Part shown: in pieces, positions 1 through 64,000 of the stretch
Numbering within the stretch: the first letter of the stretch is position 1
How the letters are laid out: each line of letters begins with the position of its first letter
From: Boletus sp. NGJ
Taxonomy: Eukaryota; Basidiomycota; Agaricomycetes; Boletales; Boletaceae
DNA: 64,000 nucleotides
Reading direction: 5' to 3'
NCBI GenBank assembly: GCA_019096195.1
Contig: JAGTXK010000076.1
Coordinates: 248,001 to 312,000 of the forward strand
Program-made: the position numbers and the translations under genes
Notes under the pieces: generated by a model
The model's database searches: none
Told to the model about the DNA's origin: nothing
Seen by the model: only the letters and a program-made list of their open reading frames with translations

Positions 1-419
1 AAGGTGTAATGAGTAACAGAAGGGAGATGGGACCTCGCCAGAGCAGTGCTTCTAAGCAAGACAGACACTGGGTCGGAGACAACTATAAGGCAGGACTAGG
101 ACGGATGAAGAAGCATAGGTTATGTACAAAAGGAGAAGTATGATTACTATAGTGAGGGTGTTACAAGTCCAAGGATATGAGGACATACTTCGAGGGAGAA
201 CGCGCCAGAGTTGTGGACAGAGTGCCGGAGTTGGACTTGTCGAATTACATGGGATATGACAACCACACTGAGTAAAACAATGAAGGCAGGAGGAGCAACA
301 AAGAGGAGCAATTGGCACAGGACTGATGGAAACTGGGGCTGAAGGACTATCATAGGCAGAAGGTGAAATGTGGGATGAGCTCAAAGGGAAGATACATTGT
401 AACTATGACAGAGGAAGAA
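1..419. other. AT-rich stretch, nothing recognised
   Basis: I see no recognisable gene here. The open frames on the minus strand are short, of odd composition and match no family I know. Given the copia fragment next to it, this may be more decayed transposon sequence, but nothing in it shows that directly. Confidence 0.4.
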
Positions 420-1250
420 ATTCTAGAGAAGGCTGTGCTTCTATGCAAGAAGTGGAGTGAGGGGCATGTAGTTGCTCAGAAGAGTTGCATGGGCCTTCCA
501 TAGAATGCTTGTCAAAGATGACATTATGTGAATTGAAGAATGAACATGCACTCAGCAGGCACAAATGAGGCAAGGTCAAGTTTGACTACAGGCATGGTGA
601 GGCATGTGATGTCTGGTCATTTAAATGCCACATCAAGGTGACAGAGGTTGTTTGTTATGGGAATGCACCCTAGAGACTCCCTCTGAAACAAAAGCTCACA
701 TCTTGCAGGGTTCCCCTTGAACTGGATCTCCCAACCTCTATTGATCATGTTGCCGACTGAGAGGAGGTTTGCCACAGCATCAGGGGTATAAAGACAATCA
801 TGAAGATGGATACAGACTGTTCTACCTCTGATGGACAGAGCAGCTATGTAATCCCCATGCCCAGCAGTATGTAGAGCACCATGGTTGGCAGTTTTCATCT
901 TGATACTATCATCAGGAATAAAGGTCCAGAAAAGGCTCCAGTTGCAGATCAAATGGCTAGTTGTGCTGGAGTTGGGGATGGTGCATGTCTCAGTAGCACC
1001 ATCAAGTAGGTGCAACTGCTCAGTATCATAGTGCAAGAGAGATCTTTGAAGTGGTTTGACTTGCATAATGAGACAATGTCTATGAACCCTCAGTGACACT
1101 TTGTGCTGCAATTTCTGATCCTTTCTTAGTCTCACTCTCCCTTCCCTTGCTATTGCCACCATTGTATTGCTTATCCCCTTTGTTCTTTTGCCATGGAGCT
1201 TGACCCTCCATGCTGCTATCCTTCCCATAGAAGTATATTATGTGTACAAA
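420..1250 (-). mobile_element. Ty1/copia retrotransposon fossil (protease to pre-integrase part)
   Basis: The minus strand reads as the middle of a copia-type polyprotein. It covers the end of gag, the retropepsin-like region with the typical downstream block around LHDCLYTPDAVANLLSVG, and the gag-pre-integrase region. Traces of the integrase zinc-finger region continue to the left. No long terminal repeats or reverse transcriptase were found, so only a fragment is present. It is broken, with several breaks, and looks old. The family call rests on recalled copia sequence patterns. Confidence 0.7.
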
Positions 1251-1943
1251 CCATCAAACCTGGTGAGGATTCCTATCAAAGGGCAAGAGTGGAGGCTGAT
1301 TTCATGGTGTTGACAGGGCCAGAATGATTAAAAGAGCATGAACAATGATGAGATGTTGGGTCATTAATAGACTAGACAGCAGTTGATAGAGAGGGGGGTG
1401 GGAATGGTGGTGTCGCCACCATTGACAATGAGGAAGGGTGTAGTTGAAGGGGAGTTTACAAACTCCAATATGGGAGTAGTGCCTGTTGACATGAAAGGTT
1501 ATTTACAAACTCCATTATGGAAAGTGGTGCCTGCTAACATGGCATACAGGAATATCTGGTGGTTCATTTTCAACTACTGTCCATATGGTAATATATTGGT
1601 AGATAAGTAGCTATTTATTCAGCATACAGAGATAATAGCAATTATTATTATTAAGAATAGCAAAAACTATATTCAAATATTAATATTTGGTGGATATGTG
1701 TTGCTTACTATGGCCAACAATGAGCATGCAGTGTGGGAGATGCCTGGGAAGTTGCCATGCATTAGGGTCCATGACTAAGCAGGAGATAATCTTTGATTCA
1801 TTCTAATGTGACAGAGATTGATCTTATTATCTAATCTATCTACCAGAAGTCTTGATTTATTTTTTAGGCCTAAGTTGGACTGCTGGGTGCAGCAGCAATT
1901 GCTGAAGTGCCATAGTAGTGCTTAACACCACAAATTAGCACAA
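1251..1943. other. AT-rich gap with a short tandem duplication
   Basis: No gene is recognised. Two imperfect copies of a segment of about 40 bases lie next to each other at about 1,454-1,493 and 1,501-1,541. They share the core TTTACAAACTCC and GTGCCTG. The stretch ends at the proposed target-site duplication of the large DNA transposon (1,944-1,953). Confidence 0.4.
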
Positions 1944-1953
1944 GCATGACACT

Positions 1954-2050
1954 CAGTGAAAACTGGGTATGACCCATTAATATCATATATGGGCCCATAT
2001 GGATTTATAATAGTTCATATCATCAGATCTTACATTTTCACACATGTGAT
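1954..2050. repeat. Left inverted terminal region of the large transposon
   Basis: It opens with CAGTGAAAACTGGG, whose arms CAGT/ACTG can form a small hairpin. A perfect 14-base palindrome, ATATGGGCCCATAT, and repeated TCATAT words follow. It pairs with the right end at 10,550-10,645. Repeated subterminal words are typical of transposase-binding regions in CACTA-type and Mutator-type elements; that role is inferred here. Confidence 0.65.
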
Positions 2051-2849
2051 ACAATCCAATCCAATCTTTAATACCCTCAATAAAGGTGCTCAATACACAA
2101 TCTTTTGATATTGTTGTTACTCTGTGTATCGGCCCATTAATGTCTCCAACACACCTCTGTGCAGATCACACATGTATTGTGCATATTATGCACTTCAGCA
2201 CTGCAAATTAAATGCATTATCTCTAGTATGCACTCCTCCAATACTACTACCAATCATAAATCAGAATGTTCTTTCAAAATGCTGCCAGAATCATCTACCA
2301 ACTTGTTGGGGGTGCTACCTAGCACTGGATATGTTCATGTCACAAGCATTGCAATGGTAAACTGACTTTCCAATCAAAAACTATGTTCTACCAGCACTGA
2401 ATGGATGCAAACAAGGATGAATGACACAGGATCAATACAATCAAGAAACTGCCTTCACTAGATGCTGCAAAAGCTTTATTTTCTGCCCCACAAAATCACA
2501 ACAAAGCTGGTTCTGGTACTAGCAGAGCAATTTCTTGAAGTGCACATCATGCTGTCAGTAAAAAAGCCTTGTCTAGGCAAGCTTGTGAAGGTTCTGAATA
2601 CCAGTGCCAAGTCAGAAAAAGAAAGTGTGTGCACTCAAAAGCCAATGACTTGGATGATTCAGAAGTACATAGATTATTTTGCAATTTTTCCTTGTACTTG
2701 TATAGAAGACAAAATTTGGTAGCCCCAACAACCCATTGAATGAGATTCAAGATCCCCAAGTCCTGTGTCTTGTGAACAATTCTCCTCTCCATTGTACTTT
2801 CCAGCATCTTTGACATTGTCTCCTCAGGCAAATCATTCAGAGGACCAGC

Positions 2850-5575
2850 TGGAAGAACCAATAATAGATGCAGGCTGCCAGATATTGATCTTGAAGCCCT
2901 TTCTCAAGCCACAGTCCTCCCAAAACTCTAAGATGCCATGAACCCCATTAACATCATCAGAAATGCTTCACTCAAAGATCCAATTGCAAAGATGACAGGC
3001 CCAATGCTTACTCAGATCCGAGATCCTCCTACTGCTCCCATATGGATTGAAAACCCAGGTGTTAGATGCTCCATCTCAACCTACAATATCTTGCACTTGA
3101 ACACAGTTCTCAAAATACATATCAGCAGATGATTTGTTCCATTTGGGAGAACTTTCTGGAAGCATATGAAATCAAGAACCTCATCTCATTTCCTGGAGTT
3201 GAGAATTTGATTGCTTCATACATTGGGATCAAACCTGTTGAACATGATATGTGTCCAAATTCATGCATTGAATTTACTGGACCTTATTTGGACCTCAAGA
3301 ACTGCCCTATACATGTATGTGGAAAATCATGCTGGAATGAGTCTAGGTGAGACACTATAGGCAGCCATATCAAGGTTCCTGCCAAGACCTTCATAACACT
3401 CCCCCTAGGACCACAAATTCAAGCTCTTTTTCAGGACCCTGTGACCACATGGTTGATGAAATATCTCTATGAATGTTCACAAGACATTCTTGATGAACTT
3501 GAACAGGCCATGAAGGTTGTGGTGCTTGATGATATTGTAATGGGCTGGAATTTCTTAGGAGGTGTTATTGCAGGGGACATCAAACAGCACAACATCATCC
3601 ACATGGCCTCACTCAATGGTGCTCAGCTGCATGAAGACAAAGAGTTAGATTGCTGGCTCTATATCTGGATTGTTCTCAACCTCACCTCAGATCATCAATA
3701 TCACAAGTCCCATGTTCTCCCTGGCAGATTCATTTCTGGGCCAAACAAACCAAAGAAGCTTGATTCATTTATGGTCATTGGCCTTCACCATCTATCTGCC
3801 CTATAGAGGGAAGGGCTCAAGATATGGGACTTGTCTCAAAACCAGGTTTTTAAGTCAGACATCTACTTTTTATTCATGACCACTGACTGCCCTGGGCTTG
3901 TACATTGGGATGGACTTGTTAGACACTGCAGGAAAAATAGCTGCCATTTTTATTGTGGTGTCAAAGGACGACACAAGGATACCTGCTCATATTACTATCT
4001 GGCACTCCTACTACCTAATAATAGCTGCAAAGGGACTAACCATCCAGATATATCCTCAGTTTCCCTTCCCCCTGCTGGTAATCAAAAATATTCTGCTAAC
4101 TTGCTCCACCTTATGTCCACACCAAATCAATGCCAGTTTGAGTTTCGTCAAACTGAAACTGGTATAATAAAACCTCCATTGATTTTTGGTCTCCTTCCCA
4201 CTTGCTCTCTTAGTGTACCCCTTTGCATAACAACTGACATCATGCACTTGGCAGGTAATCTTAGTGACCTTTTTATTTCACTCTGATGTGGAACAATCAA
4301 TTGTACACCAACTGACCACATTGAAACCTGGGATTGGATTGTTTTACATGATGATCTCTGGTGATTGAGCAAGCCAGCTATCATATACCTGGTACATTTG
4401 ATGCAAAGCCCTGCAATATTGCTGAGAAACTAAATATGGACTACAAGACATGGGAATTTCATCTATACACTTTTGGTCTTGCTCCAGCCCTCCTCTCTTC
4501 CCTTCTTCCCAAGTGATATTGGTGCAACTTTTGTGAGCTTGTATGAGGGTTCCAGATTCTCACCCAGCATGCAATCAAATATGAAGAAGTACTTCAAATA
4601 TGGGTACTACTAGCTGCTTGAGAGTGAGAATTCAAGGAATTGTACTACCAACACTGGAATGATTGACTGCATTTTATTCAATCTTATGTATATCAAGTTC
4701 TCCATCTTACCCCTGAGATATTGCAAAAAGAGCCAGGTATCTGTACTGCACAGAAGACTGTCGAGCAGATGATTGGGAACCTTAAACAAAAGATACAACA
4801 ACCATCTAAGTACCTTGTCAACTTTGCAAGGAAAGGCCTTCAACATGCACATGTAAATGCACTCCTTGCAGTGTTACCTGGCCTGGTTGAGTCTCACACT
4901 GTCCATGCATTTGATGCTCTTGACCTCAGCAATGGCTATGTACTCCTTCATAAACATGACAAGGTACCAGTCCTTCCATCTGATGGCACTATGCCAGCCA
5001 TTCTCAAATTTCTTGATCATCCAGCTGGTCCAATTCCTCATATCAGATGGTGGGCACATCTTCAATTATCAAATGGTCAAATCACTTGCAGTGCATGGCA
5101 TGAAAAATTAAAACCACTCAAAACATTGCATGTATCATGCATATTAAAAATGAGTTCTTTTTTTTCATCAATCGTGTACTCATTGTAGTAGTTTACTCTA
5201 GTCAACATGATTATGTTTGGAGAGGCTGTTTACTATGTGAGACTTGTGCTTCAAGATGTGAACAACAATCCCAGCTTTGCAGATGTTGCACTGATCCAAC
5301 CCTTCTCGCCACCTGACCAGAACATACTATGACTCTCTCATATGACTGTACCTTTTTGCTAGACAATGGAAGCAGTTTTAGTTGTGAATGTATGTGATAT
5401 TATTAGTGTCATTGCTATGATATCATACACACTTGGACAAGGACAAGGTATTGAGGAAGGTGAGGAAGTGTTCTATGTAATGGAGAGACCCAGTCTTGCT
5501 GTCTCTCATTTCTTGGGTAGAGAAGGGGCAGGAAATCTTGATGATGACATAGATCCAGATGAAAATGTAGAATAG
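2850..5575 (+). pseudogene. Decayed Plavaka/Tnp2-type transposase
   Basis: Across three forward frames the translation follows, in order, the transposase of agaricomycete Plavaka (CACTA-like, Tnp2) elements as I remember it. Landmarks are HDMCPNSCIEFTGP with a nearby Cys-rich patch (about 3,245), a stretch around DGD/AGDIKQHNIIHMASLNGAQLHEDKE (about 3,560-3,650), LPG..SGPNKPKKLDSF (about 3,720), a DCPGLVHWDGLV block (about 3,890), DIMHLAGNLSDL (about 4,240) and the C-terminal LSNGYVLLHK and NGQ..CSAWHEKLKPL blocks (4,930-5,120). An acidic tail ends near 5,575. It has many stops and frameshifts, so it is dead. Family members are around 900-1,000 residues, so most of the length is represented. 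No introns are needed. The N-terminus is not clear before about 2,930. Confidence 0.8.
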
Positions 5576-6228
5576 CACAGTCAATTGCATCAATTGCATA
5601 CAGAAACAATTCTACACCATGTATTGTACACTGCTTCTCGACCTCCACAGCTCAAGCACTCAACTGAAATGCTTGACATGTCCAAATCTACTTGGAAAAA
5701 GTGTCATGCATAGCTGTAGGCTTCTTGTACTTGCCAGATTGCAAAAGGTATGCAAAGCATGCCATCATAACACTGACCCATAGTTTCTTTGGGGGGACTA
5801 CCCCCCCTGTTGCAGTGATGATCACAACAGATTTAGTCTTAGTGTCACACAATATATACATCTTGAGAATTGATCACAAAGGATGCGTTGGTGGTGACAG
5901 GACCCCATAATTGCAGCCATACACATAGAGAGTGATGGCAGAAAGAGTGACTACCTATAGAAAAACGACAGTAGTGCTGTAAAGAATGTAATGGAAGGCA
6001 GTGGAGATGATAGCATAACATATGAAATGGCAAACTTGAAACTACATCTGCAAGAAAACATGCAAAAGAAGCCAACTAGTCTTTTGCTATGTATATGCAT
6101 TTCATACCATTGGATGAAGTGATGATGATTCTAAACTGTCCAGCATCAGCCTGTCTCTTTCATCCAGAGGATGTAGATGCCAGTGGGTGTATGCTCTCAT
6201 GGTTTGCAATTTGAGAAGGCATCTTGGG
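5576..6228. other. Transposon interior, no clear gene
   Basis: This lies between the transposase C-terminus and the reverse-strand zinc-finger block. Both strands hold only short frames with stops. It may contain the decayed 3' end of the reverse-strand passenger gene. Confidence 0.35.
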
Positions 6229-7107
6229 TCAAGCTGGAACACCAAATTTCTTCTTCTCTAGCACAGTAAGGATGACAGTTCTGATTATGTTCAAAGGGAG
6301 AGGTAATCCCAATAACTTCCCGGGATGTGCGTATTCTAAATGTAGGAGATTCAGGTGTTGCTCCATATTATATCTCCAGACTGCAGGTTTGGCATCAGTA
6401 TCTTTCTCACAATGAGTACAAAGTGTCACCAGTATCTAGAGTAAAATGACTGCAGTCCAAGGAGTGGGCATAGGCTTGACCATCAAGGATATTGAATGTG
6501 TATGGTAGTTCATTTAGTTTGCCATATAAGGTGTGTAGCCAAGGCAAGCTAATCTGGATGTTCAAATCAGGAGCAAGGTCCCACTAGAATGGTAATTAAT
6601 AACAAGAAGGATGGGGTGGTGGAGTATATACAGTTAAGTTGGAGTCAGAATCTGAGTTGGATGCAATGAATGGACTGCAAACATGGCATTCAGTTAAAAC
6701 TTCATAAAAAACTTGTAAGGCTTAACTAACGATGGGAATCAAGATGAGGGATGATTCAGAAAGCATAGGAGAAACAGATGGATGAGGTGTGGATGTGAGG
6801 GAGTCTAACATTGTTGCTATCTGAGAACTAATCGTGTTGAACTTCCTGCATTGTGTGCATACTGTGCTGTACAAGACTTGCAATAATAATGATTGCTGAG
6901 AATAGTGAAATGACTCATAATGGAGAGAGAAACAGAAAGTGAGATGCTGGATTTGACAAAGGCAAGGCAGTGAGGACAGAGAAAAGCATGAAATTTATTG
7001 ATAGGGGAAACAGTGAGAATGCTGTGTTGATACAACATCAAGAATGGAGCAGGAGAGCCTGTGTTGAGAAGATGCAATATTTGTGCTTGCAAGAGTTGGT
7101 TTGACAA
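6229..7107 (-). pseudogene. Passenger gene remnant with C2H2-like zinc finger
   Basis: Minus-strand reading frames show a block CTHCEKD followed by WRYNMEQHLNLLH (6,290-6,425), a C-x2-C ... H-x4-H pattern like a zinc finger. A proline-rich tail LPLPLNIIR follows. A second Cys-rich patch lies upstream near 6,890-6,990. Stops interrupt the frames between them. I recall similar W-x-YNM-x-H proteins as common hypothetical proteins near Plavaka-type elements in agaricomycetes, but I cannot name the family. It lies inside the proposed 8.7-kb element, convergent with the transposase. Its function is unknown. Confidence 0.4.
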
Positions 7108-8104
7108 ATGCTAGATAGACTAGATGGGATGAGGTCTGAGAGCAGTGAGAAAGAGGTCAAGGGAAATAACTTATATATACAGAATCAGAGACTGCCTCAT
7201 GGCTGCCTGCAGATGCCTCAGAATTATGAGGATTGTTTAATGTCTGGGAGAGTGGTGGCAGTGCACTGTCATCACTTACTGTAAGTCACTAGGGCCAAGT
7301 GCTCCAATGCATATGCAGTGTATGTGCAAACTCCATCACACATGTGAATGTATCAAGCAACTTGAGATCAAGCTTACTCAGGTTACTACCAAGTGCAACA
7401 CTCTCAGATATGATAGCTTTACCTAAATTGTACTAATCCCGCACTATTCTCTAGGAATGTAATGAATCAAAAGGGTGGTCCAGTAATTGACCCTTTTTTA
7501 TCTGACCGTCCTACTCAAGAATTGCATCCACATGTTAAGTTTTGGACAGTTCATAACTATGAGGGTTGGCTAGACTCTCCCCAGGCACAGCTAGCTCAGT
7601 ATGGGAAAGTGAGGAGGAGAATGGTGAGCCAGTGTCTGCCCAGAAATTAATGAACATCTGTGCCTGTATGTGGAATGCCTGGTCAGAACTCATCAATATG
7701 AAATGGGCCCCACAAGTTTGGAGGAAGCTGGATGTGACTGGCCAGGAATTCTTTCACTCACACATCGAACAATTGTACCCTCTTTTTAGATGTGCAGTAG
7801 ACCGATGGAAACTTGAGCAGTTGGCATGTACTTTCTATCCCATATGGTGAGCAGCCCACATTGACAAAAATGGGAACTGGATGATCAAGGAGGATAGAAA
7901 GAAGAGAAGATGCAAGGGCAAGGAGAGAGAGGGCTCTCTACCTGTCCTGAAAAAAATAGAAAAGCAGTGGTGAGTTGTAAATACATTGATTGCTTGAGTT
8001 CTAACTACAAAGGTTCTTAGTTTCTGGATTATGCAAATCTGTCAAAGACTCCAAATCTCTTCTTCAGCCTCCTGTTACCATGACTACAGCAACACCATAC
8101 AAAA

Positions 8105-8411
8105 GATCAACAAGTCAGTCACACCCGAGCCTGAGCTGACCACAACAAACAATAAGAATATTTCAACCTCTGTCAACCCAACTCCATCACAACACAGCAA
8201 CACCACACAGGAGATCAACAAGTCAGTCACACCCAAGCCTGAGCTGACCACAATAAACAATAAGAATATTTCGACCTCTGTCAATCTGTCTCCATCATAG
8301 GACAACAATACTGTGCAGAAGATCAACAAGTCAGTCACACCCAAGCCCAAGCTAAATGAAACACTTGCAGAACAGTCAAAGAAAAGTATTTTCAAGCCCT
8401 TCAATCCAATG
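8105..8411 (+). repeat. 108-bp tandem repeat (three units, last one partial)
   Basis: The word GATCAACAAGTCAGTCACACC recurs in near-identical form starting at 8,105, 8,213 and 8,321, giving an exact period of 108 bases. The period is 36 codons, so the repeat keeps frame and encodes INKSVTP.PEL and KNISTSVN blocks. The third unit diverges into unique sequence and is cut by the Tc1 insertion. Confidence 0.85.
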
Positions 8412-8413
8412 TA

Positions 8414-8627
8414 CAGTGGCTCAAAAAACTGTCCGCATGTTTGGTCATTTTTCACTAAACGCATTATTCCCCAATAACTCCTAACCCTTACCCTAACATA
8501 TAGGCGTATGAAATAAAGCACTGACCCTTGGCTTTCTATCCATTAAGGCTTTAAGACATATGAATAAGAATTGATGAACTGGCAGCCATTTCAAAACAAT
8601 GACTCATTCGGACAGTTTTTTGACTCT
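8414..8627. repeat. Left terminal inverted repeat of the Tc1 element
   Basis: The repeat is 214 bp. Its outer end (TCAAAAAACTGTCCGCATG) and inner end (the reverse complement of TCAAAAAACTGTCCGAATG) carry the same motif in opposite orientation, so the arm is itself bounded by a short inverted repeat. A CCTAACCCTTACCCTAAC run resembling the telomere repeat lies at about 8,480-8,497. Confidence 0.9.
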
Positions 8628-8775
8628 AAGTTTTGATTACATATATTGGACCCTAGCATGCTGTAATATGATTACATACATTTGGTAAGGCTTCTATTAT
8701 GTCACCATTATGTAACTGAGTGTCAGACAACATATATAAACCCCATCATTCCATGTTTATTTTCCCACCATTGCC

Positions 8776-9792
8776 ATGAAACCCATTTCCATCTCTCAAA
8801 GAAACAATATCATCTCTCTCTCCTCTCATGGGCTTTCCTCTAGGAAAATCTCTGCCCAAACTGGCCTAGGGAAGTCTACAGTATGCCAAGTGCTTCAGGA
8901 ACTCCAGCCAGAGAAGACTAGGCTTCTTGGTGGCTGTCCTTCCAAGCTTACCTCTACCAACAAAAGAGCTATTGTTCAGCAAATTATTACTGGCAAGGCC
9001 AGGAATGCTGTTCATGCTGCCCAATACATCAATACCATTATTGATACCCCTGTCTGTCCTCAGACTGTTAGAAATACTCTCAAGGAAGCCTCCTTAAAGG
9101 CTGTGGTAAAGAAGAAAAAGCCACTGCTTTCTAGTGGTCACAAGAAAAGAAGATTAGCCTTTGCTCTCAAGTACCAGCATTGGACTGTGGAGGACTGGAA
9201 GAGAGTTATATGGTCAGATGAGACCAAGATCAATAGGATTGGGTCAGATGGGCAAGAGTATGTGTGGAAAAAGAAAGGAGAGGGGCTAATTGCTAGAGAG
9301 GTCCAAGGCACAGTCAAGTTTGGAGGAGGTTCACTGATGGTATGGGGCTGCATAGGGTGGAATGGAGTGGGGATTTTGAGTGAGGTGGAGGGGAGAATGG
9401 ATGCTGAACAGTATGTGGCCATATTGGAGCAGGGGTTGCTGCAAAGCATGGAGGAATCTGGAATTCCAGAAGATGACATTATCTTTCAACAAGATAATGA
9501 TCCCAAGCATACCTCTAAAAGAGCCCAAAGATGGTTTGAAGAGCAAGGAATCAAGCTTCTGGACTGGCCTGCACAATCTCCAGACCTTAATCCCATTGAA
9601 CATACTTGGAATCACCTCAAGAGATGCCTCTCAGGTTATGAAAATGCTTCTACAGGTGTTCATCAATTGTGGGAAAGAGTAGTGGAGCAGTGGGGAAAGA
9701 TTGATGAGGAACAGTGTCAGAAATGGATAGAAAGTATGCCTAGAAGGATTGAAGCAGTTATCAAGGCCAAAGGAGCTCATACCAAGTACTAG
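8776..9792 (+). CDS. Tc1/mariner transposase, DD34E, intact 338 residues
   Basis: This cut-and-paste transposase would cut at the element's inverted ends and insert at TA. Residues 1-60 form a helix-turn-helix (SQRNNIISLSSHGLSSRKI) and a second DNA-binding helix set follows to about 115. The catalytic triad is visible: D148 in WSDETKIN, D240 in QQDNDPKH and E275 in SPDLNPIEH, with 34 residues between the last two (DD34E, as in Tc1). A basic KKKK and GHKKRR patch at 112-126 may serve as nuclear localisation signal. Length is normal for Tc1 (about 340). There are no stops or introns. The start is the first Met after the left repeat. GC content and codon use are more AT-rich than the host genes beyond 10.8 kb. 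Whether it is active cannot be told from sequence. Confidence 0.95.
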   Translation: MKPISISQRNNIISLSSHGLSSRKISAQTGLGKSTVCQVLQELQPEKTRLLGGCPSKLTSTNKRAIVQQIITGKARNAVHAAQYINTIIDTPVCPQTVRNTLKEASLKAVVKKKKPLLSSGHKKRRLAFALKYQHWTVEDWKRVIWSDETKINRIGSDGQEYVWKKKGEGLIAREVQGTVKFGGGSLMVWGCIGWNGVGILSEVEGRMDAEQYVAILEQGLLQSMEESGIPEDDIIFQQDNDPKHTSKRAQRWFEEQGIKLLDWPAQSPDLNPIEHTWNHLKRCLSGYENASTGVHQLWERVVEQWGKIDEEQCQKWIESMPRRIEAVIKAKGAHTKY

Positions 9793-9808
9793 ATACCTAG
9801 ATAAATTT

Positions 9809-10022
9809 AGAGTCAAAAAACTGTCCGAATGAGTCATTGTTTTGAAATGGCTGCCAGTTCATCAATTCTTATTCATATGTCTTAAAACCTTGGTGGATAG
9901 AATGCCAAGGGTCAGTGCTTCATTTCATACACCTATATGTTAGGGTAAGGGTTAGGGGTTATTGGGGAATAACACGTTTAGTGAAAAATGACCAAACATG
10001 CGGACAGTTTTTTGAGCCACTG
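9809..10022. repeat. Right terminal inverted repeat of the Tc1 element
   Basis: This is the inverted partner of 8,414-8,627, with the same outer and inner TCAAAAAACTGTCCG motifs and a TTAGGGTAAGGGTTAGGG run at about 9,940-9,957. It differs from the left arm at about nine positions. Confidence 0.9.
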
Positions 10023-10549
10023 TAAGTAACTCATCTTCTGTGTTTCAATACTAACTCAATATTAGGAATGCCCTCACCAATGCTGCCACCCAACTTGACA
10101 TCACCCTTCCACCAACCAGTAGCTCTGATGTAGTTTTTCCCCCAGCCAATTCCAATGCCTCCAAGTCCAATACCAGCCAGACAAATACAGCAAATACTCC
10201 CAAAGCAGTTTCATCAAAGAGAATCACAAAAATGCACCCTAGCCCTGCTCAAAATGGAAAGTAAATTATGTAACATTCACATACTGTTAATTTTTGCTAA
10301 GTGAGATATCAGGAACTTGTGTGGGCACCAATGGCTCAGAGCATTCAATGATACAAACAAAGGAACAACAGCCGAGTTCAAAAAGTACGACAATGGGTTA
10401 AGCAAGGGACAGTGAGAGGTAAGTCAAATCAGTACATTTGATCATTAGCTAATATAGTCATCCAGTTATATGATAAAGAAGTCAAGGAACTAGTAAGTAA
10501 AACATGCTTTCATAGCACCTGGCTGATAATCAAAAATAAGATATAATTT

Positions 10550-10645
10550 CCATTTTATAGGGATGATAGCATGAGATATGACATCTATATGACCTGCATA
10601 CTGGAGCACATATGACCCTAATGGGTTATACCCAGTTTTCACTGG
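10550..10645. repeat. Right inverted terminal region of the large transposon
   Basis: Read inward on the minus strand it begins CCAGTGAAAACTGGGTATAAC and then shows GTCATAT at three places about 20-30 bases apart. The outer CCCAGT/ACTGGG arms form a 6-bp hairpin. It matches the left end at 1,954-2,050, best over the first 26 bases. Confidence 0.65.
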
Positions 10646-10844
10646 GCATGACACTATATGTTTATTACTAATATGTAATGTAGATGGTGACACTCAGGTG
10701 ATGGGTCTGTAAGGCCATCGGAGTTTGAAAAAAGTGCTGCCTGAAGTGTGTGCATGAACATTTCAACAATGTTGTAATATGCATCTATACAGCAACATCC
10801 AGTGGAATCGCATTGGCATTACATATCATCATTCCAATACATCC

Positions 10845-11695
10845 TTAGGAGAACGTAAATGTCTTGGGTTCAGTGATTCGGACATCCACAAATTCCTCCG
10901 TCCCCCAGTACTGTTTCACCCTCTCATCTGCGGTCACTTTTGCATAATGAGCAAAAATGTGGGGGTATTGTGCGCGTTCAGCAGATCCGAGCGACACACG
11001 CGCAGCAGCAAAAATTACGCCAGCCAGAACAAAATCGGCGAGAGTCAAAGTGTCCAATGCCACGTATCCAGTCGGATGCACCGCAAGATGCGACTCGAGG
11101 TGGGCGAGGCCGCGAACAAGGCGCTCTGCATTTTTATCAAGAGTCTGTGACGAGCACTTTAGATATCTGACCAGCATCAGCAGTGATTTTAGTCCATACC
11201 TCGAGATTGAAAGGTCCATAGAAGCCGTAGATCAGACCCGTCATATTCTGAGTTGGTGCGCTGATCTCGTGTTCAGCAAAGTGCACCCATTGATCGACAA
11301 TTGCGACTTCGCGCGCAGTGGATCCTAACAGGTTAACTTTGGTCCCGATGCTGCTCACTGGAACAGGTAAGTCCATGATGATCGTCAACTGAACAAATTC
11401 TGAAACCACTCACAATAGCGAGCAATGGTAGTACCCTCGATCAACTTCAATCCATCCGTTCCCTCGAAGGCAGGGATCTTTCCGTAGGAAAACTTGGCCG
11501 TAAACTCCGGAGGCTTGTTCGTGAACGACAACCACTCAGGTTGTTCGAGCTCAAATTCATTAACGGCTGCAACACTGAGTATCTGCAGTGAAACAATAAA
11601 GTTAGCTTCGGCCTGAAGACGCAGGTCAGTCATGAACGTACGACTTTGGACTGACGCTGGCGAACGGAGCCCCAGAGAGTACCGACAGGCGTCAT
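10845..11695 (-). CDS. Glutathione S-transferase, eEF1B-gamma type, single domain
   Basis: This thioredoxin-fold plus helical GST is of the type found at the N-terminus of elongation factor 1B-gamma, and likely conjugates or binds glutathione in the cytosol. Four exons by eye (11,695-11,642; 11,582-11,414; 11,357-11,200; 11,144-10,845) join in frame to 226 residues. Exon 1 starts MTPVGTLWGSVRQRQSKV, the usual family start. Exon 2 has PEFTAKFSYGKIPAFEG and LIEGTTIARY, which form the glutathione site. Exon 3 has NLLGSTAREVAIVDQWVHFA. The last exon ends TEPKTFTFS at the stop. The separate C-terminal EF1G domain found in true eEF1B-gamma is absent, so this is a stand-alone GST. It is divergent from the aldo/keto reductase across about 720 bp. 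Confidence 0.85.
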
Positions 11696-12415
11696 TTCAC
11701 TGTGTGTATGTAGAAGTTGTGCTAAACAATCAGATGATGAGGGTCACTGGTAACCAGGTCCCAGACGGTCCCAGATCTTATACCTTCGTGCATTGACTAA
11801 TAGCGGCTCTCTCTGCGCCGGTAAACCTGTACCTGAGAAAAAGAAGTATGGCACAGTCAGCAATCAGTAATCCAGGGCACCTCCGAGTCATCGTATTCTA
11901 TACCGGAGTTCGTCGCCTTACCACTGGCAGCTGAGAGTATTGGCACGTTAAGGCAACCGTAATGTGATCGACCCTACGACGTAGCGAAGCCGGTGAGTCA
12001 ACCCATCTCATTACCAAGCTGCGACTCGCGTAATTGTTTCTGCTGACTGAGTGCATTAATAATGTCGAAGCTGCGAGCTGAATCACCACAGCTTCGCGGC
12101 GCATCATGATGATCAACCATGTGCTCGCTACAAATGACTCTAAGTTGAACCCTGCTGCGCATTGCGGCCCGTCAGGGGGTTCACAAGGCATGAAGGAGTC
12201 ATGGCATTCATGTTGTGCAACATGATTATACAGCCAGTAGTACATATATCTGCGCGGTTGATGAGTGGATACGGGTAAACACATATGACAAAGCACCAAG
12301 ATCGTGACTGGCCAACTTGAAACAGATTGCTCGACGACCTAAAATTACTCCTCGCCGAGTGCCGCTTCATAAATACTAGTGAGGACACTTGAGTGAACCA
12401 TCGTGAAATCAAACA
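11696..12415. promoter_or_regulatory. Divergent promoter region between GST and aldo/keto reductase
   Basis: This lies between two genes that start away from each other, so it should hold both promoters. The minus-strand frames here match nothing I know. No defined factor site was recognised. Confidence 0.4.
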
Positions 12416-14032
12416 ATGACCCGCGCTACTACCAACCTCGGAGGAACAGCGTCAAGTGTTGTCGTTGGTAAAGTCGCCGTGCGTCACGTCACGAGCTTCG
12501 GGTTCAACTTCACTTTGTTCTGAATTCACTCGTTCTTAGCATGGGTTGATGCTGATGACGTGAGTAGTCAGTCGTGTAACTCGCATGATCACTTGTCTGA
12601 TCAAGGTTGTTCTAGATGGAAAGAAATCCCTGTTCCCGATGGGCAGTGTTTCGAAGCAATCAAGGCAGGTGTCGATGCTTTGCCGCCTGGTGCGAAAATG
12701 TTCATCAACGGAGGTGAGCTTCGCCAGTTCCCATCCAATTTGTTCGTGACACTATTTACACAGGGGTGTTTTACGGACACAATGCATCTACCACCAATCT
12801 TGAGATGATCGCCAGATTCTTCGAAAAGTATCCCGAATATGTCGACAGGACTTTCCTGTCAATTAAAGTTGGTATCCATGCCAGAAAGATCATCCATGAT
12901 TGTTGAGGATACCGCTTGCAGGGTGGAAACAAACCAAACTCAGTGCAACCAGACGCCTCGTGAGTAGATGGTGTCAAATTCACGCCTTCACCCCGACCAC
13001 CGAACGCTAAAAAACTGCAGGCCCGAGAACCTCGTTCGAGACGTCAACCTGGTCAATGAGAAATTGAGAGGTACTAAGCGCCTCGACCTATTCCAGTGCG
13101 CTCGCGTCGACCCCAACGTTCCCGTGGAAGTATCCATCGCTGCGCTCGCGCAGCTCAAAAGCGAGGGGAAGTTGGACCATATTGGGATGTCCGAATGCAG
13201 CGCAGAGACCCTCCGTCGGGGTCACAAGGTTTGCAGGAACCACGACCCTCACGCACGCGATTTAGCTCCTTTGTAGGTTCACCCGATCAGCGTCGTCGAG
13301 ATCGAGGTCAGCCCGTTTTCATACGAGCCTCTCACACGCGATGGTGGGTGAGAATGTTTTACATTCTGGCAACTGGTCTCATCACATGTCCTAGTTATCG
13401 CGACAGCGAAGGAGCTGGGTGTAGCAGTTGCAGCTTACTCGTAAGCTCTCCCGTCTCACCTTGCTCTTCATCTTTTGAAAATGGTATAGGCCGCTCGGAA
13501 GAGGTTTCTTAACCGGGCAGATCAAGAGACCCGAGGATATTCCTGGTACGTGACTCCGAAGTGCATTTTTTAAAGGCACACAAATTGACGTACCTTCTAG
13601 AGGGAGATATGCGCCATCACATGCCTCGTTTCCAGGAAGAAGTAGGACTCCTGTCACACGCACACCCACAGTTCTGACTCTTTTCACGCCAGAACCTCAG
13701 GCACAACTTTGCCATTGTGGATGCTTTGACTGAGCTTGCCACAAAGAAGAATATCACCCCCGCACAACTTTCTATTGCCTGGGTGAGCTCCCTCGGCCCA
13801 CACGTCATTCCACTTCCGGGATCGTCGTACGTGCAAATGCTGCCACGTGTCTGCCAATTTCGTTCCTGACTGTATGACTTCCAGGCATGCCAAACGTACC
13901 CTTGAGAATTCCGCAGGTGGTGATGTGGTGTTCACCGAAACGGAACTACGGGAGATCAATCAGGTCATCGAGAACGCTGACGTGAAAGGGGGTAGATATC
14001 CTGAGCAACATGCGAAGTACCTTTGGGCCTAA
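12416..14032 (+). CDS. Aldo/keto reductase, pyridoxal reductase-like
   Basis: An NADPH-dependent aldo/keto reductase (TIM barrel) resembling yeast pyridoxal reductase Plr1 and related YakC proteins; it probably reduces pyridoxal or similar aldehydes. Twelve short exons were placed by eye (first 12,416-12,478, last 13,885-14,032). Their lengths sum to 1,023 bases, giving 340 residues in one frame. Landmarks are TLGGTA-like start, HGLMLMTW, VPD..CFEAIKAGVDALP, FYGHNATT with the catalytic Tyr, FLSIKGG with the catalytic Lys, LFQCARVDPNVPVE, IGMSECSAETLRR, VEIEVSPFS, AVAAYSPLGRGFLTG, and the cofactor-end PLPGSSHAKRTLENS. Family length is about 330-345, so it is complete. It converges on ALG6. Exon 2 is only 20 bases long. 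Substrate is inferred from family only. Confidence 0.88.
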
Positions 14033-14479
14033 GAGTGCTTCACTAGCCTGGGCTATCTGTCTGCATAGGTGCGTAAGATACAGAGTTTCAGCAGGGCAAG
14101 AGTGTAAGGTGCGAGTTGTCTGTAACCGATAAAATGCGTGTATCCCGAACAAGTTGTCATAGAATTGAAGAGAATGTAGTTTGTCAAGGTTGAAGTTGTC
14201 TAATGTTTAAATGGTAGCCGAGCTGCTGGCACCATCTCAAACACTAAATGAAGGCCCTTGTACATGACAACGAGGTTCATGTCGCGAAATGATTGTCCAG
14301 CATTTTAGCGACGAAACTCAGAACGTGGACACTGAAATAGAGAGACCGACAAGCTGGCCAGTGCTGGCCAGTGCACCAAGTTCGCTGCTGCTGCTGGGAT
14401 CAAGATAAATAGACAAGGATCGACCGTGTACAGCACGATGCATACCACGAATCCCGTCCAGCATACAACCCAGACTCCA
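14033..14479. other. Convergent intergenic region
   Basis: 3' ends of the aldo/keto reductase and ALG6 meet here. From about 14,138 rightward the sequence is also present, inverted and more diverged, at 31,004-31,331, as part of the ALG6 duplication. No gene is seen. Confidence 0.5.
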
Positions 14480-16399
14480 TCATCGCTCACCCTCCACCTC
14501 CACGCTCTCCGCTCGCCTAGACAACCTCTCCAAAGCTCGCCGCCTCGGATCCCTATATCCCCTCCCACCAACAACGCCTCTCTGACTGCTCGCATATCCC
14601 AAGCTCACCGCACGCATGCCCGCATCCCGGCGGACACCCCCCACTGAACGCCGAGCAGTCACACCCACATGCTCGTTCTCGCTCTCCTGCGCGCCGCCTT
14701 TCGCAAGCTTGATCTTGCTGTCGGTTCCCGAACCAGGTAGCCCGGCGATCGCCCAGCCGACCTCGATCCCGCGTTTGATACTCCACAGCCATATCAGCCC
14801 AAAGACGGGCGTGCTCACGAGAACGTTCAAAACAGGAAACAGGTCGGGGTAGCGCGCCGGAGGTGGCACGGCCAGCTCGAGGAGATGTAAAAGGATCATT
14901 GATATATTGACGACCTGGAGGGGTGCCTCGTCAATCACTTCCGACCCGACAGATAGACGTGATGGTCGGAGAAGTTACGCACCGTTGAGAGCAAGTTTAC
15001 GAAAGAGTTGAACTGCACCCGGAAGGGGTTGTACCCTATGAGTCGGCACCAGAGTAAGAGCATCGCGAGGTATTGTACACCGAGACCGTCTTTCTTTAAC
15101 AATGGCCACATGCTGTGGGAGCTTGTGAGAATTATGAAGTAGAAATTTTAAACGAACCTGACCTGAAGACGCCCACAATGTTTCCAAAAGCACCCCAGGC
15201 AAATACTTCTTCGCCGGGAATCGCGCCGGAAAGAAGGAGAGTAAGGGGAAGGAGGGGCAACAAGATGGTCTTCTCGTGAACCTGGAACGAAAAGAGGAAA
15301 AACGACATCGACGTCGTCAGAAGCGCGTAAGGGAGCAGAGGCAGAGTCGGGGTGTGTGCTTGCATCTGCTGATCATCTGAGGATGAGGAACGTAGTCGCG
15401 TCTTGTAACCTCCCCACAACAGTCCACCCACAGCCGGCAAAAACCCAAGTGCTGTGAGGGCTGTCGAGCCCTTGACGAGCAACGACTCCTTTCCATCGAA
15501 TAAACGCTTCCATCTGAGGACAGTCACATTCGTGAAACACCAAAAGTTGGCGACCTTATCTTCAAAAAGGCCACGGGAGAACGGGAAGATGCGGGTTATT
15601 GTGGCCCCAAGGGTGGAAACGGGAGAGAACGGAGGAAGGAAAGGTGCGAAGAGGATAAGGAAGGAGAGTGCGGTGACCAGTGCTAGTCTGGTGAATAGTC
15701 GGAGTCTAATGTCCATGTCAGCATCACGCATATGCATATGAAACAAAGATCATACCCCTCCCTTGATCCCAGGAATATACATTTCCCGAGCAAATATGCT
15801 CCAATAGCTGGGGCATAGTAAAGAGACATCTGCTTAAAGCACAGACTGAGGACGAAGAAAACTGCCCCAACTAGATCAAACCCGGCAGCGAAGGCGTCGA
15901 TTGCTAACAGCGTAAATCCTATGGCACGGACTACATTACAGTGCGAATTCCTGGGTTTGATGTAATTTACGCACCAAGCATTACTGAATTGTATTGAAAG
16001 TGGCCAAAGTCGATGAGCAGAAGAGCGGGGTGGAATAGTAGTGTGACAAGTGCAGCATGCTGTAGTTTTGAGATGAATCTGGAGGACGAATCTAACGAAA
16101 CAAACATCATACCTGCGTCCTCGAAGAACGTGTTGCATGCCATGTCCGTGTGAAGGCATACAGTGCTGGAACGTATATGAGAGCATCGAGTGTAATTACG
16201 GTTGTACGCATGAATAACTTATTTCCCGGAGATTCCATTCCGCGAGAAGAATCCAGAGTAAACCATGACGGATCTATCCATGATCCACTTGAAGCAAGCG
16301 GGTTCAGATGAGTCACAGGCAAGAAGATTGCTCGGTCACTGACATTTTCCCACATATCCAAGAAGCATAAGCTGTCAATGGAGGGTAATCGAGGCCCCA
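14138..16399. repeat. Parent segment of the inverted ALG6 duplication
   Basis: This 2.26-kb segment occurs again in inverted orientation at 29,074-31,331. One 204-residue exon frame is the same at 199 positions in the two copies. The intergenic part beyond the ALG6 stop is more diverged, with small insertions and deletions. Confidence 0.9.
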
Positions 16400-17199
16400 G
16401 TATTGTAGGTCATAACGATACCACTGTTGAACGGGGACATGGATAGTCAACTCCATCCAATGTCGCTGAGCCTCATAATCACCGAACATGGGCGGAGTGG
16501 CATACCCTGGATGGTCGAGGTTGAATGACATTCGATATCAGGAATGATGTAGTATGTGCGTCAGGAACATACCCGAGTAATCACCCATACCTATGCACCA
16601 CTTCACGTAGGTAGAGGCGGCAATTGCACATGGTACGACCCATGGCTTCATGCTATGTTTATGCATCCAACGAACCCACCGTTTCACAGCACCCTGGTCC
16701 ATTGTGTCTTCGTTTTGAATCCTCCGGAGAGCTGTGGCACGGGCCTGTTTTTCCTGCTCCAAGAGTACGCTGAAGCTCAGTCGTGCGCTCGAGTTCAGAG
16801 GGAAAACGGATGGTGTGGATGAAGCAGCAGAAAGGGGTGAGATGGAACGTGCTTGCCAATCAACATCGGAGAATCCACCTGCTTTGAGCCACGACAGACT
16901 CTCGGAAGGGTGTAACACATGCCGCCGAGGGACGGGTGACACGATTTCGGCAGGCTCGGCATCCGAACTAGAATACAAGAAAACGGTATTCACCTTTCGT
17001 GGTCAGCAGTACCCACTAAGCTTATCCAGTTTACGCACGTGATGCCTTTCATACTGGCGATGGAATTGCGAAGGCGCAGCGTCGAGTTTCGGAAGTTGGC
17101 GGTCGACCCTTGTGGCATTGAATTCAGCGAGGTGGTCCGGTCGCGGTAGCTTTGTCTGTGAGTTTCCGAGTATTCCACATCCTCGGGGACTACTTCCAT
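14480..17199 (-). CDS. ALG6: ALG6 dolichyl-P-Glc:Man9GlcNAc2-PP-dolichol alpha-1,3-glucosyltransferase
   Basis: This multipass ER membrane enzyme adds the first glucose to the lipid-linked N-glycan precursor, using dolichyl-phosphate glucose. The key block [18 protein letters not shown] (about 16,400-16,440) is diagnostic; ALG8 has a different FDYPPFFA-type motif. Further blocks are [53 protein letters not shown] and [19 protein letters not shown], all followed by hydrophobic segments. I place the start at 17,199: its first exon ([16 protein letters not shown]) splices in frame to [10 protein letters not shown]. That gives an N-terminal cytosolic extension of roughly 150 residues before the first membrane segment. 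The C-terminal tail is Arg/Ser-rich and ends VEVEGER. Sharing a divergent 440-bp promoter with the kinase-like gene. A partial inverted copy sits at 29,074-31,331. Confidence 0.88.
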
Positions 17200-17637
17200 T
17201 TTAAAGTTGACACTGCAAAACCCGCAGGATCGAAGACGTCGAAGTGAGGCGCGCGTTGCGTTCAAGTTGTTAAAGATTACCAAAATGGAAAATGTTTGTT
17301 TGTTTTCAAGGCCGTTGCCAAACAAACACATTTACAATCGATAAAGAACGTACGCTTCAAGTTTGTGCGTTGCGACGATATGTACATGTGTCATGTCAAA
17401 GTGTATGATTTAGTCAGATGGTCTTCTATACGGTGCAGTTCCATTATTCCTACTGTTCCCGGTTTTGTTAGTATTGTTGCCACCGCGATGGAGGTCAGGC
17501 ACGGTGCCCTGAAGCTACTGGCGACCAATCAGAACGACTGTCAGTTCTTCAATAGCGCCACATCCCGATCGAGTAAATATCCCGTTGATAATTAGTCACC
17601 ATCTCCTCTCCACCTCCCCACTCACAAGTCGACTCAC
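17200..17637. promoter_or_regulatory. Divergent promoter region, ALG6 and kinase-like gene
   Basis: Short space between two divergent starts. No gene and no named site recognised. Confidence 0.4.
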
Positions 17638-19838
17638 ATGAAAAGGGGATTTCTCAACACCGAAGAGGCGAAAGCCAAGCTTGCCGCAGACACAGATGTT
17701 CCAAATGATTCAGAACAGAGCGACTCCATTCATAGGGGCAATAAGAAGGCCAGAACAGAAACGTGAGATGTTGTCGCTCCTACCTTCCCCCTGTCCGCCT
17801 CTCAGCAACTCATATGGATAGTGGTACAGACCTGCAGATCTCAGCAATCCCAAATCTTGCCCACCGCTTCTCGATTTCCATTCTGTCCCATCCTCCGTGA
17901 AAGCCATTATGAGCTACCCAGAGGATAAAACCCGCTTATATTCCTCCACTGGCCACGTGATCCCAATGGTCAACCCATCGTACCTTCCGACATTCGCGGC
18001 AACGAGGCGGGAAACGGCCCCGACCTGTGGGGGGCTACCCTCTACGACTTTTACTTTGTCCGTCGCATACCCAGCAATATTCATGGCATCACCATCTCGA
18101 CTGGAAGCAAACTCGCCAACGTCATGAAGGCACTCGGCGAACTCGACCATGCCCGAGACGAGATCGCCTGGGCCACTCGTGAAGCGCATCCCATGGAGAT
18201 CCCAGGGAGGGATACTGCCGAAGTGATTGTAGCTCAGAGCACGACGTGCATGCAGGTTCTGGCTTAAAACAGGAAACCGTTGAAAAAGCCATGGACGAGG
18301 CCAGAATGCACCAACTTCCATCAGAAATTCCCGTAGAGTCGCCTTTCCACCCCAGTCATTACCCCTCGCCATGGCCGTTGGTGTCGTTTGAGAGCCCATA
18401 TTCTCCGTTTGCTCTACAGCGAGGAATACCGACACACACACTCCCAAAGAAGCTTCATATACATGATCCATGGAACCTTGTCAACGTCGACTCAAACGAC
18501 TTCTACACGACCCGCGAAGGGTCTTGGACCTCGAAGACTGACCATGTACGCACGTATACGCTCTCGCTATCACCTGAATTGGAAATATTGGCGCATGCTG
18601 CGTCGAAAGCGGCTGCTGCTGCTGAGGACGAAGCGCTCAAGCTTCCCGAAACAGTCTTCATATCTCCACAAGGAACGGAGGGGCCCACCAAACAGCCCGC
18701 AATCCGTGCCTTCCTCCCCGAGCGACCCCGAAAACCAACCGAGGTACCCGAAGCCCATTTGTATCTCTCCCTAAAGGGTGGGCTTGGGACAGGACATCAT
18801 TCCATCGTTTACGAGGCTGAATTAGAGCTCTCGCGCGACCTTTTCTGCGAGAGCACTTATTGCCAGTCATGCCTTGACGAGCAGATCATAGTCGAAGTTG
18901 ATCGGCTCAAGGAGTCCGGAGAGTGGGAACGACGCCTGAACGAAGCGGCGAAAGAGTATCAGACCACCGAATCTCGCGATTCTCCTTCATCATCCTCTGT
19001 TCAGATCCCACCGCGCTACGTGGGTTTCGTTAGGGTGATACTGGAGCATGTGCCGATGCAAACGATGGACATGGTAGCTCCAGCCCGGGGGGAGTCGGGA
19101 GAGACCATGGCTCCCGCAGCGGATGCTCCCTCCCAGCACTTTGCGTGCGTGTCCGAGCCTCTGATTAAGCGCTACATTCAATATGAAGGGTTAATTGTTC
19201 CCATCCACCCGAATATCCAATGGCAAAATCCCTCGTTCCCTCAGACACTCTGCGAGCACAACGTCGGCAAACTGAAACCAGTTCCTCGGACGGCGAGGTT
19301 CCATGTCGCGGCGAAGTTGTCGCTTCCCTACGATCCTCACCTAGAGCGAGAAGCTCACAATTACCTTAACTTCCCCTCTCATTTCTTCCAGCACTGGACG
19401 GGGTACAACGTCGTCCCCCCTCTTCACGATCCGACGCCTGTCGGTGCACTCGTGCCACAGTTCTTCGGGTACTACACGCCGGATCCCCCAAGCGAGAACG
19501 AGTATTGTAGCCCGATCTTGCTCATCGAACACTGTGGTAAACCGATCAGTGTTGAAAAGTTATCGACCGACGATCGACACGAGTGCGCAGCATTGCTGTT
19601 CCGCTTCCACACTGCAGGGTGGCTTCACGAGTCGTTCGCCGAGCGTAACATACTCATGCAAAAGCATCATCCCACGTGCAGTCCTTTGGAATAGCATCAA
19701 GATCAATGTGACGTGCCCCACCAACACCGGCCCCATAGCTTCCGCTTGATCGATTTTGGTCGATCAGTGGAATATGATCGAGCGTTACGGCGATCCCAAG
19801 AAGAGATGGTGGGAAAGTATCTGTTTGGTATCCTTTGA
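17638..19838 (+). pseudogene. Fungal protein-kinase-like gene, apparently broken
   Basis: The protein has a degenerate kinase fold. Exon 1 (17,638-17,762, start MKRGFLNTEEAKAK) splices to exon 2 (from 17,838). Landmarks are LWGATLYDFYFVRRIP, HDPWNLVNVDS, a glycine-loop-like GTGHHSIVYEAEL (about 18,790-18,830), LLIEHCGKPI, a catalytic-loop equivalent LHESFAERNIL (about 19,625-19,660) and, after an intron, FRLIDFGRS (DFG, about 19,745). It ends GKYLFGIL at a TGA. The family is common in agaricomycetes but unnamed. Oddities are an in-frame TAA at 17,936-17,938, a second TAA at 18,265-18,267, and a one-base frame change just after it, within a region that is otherwise conserved. No intron removes them. 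Either it is a recent pseudogene or the assembly has errors. The downstream frame from 18,246 alone would give a 482-residue open frame. Confidence 0.7.
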
Positions 19839-20121
19839 TTTTGGGGTCACCCTCACCGCAAAGTAAAGCTGTGGTCGTGATTGGTCGTCCTCGGAAGAAT
19901 TCGATTCGCCGATACTCAAACTCAGTACTTAACACCCGAAACGCAACCGCATGCTGTCAATACCATGCCTTGTGAAACGAAGCATCTTGTGTTATCGCTT
20001 TGGTATCCTCCCTTGTTTGTTTGGGACGACTTCTTGCAGAGGGAATCTTCGTGTGTCAACCAGAACAGACAGCAGAACGAACTTCATTCAACCGCATAAA
20101 AACCTACATGTATTCAAACGA
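19839..20121. other. Convergent intergenic region
   Basis: Between the kinase-like gene and the FMN dehydrogenase 3' ends; nothing recognised. Confidence 0.4.
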
Positions 20122-21812
20122 CTACAGCTTGTACTCCAACCTTGTCAATATTTCGTCCCTCTTCCCGATGATCTCGTTGATGTCACCATACCCAGTGAGA
20201 CCCATCGTGATATGCAAATCAGAAATGGTCTGCATCAAGATCTGCTCGACACCTTCCTGTCCGGCGATAGCAAGACCATACATGAACGGACGTGCGACTG
20301 TGCGAATCATAGAATCAGAATCGTGCGCGTGGAACTCAAACGATAACAAGACTGACTCAAGACACCTTGAGCACCCATCGCGAGGGCCTTGATAATATCA
20401 CTTCCCGTGCGGATCCCAGAGTCGAAAAGCACGGTAAGCTTTCCGGATTGTTGGGCAGCGCGGACCTTGTGCGAGCGCATGATCCTGTCAAGTGCATCAA
20501 GGGAACCGATGGCCCCATCGACCTGGCGACCACCTTGAGTGTTCCAGCGTTAGTCCAGCGAGCGTGAACAGTCACACGAAGCAGCATACCATGGTTCGAA
20601 ACAATGATGCCGTCGATTCCTCGTGCGATCGCTTGCTCTGCATCCTGCGCACCCAAGAGTAGCAGGCACGTCATCCATTGACGGGATCGACAACGATCTA
20701 CCCTGGATGCTACTCACCGAAACGCGTTGGATACCTTTCAGCACGATAGGCCCATCCCAGTTGTTCCTGATGAACTTCAAGTCCTCCCACGTCCTAAAAA
20801 CGCCCGAATTCACCTCGCCGAGCCACTCCCTCCCTAATAGCATCTCCCTTGCCATATGTTCGTCGCCCTTTTCGAAAGCCACTTCCCTGATCTTTGCAGG
20901 CTCAAACGGGAATGCGGTAGACTCGGCTTGGCGCGGTTCGAGACCGAACCGCTTCATGAACACGGGATCAGAAGTGCCAACTTGGACGCCAACCCCGTAG
21001 GCGAAAGGGAGAAACGCGGTTTCAATGTCGTGAGGACGCCAACCAAGGATCATAGTGTCGAGCGTGATCACGAGGGCCGTAAACCCGTTTTCTTTCGCTC
21101 GTTTCAGCAACGAGAGTATAATTTCTGAGGTACGGGGCCTAGAGGTACCCAAGAGCGGCATGAGCGGTCCGCCAAAGGCGACGTTGGCAAAGGAATGCGT
21201 TCACCAATAAAGTTGAAACCATCTGTGGCCATTCGTACCATTGGCTGTCGCCACGTCTTCGATTGAACGGGAGGATGCAGTGCTCATAATGAAAGGGACG
21301 CCGACGTTGCCAGCTGCGCGTGCGGTCGCGAGTTCACCATCTGCATGCAGAATACCTTGGACACCAACAGGCGCAACGAATAACGGGGCAGGGTATTTCA
21401 CGCCAAAGACGGTGGTCTGATAAATCGTCTGTGAGAGTGGGCTAGAACGCAGAACCAACGAACACGCACTTCTAATCTGCGGTCCGTTGCACCGATGAGC
21501 ATTCGGGGGACGATCTTCCAATTCTCAAGCGCCTTTTTATTTGCCAGGTCCGTTGAGCACGTCCCTGCACTTCCAAAGGTATACAAGTAGGCCGCTATGG
21601 AGGCAGGTAGACGATTCCTTTGATTATTAGCCATCGACAGAGTAGGCGGCCGAGTTTTCCCGGAACGCACGCAAATGGTTTCGCATAACCTCTCTTGCTT
21701 TTTCTTCGATTTCCTTGAGGTCGACCGTACCCAAGATAGGCTGTTGGGCCAATGCATAGATATCCGTCAAAAACTTGATCCATTTGTCGGGAAGCGGGGG
21801 CTGAGCAGTCAT
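20122..21812 (-). CDS. FMN-dependent 2-hydroxyacid dehydrogenase/oxidase (lactate oxidase-like)
   Basis: This TIM-barrel FMN enzyme oxidises L-2-hydroxyacids such as lactate to 2-oxoacids. Seven exons by eye (first 21,812-21,671, last 20,297-20,122) join to about 439 residues. Landmarks in order are YTFGSAGTCSTDLANKKAL, WKIVPRML, TTVFGVKYPAPLFVAPVGVQG, STASSRSIEDVA, WFQLYW, LVITLDT, IVLKGIQ, the catalytic IIVSNHGGRQVDG with the active-site His, LFDSGIRTGSDIIKALAMGAQ and RPFMYGLAIAGQEG with the flavin-binding Arg. No cytochrome b5 domain precedes it, so it is not flavocytochrome b2 and may use oxygen. An in-frame Met exists 60 bases upstream (21,872), but the usual family start fits 21,812. 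Substrate is inferred. It is the last of three minus-strand genes in a row. Confidence 0.87.
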
Positions 21813-21951
21813 ACTGGACAACTCGTATTTGTCGTGGTGATGGATGTCAATGTGAAGGCGTCGCAATGACATTCAAGCCTGAGAATGTGCCCCAAATCAT
21901 TGCCGATGAGTCGTCCGATATGACGAAAATCTCCGGGCTCATACCACCCCG

Positions 21952-22230
21952 CTAGTACCGAAAGAATTCGCCAGTGGCTGTGCGGCGGTTGTGGAACGGT
22001 ACTCCGAGTCGAAACACCCTGGATCCATCGAGCACTTGTACATCGACCTCGGTGGCGTTTAGAATCAGCGTGCACGGTGCATGCGCAAATTCATCTCCCT
22101 AATCTTCACGTCATCGTCCCTGCGCTCAAATACCGCAACCTCCACCCGCATCATGTGAAACCGACATACCTTGGCTGGCATAAACTCGACCTTCGTACCT
22201 GTATAAACCTCTATAGCCATACCCTGCAAG
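21952..22230 (-). CDS. Possible small unrecognised gene or terminal exons
   Basis: Two conserved-looking blocks, AIEVYTGTKVEFMPAK and VDVQVLDGSRVFRLG, can be joined across a GT..AG intron (donor after 22,170, acceptor near 22,047) and end at a TAG (21,952-21,954). An acceptor-like TTGCAG precedes the first block, so an upstream exon is expected. It lies between the SUN-protein stop and the FMN dehydrogenase start. I do not recognise it, and it could be chance. Confidence 0.25.
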
Positions 22231-22322
22231 AAAAAATCTCGTATAGCATCTAGCATCAAATAGCAGAGTAGATGATCCGTGACGAGGTATAGAATGCATC
22301 AGTCCACATCTCAACGTCAAGG

Positions 22323-25130
22323 CTAAAACTGCCCAAACACATCACGCTCCGGCGATTTCAACACGACTGCGCCCTCGGCAACAGACACGTCATCCTCCAC
22401 GTCCACGTCCGTATCGATCCACGCATCTGCGTCCGTACTTTCCTCCGAACTGCGCACCGCTCCGAACGGAGTGAGCGGTCGGCGCAAAACGTCCTGCGGT
22501 CTGTTCTTGGCGTGGGATGGCGACAAGGAGGGCAAGACGTTAAACACGTCCTCATGGTCGTTCTCCCGATCCTTGTGCGCTCCGGACCGTTTCCCACCCC
22601 CACTGCCGTGCCGCTCACGGAAGACCTTGATCTCGTGTAAATGTGCTGTTCGCGCCCAGCGTTTCGCAGAGCGCACATGAGGATGGCCCGATGTAGAGGA
22701 CGAGTGCGATCGTGTAATGGATTCTGCCCGAGGAAGTGTATGTGGATCGATCAACATGAGTGGACGGGGTTTCGTGGGTGTACGAAAGGCTGATGATGTG
22801 TGTACGCGCTTATGCGAGGATGCTGCCGTTGACGCAACAGTAAACTTGAAAGCCCTTGCCACATGTTGAGGGCTTTGAGTGGTCACAAGTAACTCGGGCT
22901 TAGACACTGAACTACCCATCAGCTCGGGGAACAGTTTGTCTGTTGCTGGTCGTTAGTATTATTTCAGTGAAACATTTCTTGGATGAGAAGGTGGTAATTA
23001 CCAGTAGACTTTTCAGCTTTTGTACTCCCACGTTCACTTGGGCTGCGACTTCGTCCCCCGAATGGATTCCAGCCATCTGCACTACTCCCAATGCTGAGGC
23101 TGCGAACACCCCCTTCACGTGTCGAACCATGCACTGTCGAAGGATGATGCTGTGCAGAAGGAGCACCACGTGTGAGACCGATAAACACAAGCACTGCTAG
23201 GAGCAGACACAGTTGGGCAATGCCGAGCCGCTTCTCAAGTACAACCTGTGAGGCTTCAGTGGTACGAAGCCTAACGAAGACGTGATATTCACCTCGTCTG
23301 AGAGATAGTTGACGCGAGAAAGCAGCTCGCCGTGTTCGAGTTCCAATCGCAGCCTTTGTCTTTCCCATTCATGAACCGTACGTTGATACATCTGTGCCTG
23401 CATCCGACTCTGGACGAAGTGTGACAATTCTGTTAACGCACTGATGGATCGCTAAAGTCGGGACACCTACGATACTCTCGAGTCTTCCGACTTCCTCGTT
23501 GAGCTTTCTCAACACCTCTCGTACACTCGCGGTTTGCTCCTCCACATATCGTACATATAAGGTATGATTCGCTTCGAGGATGGTCAAACGATTCATAATC
23601 GTTCGATAAATGGACTCTCCACTCCACTGTGGGGGAGATGGCGCATGGGTGGGAATCTGCTGAACCAGTGGAAGTATTGGAGGGTTGCTTGGCTGTGACG
23701 AAAGGGGGGTGAGTGTGTGTATTTCAGTATCGTGCGAATGAGGATGCTCGGCCGCAGGTGGTGTGGGCAAAACAGAGGCGGGCGAGGGCATAGATAAAAG
23801 CGACGAGATTGCCTCTGTTATCGAGCGCACCCCTGTGGATTGCGTCTCCAACGTCTGCTGTTCCCCATCACCGCTGCTCGATATCCACGTCTCATCACCA
23901 AGGACGTGGGGGGATGTTCGTCTCCAAGATTCAGAAGATGTGGATGGCGAGCTGGGAGAGGAAGGCGTCTCACGAGTTGGTGTGCTCGCTGCTTGAACAG
24001 GCGATGGCTGCGAGGTGAGATTTGAGCGTGCCTCGGTGGTCGCAAGCTGGGTCGTGGAAACGTGCGTGCTGTTATTGGATTCCACTTTGAGATCCATAAC
24101 ATTGCTCGCCGATGGGTGCTCTCCAGACAACGATCGTTGCGCAGCAGAATCCTTGAGTCGTGCATGACTCTCGAGTAGCCATGTGTCCCACTTCCATTCT
24201 TCCAGATGAGTCAGTCCATATACCCGAAGCAAGGACACAGGGCAATAATACTCATGCCCGTAGTGTGAGTGAAAGTCGATTCGAATGTACCGATAGAAAT
24301 CACGCAACGACGTCGGAAGGTGGAAAGACTATCAGTACAGTGAGACAGGAAACCACTCGCGAACTGAAAAATCTTACCTGGACGCCTCTGACGTTCTTTG
24401 CACGGTAGCTCCCAGCGGGGGTCCACCCCTCGTCGGTACCAGTAAACGTTTTTGCGACGCTCACGGAGAAATCCTTGAATACCCCACTGAAGAACTCGAA
24501 ATTGGCTAATTGCACCGTGTCGATCCTAATATCGTCACAAAGTTCCACCACCACGAACTGGACATCGGCACTACATGGCAAGAGCATGTACTTGTCCTTT
24601 TTGGACGAAAGGATTGACGAGGCTGATTTGGCAGACTCGTGGGCCGTGTGTACACGCGCAGAACAGTCCATATCGGCATAGTTGAACCTGTCGGTGATAG
24701 GTACACGAAAGTGTGGTGGGAGGGCGTCCTCACTAGTGTAATACGACAGGTTGGGAGGTAATTGCGCATCTATCGGTGGGACGTCGCCGTTCTGGACGTT
24801 GGTTTTGCTTGGAGTATCGCTGTCGGACATGTCCACCCCGGATTTCGCGGGGGCGCTTTGCAAGCCAGCATGCGACTGTTTTGACTTCCATTCTTCGAAT
24901 GATAGAAGAACGCCTTCGGGTCCTTCTGAGGAGTCGGTGGTCGGTGGTGGCGTCAAGCAACATAATGGGAGTTCCGGCTGCTGAGCTCGGTGTATCACGG
25001 CGATAACGCGAAACGGGTTGTTGAACGATGTTGGTGGCAAGGAGGCTTGGAGGGCCAGCACTGGCAGAGTGGCGAGGCTAATGAAGGACAATGCCAACAA
25101 CGTCCTAGGCAATAATGGAAACAAATCCAT
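22323..25130 (-). CDS. SLP1-like SUN-domain membrane protein
   Basis: This resembles yeast Slp1, an ER SUN-like protein that protects and helps fold membrane proteins. The start MDLFPLLPRTLLALSF (25,130) is a signal peptide, which favours it over the in-frame Met at 25,250. Landmarks are the Slp1-type LLSFEEWKSK, the SUN domain core FVVVELCDDIRIDTVQLANFE, GVFKDFSVSVAK and, in the next exon, YRYIRIDFHSHYGHEYYCP followed by LLRVYG. A long Ser/Pro/Thr-rich linker, a coiled-coil-like stretch (EVLRKLNEEVGRLESIV, about 23,470-23,530) and a hydrophobic segment LGIAQLCLLLAVLVFIGL (about 23,180-23,230) come next. A basic then acidic cytosolic tail ends DVFGQF. About five exons. The complex partner Emp65 is not in this window. 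Confidence 0.85.
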
Positions 25131-25781
25131 CTCTACAAACCCTACGAGGAAGTTACCTTGGCCGCTGGCATTGGCAAGCAAACGGTCGTGATTAGACGAA
25201 ATGAAGCAGTGACTGTTTGAATGCCTGAAAGTTGCTCGGCACCTTTTCATAAGCTCGGATGCTTCCGGGCCCCAGCGCTGCCACGTCCCGTTCGGCAGTC
25301 CTCCGTTCTCACTCGTTCGCGTCCGTTTCGTCTCGAATTCCCATTGTGTTAGACTGTAAGTAACTAAGTTTGGCTATTTAAAGCGAAACGAGAGTGTGAC
25401 AGCTGTTTTGAAACGAACTAAGGCTGCCGACTCACCCTAAGTAAGTTAGGTAAGGAAGTTAGTAATCAATGGGTCAAGAGCAAGCACACGGAAGTTGTAT
25501 GAAGCAGCTGAAGTTGGAACAGTCTGTTAACACACTCTGTAGGTAGATGGTCCTCTATTTGTTAAACAGATAGAAGACTCTCCACCTACAGAGTGTATTT
25601 CAAAGGAGTCATTTATTTCATCGTTGGATACGATAGTCCTCAGTTTCACTGACAACCGCACGCTATTTGGGTAGCAGCTGAGATTGTCCGAGGCAGAGGA
25701 ATAGGAGACGCGGATAGACAGCAAGTATCGTAATCATATCACTTCCTCGTCTATCTATATCGTTGGCCATAGCATGGTGCT
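25131..25781. other. Intergenic region with a strong stem-loop
   Basis: Between V-ATPase subunit c and the SUN protein, both on the minus strand. It holds the SUN gene promoter and the V-ATPase 3' flank. The only notable object is the palindrome at 25,532-25,596. Confidence 0.45.
25532..25596. repeat. 65-bp imperfect palindrome (hairpin)
   Basis: ACACTCTGTAGGT at 25,532-25,544 is exactly matched by its reverse complement at 25,584-25,596. The inner 19 positions of the arms pair at about 14. It could be a foldback transposon scar or a 3' end RNA structure of the V-ATPase gene. Confidence 0.75.
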
Positions 25782-26696
25782 TCAGCACTAAAGAGAACGT
25801 CAGATATCGCAAACTGGATTCAGTTTGACAACACGACTTACTCCAATAATTTCACCAGCCCTTGTGTGCATGATCAATGCCACAATGAGGCCTGAAATAG
25901 TCCATTATAATGAGAAAACCGGAATATACTGACCGAACATACCGTAAAGCCCCAACACTTCAGCGAAGATAAGAATCAATACCTACGTGGCAAGTCAGCG
26001 CAAAGGGAATATTGTCGTGCACAAAGAACCAACCATTCCAACGTATAACCGTGGTTGCTGTGCAGTGCCCCTCACACCTGCATCACCGACGATCCCGATA
26101 GCAAAACCAGCCGCAAGACCAGCGAGGCCAACGGAAAGACCAGCACCGAGGTCAATGAAACTGGCAGCAAGAGACACGGAGGAGCCGACTATAACACAGA
26201 AGTTAATCAACATGACGGAACAAGTGCAATGATGAACAAACGTGAGCTTGAGATAAGGACCGAAACAACCAGGCCGTAAATCTGTATACATTGTACTCAT
26301 CGTAAGCATACCAAGCAGAACAAAAGGGGCACAAACCGCAATGATACCAGCCATGATAACTGGAATAACACATCTCATTACGAGGTCAGGTCGGAGGACA
26401 CCCATGGCGGAGATGCCGACACCAGACTTGGCGGTACCATAACTAAGGGTTGGTCAACTACGCACAAAACCTTTCACAAGCCTATACGAACCTGGCGCCA
26501 ATACCTGCATAAGAGAGGCAGGAAGGAATGGATAGTAAATAAACGGTTCGTCATTGAAAATGTGCATTTCTTACAAGTGAACACTATCGCAGAAGTGCAG
26601 CCCTACAGTGCGTTTCAACTTCGGTTCCCACAAGCGCTTGTTGGTACTCACCATGGCACCGAAAAAGGGAGCGTATACAGGACAAAGATCAGACAT
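25782..26696 (-). CDS. VMA3: V-type ATPase proteolipid subunit c
   Basis: This forms the rotating proton-carrying ring of the vacuolar ATPase Vo sector. It has four membrane helices. Exons were placed by eye from [15 protein letters not shown] to RAGEIIG plus a last TGC-TGA, giving 160 residues, the same length as yeast Vma3. Landmarks are [70 protein letters not shown] and [18 protein letters not shown]. The proton-binding Glu falls at residue 137, as in yeast Vma3. Exon 3 is only 13 bases (GTATTGGCGCCAG, near 26,490-26,505) and is needed to read TCIGAS. The final exon adds a single codon before the stop. It starts divergently from the thioesterase gene (about 310 bp). Confidence 0.92.
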
Positions 26697-27008
26697 TTCT
26701 GTAGGGCTGCGAAAAACGAAGGCGGAGGCGCTAAAGAGGTCGTTGGTGTCTGAATTCAACAATCGCTACGAAGAGACGCAGTCGGATGCAACCGAGCGGA
26801 GAGCGAATTGCAAGTGTGTGGCAAAAAGCAAATTTTCAAATGGTTTGTTTGGCAGAAACGTTAGAAATAAACAAACGCCTTCCTGAAATGGGGTTGTACT
26901 AGCCAATTCCAATTCATCTTTTCGGGGTCGAGGTTGACAGTAAGTTTGAGCCGTTAGACTGCTCAAAATATAATATCCGATATTATTGTTTATCGTAGTT
27001 TTTCTAAC
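26697..27008. promoter_or_regulatory. Divergent promoter region, V-ATPase c and thioesterase
   Basis: Short space between two divergent starts; no specific site named. Confidence 0.4.
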
Positions 27009-27940
27009 ATGTCTGCTTGTCTGCGCTTCACTCGAAGGGTAAGCCCATACCCCCTCCCACATTCTTCTGATACAAATGCATCTCTACATGCAGGTCTGGA
27101 AGTCCTTCATTGACAATAAAGGTTATTCATTTTTTGTGGAGTATGGACATCTATAAATGAAACCACAAGGACATGATGCGCAATGTTTTCCAAATGTCTG
27201 TAAACCCTGCCCACACAGCCGCTGTCATACCTACCTGCTGACTACATGAAACCACAGCTTGTTATAACCCGGGCTACTCCCGGCCTTGTCGAGACAAAGC
27301 TCAAAATAGAGTCGTATAATCGTGCGCATTCCCGTCGTATAACGTTCGCGAGCGTCACTTAATGTCATACAAAGTCAACAGAGTCGGCGTGCGTTCATCC
27401 TCCTCGTGACGACGTTTTCGGCGCTGATACTCGGAATACACCAGACTGTTCATGGTGGACTGATCATGTCACTGACAGATACCCTGGGCTCCTTGGCCGT
27501 TGCCTCCAAGGGACAGTATATGACAGGCGTTTCAACAGACGTCAGCACTTCGTTCGTCCGACCCGCTGGTAGAGTTGGCGGTGTTCTGCACGCAACGGCA
27601 ACAATCACTGCTTTGGGTACGAACCCTTGCGATTGACGGGTTGTGATGATTCAGAATTCGTGTTGCCAGGGAAAAACTTGGCTTATACCCGTGTAGACTT
27701 CACAAACGAGAGTGGAGACTTGGTTGCATATGGAAGTGAGTATCTGTGCTTATCGCAATACACACTATCGCTGACAATGGTTCCACGTAGCCCATACAAA
27801 GTATGTGGGTAAATCGTCCTCGGACCTGGTAGGGTGTTATTTCGTGATACCCATGTACTAGATTGTTGACGGATCAACAGAACAACGTGAAATTCTCCGA
27901 AGATGGCGAGAAAGTTATAGAGGGTGCGAACATTGAATAG
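27009..27940 (+). CDS. Hotdog-fold acyl-CoA thioesterase (ACOT13/PaaI-like)
   Basis: This small hotdog enzyme hydrolyses acyl-CoA thioesters, probably in mitochondria or cytosol. I place the start at 27,009 (MSACLRFTRR), spliced to VWKSFIDNKGY. The core has ITRATPGLVETKLKIE, the active-site helix TVHGGLIMSLTDTLGSLAVASKG with the conserved HGG and Asp, TGVSTDVSTSFVRPAGRVG, then GKNLAYTRVDFTNESGDLVAYG. The last exon reads NNVKFSEDGEKVIEGANIE before the TAG at 27,938. Exon borders between 27,300 and 27,450 and near 27,800 are uncertain. Length would be roughly 160-180 residues, normal for the family. The duplicated mosaic begins about 100 bases downstream. Confidence 0.78.
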
Positions 27941-28065
27941 ATGAACTCCCCCATCGTTCAATGGGTGCACTACTGGGTTGTTTTTGCGGAATGCTGAACG
28001 AAGCAACACAAGTGTCAAGTTGCCAAGCAACTGGCATTCGTGCGACGGACGAAGTCACTGGGCGT

Positions 28066-29075
28066 GGGCTAGCGTTGCTAATGTCCATACAAATAACCGT
28101 CGTACAGTATCTAATAGTGAACTATCGCATGGGGTTTTCATTTCCGCGAATGGTTATTTACAGATCGTGTCCTAAAGTTTTACCCACAGTTTCAAGCTTT
28201 ACGGGCAATTCTACATGGTATACTTTGAGTTCGTCCATGGAGGGTTTTGTTACGGGCCAAGTTTCTGGACGAAAGACGATACCCTCGGTCTCTTTGGGTT
28301 TTGAATGACATGAAAATGGACGCGGTCTACTTCTTGGTGTGCTAGGCGTCCATTGTTCTGTGTCAGTCGTAGCGCGTAAGTGGGACGCGGTGAACAGATA
28401 GCGGAGGAAAGGCAGACGGACCTGGAGAATGTTGTAATTCTCGAGCCCCTGGGCGAGGGCGATCTTCTTGGCAATGGGGAGTGCATCCGCGAGGTATTCG
28501 TCTGGAAGCTCGTGCACATTTACGGTGTGATCTTTTTGTTTTATATCATCGGTCAGGCCTGTCAGGATCAATCGTGACGATGTTTCGGGGGAGGGATTAC
28601 CTTTCGGGATCATGAGGGCGTGGCTGAGTGAGCCAATGTCGAGAGATCTGTATTGGCTTTCAGAAAAACTGCCAAGGACGCTGCCATTGTCAATATTTGT
28701 CAAAGTTAAGGGAATATGATCGATGAATGAACTGAGGCACGGTGGTCACGTGATATAATATCAGTTTAGTCATTCTTGTCGTCGTTGGCGACGATGAGCT
28801 CGTTCGATTTTTCGCAATGGCCACTGCCACTCACTGACATTCAACTCGCAACCCTCACACACCACGCAACCACCTACGCCCTCGCACACGGCCTCACCTA
28901 CCTCCCACCCGCTCCTTCCCAACCACCCTCTACCACCTCGGTCATCCACGCCCCATTATCACTCCTACCCGCCCCTGTCCCGCGCTCTCTCTTCCAGAAA
29001 GCACAGCTGTTGCAGTCATTTTATAACACCCTGTATGCGCACGTCGCTGTCGATGACGAATCCTTGGACCAGGTG
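28066..29075. repeat. Copy of the HIT/glutathione synthetase 5' segment
   Basis: The same order and orientation as at 42,784-44,046 are kept, with single-base changes, small indels and one deletion of about 190 bases. Homology stops abruptly at 29,075 within the glutathione synthetase frame. Confidence 0.9.
28158..28703 (-). pseudogene. Truncated HIT-family gene copy
   Basis: A copy of the HIT gene at 42,886-43,575. It keeps the HELPDEYLADALPIAKKIAL exon and the last exon, but a deletion between short similar words (GTCGAGA and GCGAGAG) has removed the exons encoding the CIFCKIVKG zinc-binding start and the following block. The active-site triad is changed from HVHFHV to RVHFHV. An upstream frame from 28,703 (MTNIDNGSVLG) runs into it but is not the parental start. 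Probably non-functional. Confidence 0.82.
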
Positions 29076-29138
29076 GGGCCTCGATTATCCTCCATTGACA
29101 GCTTATGCTTCTTTGGATATGTGGACAAATGTCAGTAG
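28794..29138 (+). pseudogene. Glutathione synthetase 5' fragment fused out of frame to ALG6
   Basis: The first 94 codons (28,794-29,075) match exon 1 of glutathione synthetase at 43,765, starting MSSFDFSQWPLPLTDIQ. At 29,074-29,075 the sequence switches to ALG6 sequence, which is read in the wrong frame for about 20 codons to a TAG at 29,136. Any protein would be about 114 residues with no ATP-grasp domain. The divergent promoter of the parent is copied too, so transcription is possible. Confidence 0.88.
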
Positions 29139-31003
29139 CCAAGCAATCTAAGCAATCTTCTTGCCTGTGACTCATCTGAACCCGCTTGCTTCAAGTGGAT
29201 CATGGATAGAACCGTCATGGTTTACTCTGGATTCTTCTCGCGGAATGGAATCTCCGGGAAATAAGTTATTCATGCGTACAACCGTAATTACACTCGATGC
29301 TCTCATATACGTTCCAGCACTGTATGCCTTCACACGGACGTGGCATGCAACACGTTCTTCGAGGACGCAGGTATGATGTTTGTTTCGTTAGATTCTTCCG
29401 TTAGATTCATCTCAAAACTGCAGCATGCTGCACTTGTCACACTACTATTCCACCCCGCTCTTCTGCTCATCGACTTTGGCCACTTTCAATACAATTCAGT
29501 AATGCTTGGTGCGTAAATTACATCAAACCCACCAATTCGCATTGTAATGTAGTCCGTGCCATAGGATTTACGCTGTTAGCAATCGACGCCTTTGCTGCCG
29601 GGTTTGATCTAGTTGGGGCAGTTTTCTTCGTCCTCAGTCTGTGCTTTAAGCAGATGTCTCTTTACTATGCCCCAGCTATTGGAGCATATTTGCTCGGGAA
29701 ATGTATATTCCTGGGATCAAGGGAGGGGTATGATCTTTGTTTCATATGCATATGCGTGATGCTGACATGGACATTAGACTCCGACTATTCACCAGACTAG
29801 CACTGGTCACCACACTCTCCTTCCTTATCCTCTTCGCACCTTTCCTTCCTCCGTTCTCTCCCGTTTCCACCCTTGGGGCCACAATAACCCGCATCCTCCC
29901 GTTCTCCCATGGTCTTTTTGAAGATAAGGTCGCCAACTTTTGGTGTTTCACGAATGTGACTGTCCTCAAATGGAAGCGTTTATTCGATGGAAAGGAGTCG
30001 TTGCTCATCAAGGGCTCGACAGCCCTCACAGCACTTGGGTTTTTGCCGGCTGTGGGTGGACTGTTGTGGGGAGGTTACAAGACGCGACTACGTTCCTCAT
30101 CCTCAGATGATCAGCAGATGCAAGCACACACCCCGACTCTGCCTCTGCTCCCTTACGCGCTTCTGACGACGTCGATGTCGTTTTTCCTCTTTTCGTTCCA
30201 GGTTCACGAGAAGACCATCTTGTTGCCCCTCCTTCCCCTTACTCTCCTTCTTTCCGGCGCGATTCCCGGCGAAGAAGTATTTGCCTGGGGTGCTTTTGGA
30301 AACATTGTGGGCGTCTTCAGGTCGGGTTCGTTTAAAATTTCTACTTCATAATTCTCACAAGCTCTCACAGCATGTGGCCATTGTTAAAGAAAGACGGTCT
30401 CGGTGTACAATACCTCGCGATGCTCTTACTCTGGTGCCGACTCATAGGGTACAACCCCTTCCGGGTGCAGTTCAACTCTTTCGTAAACTTGCTCTCAACG
30501 GTGCGTAACTTCTCCGACCATCACGTCTATCTGTCGGGTCGGAAGTGATTGACGAGGCACCCCTCCAGGTCGTCAACATATCAATGATCCTTTTACATCT
30601 CCTCGAGCTGGCCGTGCCACCTCCGGCGCGCTACCCCGACCTGTTTCCTGCTTTGAACGTTCTCGTGAGCACGCCCATCTTTGGGCTGATATGGCTGTGG
30701 AGTATCAAACGCGGGATCGAGGTCGGCTGGGCGATCGCCGGGCTACCTGGTTCGGGAACCGACAGCAAGATCAAGTTTGTGAAAGGCGGCGCGCAGGAGA
30801 GCGAGAACGAGCGTGTGGGTGTGACTGCTCGGCGTTCAGTGGGGGGTGTCCGCCGGGATGCGGGCATGCGTGCGGTGAGCTTGGGATATGCGAGCAGTCA
30901 GAGAGGCGTTGTTGGTGGGAGGGGATATGGGGATCCGAGGCGGCGAGCTTTGGAGAGGTTGTCTAGGCGAGCGGAGAGCGTGGAGGTGGAGGGTGAGCGA
31001 TGA
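29074..31003 (+). pseudogene. 5'-truncated ALG6 copy
   Basis: Begins inside the [10 protein letters not shown] motif and continues through all later ALG6 exons to VEVEGER and the stop at 31,003. The N-terminal exons, first membrane segment and part of the key luminal motif are missing. The large exon (29,737-30,351) is still open, with 199 of 204 residues the same as the parent, so the copy is young. There is no promoter of its own apart from the fused glutathione synthetase fragment. Non-functional as an Alg6 enzyme by inference. Confidence 0.92.
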
Positions 31004-31331
31004 TGGAGTCTGGGTTGTATGCTGGACGGGATTCGTGGTATGCATCGTGCTGTACACGGTCGATCCTTGTCTATTTATCTTGATCCCAGCAGCAGCAGCG
31101 AACTTGGTTCCACTGGCCAGCTTGTTGGTCTCTCTAATTAGCATCATTTCAGTGTCCACGTTCTGAGTTTCGTCACTAAAATGCTGGACAATCATGAACC
31201 TCATTGTCATGTACGCGGACCATTTAGTGTTTGAGATGGTGACAGTAGCTGGGCTACTGTTGAAACATCAGACAACTTGTCAGATTACATGTTCTCTTCA
31301 ATTCTATGACAATTTCTTTGGGATACAATGG
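29074..31331. repeat. Inverted copy of the ALG6 segment
   Basis: Partner of 14,138-16,399 in opposite orientation, about 12.7 kb away. Similarity fades around 31,331 within former intergenic sequence. The left edge is sharp. Confidence 0.9.
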
Positions 31332-31663
31332 GCATGTAGGTGGCAAGGTCATGAATATCAACAAACTCAGGTCGTCGCCGTGGCCCTCCAATTAGCAGAT
31401 ATCTGGGGTTGAATCCCCGACTCCCATGGAAGTGGAGTGGAGTGAACATGGATGAACGGCAGCACTGCATTTCCCCCCATGACCGTCATACTTGCCGTAC
31501 CTGTGCAGATTAGACACCCAGCTACTCTCCCACATAACTGCACTAGCATGTATGTTAGTCGATAAGTCTGAGTATTGATCAACACAATCCACCCAGAATA
31601 AGCAACGATCCTCAGAGTCTGCAGTTCAGACAGATTAAACCACAACTCTCACATGTGCGAGCA
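31332..31663. other. Intergenic, nothing recognised
   Basis: Between the end of the ALG6 copy and the ALG11 stop. Frames are short on both strands. Confidence 0.4.
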
Positions 31664-33741
31664 TCATCGCCGAACACATGTCCTCCATCCACTCCCTTCC
31701 CAACCCTTGACAAATTCTTCTTCCGAGAACTTCTCCACAGCCCACCGTCTAGCCCTCTCTCTATACCCTTGGTCAGTGGCAGCGTTCATTGTCAGAATCT
31801 ATCGGTCGAAGAGGCAGTATCAGTATTCATACTCGTGTACGCCACGAGGAGACGTGGAGAAGAACCATACCTCGTGCATAGCCGTCGCAAATTCGCCCGG
31901 TGTGCGTGCATGGAAGCCAGTAGGCTGTGACTTGTAGGGCACGGCGATGTCATTTAGCGGACCTCCAGAGGCATGGGTAACGGGGATGAGACCTGCTGCC
32001 TAATTGGCATAAAAACACGCGGTGAGCACGCGACTGTTCTTGATAGAGTGTGAGGATCTGCACTGCCTACCATGAATTCGACGACGTTGATTCCGAAGTG
32101 TTCGTCGATCATCGTACTAATTCCGATGCTGGAACGAGAGAGCCAACCGAGCATGTCGGAGTAGGGGGCGTTTACAACGAACGAGACTTGGTTCTGACGT
32201 GGAGGGTCAGTGAAGAACATCTTTACCTACACAAATTATGTACCTGGATGTCTAGCTCCCTCGCCAAGGCACGCAAAGACTCGACCCTGTCCAAATCATC
32301 TTGATGCCGCGCTCCACCGAGCAGTACCAGTCGAACGGGATCCTCGCTTGAAACTATTCCTTGGCTCTTGTACTCGGGATGGTCCATCAGAAGTTGTGCA
32401 AACGCATGAAGTTGCATTGAAAGATTCTTCTCTGGCCTAGCATCATTCCCAATCATTGATTACCTTGTCCCTATCCTTATACAGATCAACATACCGAAAT
32501 TGCGCAACGCTGAGAATGATTCGCTCTCGGCCTTGGAGCGAAAACCTGGTCATCTCTCGCGTATCGCAGGGCGGATACACGGTCACAGGTTTGACCTTAT
32601 CTGTCTTGTAACCAATCCCTGAGCCTGGTCCATCTACGCCGTACATGACCAGTCGAACAACTGATCCGGAAAGAAAGAGCTTTATGAATAGCAGAGGAGT
32701 CGCTCGATGCGTCCATCGGATCACTGGCCCGAAGTGTTCGTGTGAGATAATAGATGCAATGTGGCTGCGTGTCCATGACGAATTGACCATCAAGAACTGA
32801 GCGTGCGAGAGAGATAGGGCATAATAGTACATCGTAAGACGATAATAACTGTCTCAATCATTAGGAGTGGTGCGGATCCGTGATGGAGTACTCACAGACG
32901 CTTTGCTCGCATTTTCCATGATTCGCCTTGGACGCGAGCGAGCATGTCGGTAGATATGGTTGGGTAATGAACGTATGCTCCGATTGGAACGGAAGCCCTA
33001 GTAATCCAAGCTACAGCTGGAAAGGTAAAGGCGTAACCCATAGTATCTAAAGTCGCAAGAGAGGTGTTGTAAGGCGACGCAAAGTGACTTGTAAGATTCC
33101 GACAAGCTAGAACCTACCGATGTAAAGGTCTGGAATGAACTTTGACATTGCTTCCCACACAAGATACATAGAACCGAGGCTCTGGCCCACGATGGTAAAC
33201 CTAGGCCATTGTGAATCCTCGACTACGCCTCTCGATTTCAGGAATACGAAGTGAAGGGCGGAAGGTTGAAGATTAATCGCAAAACGAGTCTAATGCCATT
33301 ATTTCTGTCATGCGGGGGGAAGACCGGGAGGTGAGAATTATCTGACCTTTACTTTTTCAATGATTTCTAGTTTCGAAGCACCAGCGTCTCCAGAGTAGAC
33401 GACACAGATTATGTCTTTGTGCTCGCGCTGTATATGGGCAATGGCAGTCCACAGAACTCGCTCGCCTCCGCCCCCTGCGTTACTTGGAAAGATCTCATGA
33501 GCTGTCCGCGGGCTTTCCACCAGTACAGCAAGTTCCCAAAGCGCTACACTCACCAGTAAGGATGAAAGAATCCAATAAACTTGTAGTTTATTGTTTTAGT
33601 TACTTTGACTCCCAACTCTTTTAGGATAACTTCACGGGAACGAAACGATCTTGACCATAAAGCTTCAGTGTACGCTGTGTAAGAAAGTGTGGACGCAACC
33701 AAGCAAAAAGCGAGACACAGCAAGAGCAAGGTGGCGCTCAT
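31664..33741 (-). CDS. ALG11: ALG11 GDP-Man:Man3GlcNAc2-PP-dolichol alpha-1,2-mannosyltransferase
   Basis: This GT4-type glycosyltransferase on the cytosolic face of the ER adds the fourth and fifth mannoses of the lipid-linked N-glycan precursor. Start [17 protein letters not shown] (33,741) is the membrane anchor. Landmarks are FIGFFHPY joined across an intron to [15 protein letters not shown] (the nucleotide-sugar loop), [40 protein letters not shown], and [38 protein letters not shown] with the donor-binding E-x7-E type motif. The last exons read [17 protein letters not shown] and [15 protein letters not shown]. It ends at TGA 31,664-31,666. About nine exons. ALG6, which acts later in the same pathway, is 15 kb away with no sign of coupling. 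It looks complete. Confidence 0.88.
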
Positions 33742-34755
33742 TCCTGCCCAAGCAATGAACTCTGGACAGGTATTGTATGTGCCTACCTTGCCTGAAGTCG
33801 AACTCCGATCGGATTCACTGGAAACAGTGCCAGCGAGTCAACGCGGAGTCCGCACCAGTAGCAATATTATGATACCACCAACGCTTATGTAATATTCCTC
33901 ATCACGGTGTCCTCCGACTCTTTTCTTCCTTTTCCGAGCGCAGTCGCGCGCGTTCCGTTGCACAGGGCCGAAGGCGTTTAAACCCGACCTAGGCGCGTGG
34001 TCATGCTGGACAGCATCGCTTCCATTCTGCCGCATGGTTTGGCCAGTGGTTGTACGTGGTTTGCCACGCCACTACCAGCCAAGGGGGGAACACCATCCAA
34101 TCAGAAATTGCTAAAAGTCGTATGGTTGTTCAGCGTTTCGCCGATATACACCCGACAATCATTCGTAGGCTAACTGTGCGCACAGTCGTCGCAAGCTTCT
34201 CACTTGGCGGGCAGCGACGCAAACCCAGGCTTCCTGAACCTTTCAAAGGTGAGTTGCTGGCCCAGGAAGATTGCAAAATGCAGGTGCCGTAGCACTCTTC
34301 TCCTGGGACCGACAGTCACAGGAGTTTCGTAGTCTCTACCTCTCACGCGATTCCGCTCAGGTTCGCTGACCCGCCAGCGCCTTCGCTTTCGGTGACTTTT
34401 GCCCAATTGTGCCCACCCTCCCGGTCAATTTGCTTTGCTTTCATTGGTTGACTAAAATAGCTTACGGTGCTCATGTCTGATGGTGTAAGTACTTGGTGCC
34501 TTACGGCATCCTCGAGGTCACCTCCATTCATCGCCACCATCACCAGTCTCCTTGATTCTCCTCGACTTGGACCCGGGAAAGCTCGGGTTATATCGGAATG
34601 TGGAGGTAACGTTTCCATTGGTCCATGGATGGGGCAATGCAAAACCACGCACTCAGAATCTGAGATTGCGGTCCGTTTATTGACTGATTAAGCTCAGTGC
34701 CGCCACTTCCTCCCAGTATTTAACTTCATCTGTCCACACTCGGTTCCTGGTCATC
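33742..34755. promoter_or_regulatory. Divergent intergenic region, ALG11 and small membrane protein
   Basis: About 1 kb between two divergent starts. Open frames on both strands are short and of random composition. No named site seen. Confidence 0.4.
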
Positions 34756-35876
34756 ATGGCTCCCGCTCTCATCTGCCTTCATAACTTCAAACCTGGTGAA
34801 ATGTTTCTATCTACCTTTACCCGTGACGCAGAAGCGATGCACGCCCAGTCTGCGTTATACTCCAGATCCACCACTGGGCCCAACACTACCGGTGGCAGCG
34901 GAGGCGTAGACACGAGCACTATTATATTCATCGTCGTTGGTGTAGGTTGGTCGTGTTCATTCATCGTCCCTTGCTAGCTTCGATGATGCGTTATTCGCGT
35001 CGCCACACGACACTGTCTTCGTGACCAAGGCCGCATTGCACATGGTCATCTATGTACGCTCCGGGATGGGTGAGAAGTCCCTGCGTTCATTCTGAATGTT
35101 TGGTTGGTTATGTTCTATGCGAGCACTCTTGCAGCTTCTTTACTCCAAGCCTCACATCTTACCACCGAAGTTAGCTGGCTAACGCTTTTCGTCCCGCAGC
35201 CTGCCTACTCGCGCTCCTGATCGGCTTCTACCTCGTGGGTCGCCACCGTGCTGCTTCTAACCCTTCCCCGAGTGCCGCTAGTGCGAATCCGCAACATTCA
35301 GCTATCACTCATCCACCTCGGCCTCGGCGCGAATGCGGCATGAGCGAATATTGGAACATTTGGAGAATATGGCGTAACACCAGTAGTACCAACCCGCTCA
35401 TCACTGTCGATACGCCTACTTCGCAAGTCCCAGTTACGATCACCAGCCCATCACCGACCATATCTACCAGAGGTGATTGCGGAGTCCATCCCCTGGTCGG
35501 GTCGCGGCCCTCCCAATCCCGCCGCATTACTTCTCTCTCAGTAACCACCACTTTCTCACACTCGCACATCACCGAGGAAGAGTTAAACAACTTTCGTCTT
35601 TCCGCATACGACCTTGATGGCGATCTGGAGGCAGAGATGCTGAACAGTGCCACAGATGACGTCTGGTCGGGTCAACCTCTAGCTATGGAGGAGGGCTGTG
35701 GAGGTGCGGGTGTGGAGGAAGCTGCAGAAGTGCGGAGCAATGCCACCCCCACCGTTGAGGGCAGTGTTGAGGGTGACGTTCCCCTCACCACCCAACGGAG
35801 GGGTGGTGATTACGAGAACACGGGTGCTTGCGAAAGCGTGGCATCTGCGGTAGCAACGGCGTTGAGTGAAACGTGA
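34756..35876 (+). CDS. Single-pass membrane protein, unrecognised
   Basis: Two exons (34,756-34,939 and 35,200-35,876) join to 286 residues. The first exon ends and the second begins inside one hydrophobic segment, TSTIIFIVVACLLALLIGFYLV, at about residues 53-74, followed by basic GRHRAAS, so the long C-terminal part probably faces the cytosol. The N-terminal 50 residues have no clear signal peptide and include a Gly/Thr-rich stretch. The cytosolic part is Ser/Thr/Pro-rich, then acidic. I know no function. The intron breaks the membrane helix codon run, and a donor of GTGTAG was assumed. Confidence 0.65.
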
Positions 35877-36244
35877 TCGAGGTAGGGTAATTATGAGGAG
35901 ACAAGCGTTGCAATAATAACAACGGTGCTAAGTTATTCTGTGAGATGTATCGTGTCTATGTATGTATGAGTAGGTGTAGTTCGACCAAAATATCACTCAG
36001 GAAGTTGTGATATTCCCATACAACGTATATATGTATACCGGTATATATCTAGTTGGAGGCAATTGTTATTGGATGATTTTTCGTGATTGACGTGTGATCT
36101 GAGTCGACGATGGTAGTCCAGCTGCCCGTGTTCCGTGTCCACGTACTCTATGCAGTACTCGGCAGTGTCGATCCGTAGGAAATTACGTAACCCTACCCTA
36201 AGCCATGACACTCTCACCTCCTCTACTTACACTCATCGACGCGA
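35877..36244. other. Intergenic, nothing recognised
   Basis: Tandem spacing between two forward genes; holds the RPAP1 promoter. An AT-rich run with TATATATG words lies near 36,025-36,045. Confidence 0.4.
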
Positions 36245-39200
36245 ATGTCTACTCATGAGCGTCCAATGATAGGCTCCGTATTCGAGCGCAAAGCCCCTCG
36301 CACATCGTCCGCGCCGTCTTCCAGGTTCACTGGGACGCCAGTAACCGGGTTCCCAACTGCACAGCATCGATTCAAGAGCGCCTTTGCACGCGCACGGGAC
36401 GAGGCCAACTTGAAAGGCAATGTCGGAGGCTCGAGGCAGATCGACGCCCAATCCGTCTTGTCGAAGCAACCGCAAACCCATCCACCTGTCGCACCGACGT
36501 CACCGATCATTGACCCGAAACCCATCCCAACCGATGCCGATGCCCTCCGTCGCCAGATCCACAAAGAGAACGCGCGCACGATTGCACGTATGAGCGGAGC
36601 AGAGATCGAGCAGGAGAAGCGTGCGGTTTTGGAGCAGCTTGGAGAGGGTACGGAGCAGTTGCTGAGGCGGGTTCAGGAGGCACGACGGCGGAAAGAGGAA
36701 AAGGAGAAGGAGGCCCAGGCCCTGGAAGAGCTGGAAGAGCAAGTGACGCAAAGAAAGGTTGAAGGCACGATTAATGACGATACTCGTCGGACGGCCGAAC
36801 ACGTACCCCTCCTTGCTTTCCCTACCCCGCGTCGCGTGCCACATGGATTGGCCACCAAACCAGGCGTTCTCCGAGTCAAGAGTCTCGAGAATATAGGGAA
36901 ATCAGGTAAGATATACCTTGGTCTGCGATGACTTGCTCTCACATAACGTTCAGTGCCCTCGCCCTTGCCCACGACGAGCAGCACGCGTCCCTCCAGCCGG
37001 ACAGGTCGCAAATTGCGCTTTGCAGAGGTAACTCCAGACGACGTGCACGTATACGAATCAGCGCCCATATCGCCCAAACGAACCGTCCTCGCACTCCCAC
37101 CCCCACCGGATACGAAAGACGACTCGATCGTGTCTCTGGGCACGTACCACGATGGCGCTATACCATCCAAGCGACCCCACCCGATCGACAGTCCTACCGA
37201 AACCCAATTCACACGCGTCCCAAAAGACGACGCCGAGCCAGAAGAGGGCACTCCCGAGTACATACGTCGACGGTACTTTCCAAACGTGCCTCCCAACGAT
37301 CCAAGCCTCGCATGGATGGAGGCTCCCCCCCGAGAAACGACAGACCCATCTGCCCCCCGGTTCGATCTTCACGGTGCCCCGATACCACCATCTCTTTCTA
37401 CCTCATTACCGTCCCATCTGGGATTACATCATCATGCTGAAGGTAGTCGTGCCGGATACACCATCGACGACATCTCTTCTCCTGGCTCGATCGTCCGTCC
37501 CTGCACAACGGGCTTCAATGCTTGGCATCCTAGCCAAGATTGCCCATCGTCTAGGCCGACAAGTGCGATACTCTGATAGCCCAGAGAAAATCGTGTTCGC
37601 TGGTCAAGAGGGTCAACTTCGAAAGCGGATCCTTGCAGCTGGCTTGGCTGCCATCGACCAGATTGGAAGCCTCGGTGCGCGAGCGGTCGAAGTCGCGTGG
37701 GAATGTCTTGTCGAGTGGGATGGGACGACGAGCGAACTGGAGGGTGTAGAGCTCGTCCTCGCTCCCGACGTCGTCTCCTCGCTACAGCTTGATTATTTCC
37801 TGCCTCAGATCACGGACGTGTTATCGCACGCCGCCCTTCCTCCTCAATCACTTGCGCAGTTGCTGGCCATCGTCCACTGGCTTGCTCAGCAATCCAACCA
37901 AGTTGCAGACATGATCACCAACACCTCTCGTCTCGTCCCGACGATCCTCAACACGTTTCTGCTGACACGCATCCCACCAAAGGAAGAGTCTGTACCGCCT
38001 AATCCTCTCGCGCTCCAGTTGCTCGTCACCCTCGCCTCTGCATCACGTCAGAACGCATCAGCCCTGCTGGATCCCGCAGACGCACTTCTTCGATTCGTCA
38101 CCCTCCATCCACCTTCATCGCCCTATTCACCTGCCCTCGCCACCACGCTTCTCACGTACACACTCCAGTTCTACACCACCCTATCCTCGTACGGTCTCTA
38201 CTCTCACATCGCTACCACAGCCTCCCAAATCTTCACTTCGCTCAATTCATACATTGTCTCCAGCCCCCCATCCCTTCATGAAAGCGCAAAGGTGTCCGAT
38301 TCGGCGTTTAGACAACTCCGTATAGCTTGGGCCTCCCTCATCGAAACATGGACTGTCTGTGCGACAGATCCGCATGCAACGAGTCCACCACACGAGATAC
38401 TCTGGAGCCAAGTATGTGCCTGGGGATGGGTAACAGACGTGCGGAAGCTCAGGGAGGGGCTGAGGAACGAGAGGTCAGACTGGGCAGTCTATGCAGCAAT
38501 GTGGGACGCTGAAGCTACGTGGCTGGAAGGCGCACGGATCAACGGCATCAAGGGCGGCGGGGAAGAGCGAGAAGAGGCGTTACAAATTTTCAGGAGTACC
38601 TTTTCGGCCAATGACGGAACCGAGTTTGGGATTGTACGGCGCGCGCTGGAGGCGGTGCAGCATGATCTTGCGGAAGGGGGTCTGGCTACGACCCAAGATG
38701 GGGAACGTGTGCTAAAATCGCTCGCGAGCGCGGGTAGCGTCCTCGCTTCTGCGCTCCGTCTATGGCTTGCCTGTCTCCCGCCTCTCAACGACAGTATACC
38801 ATTGTCCACACCCCCTTTTGCGCTTCCGTTGAGCGACCTCTCGGCGCTTTCTGCAGCGCTTGTCAAACATCCGATCTGGTCTCTTCCTTCGACGCTTGGC
38901 GCAGCACATCTACAGGTGTATCTACGCCCCCTGACGCGTTTTGTCACCCACTTTCATCGCATCTCGCGGCGTATCCCCGGTACGACCCCCCAGTTATGGT
39001 TCACCCAGGCTCTTGTGTTCCTACCTCGCCTTCTCCCAGGGGACGAATCTCACGCGCTCGCCATGCTCGATGCGTTCTTGCTCGTCACGCCACAATTTGT
39101 TGGCGTCGACCCCACAGGACTATCCCAAGCTATCCACGTGGAAGTGCTCCGACCGTTTTTCGAGTGCGCAGTGCGACCCGAGGGGAATGTTTATGTGGCG

Positions 39201-40518
39201 CCACTTCGACCGAACATGGAGAGCATCTCACGGTCCTCGACCCTCCGCCTCCCCCCCTCGCCCTCCCCTTCTTCGTACAGTCCTAGATCAGACGACGGTG
39301 ATGACGCCACTGGGCGTCCAGCACGCACATTCGCAGCTGGCCTCCCGCTCACGCGCGATTTTCTATTCACTCCGCTGACGCACCTCTTACGCTCTGGCAT
39401 CTCTCCCGTCTTTCGTGCCCTTCCGGATGACTGGACTGGGAGCGAAGTGGACGCTGTGCTTGCGACGCTGTTGTTGGTGTATGCTGCGCGCAAGGTGTTG
39501 ATCGTGCATGGACTGGAAGGGTTCGTGCATGGCGCGGCGGAGGTGGTGTTTCGCGTGCATGCGGGTGTGTATGCTAGAGCATGGTGTTGGCTTTGGAGGG
39601 ACGGAGGTGGAGGTGTTTAGGGATGCGGGGGTGGAACGGTTGATGGCGTGGTTGCTCGAACCCTTCACCGTACGCGGGCGTACCAGTGGGAGTAGTCTGC
39701 ACGTGATGATACCCCACGCACTCTCGCTCGAAGATGCATCGACGCCATACCTCGGTTCGACGCCATTTTACCAATTTTACACGGACCTGGTGGCGTTGTA
39801 CGGTGCGGTATCGTTTGGGCACCAAATGTTTGCGGCGTTGGTGGTAACCCCGTTGGCGATGCACTATGCAGTGGATTATCGACGGGCGTTGTGGTGTGGC
39901 GGGGATGGTGCCAGCTCTAGCTCTGGATCTGGATCTGGTCCCGGACACCCTGGTGGTGAAGGGGGAGCGGGTTTGGCGGACGTCGTGAGGAGCGTGCGTA
40001 TCTCGGTCGAAGATGTCGTCTGTACAATCGGCGAGGCAGGAGGAGATCCACGGGAGTACTTGTACCCGATCGAGCGGGACCTCGGGGTTTTAGGTGCGTA
40101 TGTAGCAGCGTTGGTTCCGCGCGATGGGGGTGGGGTGGATGGATTCTTGAGGCTCGTGGCGGTGCATCACATCGCGTGTACGGTATGGGGAGATTTAGAT
40201 GTGGATGCGGACGCGGTGGTGGGTGAAGACGAGGTGAAGGTGAAGGATGCGGAAGCGAAACGACGGGAAGAGACGCGGGCGAGATTGTTGGGGGTGGTGT
40301 GCGTACGTGGGGAGACGGACGTGATGAGGGATGTAGTACTGTATCGGCAGCGCGCGCGGGGGGCGTTCGTGTGGCCACCGATGTGTTATCGGGGCGGCGA
40401 GGACGAGAGCGGGGAGGCTGCTGGATGGCGAGGAGAGCGAGTGGCTTTGGTGCGGCGGGTAATGGGGGACGGCGCAGCGGAGCGGGTGGGGGCCTTGTTG
40501 ATGCCCACGGTGACCTAG
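36245..40518 (+). CDS. RPAP1/Rba50-like RNA polymerase II-associated protein
   Basis: This helps assemble or import RNA polymerase II. The RPAP1 N-terminal motif is at about residues 105-150 (IHKENARTIARMSGAEIEQE, then LEQLG..LLRRVQEAR), and the C-terminal RPAP1 domain entry is RFDLHGAPIP near 37,360. A single clear intron separates 36,245-36,911 from the exon starting 36,954 (VPSPLPTTSS). The rest is a long helical repeat region to VGALLMPTVT at 40,518, with DAGVERLMAWLLEPF near 39,620. Two one-base frame changes interrupt an otherwise well-conserved reading: near 37,465-37,475 (TIDDI to LLLARSSVPAQRAS) and near 39,560-39,575 (RVHAGV to LEHGVG). Neither has room for an intron. Total would be about 1,400 residues. 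I favour assembly indels, but a decaying copy is possible. Confidence 0.75.
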
Positions 40519-41081
40519 GGAATGATCTCTTTCTAAGATGGCATGTCATACGTGTAAGGACAGTACGACTGTAATAAATTAGGCATTCAAGTCGAATAGA
40601 TCTCTTGCGATGCAGTCCCCAAAGGTATGGGCAGGCTAGTACTAATCGGCCCCGCGTGATCGTTATTCCAGCCTCCTCGGTAAATCAGCTAGAGACTGGA
40701 CGATTGCGATCATTCACCTTCTGACTTACAGCCAACAACTTGGTGAGTCTCTCTTTTTCCCTAAACGAAGATGTAAATGTAAACTAGACATTCCATGACC
40801 CTTGTATGTTCCGAATGTCCCATCGTCGCTTCGAAGGATACATGTAATATACAGGGAAACGTGAGGATATATGGGCCAGAAGAATGAGGTCAACAAGTAT
40901 AAATGTACCCTAAAAACGAGTGCGAGATGCACCTGAAAAGCGAAAGAATCAAAGAATCGATGCTCGCACGAGCCAGAGTACAGAATTCCAAGGTGAGCTG
41001 CATGCAAATATTCCTGGCCACGACTACCGGATGGATGGTGGAGACAACAGGCGATCCGTCCTCATTCTGGTTGTTCGCCAT
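40519..41081. other. Convergent intergenic region
   Basis: Between the RPAP1 and HIT-B stops. Only short frames, nothing recognised. Confidence 0.4.
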
Positions 41082-41856
41082 TCACAAACAGGTTTTACCT
41101 GTAGCGCCCTGCCTTGCAAACATCTCGGCACGATAAGCATCTACTTGCTCCTTGGATGGCTGTGGAGGCCAGTTTACGACGAGGCCGGTATTCTCGTCAG
41201 GTTTGTCGATGACGTGAAAGTGGACGTGGTCGACGGTTTGGTATGCTACCCTTCCGTTGTTCTGTGCGGCGTGTTACAGTGTGAGTTGGAACGGGGTGGA
41301 GTAGACGGGGTGAAGGCGGGGAAAGAAATAGGAGAGGTGCGAGGTGCGAACGAACCTGAAGAATGTTGTAGTTCTCGAGTCGCTGTACAAGGGCTATTCT
41401 CTTGGCGACAGCGAGTGCGTCAGCGAGGTATTCGTCGGGGAGCTCGTGCATCTTGACGGCGTGGTCTGGTGGTTATCGGATAGAGGTAGGCTGGGGTGGG
41501 TGGTAGGGAAATGATTGAGGAGCGTGACCTACATTTGGGGATGACGAGGGCGTGGCCATCTGTGACTGGAGGGAGGGCAAGGAATGCATATCTAATATGA
41601 TGGGGTAGGATCTATTTGTGAGAGAGCGGGATGTGAGATACGGTACGTACGACAACTCAGTTTCAGCGAGCTTGAAGCTGGGCGTTTCGCCTGCGAGGTG
41701 GGGCAAGATGAGATTGATTCGGACGCGGGGAAGGAATTTACCATTGACGATCTTGCAAAAGACGCAGGTGGAGAGGGATCTATGGTATTTCGATTGTCAG
41801 CGATACGATCTATGGATAGGCTTGTGTTACGTTTTTGCTTGCCTTGCTGTGGTCAT
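41082..41856 (-). CDS. HIT-family nucleotide hydrolase (copy B)
   Basis: A small Hint-type enzyme that hydrolyses AMP-lysine or similar nucleotide phosphoramidates. The start is taken at 41,856 (MTTARQAKT), spliced to SLSTCVFCKIVNG with the two zinc-type Cys. Then come GETPSFKLAETELS, YAFLALPPVTDGHALVIPK, YHAVKMHELPDEYLADALA and the last exon with NNGRVAYQTVDHVHFHVIDKP, which holds the full His triad HVHFHV. It ends KTCL at 41,082. About 150 residues, six exons, no damage seen. It lies in tandem with copy C but is clearly more diverged from it than copy A is. Confidence 0.87.
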
Positions 41857-42885
41857 GGTCACTGTACTAGTGGGCTCGAGCCGAGTCAGCCGATATTCGT
41901 GGCTGACGACTTCCTAGAATGGAAACCCCGAGTTTCGGAACAGGCGTCAAAAACGGATCACAAGACAGTCGACTAGAAGGGCCCCGGAACGTGCGCATGA
42001 CTGACCTGTCTCTTCGGACACGACTCTTTGAGATGGCTCCTTGAGCGATTATTGCGTCCGTCGTCCACCAATGCGATATTTCATGGGGAGGGTGGGTTGG
42101 TCGCGTAGAAACAACACTCCGCAAACGCAAGGCATCTTGCAAGGCAACCTAACCTAACCCGTAAATCAAGCAAGTCCGTCCAGTAGTGCCATGAGATCCC
42201 GCATGTTGTCGAATCCAAGGGTCTGCGAGCCACGCAGTAAGACGTCTTTTCTAACCCAAATTGTCAGCAGGGTTGAATTCTCACCGAAAATGATGCCAGA
42301 CACTTGCTAACGCATCCACGACCTGCTGGAGGAGGCGAACGTGCCTCGGCACTCTCCGCTTCTCTGACTGCCTCGGCTGCTAGCCAAAATGCACCGCCAC
42401 CGCACCCTGCTTATGACCGTCGAGGCGGGCGAGGTCTGGTATTCGTACGACGGACGGGGTCACTGGCGTGGGCTTATAAAAGATCGAAACGGAGATGTAC
42501 GAAAGCGCGGCGGCTGGAACAATGCTCAGTCGTCGTGCGATACAACGGACTGTATATTTACCTGCTATGTACGATGTAAGTTTGTAGTAATCGTAGTGTG
42601 AATGAAATAGCTCACCTCAGTCGTCGTGCGATACAACGGACTGAGGGGAGCGACAATCGTCGTACTACTTCTTATATGTGTATCGGTAAGAGAAAATTGT
42701 AGGGCGGTGTAGTATGTTACCCGCCCGCATATCGAATGAAAATATACGTGACAGCGACTGCGCGCATGGTTGTATTCCGACAGGGCTAGCGTTGCTAATG
42801 TATAAACAACCGTCGTACAGTATCTAATAGTGAACTATCGCATGGGGTTGTCATTTCTCGCGAATGGTTATTTACAGATCGTGTC
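41857..42885. promoter_or_regulatory. Intergenic region with a 28-bp direct repeat
   Basis: Upstream of HIT-B and downstream of HIT-C. The words CTCAGTCGTCGTGCGATACA and ACGGACTG together occur twice, at 42,525-42,552 and 42,616-42,643. CCTAACCTAACCC, a telomere-like word, is at about 42,148-42,160. No gene seen. Confidence 0.5.
42525..42643. repeat. 28-bp direct repeat pair, 91 bp apart
   Basis: Two identical 28-base copies at 42,525-42,552 and 42,616-42,643. Related CGTCGTACA words recur near 42,810 and 28,095. Confidence 0.8.
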
Positions 42886-43575
42886 CTAAAGTTTACCCAC
42901 AGCTTCAAGCTTTACGAGCAATTCTGCATAGTATACTTTGAGTTCGTCCATGGAGGGTTTTGTTGCGGGCCAGGTTTCTGGACGAAAGACGATACCCTCG
43001 GTCTCGTTTGGTTTTGGAATGACATGGAAATGGACGTGGTCTACTTCTTGGTGTGCTAGGCGTCCATTGTTCTGTGTCAGTCGTAGCGCGTAAGTGGCCA
43101 TGGGACGCGATGAACAGAGAGGAAAAGAAAGGCAGACGGACCTGGAGAATGTTGTAATTCTCGAGCCCCTGGGCGAGGGCGATCTTCTTGGCGATGGGAA
43201 GTGCATCCGCGAGGTATTCGTCTGGAAGCTCGTGCATCTTTACGGTGTGATCTTTTTGTTTCGTATGATCAATCAGGATCAATCGTGGCGATGTTTCGGC
43301 GGAGGGATTACCTTTTGGGATGATGAGGGCGTGGCCTTGGGAGAGTGGGCCAATGTCGAGAAAGGCGTATCTATGACGAGTGAAAATTAAGGTGTGTTCG
43401 AGAGGAGGATGTGTGTTACGTACGAAAGCCCGGTCTCGACAAGCTTGAAGCTGGGTATGTCGCCTGTGGATTGGGTCAAGACAGTCATAACGTAGACGCG
43501 GCGAAGGTAGGAACCTTTGACGATCTTGCAAAAGATGCAGGTGGCGAGAGTTCTGTACTGGCTTTTCAGAAACAT
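42886..43575 (-). CDS. HIT-family nucleotide hydrolase (copy C)
   Basis: Same enzyme family as copy B. The start MFLKSQYRTLATCIFCKIVKG (43,575) carries the CIFC zinc-type pair. It continues with DIPSFKLVETGLS, YAFLDIGPLSQGHALIIPK, DHTVKMHELPDEYLADALPIAKK and NNGRLAHQEVDHVHFHVIPKP with the complete HVHFHV triad, and ends LVKLEAVGKL. About 149 residues in five exons. It reads divergently from glutathione synthetase with about 190 bp between the starts. It is the parent of the damaged copy A at 28.2 kb. It seems whole. Confidence 0.88.
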
Positions 43576-43764
43576 TGCCGATGACGATCAGATGCATTCC
43601 TTGCCTTGCTGCTGCCATTGTCAATGTCAAAGTTAAGAGGAGCTGGCAGAGGCGCGCGCCGCGCATAGTCTTCAATTCACCGTGGTCACATGATATTATC
43701 TTATCAGTGATAAATGCTTCCGTCGCCGCCTGTAACACAGATCGTTTCATCGTCGTCGCCGACG
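43576..43764. promoter_or_regulatory. Short divergent promoter, HIT-C and glutathione synthetase
   Basis: Only about 190 bases separate the two starts, so promoter elements are likely shared. A copy of this promoter exists at about 28,704-28,793. Confidence 0.5.
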
Positions 43765-45589
43765 ATGAGCTCGTTCGATTTTTCGCAATGGCCACCGCCA
43801 CTCACTGACATTCAACTCGCAACCCTCACACACCACGCAACCACCTACGCCCTCGCACACGGCCTCACCTACCTCCCACCCGCTCCTTCCCAACCACCCT
43901 CTCCCACCTCGGTCATCCACGCCCCATTATCACTCCTACCCGCCCCTGTCCCGCGCTCTCTCTTCCAGAAAGCACAGCTGTTGCAGTCATTTTATAACAC
44001 CCTGTATGCGCGCGTCGCTGTCGATGACGAATTCTTGGACCAGGTGATGGGTGCAGAGGTGGGTGTCGGACAAGCGGACGAATTCGTGAGAAGGTTATGG
44101 CAGGGTTGGAAAGAGATTAGGGAGGAAGGGATCGTTCAGGTGAGTGGTTAGTTGCGTTGTGTGAATGCGAGTCGCTCAAAGACGCCATCTAGCCCTTGCA
44201 TCTCGGTCTCTTTCGCTCAGATTATCTCCTTCATACAGGTACGGGCAATGCACTTGGTCTTAAACAAGTAGAATTCAACACGATATCATCCTCATTTGGT
44301 ACGCTTTCCGATAGAGTCACTGCAATGCACAGGTGTGGATCATCGTGATGTTCCCCAGAGTTGATGTCGAAATTTGTTTTAGATACCTGTACGCGCTGAC
44401 GGATTACTACCGTATATCACCTTACCTCAAGCCGGAGAACTTTCCCAACAACGATACCACTTCAGGACTAGCTCAAGGCCTCGCGGAAGCACACAACGCA
44501 TATGGTGTGCAAAGGTACCCAATTCCCTGCTCCGTCCACTCCCATTCACCTTTTTCCAGCGCATATATCCTGTTCGTCGTACAACCAAACGAGCGTAACG
44601 TCTTTGACCAACGTTGGCTCGAATACGAACTGTTAGAAAAGTGCGTCCCTACTCACCGCGCGACCGTGACACGCCGCTCACGCTCAACCACCAGACACTC
44701 CATCCGTGTCATCCGCCAAACACTCCTCGAGCTCGCGACATCCGCATCGGTCTCCGGTCCCTCCCGTACCCTCCTCATCAATCCCCCCACTGATCCGAAT
44801 TCCCCCCACCCGGTCGAGATATCGACGATCTACTTCCGCGCAGGATACGTCCCGACCGACTTTCCCACCGAGACACACTGGACGGCACGTCTCACCCTCG
44901 AACGAAGCCGCGCGATCAAGTGTCCGACTATACCCCTTCAACTAGCAGGTGGGAAAAAAGTACAGGAGGCACTGAGCCAACCCGGTGTCGTTGAGCGGTT
45001 ATTTCCTACTTTGGAGTCGGGTGCTGCTGGCTCGGCGGCGGCGGAGCTTCGGGAGACGTGGATGCCCATGTGGGCACTCGATACAGAGAACCCACCTGCT
45101 CTTCCCACCTCTTTTCCGGACGTGGAAAGAAACCCGGGGGAATCCCTCGGGATGACCCTCGCTCGTCGACACGCGGACAAACTTGTGCTCAAACCCCAAC
45201 GCGAAGGTGGTGGGAATAACATTTACAAGGGAGACATTCCTGCGTTTTTGGACGGACTTTCGGGGGAGGAACGAAGGGCGTGGATCGCGATGGCGTTGAT
45301 CGTACCCCCGGCTGGAGTTGGGTCGTATCTCGTGCGTGCCATGTCCAACGCGGATGGGGCAAGAATAAACGGGAATGAGGCGCGAGAAAAGTCGGTCCGC
45401 GCAGAAACGATATCCGAGTTGGGCATATTTGGTTGGGCGTTGTTCGGAAAGGACGAAGGAGTGGGAGTCGTACGCAAGGAACGCGGTGATGTGGGGTGGT
45501 TGATGCGGACGAAAGGGGTGGAGAGTAATGAGGGGGGTGTGGCGGCTGGGTTTTCGGTGCTGGATTCGGTGGTACTTGTCGATGGGTGA
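43765..45589 (+). CDS. GSH2: Glutathione synthetase
   Basis: Joins gamma-glutamylcysteine and glycine with ATP to make glutathione; a cytosolic ATP-grasp dimer. Start MSSFDFSQWPPPLTDIQ (43,765); an upstream in-frame Met at 43,714 adds a low-complexity stretch and is less likely. Landmarks are PLHLGLFRSDYLLH, QVEFNTISSSFGTLSDRV, IYFRAGYVPTDFP..THWTARL, RSRAIKCPTIPLQLAGGKK, the ATP-grasp LVLKPQREGGGNNIYKGD, RRAWIAMALIVPPAG, ISELGIFGWALFG and the C-terminal MRTKGVESNEGGVAAGFSVLDSV. About six exons, roughly 490 residues, normal for eukaryotic enzymes. It looks complete. A 94-codon copy of its start lies at 28.8 kb. Confidence 0.92.
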
Positions 45590-46105
45590 TTGGGATCTCG
45601 GGTTACGACCTTCGTGCACGCGTTTTCAAGTAATTGAATGTACGTGGCTTGTGATGCAGTCGGGAGGAGTTCATATGATGACAACTTATGGATCGGATGG
45701 TCTTGGACCAAGTACACTCGATGATCTACCATCAAACCCATCTTTACTCGTGATCAGCTCAGGGCTTGGATTCTCGCACGAAGCCATCGAACTGCACGAT
45801 GGATGTTCCATTTACTCGCGGCGCAGTGCGGTATCTACATGTAATGCATTCTAACACGTCAATTAGTGTGTCACATCATGTGTACCTGAGCGAAAACACA
45901 AGAATCGCGCGGGATACGTGATCGAAAGCCTGAGGGTGGCATAGCCTGATTGTTCCTGATGCTGATGTATTGTAAATCTAACAATGTAGGTGAAAGGAGA
46001 GTAACACGCACCGTTAGATGGACCCCCGAGGGCGAGGGTTGGGATGAATTGGCCGTTTGTTGTGTCTAATGGGACGTAAACTGTCGTGACGAGGTCCATT
46101 ATCAC
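45590..46105. other. Convergent intergenic region
   Basis: Between the glutathione synthetase and WD40 stops; nothing recognised. Confidence 0.4.
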
Positions 46106-48116
46106 CTAAAAAAGACGCACTGGGTCCGCTTCCCTTGCATCCGTAGCACCTTGTCCACTACGAGAAGCGCCTTCGTTCGGCTGCTTCGGAACAGTAGTCT
46201 TGGCAGCTGATTTATCCTGTAACGCGTGATGAGTCCCTGCGTATAAACACGGGACACAACGAACCTCTTTTTTTCCCCACGATGTCGCGACCGTTCGCTG
46301 GAATGATATGTTAGACACCACATTTGATGGTCCATCAAGGAAGAGCACCCACTGCTCTGCGTTGACCGGCAGCCATCCTCGAAGGTCCCTCGTGCCTGTC
46401 ATCCGCTCTCGCTGGGGTATGGGATGGAGATTGGCGATCAGCACGCTCGCGCGGCTTTCCAGAAGATTGATCTGGTTTGTGCAAAGCCACGTCCTTTTTA
46501 CCCTTTCTCTGCAGCAACCTTTTGAATATCGAATGGCCCCGGGGTGACTCGACTGTGTCAAAATTTCCTTCCGAACATATCTCTGAGGTGGAGGGAACGG
46601 GCAGGGCTTCTGACTGTGATATAGGATGGGAATGGCTCAATGGCGGCTCGCCGGGTGCCTCGTCCTCATGAGGATCGGAAGAAGAGGCCGAGGATAGAGA
46701 CTCCGACAGCGTCAACACGGAAGCAAGAGAAAAAACCAATAATCACCAACCTCTTCATAGTCAAACTCATGACCTGGCGTGCCCGACAGCGCCTCGGCCT
46801 ATGCAATCGTGAGAACTCGCCTCGAGTGAAGAACAAACAAACTAATACCTCGAGGAGATCATCATCTTCGTTGTCTCCCTCGGACTCGAGTAGACTGGAT
46901 TTCGTATTTTCTTCCTGTACAATGGAGTCAGCACCTCCTGTGACGGAACGACAATATTATAGTACAGGAGAGGAGTTACGTACTGTGGCGTTGGGGCCGC
47001 CCGACGTTGAAGGCCGCCGGTCTTGTTGTACTTCCTCGCGAGTGGATATCTGTATAGTTTATTGATGTGGGAGATAGAATGGGACTTATCCAACATGCCG
47101 GGACTATAAAGGCACAATACTTACATGAGAAGGACCACACAAGTCTGGCAGCAGACTGCCGAGATGACGAACAACAATTTTTCCGTCATTTCGTCCAGTC
47201 GCGAGATAGCTGCCATCCTGGGAGACGGCGATTGACCGTACGTGTTGACCATCCTCGATAACAGGGCCGATCCGAGAGTGTGTCAAGGTGTCCAGGAACG
47301 AGATGGAACGGTCTACAAAGGTGGCGATGAATTTGCTGTTGGTGGGTAGGGCAATAGAGTGGACAAAGTAGCTGTTACGGGGTCCAGGAATTTGGAATTC
47401 GGCGAGCTGGGACCCAGTGGAGACATCGAAAGACCTGATTTTCTCGTCATTGCATGCAGCGAATATTTGCTGATCATCACTTGACCATGCAAGTGGAGTA
47501 GATGCAGAGAGGTAGGGTGTGGTGGTGTTGATATTGATGAGCTCGTCACCGTTGTGGCTGTCGAAAACATGGATTGAACCATGGTAGCATGCAGTGGCGA
47601 TGTGCTCGCCACTTTGGGAAAACTTGACTCCAGTGAGCAAACCGTCATGTGTCTGGAGTGGGCCAACGAGTTGCTTCCCCGTTGTTACGCTCCAGACACT
47701 CACTGTCTTGTCTTCAGTCCCAGTGGTAAACTTGGTTGAATCTGGGGAGACATCCACCGCATTCACTGTCGTCCCCCGCTCCACGTCGATGACCTTTTCA
47801 TGCATCTGTTCGTCCCACACGCTTGCCCCCTCCACAGTCCCACACGCTATCCACTTGCCATCTCTCGACACAGAAATGGTGTACACGGACTTTCCCGTTT
47901 GCACTGCGACTTCTTGTTGACCATCTGATAGTCGCCATCGTCGAATCCCATCGTCACTCCCGCCCAAAAGATGCTTTCCGCCAGGGTGAAATGCGACTGC
48001 ATATAGTATATCGTCAGAGCGACCGGCGTCAAGCACTATTGTTTGGTCTTGATAAAGGATTAGCATTGCGCAATCACACCGCGGAGCTGCTACTTACCAG
48101 TGTTCGTCGACGACAT
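46106..48116 (-). CDS. WD40-repeat protein with charged C-terminal tail
   Basis: A beta-propeller protein, probably a scaffold. Start MSSTNT (48,116) splices to DQTIVLDAGRSDDILYAVAFHP. The 320-residue exon (47,104-48,066) holds about seven WD repeats, for example HLLGGSDDGIRRWRL, WIACGTVEGASVWD, KFTTGTEDKTVSVWSV and IATACYHGSIHVFDS, ending YLATGRNDGKIVVRHL. Downstream exons encode an acidic stretch (ESEGDNEDDDLLE), a Ser/Pro-rich region with RGHSIFKRLLQRKGKK, and the end READPVRLF at 46,106. I recall propellers with this kind of tail from agaricomycete families, function unknown. Tail exon borders are uncertain. Confidence 0.75.
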
Positions 48117-48866
48117 CCCGATAACTTGAATCTTCGGCTTCGAAGAGTGGAAGCAACGTATTTCGGTTTACTCGTGGAACGCAAATTTGCTCCATAATCA
48201 CGTTTCTTTATGCTCAATATGGTCTGTTCGCACACTGCCTTGTGCTTTTGGCGCTTGTGCTTATGGGATCCCTCGTTGCGAGGACAGTCTAGCATCGGTG
48301 AAACCATCTGTCCTTTCCAACGGCAGTCTGTGGTTACTTCTCATGTCTATGCTGCGGGACTCTATTCACGACGAGTTTACGATCCGCATTGATCCATCCC
48401 GCGAGATACCGCGCAGACAGGCAGAAAATATGGCACGTAGAATTCATTCTACATCCTCCAAGTGGTTTACTCCTGCACCTCGTCAAGATGTCCACTGAAG
48501 AGTTCAAGACGCTTCATAGACTCGGTTTCCGTTGTCTCCTACTTCGCCTTGCATTGCCGCTGTCCGGGGGGAACAAACAGTTTCTTCTAGCTTCTCTTTC
48601 GGATACTCGTTGATTGTTGCATCAGGCTTGATGCTAAAAGGTCTTGGCCTCCTATTCGACGCCGGGTCCGATCGTTGTTATCCCAAGGTACGAGTCTCTG
48701 CTTGGTCTAGGATAACGTCTGTTGGCACCCGGTGGCTACATGTAGCTCTCCCTCTAGCGCGGGAGCCTTCATTCGCCAACATTACGGTCATCAAATATGC
48801 TATCTCGTCACGGTAAATGATCGTTACCAGACCTGTGTCAGCGGACCTTCTCATCGATAATTCATT
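48117..48866. other. Intergenic, nothing recognised
   Basis: Upstream of the WD40 gene up to the first esterase remnant. Only short frames. Confidence 0.4.
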
Positions 48867-49760
48867 CTAACGTGCACAGTGGGGATTTGTTCGCTCAATA
48901 ACATCCGCGATACACAATAGACCACGTCTAGCGGAAAATAAATAGCAGCTGCACCCCTTCGATGCTCCCGGGCACAGCGGATTCGCCAACGTCACAATCA
49001 TCAAATATGACATTGCCTCAGCACGATATGTATCTGTCGTCGGCGCCTGTGTCACCAACCTATCCAAGAGTTCTAACATTGTCTGATTGGTCGTTGCATC
49101 GTATAGGGCCGGTACAGGTCCATGCTTTCCCCGATGTTTGGATCAAGGTTCGCAACGAAACGGACGATGTAAGAAGCAATGTCAGAGCTGCCGTATACAT
49201 CCAGCAAGTCGGATGTATAGAACTGGAACCGTAAAAAGTGGGTCAGCGCACGGAAGAGGTTCAGTTTTTTCTGACTCGCGGAGTTAAGGAAAGGACGGCC
49301 TTGAACCGTTTACTCACTACCCAAAGAATGAAAAGAATGAAAAGCCTACCTTCAAGACCCACGTCTTAGCGATCGTAGAACAACGTACGGTACGTCCAGA
49401 TGCTCTGCTTCCCACAGTTGGTATTTCCTCCATGCGTCGCCATATGGAGCGCAACTGAAATAGCCCCGGAACTTTCACCCCAGCTGGTGTCTTCGTGAGA
49501 ACGGATGGGAAACTCGGAGATAGATGTCCTTACGTGGCGACTTTGGTAGGACCTCCTCCGAATGCGCTGATGTATTCTTGTATCCATTGCAAAGCGAGGT
49601 GTTCTGATCCAGAGTCGTTGTTACAGATCAGAAAAAGTACATTAATCTGTGGGATAGGGGGACACCTAACGGTCTTGGAGACCGAGATTGCCGACCCCAG
49701 CATCCTTAACTTCCTGGTTAACCAAGAAAACCCTAAACGTAGTAATCAGTAAAACGACAG
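48867..49760 (-). pseudogene. Carboxylesterase remnant (copy 1), internally deleted
   Basis: Pieces of a type-B carboxylesterase in the normal order: NQEVKDAGVGNLGLQD (about 49,660-49,730), GESSGAISVALHMATHGGNT around the nucleophile (about 49,400-49,500), then GKQSIWTY directly after it, and the C-terminal LLDRLVTQAPTTDTYRAEAM (about 48,980-49,080). Several hundred bases between the nucleophile and the GKQSIW block are missing compared with copy 2. The N-terminal part is absent. Frames are broken in several places. Confidence 0.8.
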
Positions 49761-50836
49761 GAAAAATGATACGTCAAAAGACAGATAGCAGAGCCAAGAG
49801 CACGCTCGTCTGTGACATGATAGACACGTCACCTAGAGGATTTGGGGCTGAGCTACTTTTCTCCGTGTCGACGATGCAATGTAATTCCAACGATTAAACT
49901 TACCTCTTGGTTTTTAGCTTACGATCGGGCGCTGTTTGGATTGTCTGCAAAACATGCATGAGTGTAAATTTACCTACTTCCGTAAGTATCTGTAATTCTC
50001 GGTGTGCATGCCAAAAAAAAGTTGCAGAGTCACACGAGTCGACGCGACGTTTCATACACACCCCGTGCTAGGAGTCTGGGAGTCATCTCGACATTCATGC
50101 GCTCGACATGATTCGGAATCGGGCGACGAATGCCTGGCAAGTCTTGGCCACGGAGTTAGACGGCTGGCCCGGGAGCAGCCTATTAATTATAGCAACACTT
50201 GGGAATGGGACGACTCCGTCCCAGCTTCCCAGATGGGCCAAACTCCGAAAACGTCTCCAATTTTGGAAGCGATACAGCATCCTGCAATGGGCTGTACCTA
50301 CTATCTCATATCAACCTAACGCCAAACAGGTTTATGAGTACCGTGACTTGAGCGGGACAAGTCTTGAAGTTACACTGTTAGTAAGTTGTTGCTAGTTGAA
50401 TCAGTAAAAGGAACGGAATGGACTGAATTGATTCAACGTTTGTTTAAAGCGTTGTTGTTACAGTACCCGCAAAGTAATAGCCGTTTCAAACAAGCCAACT
50501 TTTACCACGACAATCAACCCTTGACTCCCACCAGGGACTTAGTAGCAGCTATGTATCTTTGGAAAGACGCTTTTAGCACTCTCATTCACTCACTGACCCC
50601 TACTAGTAGTCTCAGGTGTAACCTATACACATGTGACCTCCGGCGTATCTGGTTTCCCGACGAACTCCCATTGATATCTGACCAGAGGCACCCTGGTCCG
50701 TTCAGCGCTCGAGCGTGCTCCCACAGCCATTCACGCACTCTGACACCCACCCTCAGACAGTCCTCCGTAAACCGCGTTTATCCTTTGAACGACTACTTAG
50801 CTATTCGATTCGTGAAACACTGGCACCAGAGCTGAC
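49761..50836. other. Intergenic, nothing recognised
   Basis: A 149-codon open frame (50,386-50,835) is present, but its composition is not convincing. No gene is claimed. Confidence 0.35.
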
Positions 50837-52156
50837 ATGACCACTGGCATTTTGTCTCTCTTCATAACTATAGTCTTCTCGCTCTCACCAGTGTGTGGCG
50901 TTCGCCCAAACATTTTTCTCCCCGTCTCGACTGCGACGTGCCAACCCGAGTATGCGTGGATGAATAACGCGGAACAAAGAAGCCCCTGTTTGACAGTCGC
51001 ATACGTGATTGCAGCATGCGTCGGTGATAGCAAGTTTCTCCGTTTCCGGGTTTGTACGAAACGCTCATCTATGACCTGAATCTGGACAGCTTGGACACAA
51101 CCCGCTCTCCCTTCTGGGTCCTCATATGATTCGCCGAATGGTACAACGGCCAATCCTTGTTACTGGTACGAATCTCGAGTCTGAGTCTTGGTGAAGATGT
51201 TTGTTCACGGGTTTGGTGTCAACAGTTCTTGGTCTTGTTATAACCTCATGATGGCTTGCACACTTTGCCAGAACCCGGCGTATATGAGCGATATTACGAC
51301 GCGAGTGCTCTCTCTGTGACTTATGTTGGCGTTTTGACGATCGCATTCGCAGTTGGCCCTCATTCTCCCAGAATTGTCCATCGAATTACAAGGATCAGTG
51401 AGCATTAGCTGTGTTCTCCGCACCACAGATTTCCGACCCTACCAATCAGAGTGTTCCCGCAGGGCTATGTCCTTGCGGATAATGCCTCAATACCTTACTG
51501 GGCTACCATCAACCGTACGAGTCCCTGCATTCGTCATACCCACATTCTTAACATTGCATCTAGCAATGGATTGGTCAGCCGAGTTGTTCGACATAGGACA
51601 AGCAGGAACTTATGCCAACCAAAGTAAGTCTCCCTTTCCTTAGCCCCCACCGAACTCCCTCCCATTCACCCCAGATCAATCCGACTATTGGCCGTCGATC
51701 TCACTGGCAAGTCCAAGTCCAAGTCCAAGCGCAACCTCGAGCAGCTCGGGAAGCAGCATTGACATTGGTACCATCATTGGTGGCGCCGTCGGTGGCGCTG
51801 CCGGTCTCTTGATCATCCTTGTCAGGTGTTACTTTCTGCGCAAACGTAGGCAATATCGACGCCTACACAATGTCGACGGTACCATACCGATCCCATACAC
51901 GGGTATACCCATGACGAATATCCCCGCGCGCTGGTCATCGGATCCCAATAACTTTACGCCAGCGCCGCCGAGCTCGCCTCGCATGTCGTACCTGGCCACG
52001 CAACCGGAGGGGACGAATGCGGGCATGAACACATTCTCGCTCCCTCCCGTGTATTCGTCGGTGCAGGCCATCTCGTTACCTCCTGCAGACACCACATCAT
52101 TCCTGACCACTGAGAATACTGCAGCACAGCGCAGTCAAGCGATTCCGATGGTCTAG
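50837..52156 (+). CDS. Secreted-then-anchored membrane protein, cysteine-rich ectodomain
   Basis: A signal peptide (MTTGILSLFITIVFSLSPVCG) is followed by a cysteine-containing ectodomain: STATCQPEYAWMNNAE, PCLTVAYVIAACVGDS, SSYDSPNGTTANPCY, CYNLMMACTLCQNPAYMSDI and NCPSNYKDQ. A Ser/Pro run (SPSPSPSATSSSSG) leads to one membrane helix (about 51,755-51,825, IIGGAVGGAAGLLIILV) and a basic RKRRQYRR stop-transfer. The cytosolic tail is Pro/Ser/Thr-rich and ends QAIPMV at 52,156. I recall close relatives as common uncharacterised agaricomycete proteins. Topology suggests a surface sensor or cell-wall-facing protein, which is inference. Exon borders between 51,030 and 51,660 are approximate. Confidence 0.7.
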
Positions 52157-52892
52157 ATTCGTGTATGCCGTCGATCGATCATCAAAGGAATGTGTGTCAT
52201 GTATTTCGCAGGGACGTAGCCTACAGCAGACGACGCTGATTACAAGCCATCCCCTACTACATTTCGATAGCTTCTTCCCCAATCCGTTGTATCATATTAC
52301 GACTCGTCGGGCAGAACACGCAAATACACACACATATTCACGTATCCCGTTCCTTTCATTTTACTTATCCTCCATTGCTATCCCTGCCAAACCGTTAGGG
52401 ACCCAAAGATCGAACGAAACGACCATCAGCAGCCAGAGCTATTGACCAATTATGATCTGAGTCTCAGACGTTGGCTACATTAGTAGTGAATTAATAGCTA
52501 CAGCCACTGCGGAAACGAAAAATAAATACATGCTAGTAAAAAACAAAGCTCGCAAGAGGGTTACACATGACGTTGCAGAAGCAGGTTGGAAACAAGTATC
52601 TTTAACTATGCAATCAACATGTCCTTCATCTGTGAGTGCAAGTTCGACGAGAGTCTACCCAGATTACTAACATGATGTCCTTCCATTCCGTTCCATTTAC
52701 AATGAATTTTCAGTTCCCTACCACATCCGAATCCTGAGCGAATTGCTAGTCGTAGTTGCCCATTGGCAAGACAACTCTCATCCCGGGCCGATTCGCATAC
52801 AGTCAACAATCTAATACACGACAATGTACATACACCAAGACATACGCTGTCACATATCTCATATACTCCATCGATAATATCCGTGTTTCTCG
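52157..52892. other. Convergent intergenic region
   Basis: Between the membrane protein and carboxylesterase copy 2 stops. Nothing recognised. Confidence 0.4.
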
Positions 52893-55361
52893 TTACAACG
52901 GGTTCGCCAACATCACATTCGTCAGATATTCCATGGCCTCAGCACGATACGTATCCGTCGTCAACGCCTGCGGTACCAATCCGTCCAAGAATTCCAGCAT
53001 CGTATTGGTCGTCGCGTAGTATTGGGGCCAATACAGGTCTGTGCTCTCTCCAACATTAGGATCGAGATTCGCGACGAAACGGACGAGGTAGGATGCCATG
53101 TCGGAACCGCCGTAGACATTGAGCAAATCAGACGCATGGAACTGACAACATCGAAATCTGAATCAACGCGTGGACGAGAAAACAGGCAACTCTGACCCAC
53201 CGAACCGAGGAAAGGCACAGCTTTTAACCGTTTACTCACTTCCCATAGAAAAGAAAGACGGAGGGAAAAAATGAGTCCACCTTGTGACCAATGAACCATC
53301 GATGACGTACCGTACGTCCATATACTCTGCTTCCCAGATTGATTCTGTAGGAAGAACCGTCGCGGCGCTTGAAAGACGGCATCCCCTTGGAACGCAGCCA
53401 GTCGTTTGAACTGCGGTGTGAGCACGTTCAGATCACCCGTGTCGAACGGTGATCCCTGGGTAGGATCCGAAGGATAACGTGTCATCAATTCCGCGAGCGT
53501 GGTGGTCGATGCGTTCGGCATCCAGTATGTGTGAACGTATTCTTCAAATTGCGCGTCCGTCCTAAGGCAAGAAGTGCATTGAAGTGCTCGGAACGTGGAT
53601 AGGTTCGAATGTGGCTTACGTGATGTTGAGGGTTGAGAAGGAGAACATCGTCCCTTCATCGTCACAATCGCCTATGAACCACGCATTCGTAAATTGATCA
53701 GCCGAGGGGAAAGAGATGACGCAAATCCCAACATACCGTTGATAAATGGTATGTCTGCAACAGATCCTTGCTGGACCAAGTATTGCGGGTCTGCAGTCAA
53801 GAACACCCCATCCACGCGAGGCATCCACGCCAAGACGGCCGACTTTTGTACCATACATATCGACACACAGGATGCATCAGTCGCTCTTTCCACGTGTCTG
53901 AGTCTTGCCTCTGGTAGAGAAACGCACCTGATACGTAAATATCTCGGGTGACTGATTCACCGCGCTCAACAATGTCTCGTATGGTACTTCGCGCAGACAC
54001 TCCAACGTATCCTTCGCACCGGAACACCCCGTTTCCACAACGAGTGCGTCGTAGTATGGCTGTCCACGGGTGATGTCACCCACTGTAGTGGGCGAACCAC
54101 TTTCCATGAATCCAGCCCGGAAAAGGCCGTCAGGATTTCCTCCGTTCGTCACCATGTGCAAGGCGACAGACATAGCACCTGCACTCTCGCCCCAGCTGGA
54201 TATCTTCGTCAGCATGGTAGAGAAAGCACAGCAAGGAAGATGTCTTTACATGGTCACTTTCGTAGGATCTCCTCCAAACGCGCTGATGTATTTTTGTACC
54301 CATCGGAGAGCCAGGCGTTCTGATTCACAATGATATCTTCAAAAGCCGCGCAGCAAGGTGTGGGAAGGAGGAACACGTACGGTCTTGGAGACCCAGATTC
54401 CCAACCCCAGCATCCTTGACTTCTTGGCTCGCCAGAAACCCAAACGCTAAACACACGATGATCGGTAAATACAGTTGGTCGATGCATTCCTACCCATGCA
54501 TGCTCACCGTTCAGGCTTCGGACCATGGTTTGTCATGGTCAGACACTCATCTGTGCGGCGTCCATGCGTACAAAGGTGCTTACCGGTAATTTATGCTGAC
54601 ATATATGACAGGAACACCGAGCGAGATGGCTTTCTCCACGATGACACTACCATTGTAACTGCGGTCACATGGTGGCGTGTCAAGACTCATACGCATGGTC
54701 AAAAACAGCTGGACGTACATGTCCGTACCACCAGTCTCGAATGCACCTCCATAGATCCACTGTTGGACAGATTGTTTTTCAGCGGCGGGGATGATAAGTG
54801 ATAGACACAGGTGACTTACCACCACCACAGGTAAGTTGGATGTTGGTGTAGCGACGGTGGGTGCGACCACGTTCAATGTGAGACCTATACCAGTGTTCCT
54901 TCAACCTTGGACCTTTGGACGTGGTAGATGTAACAAGGTCTCGTACGCACAGTCCTCTGCCGAAGCGGTGACGAGGTTATTCATCAAGCTAGTGAAAATG
55001 TTGACTATCTCAGTGGGGAGACCGGACGGTAACGGAAGAGTAAATGTCTGTTGAGGACACGCAGGACCATATGCTGTTGCGGAGAAGCTAGTGTTGTATG
55101 GTGGCAACGTCTGAGGTAGCTGGAACCGGAGTGTTTTCGTCCTATTTCAGATCAGGTGAGTTGAGTGAATTTGGATCAATCGACGTACGGAGGTTGGGCA
55201 AACGGAATGCCTAGAAACTGATTGGTGGATCCAGAGGTTATGCCTGTCACGGTCGCACTGTCGAGGGTGACTGTCGGCGTTGCACGCACTTGCACAGGGC
55301 CAGCCACCGCACGACCCATGACGGCTAAGAAAACAAAGAACAACACACCCGTCTGTAGCAT
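52893..55361 (-). CDS. Type-B carboxylesterase/lipase (copy 2, whole)
   Basis: A secreted alpha/beta-hydrolase that cleaves carboxylic esters or lipids. The start MLQTGVLFFVFLAVMGRAVAG (55,361) is a signal peptide. Landmarks in order are VTGITSGSTNQFLGIPFAQPP, RFQLPQTLPPYNTSFSATAYGP, SAEDC, LTLNVVAP, WIYGGAFETGG (oxyanion loop), ISLGVPVIYVSINYR, FGFLASQEVKDAGVGNLGLQD, GGDPTKVT, the nucleophile GESAGAMSVALHM, and late blocks FEEYVHTYWMPNAS and TPQFKRLAAFQGDAVF. The end, ATTNTMLEFLDGLVPQ..TYRAEAMEYL, stops at 52,893. About a dozen exons. No break was found in the splices I followed. It is the only complete member of the local family. Confidence 0.87.
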
Positions 55362-55964
55362 GATTGGTAGCAGGTACCTACAACTGGGCAGCGGGGTGAG
55401 TATGTCTGAACGACGTGTCCACAGTGCCAGGGATTTATGACACGAGCTCGCACGTTTTAGTGCGGTTTTGTTGCCAATGGACGGCTACATAAGTGGGGTA
55501 AGTGTGAAGCTGAAACGAAGTGATGCTACTAGGTGTGGAAAGCTGGACAACCGTGCTCTCCCGGATCAAATGTTTCCAGTCGAATTCCCTATCGCAATGT
55601 TATAATTAGTAGTGGGTTCTTACGTCCCCTCAAACGCGTTTTGGCAGGTAATTGCAGGTTGCTACCCGTTATTTGGTCTCGTATGTCCGTTGCTATCACT
55701 GTATTTGTGGAATAACTTAGGATTTATCTCTTCTGTCCTTTCGATTCCGAGTCTGGGTAGTTCGTTTCGCCCATTCTGGTTGGTCCACTTAGATTAGTCA
55801 GGTTTGAATTCCATTCTATCGTATGTGTATAGACTGTCATAGATACATGACTGGTTCCCCAGTCTTGATATACTCATTTCTCCTCCTCGTCTCCTTGTCT
55901 GGTCGAGATCTTCGTGCAGAAGCGATATCTTGGGTCGTAGGATAGCAAGGTCCTAACAGAATGA
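55362..55964. promoter_or_regulatory. Upstream region of carboxylesterase copy 2
   Basis: The first 100 bases upstream of the start resemble the same region of copy 3, including CCAGGGATTTAT (about 55,428-55,439 here and 57,441-57,452 there), a possible TATA-type site. Confidence 0.45.
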
Positions 55965-57370
55965 TGAGTTGAACAATCAACATGGCTCGATACTCCAACG
56001 TATCCGTCGCACCGGAACACCCGTTGCCGTAACGAGTGCGTCGTGGTATGGTTGTCCATGGGTAATGTCACCCACTGGAATAGGCGAACCACTTTCCATG
56101 AGTGCAGCCCGGAAAAGACCGTCGGTATTTCCACTGTTCGTGACCATGTGGGCAACAGAAATAGCACCTGCACTCTCGCCCCAGCTGGATATCTTCGTCA
56201 GCATGGTAGAGAAAGCACAGCAAGGAAGATATCTTTACATGGTCACTTTCGTAGGATCTCCTCCAAACGCGCTGATGTATTTTTGTACCCATCGGAGAGC
56301 CAGGCGTTCTGATTCACGTTGATCCGCGATATATCAGAAGACGCGCAGCAGATTGTTGGAATGGGGAACACGAACGGTCTTAGAGGCCCAGATTCCCAAC
56401 CCCAGCATCCTTGACTTCTTGGCTTGCCAGGAACCCAAACGCTAAACACACAGTGATCGGTAAACACAATCGGTCGATGCATTGTCATCCTCGCATTCCC
56501 ACCGCTCAGGCTTCGGACCACAATTTGTCATGGTCAAACACTCATCCGTGCGGCGTCCATACGTACAAAGGTGCTTACCGGTAATTTATATGACAGGGAC
56601 ACCGAGCGAGATGGCTTTCTCCACGATGACACTACCATCGCAACTGCGGTCACATGGTAGCGTGTCAAGACTCATACGCATGGTCAGAAACAGCCGGACG
56701 TACATGTCCGTACCACCAAATTCGAATCCACCTCCAAATATCCACTGTTGGACAGATCGTTTCTTAGCGACGGGGATGATATATAAATGATGGACATGGG
56801 TGACTACCACCACCATAGGTAAGTTGGAGGTAGGTGTAGCGCCGGTGGATGTGACCACGTTCAGTGTGAGACCTATATCAGTTCATTCAGCCTTGAACGT
56901 GGTAGATGTAACAAAATCTCGTACAGTCCTCTGCCGAAGGAATGACGAGGCTGTAGGTCAAGTTGGTGACACCGTCAACTGTCTCAGCGGGGAGACCGGA
57001 CGGTAACGGGAGAGCGAATGCCTGTTGGGGACACGTAGGACCATATGCCATCGCGGAGAAGCTGGTGTTATATAGTGGCAACGTCTGAGGTAGCTGGAAG
57101 CGGAGGTTTCCTGTCCTATTTCGGAGGGGGGGGGAGAGATCAGGCGAGTTATATGAACGAAAGTAAAGGCATTGATGAGTTTGGGTCGATCGACGTACGG
57201 GGGTTTGCGAACGGAATGCCCAGGAACTGGTTGGTGGATCCAGAGGTAATTCCCGTCACGCTCGCACTGTCGAGAGTGACTGTCGGCGTAGCCCGCACCT
57301 GCACAGGGCCAGCCATCGCACGACCCAAGACGGTCAAGAAAACCAAGAACGACACACCCGTCTGTAGCAT
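55965..57370 (-). pseudogene. Carboxylesterase copy 3, N-terminal half only
   Basis: Starts with a signal peptide (MLQTGVSFLVFLTVLGRAMAG, 57,370) and follows copy 2 through PSGLPAETVD, WIFGGGFEFGG, ISLGVPV, GESAGAISVAHMVTNSG and GQPYHDALV. It then loses similarity at about 55,980, a position that corresponds to about 53,996 in copy 2. The C-terminal half, with the catalytic His region, is missing. Some splice regions differ, and one codon is missing next to the nucleophile (ISVAHM against MSVALHM). Confidence 0.82.
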
Positions 57371-59030
57371 GATTGGTAACGGGTGCCTACGACTTTGAGG
57401 AGCGAGTGAGTATGTTGAACGGCCTGTCCACAGCGCCAGGGATTTATACCATGAACGAGACGACCACCAGTTTATCCACTGGAACAGCATGTCGCGTGTT
57501 TAGTACGACTTTGTTGGACCGTCGGGTCACATAAATGGGTAGGTGTGATGTCAAACGTGGTGCGAAGGGATATGTTCATTCACTACCGGTAGTGTTGAGA
57601 TGGCACGACAGAAGAGGCACGTGAAATCGATACGTATGCAATCAAGTAGAGGGGTTACATTCCAAAAGTCCGTGATCGGACCGCCAAAACATCACATACA
57701 TGATCGTCAAGTGCCGGAAAGCATGCTACACCTTCGGTCAGGTTCGTTCTCCTGAGACTTCCGTTCTAAATTCAGGGCGGGGACGTGAGAGTATGGGGGT
57801 AATGCCTGACCTGTTAGAACATTGGAAATTACGGTTGAATTAGGACGAATGCATGAGTCGTGGCAGTCCACACGCATCACCTTGCGAGGTAGTGTATGAT
57901 CAAATAGCGTGCATTTTGCGACGGTATCCGCTTGCTTGATGCCCGACTACGCGGCCGACAATGTTTAGCGTTCAGCCACTAAGCCACGGATTGTAATGCA
58001 GAGCACGTGTCCTGGGAATCGTGAGCATGGTACATGCTATCAAAATAAACCATTGTCCATGTCACCTCAGTGTTCAGTTCCTAAACGCGTGCCCACTGGT
58101 TGCACGGCGCAGGCGCTGTGTTGTGAATCTCTGAAAATCTCCCACTCACCTAACAAGATTCATCTGCGAGGTATGACCAAAGCTCAAGGATTAAAAAAAG
58201 ACCGGGAGAGCTCTGAGCAACCTATGAGATCGATATCTAGCTCCGTCTGGTTTCCAAACGTCCAGAACGATTAGACAAGGGTTGAAAACCGCCGTGTACA
58301 TATTACAACCGGGGACGCGGTACTAGGCGCGGTTGAGGCAAGCTGGGGGAAAGTGGCATCTTGACTAAACGTTGGTCGGGTACTTCAAATAAATTAGGTA
58401 AGCAGGGACGCATCCTCGTAGCACCTGCCCACTTCTCGTCGTTGCACCTGCCCCACTCCCAGTCCTCAACATCCTGTTTCGGCTCCTCGCAGAACATCAG
58501 CCACAATTGTCGGATGGGCTAGTTCACTGACCTTGTTTAACAAGGTAATTTCTGGAAGTCGGGGACCAGCATCCGGCGCGCCGCTACGATTCAGATAGTC
58601 ACGCTCTTCCACTGAGGGACATAAAGGACTTGACAATCAATATACTGGGCACATAACAGTGAGAAGGATTTTTACTAGCAAAACCGGACATCAGTGTCAT
58701 TTCTGATCAAGGTTAGTCACTGAATTGTACATAAGGTTATCTACATTGAGTAACTGCTCGCCAGTGCGGTTGGGTCTCAGCTTCCCCAAGATCTCGAAAC
58801 AAGACTCGCAAGAAGATTGCACATGACGTTGCAGAAACCAGTCTTCACTTGTGCAATCAACATGTTCGACCATCGATCATCCGTGAGTCCAACGAGAGCC
58901 TGCCCAGCTTACTGACACATCCACATTACAGCTTTTGTCACCCAAGATAACTCCGATGCGCATACAGTCAACTATCCAATAACTTATCTATAACACCCAT
59001 CTAATATAGAGCCCATCAGTAATATCCCTG
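57371..59030. other. Intergenic between carboxylesterase copies 3 and 4
   Basis: No gene recognised. A tRNA A-box-like word (TGGCTTAGTGG, minus strand near 57,975) has no B box, so no tRNA is called. Confidence 0.4.
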
Positions 59031-59917
59031 TTGCTCGTTACTCCAGATTCGCCAAAGTCACATTTATCAAATAAGCCATGGCTTCCGCACGATACGTATC
59101 CGTCGTCAATGCCTGCGACACCATATCATCCAAGAATTCCAGCATCGTATTGGTCGTCGCGTAGTATTAGGGCCAATACAGGTCTGTGCTCTCTCCAACA
59201 TTGGGATCGAGATTCGTAACGACACGGACGAGGTAGGATGCCATGTCGGAGTCGCCACAGACATTGAGCACATCGGTCGCATGGAACTGACAACATCGAC
59301 GTGTGAATCAACGCGTGGACGAGAAAACAGGTAGCTCTGACCCACCGAACCGAGGAAAGGCACGGATTTTAATCATTTACTTACTTCCCATAGAAAAAAA
59401 GAAATAGAGAGAAAAAGTGAGTCCACCTTGTGACCTATGACCCATCGATGACGTCCATATATTCTGCTTTCCAGATTGATTCTGTAGGAAGAACCGTTGC
59501 GGCGCTTGCAAGATGGCATCCCCCTGGAACGCAGTCAGTCGTTTGAACTGCGGCGTGAGCACGTTCAGACGCGCCCGGCGCCCGTGTCGAACGGTGATCC
59601 CTGGGTGGAGTCCGATGGATGATATGTCATCGATTGCGCGAGCGTGGTGGTCGATGCGTTCGGCATCCAGTATGTGTGAACGTATTCTTCGAATTGCGCG
59701 TCCGTCCCAAGGCAAGAAGTGCATTGAAGTGCTCGGAACGTGGATAGGTTTGAATTGTGGCTTACGTGATGTTGAGGGTTGAGTTGAAGGAGAACATCGT
59801 CCCTTCAACGTCACAATCGCCTATGAACCACACATTCGTAAATTGATCAGACGAGGAGGAAAGAGACAACGCAAATTCCGACGTACCGTCGATTTAAATG
59901 GTATGTCTGCAACGGAT
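59031..59917 (-). pseudogene. Carboxylesterase copy 4, C-terminal half only
   Basis: Matches copy 2 from its position about 53,763 to the end: RLNVLTPQFKRLTAFQGDAIL, RFFLQNQSGKQNIW and the C-terminal exon with LVVTNLDPNVGES-type residues and AEAMAYL. The similarity starts abruptly at 59,917 after the shared word GTATGTCTGCAAC. The nucleophile part is absent and stops are present. Copies 3 and 4 keep complementary halves but lie in the wrong order to form one gene. Confidence 0.8.
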
Positions 59918-61612
59918 TCTTCACGATCAGCAACAAACCAGTGACCGCTTGTGTTGGCTAAGTTCCCGCTGACATCTTTCATCAAGTTTCATGACATGGT
60001 TGCCAAGGTCGACGTCCTACTAGTAGTGCCTTTCAGCTCAACGATAATAGCTTTTCTCATTCCTGATCTCTCAGGGGCCAAGAAATAGTTTTCCACTCTT
60101 TTGCTTCAATTTCTCAAGTAAAATGTTGACATTTCAAGTTTCTGTTCTCGCGCACTGGCATAGGGGCACAATTTGTAAGTTATGTTCTAGACTGTACCTC
60201 CATACTCGTTACTCATCTGATGAGATCCGTAGTGGCATTGTCCCTAATCAGACGTTTGATTATCTGAGACATGCCAATTAACTTCCTTTTGCAATACGGC
60301 ATCCTCTGGGCTCACGCCCATGCATAGTACGTAGGCGGATTTCCCAACTGTCAGTCCATCCTCGGTCACACAAGCGCGCGGGTACATGCGCTTGTATGTC
60401 CCAGACGCCGAGATACCGGCCCGGGGTTCTGGGCAACCGTGCTCGAGACATACTTGTTTTCGAACAACGCCTGCGCCGTCCTCGATCTCCACGACGTCCT
60501 TGCCTACTATCAGTACATTCGTCCTCAGCCACCGCTCTCCGGCACGGTATGCGGTACTGCCTCCGCCCATACCCACCTCCCACATCGAATATCACTTCCC
60601 TCAGCCTTGACTACGCGTACTTGCTTCGTTTGTCGAATCAACTCCCCATTCTCTTCCGTCGGTCTTGCCGTCCCAAAGGGAACCCATCTCACCCCAACAT
60701 TAGGTTCCATTGCCCTCTATCGTGATCACCGTGAAAGTTCGTTTTGTGGTCTATGTCTCCGTGAAGCTTCCCCCTGCCAAAACGACCCAAAAATCGACAA
60801 GCATGGAAATACCATCTATTTCACCTCCTATCACTTGACGGTCCACAAGCCCACCCAATTTGAATTCGACATCTTGGGCGTCAACGCTTACATCTCTACA
60901 CCACCCTTCAATCCCGCTCTCATAGTGCGGACAACGAAGACGATGAGACTTCTAATGTTGATACAACTTACCGTTGTCGTCGCAGTGAGTGGCTGTGGCA
61001 GCACAAAAGTTCTGGGATGGTACAGCAACAAGTTGGTGTCTTGATGTCGCGTGAGGAAGACTGTGGATCTCAATAAGCGGACCATCAGTCGCAACGAAAG
61101 TTTGCGGCTGTTCCTAGTCCACTTTTGCACAACATACTCTGAGTCGGTCGCACATGGAGCCTCGGGCGATCCCGGGGGTGGTACAGACAACACGACAGCT
61201 TGAAGATCAAGAAGAAGAAATATGGATGGTAATTGCTGCAAACTCGTGCATGCATGACATTCCCCTGTTCAGGATAGTGTGGCATCAAGGAACTGGAGGT
61301 TCAATCTTATCTCAAGTACAGGTCCAGTTCGAAGTCTGAGCGTTCGGAGTCTCAGTCAATAAACTTGTCCGCCTCATCTGCGTGAGTCATCCTGTCGCCG
61401 CATGCCAATGACATCCATGGAGTTGCAATTTGCCCAAGGGCAGCTCGCTTCATCAGGTTGACGTGCTTCCGTCACTCTCGGCAAGGACAATCGAGAAAGT
61501 ATTGATAAATTCAACATACAAACACTTAGAGTACATTCATGATAGTACGCGAGTGTTCAGACCATCTCGCATGGCCACGCTCTCCACTCGACATGCTTGC
61601 ACCGGATTTAGG
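59918..61612. other. Region with long open frames on both strands, unresolved
   Basis: A forward frame is open from 60,439 to 61,044 (201 codons), and the minus strand has frames of 113 and 105 codons at 60,244-60,595. The minus frame around WLRTNVLIVGKDVVEIEDGAG looks protein-like, as does a forward block FCGLCLREASPCQNDPKIDK. I recognise neither and cannot choose a strand. GC-rich sequence alone could keep these open. The rest of the stretch holds nothing I recognise. Confidence 0.3.
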
Positions 61613-63481
61613 TCAGGCAACGTAGCCGTTGGCAGAGGGTGCCATGCACGTCGTGACGAGCGGCTGATCGGTCCAACTCGTACCACTCTCGGTGGGTGTC
61701 TCACTAAGGACATACGTCGTCGCAAAGTTACCAGCTGCCCAGCCAACATATCCAAGAATGACTATGGATAGACCGTAAAAAAAAACGTCAACGGACGCGA
61801 CCAGACATTGACAGACAGACACACGCACCGTCCGAGTTCTCAGCCTGGTACTGAATTTGTTGACACATGTATTCCTCACAAGATGCGGTGTTACCTCCAC
61901 CTGTCTCGGTGTTCAGCGCCTCGCGTCCGTTGCAACGCAGCCATTGTGATAGTGGTTCCCATGCGTCCGCAATGTTATTGGTGACGCAGGTGTCACTCGT
62001 TCCGCTATGGAGAGGCATCCGGGAAAAAAAATCAGCGCCTCGTTTCGCATCTCGGTGTGCGGATTTTGCACTCACGAGTTGTCGGAGTCGAGGTACTTGT
62101 GCACATCGAAGATCAGGTTGGTGTAGCTTCCGTCCGGGTTTGTGACGGTGGCAAGTGCGGCTGCGGAGCCACCAGAGACAAAGGTTTGGGCGGAGGTGTA
62201 GTTGTCACCAGGAAGGAGGATCATTTGTGTGGCGGCACCGGCCTCTCGAATAGCGGTAACGGCAGCCTTGGATCCATATCAACACGCTTACATGAGGGGT
62301 AAACGAAGGATTGCATTACTTGGACTGTTTCGGCCCATAATGTAATCTATCGGAAGAGAAGGGTATCTGGTTTGGTTGCCAACATAAGGCTGGAGGCACT
62401 GGTATGCTCACGTTGGGAAGGTCGTGGGGTTCATTCATTCTGGATACCAGTCAACTAGACTCCACAGTGCGAAGCCGATCACTCACATTCCGAAGACGAT
62501 CTTGCTCTCATCGGCATAGTAGCTCGCCAACGAGCTCCAAAGAAAAGCAAACACCTCGTTAGAGGGTCCACCCTGGCCAATGATCTGAAGTAACGTCGTG
62601 TCAAACAACGATCTAAATGAAACCATGGATATGTACTTCACCGTTCCACCTGGCGTAGTTGTGGATGTCGATAATGCAGCTGGCACCGGTAGCCAAGCAC
62701 GCCTGAACCAAAGCATTGTACTCTGTAAAGTAGGTTTGGTTCAGGGTACCAGTCGCAATGTTGTCAGTCAAAAATTGCCACGCGACGGGAAGACGGAAGA
62801 TGTTGTATTGGTCGTTATTCACAAAGTGGGTCATCTGACCCGCCCCGTCAGCACCGTAGTATTGGGTCAACGGTGGGTACGCCGAGCTTGCGGTATCTAA
62901 CCAGTTACCTCTCAGCCCGACGATCGTGGTGACAGGGATATTTTTTTACCATCACCGTTAGTGTCCATCCCGAAGTCTGGTGTACGATGAATACGCGGGG
63001 TTCGTGTAGAAAGTAGAGTATGCTCACCAAACCCAGCGATGTTCACACCAGCGTATTGCAATTTGCCAGCGGATGCAGGAGTCACACCACACGTGCTCGT
63101 CGGGATTGCGCTGGTGCTGGTGCTGGTGGCGCTGGTCGTGGTCGCACTAGCGGGGAGACACTGCGAATAGTCTAGAGAACGTAACCGCTAAGTCACATTT
63201 AACAGGTGCATAACAGGTTTAACTTACAGTCATTCTGGTAGGTGCAAACTGCACCGCTAACGCAAGTAGTGGCTCCAGTCCAGCCCTATGGCGGGAGTCA
63301 TTATGGATCGTAGGCACCAAAGCGAATGACTTACCTGACCGCCACCTGTTGAGAATAGTTAGCTCCATGAGGAGTAAGAGTAGCCAACAAGCTGCTTACA
63401 TTGCGCATAGAGAGCAGCTTGCCCCTGAACAGACAAGGCAGTAAAACCGACAACAAAACCGAGAGCATAGAAAGCCTTCAT
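61613..63481 (-). CDS. Secreted CBM1-GH5 endo-beta-1,4-glucanase
   Basis: Cuts cellulose internally. The start MKAFYALGFVVGFTALSVQG (63,481) is a signal peptide. Next is a fungal cellulose-binding module (CBM1), whose Cys pattern is spread over short exons ([34 protein letters not shown]). A Ser/Thr linker (SATTTSATSTSTSAIPTST) follows. The GH5 barrel has GVNIAGFDFG, NNDQYNIFRLPVAWQFL, ASCIIDIHNYARWNG, IIGQGGPSNEVFAFLW, the acid/base Glu in MNEPHDLPN (about 62,425-62,455), LIFDVHKYLDSDNS and the nucleophile Glu in LNTETGGGNTASC. The TETGGGN word is typical of subfamily GH5_5. It ends APSANGYVA at 61,613. About ten exons; no damage seen. Confidence 0.92.
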
Positions 63482-63757
63482 GACTCTGCTTTTTGAATGG
63501 TTCGTCGACAGTTTGACGGTTAGGCATCTCAGGACGCTGTACATTATATACCCATCCATGAGTACCCCTGGCAAGCAAATCCAATATATAGAATGCACCA
63601 TGCGGTACATCACCGAGGAGTGAATCCGTGCACTCACCCGAGTTTGATCGTGGCACAATCACCACAGAACTACCGTTTTCCTATCCTTGTAAGGCGTAAT
63701 TTCCAGACCGATGCTAATAATATGATCGGTTTAGGGGTAAAATCCCATTGATCACCA
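63482..63757. promoter_or_regulatory. Upstream region of the endoglucanase
   Basis: A TATATA-like word (ACATTATATACCC, about 63,541-63,553) lies about 60-70 bases upstream of the start on the minus strand and could be the TATA box. Confidence 0.4.
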
Positions 63758-64000
63758 TCACCGGATGTTCTTCGTCTCATCTTCGGAATGGTTGAGGTAT
63801 CCTTTGACTACCCCATTGTTGTCGGAGGAAGAGCAATCAGTTACGAGAGATAAGATACAAACTGCAAACTTCCTCACCTTCAAGCACCGAAAATCCCTGA
63901 GCAGCCAGTTTGCATACACAAGGTGGTCCCCCATCTGGTATGCGGAATGGAGGAGAATGAAGCCATCGCGTTTATGGTTTATCAGGAATTGCAACCGGCC
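63758..64000 (-). CDS. Edge of an unrecognised gene
   Basis: A minus-strand block, DGFILLHSAYQMGDHLVYANWLLRDF, looks conserved and is followed by a likely donor (G|GTGAGG, near 63,875). The gene would come in from beyond the right window edge. I do not recognise the protein. Confidence 0.3.
   Translation of the reverse strand, partial: GRLQFLINHKRDGFILLHSAYQMGDHLVYANWLLRDFRCLKVRKFAVCILSLVTDCSSSDNNGVVKGYLNHSEDETKNIR

Follow-up and report, generated by a model that had tools for sequence, protein, structure and literature searches.

A decayed CACTA-kind transposon with two genes and a probable 7-bp target duplication in the fungus Boletus sp. NGJ

Matching inverted ends 8.7 kb apart in a 64,000-nucleotide stretch of the Boletus sp. 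NGJ genome (the window), with decayed genes between them and a shared word outside them, raise the question of what kind of element was inserted here and how long a target duplication it made. Our analysis of this single genome provides an answer: the insert is the decayed remnant of a fungal CACTA-kind transposon that carried two genes, and a second transposon was later inserted into it. Coordinates are window positions unless prefixed by a contig label (C35, C48, C50 and the like), and the features discussed below are as follows.

1229..1951, unstranded: target repeat, left part
1945..1951, unstranded: left 7-bp target duplication, CATGACA
1952..10646, plus strand: full extent of the outer element, 8,695 bp in total, the nested Tc1 making up about 1.6 kb
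1952..1977, plus strand: left terminal inverted repeat, CTCAGTGAAAACTGGGTATGACCCAT
2776..5329, plus strand: decayed tnp2-type transposase gene, best-matching stretches 3468-4355 and 4361-4864
7241..7970, plus strand: second gene, decayed, conserved core
8086..8353, plus strand: 108-bp direct repeats
8414..10022, plus strand: nested Tc1/mariner, with inverted repeats of about 220 bp (95%) and TA on both sides (8412-8413 and 10023-10024)
8740..9792, plus strand: transposase frame of the nested Tc1, open over 350 aa between stops, with its first ATG at 8776
10305..10412, plus strand: coding-like patch on the far side of the nested Tc1, with conservation in both C48 and C113
10621..10646, minus strand: right terminal inverted repeat, CCCAGTGAAAACTGGGTATAACCCAT as read on that strand
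10647..10653, unstranded: right 7-bp target duplication, CATGACA
10654..10701, unstranded: target repeat, right part

The outer element is delimited by inverted ends whose identity, recounted from 1954 and 10644, is 25 of 26 bases, as the sequence-only reading had it, and 39/48 over a longer span (81% identity across 48 nt). With up to three mismatches allowed, a 19-base end motif occurs at just these two sites in the entire window (shuffle mean 0.01). The same reading placed one word directly outside both ends, which is correct in part: GCATGACACT is present on both sides, though at the right one additional G separates it from the matching end. Copies of the flanking repeat that carry no insert are found at C50:239405-239504 and C35:23469-23568, with flanks about 90% identical, and both have GCATGACAC once, followed by C and not T. 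The expectation that an empty site carries the target word a single time was thus borne out at two paralogous repeat copies, within the same genome and not in another strain, and the matching ends together with these uninserted copies uphold the claim of a single inserted unit. The window copy is dead; it appears to have inserted into a dispersed repeat and to have decayed afterwards.

Four relatives with both ends are present in the same genome, at C48:62799, C113:21613, C133:167361 and C117:76607, and they have their ends and layout in common with the window copy; the ends of C117 are 22.7 kb apart, and its interior was read in small part. The sole further copy of the window element's own family, on C35, is 92-94% identical; one of its ends is lost, and at the other it extends past the contig border. 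An end-pattern search gave 40 matches, from which we examined the five paired elements and the sites on C79, C35/C50, C133, C97, C8 and C16. The stretches examined contain unpaired end-like sites at C79:413178, C35:47940, C133:397703 and C97:501529; that on C35 has a twin with the same flank at C50:223745, and that on C97 repeats the end of C113. Upstream of the C8 and C16 transposases the left end was not seen.

The first gene of the element encodes a tnp2-type transposase, as had been proposed. The profile PF02992 (CACTA/EnSpm tnp2, cut-off 28.6 bits) is exceeded in three of the five elements (C117, 40.6 bits; C133, 36.2; C48, 29.3), the window and C113 falling under it at 26.1 bits each, and it is matched at E 0.01 by 11 of 26 alignment members. 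Consistent with this assignment, the alignment of 13 family rows yields the residue signature D, D, C..C, H, HxxxH, E, in which the first and the second D are each present in 10 rows, both C in 12 (spaced C-x3-C in most), the H of IMHL in 11, both H of HxxxH in 10, and the E in every one of the 12 rows extending that far. The family resembles two other tnp2 loci in the same genome (E 2e-16 and 5e-14), and every one of the five elements with both ends contains a match to it. The genome also has further PF02992 lineages, among them the pair C118:43056 and C20:102169. In the window copy the gene has a stop at 3804-3806 and a frame change near 4356-4361, its first catalytic D reads N and one H reads Y. 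The AlphaFold model of the transposase was unusable (mean pLDDT 39.3), and sequence searches of the PDB had best E values of 1.1 and 0.71. Neither plasmid records nor IMG/VR gave a match.

The second gene gives 14 matches at 12 loci; at 11 of these it follows the transposase gene in the same orientation, the twelfth being at a contig end; across relatives the transposase and the repeat-bearing gene are co-linear. Because the repeat-bearing gene is in this way the regular partner of the transposase, the element is not chimeric, and the earlier description of it as chimeric and cargo-bearing does not hold. The 108-bp direct repeats probably form the second gene's low-complexity tail, a membership that we infer. 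The AlphaFold model of the second protein has a mean pLDDT of 58.8, with residues from about 100 to 190 better predicted, and a Foldseek comparison of this model with the PDB listed none of 32 matches at E <=0.001 (best 0.89). A reverse-strand zinc-finger-like gene had also been suggested, and we discard it for want of support: none of its frames passes a Pfam cut-off (weak matches at E 0.0092 and 0.065), and where the window matches its relatives on the reverse strand, the match runs antisense to one of the two forward genes. A 21-residue reverse-strand stretch is common to C48 and C113 (E 9e-5 and 7e-4) and is unmatched in the window and C133.

Within the outer element lies a Tc1/mariner transposon that seems intact and that did not figure in the sequence-only reading. 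Its frame contains DDE_3 and HTH_Tnp_Tc3_2 domains, with a D34E spacing counted by eye, and its TA target, inverted ends and Tc1-type DDE transposase all agree with Tc1/mariner, with no notable difference. It would have inserted near the end of the second gene, after the insertion of the outer element.

The length of the target duplication was addressed jointly over five insertions (window, C48, C113, C133 and C117), scoring all lengths from 2 to 12 and end offsets from 0 to 5. The optimum was 7 bp with two extra terminal bases per end (34/35 bases, score 42.3), against a top score of 5.8 in 300 shuffled sets and a maximum of 8.6 when left and right flanks were swapped between elements; leaving out the window insertion kept the same 7-bp solution on top (33.1). 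In C48, 6 of 7 duplication bases agree. The end sequence 5'-CCYAGTG is exact at 7 of the 10 ends, the remaining three differing by one base, and a duplication of 7 bp outside such ends is the best description over the five insertions. The empty sites by themselves fit 7, 8 or 9 bp alike. A duplication of 6 bp, at least that length being present over the five insertions, matches at 30/30 bases and scores 39.4, close behind the 7-bp solution; we nevertheless regard it as very unlikely, since it requires two ends unequal by one base and discards a seventh base that agrees in four of five insertions.

A more distant alternative is the one originally put forward, a Plavaka-related or chimeric element with a 9-10 bp duplication. 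Taken alone, the window does give a 9-bp word on both sides with one terminal base per side, or a 10-bp word if the ends are taken as unequal, but the other four insertions show no agreement past 7 bp and the joint reading with them gives 7. In the window the flanking G equals the last base of the element and the C or CT equals its first bases, and the shared word is longer there because these bases adjoining CATGACA coincide by chance. The PF18759 profile has at least 131 matches in the genome, none among those listed inside the five elements (123 of 188 candidates scored), and comparison of the element family profile with 17 PF18759 stretches gave a probability of 1%. Plavaka identity was rejected on these grounds together with the presence of PF02992, and, with the genes co-linear over relatives, we consider this alternative the most improbable. 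It is also very unlikely, if marginally less so, that the ends are those of a different transposase, for example a Kyakuja or hAT7 one, with the tnp2 genes moved as passengers. Such a reading can draw on the 7-bp duplications reported for Kyakuja and hAT7 in fungi in the part of PMC12730594 consulted, yet the same part describes Kyakuja as having no inverted ends, which are present here. Against it also stand the tnp2-family match in all five two-ended elements and the scanned part of the frames (window, C133, C113 and C48), which stays below the Pfam cut-offs for other transposases, the nested Tc1 excepted.

Taken together, five insertions in one genome make it probable that the window holds a dead cut-and-paste DNA transposon with a 7-bp repeat, whose parent carried, in the same direction, a tnp2 (CACTA/EnSpm) DDE transposase and a partner with a predicted helical core. 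The transposase would recognise the CCYAGTG ends, excise the element and join its ends to the two target strands at points 7 bases apart, and repair of the gaps would yield the 7-bp repeat. The second protein may assist transposition, perhaps in a role like that of TnpA towards TnpD in En/Spm, and its fixed gene offers a handle on the partner protein in fungal CACTA-type elements. Duplication length serves in assigning transposons to superfamilies, and a tnp2 element with 7 bp would be misfiled (hAT7, Kyakuja, Mutator); it would also show the stagger changing within one transposase clade, which includes Transib and RAG1. On balance we lean towards a separate fungal CACTA (CMCT) lineage, with tnp2, a fixed partner protein and a 7-base strand-transfer stagger, beyond the CMCT lineages in the consulted part of PMC12730594. 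If so, the stagger would be able to evolve within this transposase fold and would not be a constant hallmark of the superfamily.

Among known kinds of transposon, Mutator makes duplications of 9-11 bp against 7 bp here, and a MULE domain was not seen in the frames scanned. En/Spm has a two-gene layout, to which that of the window element is similar, and Spm has tandem ORFs in the part of PMC1636069 seen. The 7-bp length agrees with hAT7 and Kyakuja (KDZ) as given in the seen portion of PMC12730594; a hAT domain was not seen in the scanned part of the frames, and the inverted ends set the element apart from Kyakuja. PlavakaA and PlavakaB, placed in the same portion inside the CMCT clade as distant relatives, are likewise fungal and differ in their duplications (2 or 2-3 bp), their ends (TGT..ACA or CATCA..TGATG) and their PF18759, which was not found in the element here. 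The animal TRC elements (SmTRC1 and relatives) have PF02992 too and ends starting CCC (CCCAGTCAAC in Aedes, CCCTAGTAG.. in Tribolium), comparable to the CC-type starts here, whereas 2-bp direct repeats adjoin their Tribolium and Aedes ends (PMC1636069, in part) in place of 7 bp. In the literature listings consulted, Repbase and paper supplements aside, a 7-bp duplication for a CACTA-type element was not found; PMC8289069, one of the papers listed, contains the terms CACTA, 7 bp and TSD. Set against CACTA/EnSpm elements of the CMCT clade, as described in the part of PMC12730594 available, the element is alike in its PF02992 transposase, its D, D, E signature with two C and three H, and its inverted ends, with cysteines spaced C-x3-C in most rows here and C(2)C there; it differs in its ends, CC..GG as opposed to mostly 5'-CA..TG-3' or CACTA, and in its duplication of 7 bp (6 at least) against a stated 2-5 bp, so that the original suspicion of a duplication too long for a tnp2-type element is retained at the shorter length.

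The inverted ends of the outer element, a decayed tnp2-type DNA transposon at window 1952-10646, agree at 25 of 26 bases and account for the only two end-motif matches in a motif scan of the window, which upholds the sequence-only reading of matched ends. The window is C50:248001-312000, and its transposons mark it as fungal. Flank searches of the same genome (32.8 Mb in 141 contigs) revealed two further copies of the flanking repeat whose two flanks adjoin directly; over ~770 aligned bases both match the joined flanks at 90% identity and hold GCATGACAC once, and therefore an insertion did happen at the window locus. With regard to the empty-site check proposed earlier, these are paralogous sites in one genome, not alleles. 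Because the empty site reads AAG-CATGACA-CC and the right side of the filled site CATGACA-CT, these sites are compatible with 7, 8 or 9 bp alike. A copia-like Pol_BBD frame (617-1237, -; 38.1 bits, above cut-off) adjoins the target repeat, and to the right of the element, frames at 10845-11696 (-) resemble by eye elongation factor 1-gamma in its N-terminal part.

An end-motif search of the genome located four relatives with both ends (coordinates +/- a base or two), giving five elements with the window copy:

C48:62799-69796, relative with both ends
C113:21613-35268, relative with both ends
C133:167361-174477, relative with both ends
C117:76607-99368, relative with both ends

CCYAGTG is exact at 7 of the 10 ends of the five elements, the others being one base off (window left CTCAGTG, one C117 end TCCAGTG, C133 right CCTAGTA). 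Among 40 genome hits to the end motif, 17 are CAGTGAGAACTGGGAAA, apparently a separate repeat. The contig ends C97:501282-502212 and C113:34589-35512 are 95.7% alike with one insertion end in common, representing either a duplicated region or overlapping contigs.

Joint scoring of the five elements over all lengths 2-12 and all end offsets 0-5 favours a duplication of 7 bp, lying two bases outside CAGTG/TAGTG at either end, in place of the 9-10 bp first proposed. This solution scores 42.3 with 34 of 35 bases agreeing (window 7, C48 6, C113 7, C133 7, C117 7); the runner-up, 6 bp with unequal ends, scores 39.4 with 30/30. Control maxima were 5.8 in 300 trials with shuffled flanks and 8.6 with flanks swapped between elements, and the same 7-bp solution is still best when the window copy is left out. 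The target words (CATGACA, GATCATG/GATCATA, CTTGAGA, AGTAAGC, GGTGACA) vary from element to element, and the repeats are therefore not part of the element.

The window copy is dead: its transposase gene carries a stop codon at 3804, frame changes and an N replacing the first catalytic D, and the copy has decayed further and taken up a Tc1 insertion. The same N occurs in its nearest copy, on C35 (92-94% identical), where usable ends are absent. The inserted transposon is:

8414-10022, nested Tc1/mariner, TA flanking both sides

Its inverted repeats (~220 bp) are 95% alike, and its open frame, with 350 codons between stops, holds DDE_3 and HTH_Tnp_Tc3_2 domains. Contig C97 carries three copies, 97.0-97.9% identical, and this Tc1/mariner may therefore be of recent origin.

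Of the window frames scanned singly against Pfam, none exceeded the cut-off except the nested Tc1 and the copia-like flank frame. Coding regions are better kept in the relatives, and in the C133 copy a match to PF02992 (transposase family tnp2) reaches 35.0 bits (cut-off 28.6). A whole-genome scan gave 33 PF02992 matches, with bit scores of 40.6 for C117, 36.2 for C133, 29.3 for C48 and 26.1 for both the window and C113 elements. The Plavaka-type identity first assigned to the transposase is not supported: of 131 genome matches to PF18759 (Plavaka), none of those listed, from the 123 of 188 candidates that were scored, falls inside any of the five elements, and profile-profile comparison of the family with 17 PF18759 stretches returned 1% probability. 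PMC12730594 marks the CMCT clade, which includes CACTA/EnSpm and Plavaka, by D, D, E, two C and three H, with C(2)C. Of 13 family rows, 10 have the first D, 10 the second D and 10 both H of HxxxH, while both C are present in 12, the H of IMHL is present in 11, and E stands in 12/12 rows extending that far; most rows have three residues between the C's, in contrast to that C(2)C. The same residue pattern fits two other tnp2 loci in this genome, and structure prediction of the transposase gave no usable fold.

A second gene, whose 244-aa frame in the C133 copy has no Pfam match above cut-off, is a fixed component of the element, since it accompanies the transposase at 11 of 15 loci (a count leaving out two distant loci, C27:111040 and C133:311699) and at 11 of its own 12. 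Of those 12 loci, with 14 matches in this genome, 11 place it downstream of the transposase on the same strand within ~6 kb, the twelfth being at a contig end. Transposase loci on C35, C64, C79 and C7 lack a second-gene match; the terminal stretch of contig C35 nonetheless carries DNA of that region. The repeat-bearing gene of the sequence-only reading is probably the low-complexity tail (8086-8353) of this second gene, interrupted by Tc1. Between the two forward genes of the C113 (L015:4250-4522, -) and C48 (C48:65352-65606, +) copies lies a short reverse-strand stretch, VK.(S/T)IPLKH..D(S/T)Y.F, to which neither the window copy nor the C133 copy has a match. Reverse-strand frames inside the C113 element (C113:23231-28287) resemble a nested retroelement by eye.

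Literature searches, Repbase and paper supplements aside, listed no earlier 7-bp CACTA-type case; our element-level evidence comprises five insertions in one genome, with non-allelic empty sites. According to PMC12730594, CMCT lineages have 2-5 bp duplications and mostly CA..TG ends. Plavaka differs from the outer element in duplication length (PlavakaA 2 bp, PlavakaB 2-3 bp), whereas Kyakuja and hAT7 share its 7 bp but are unlike it in ends or transposase. Animal TRC elements, as described in PMC1636069, resemble it in PF02992 and in ends starting CCC (one is CCCAGTCAAC), although the two insect elements described there have 2-bp repeats beside their ends. The outer element groups with CACTA by its PF02992-type transposase, while its 7-bp duplication and CCYAGTG ends place it outside the CACTA definition as stated in that literature.
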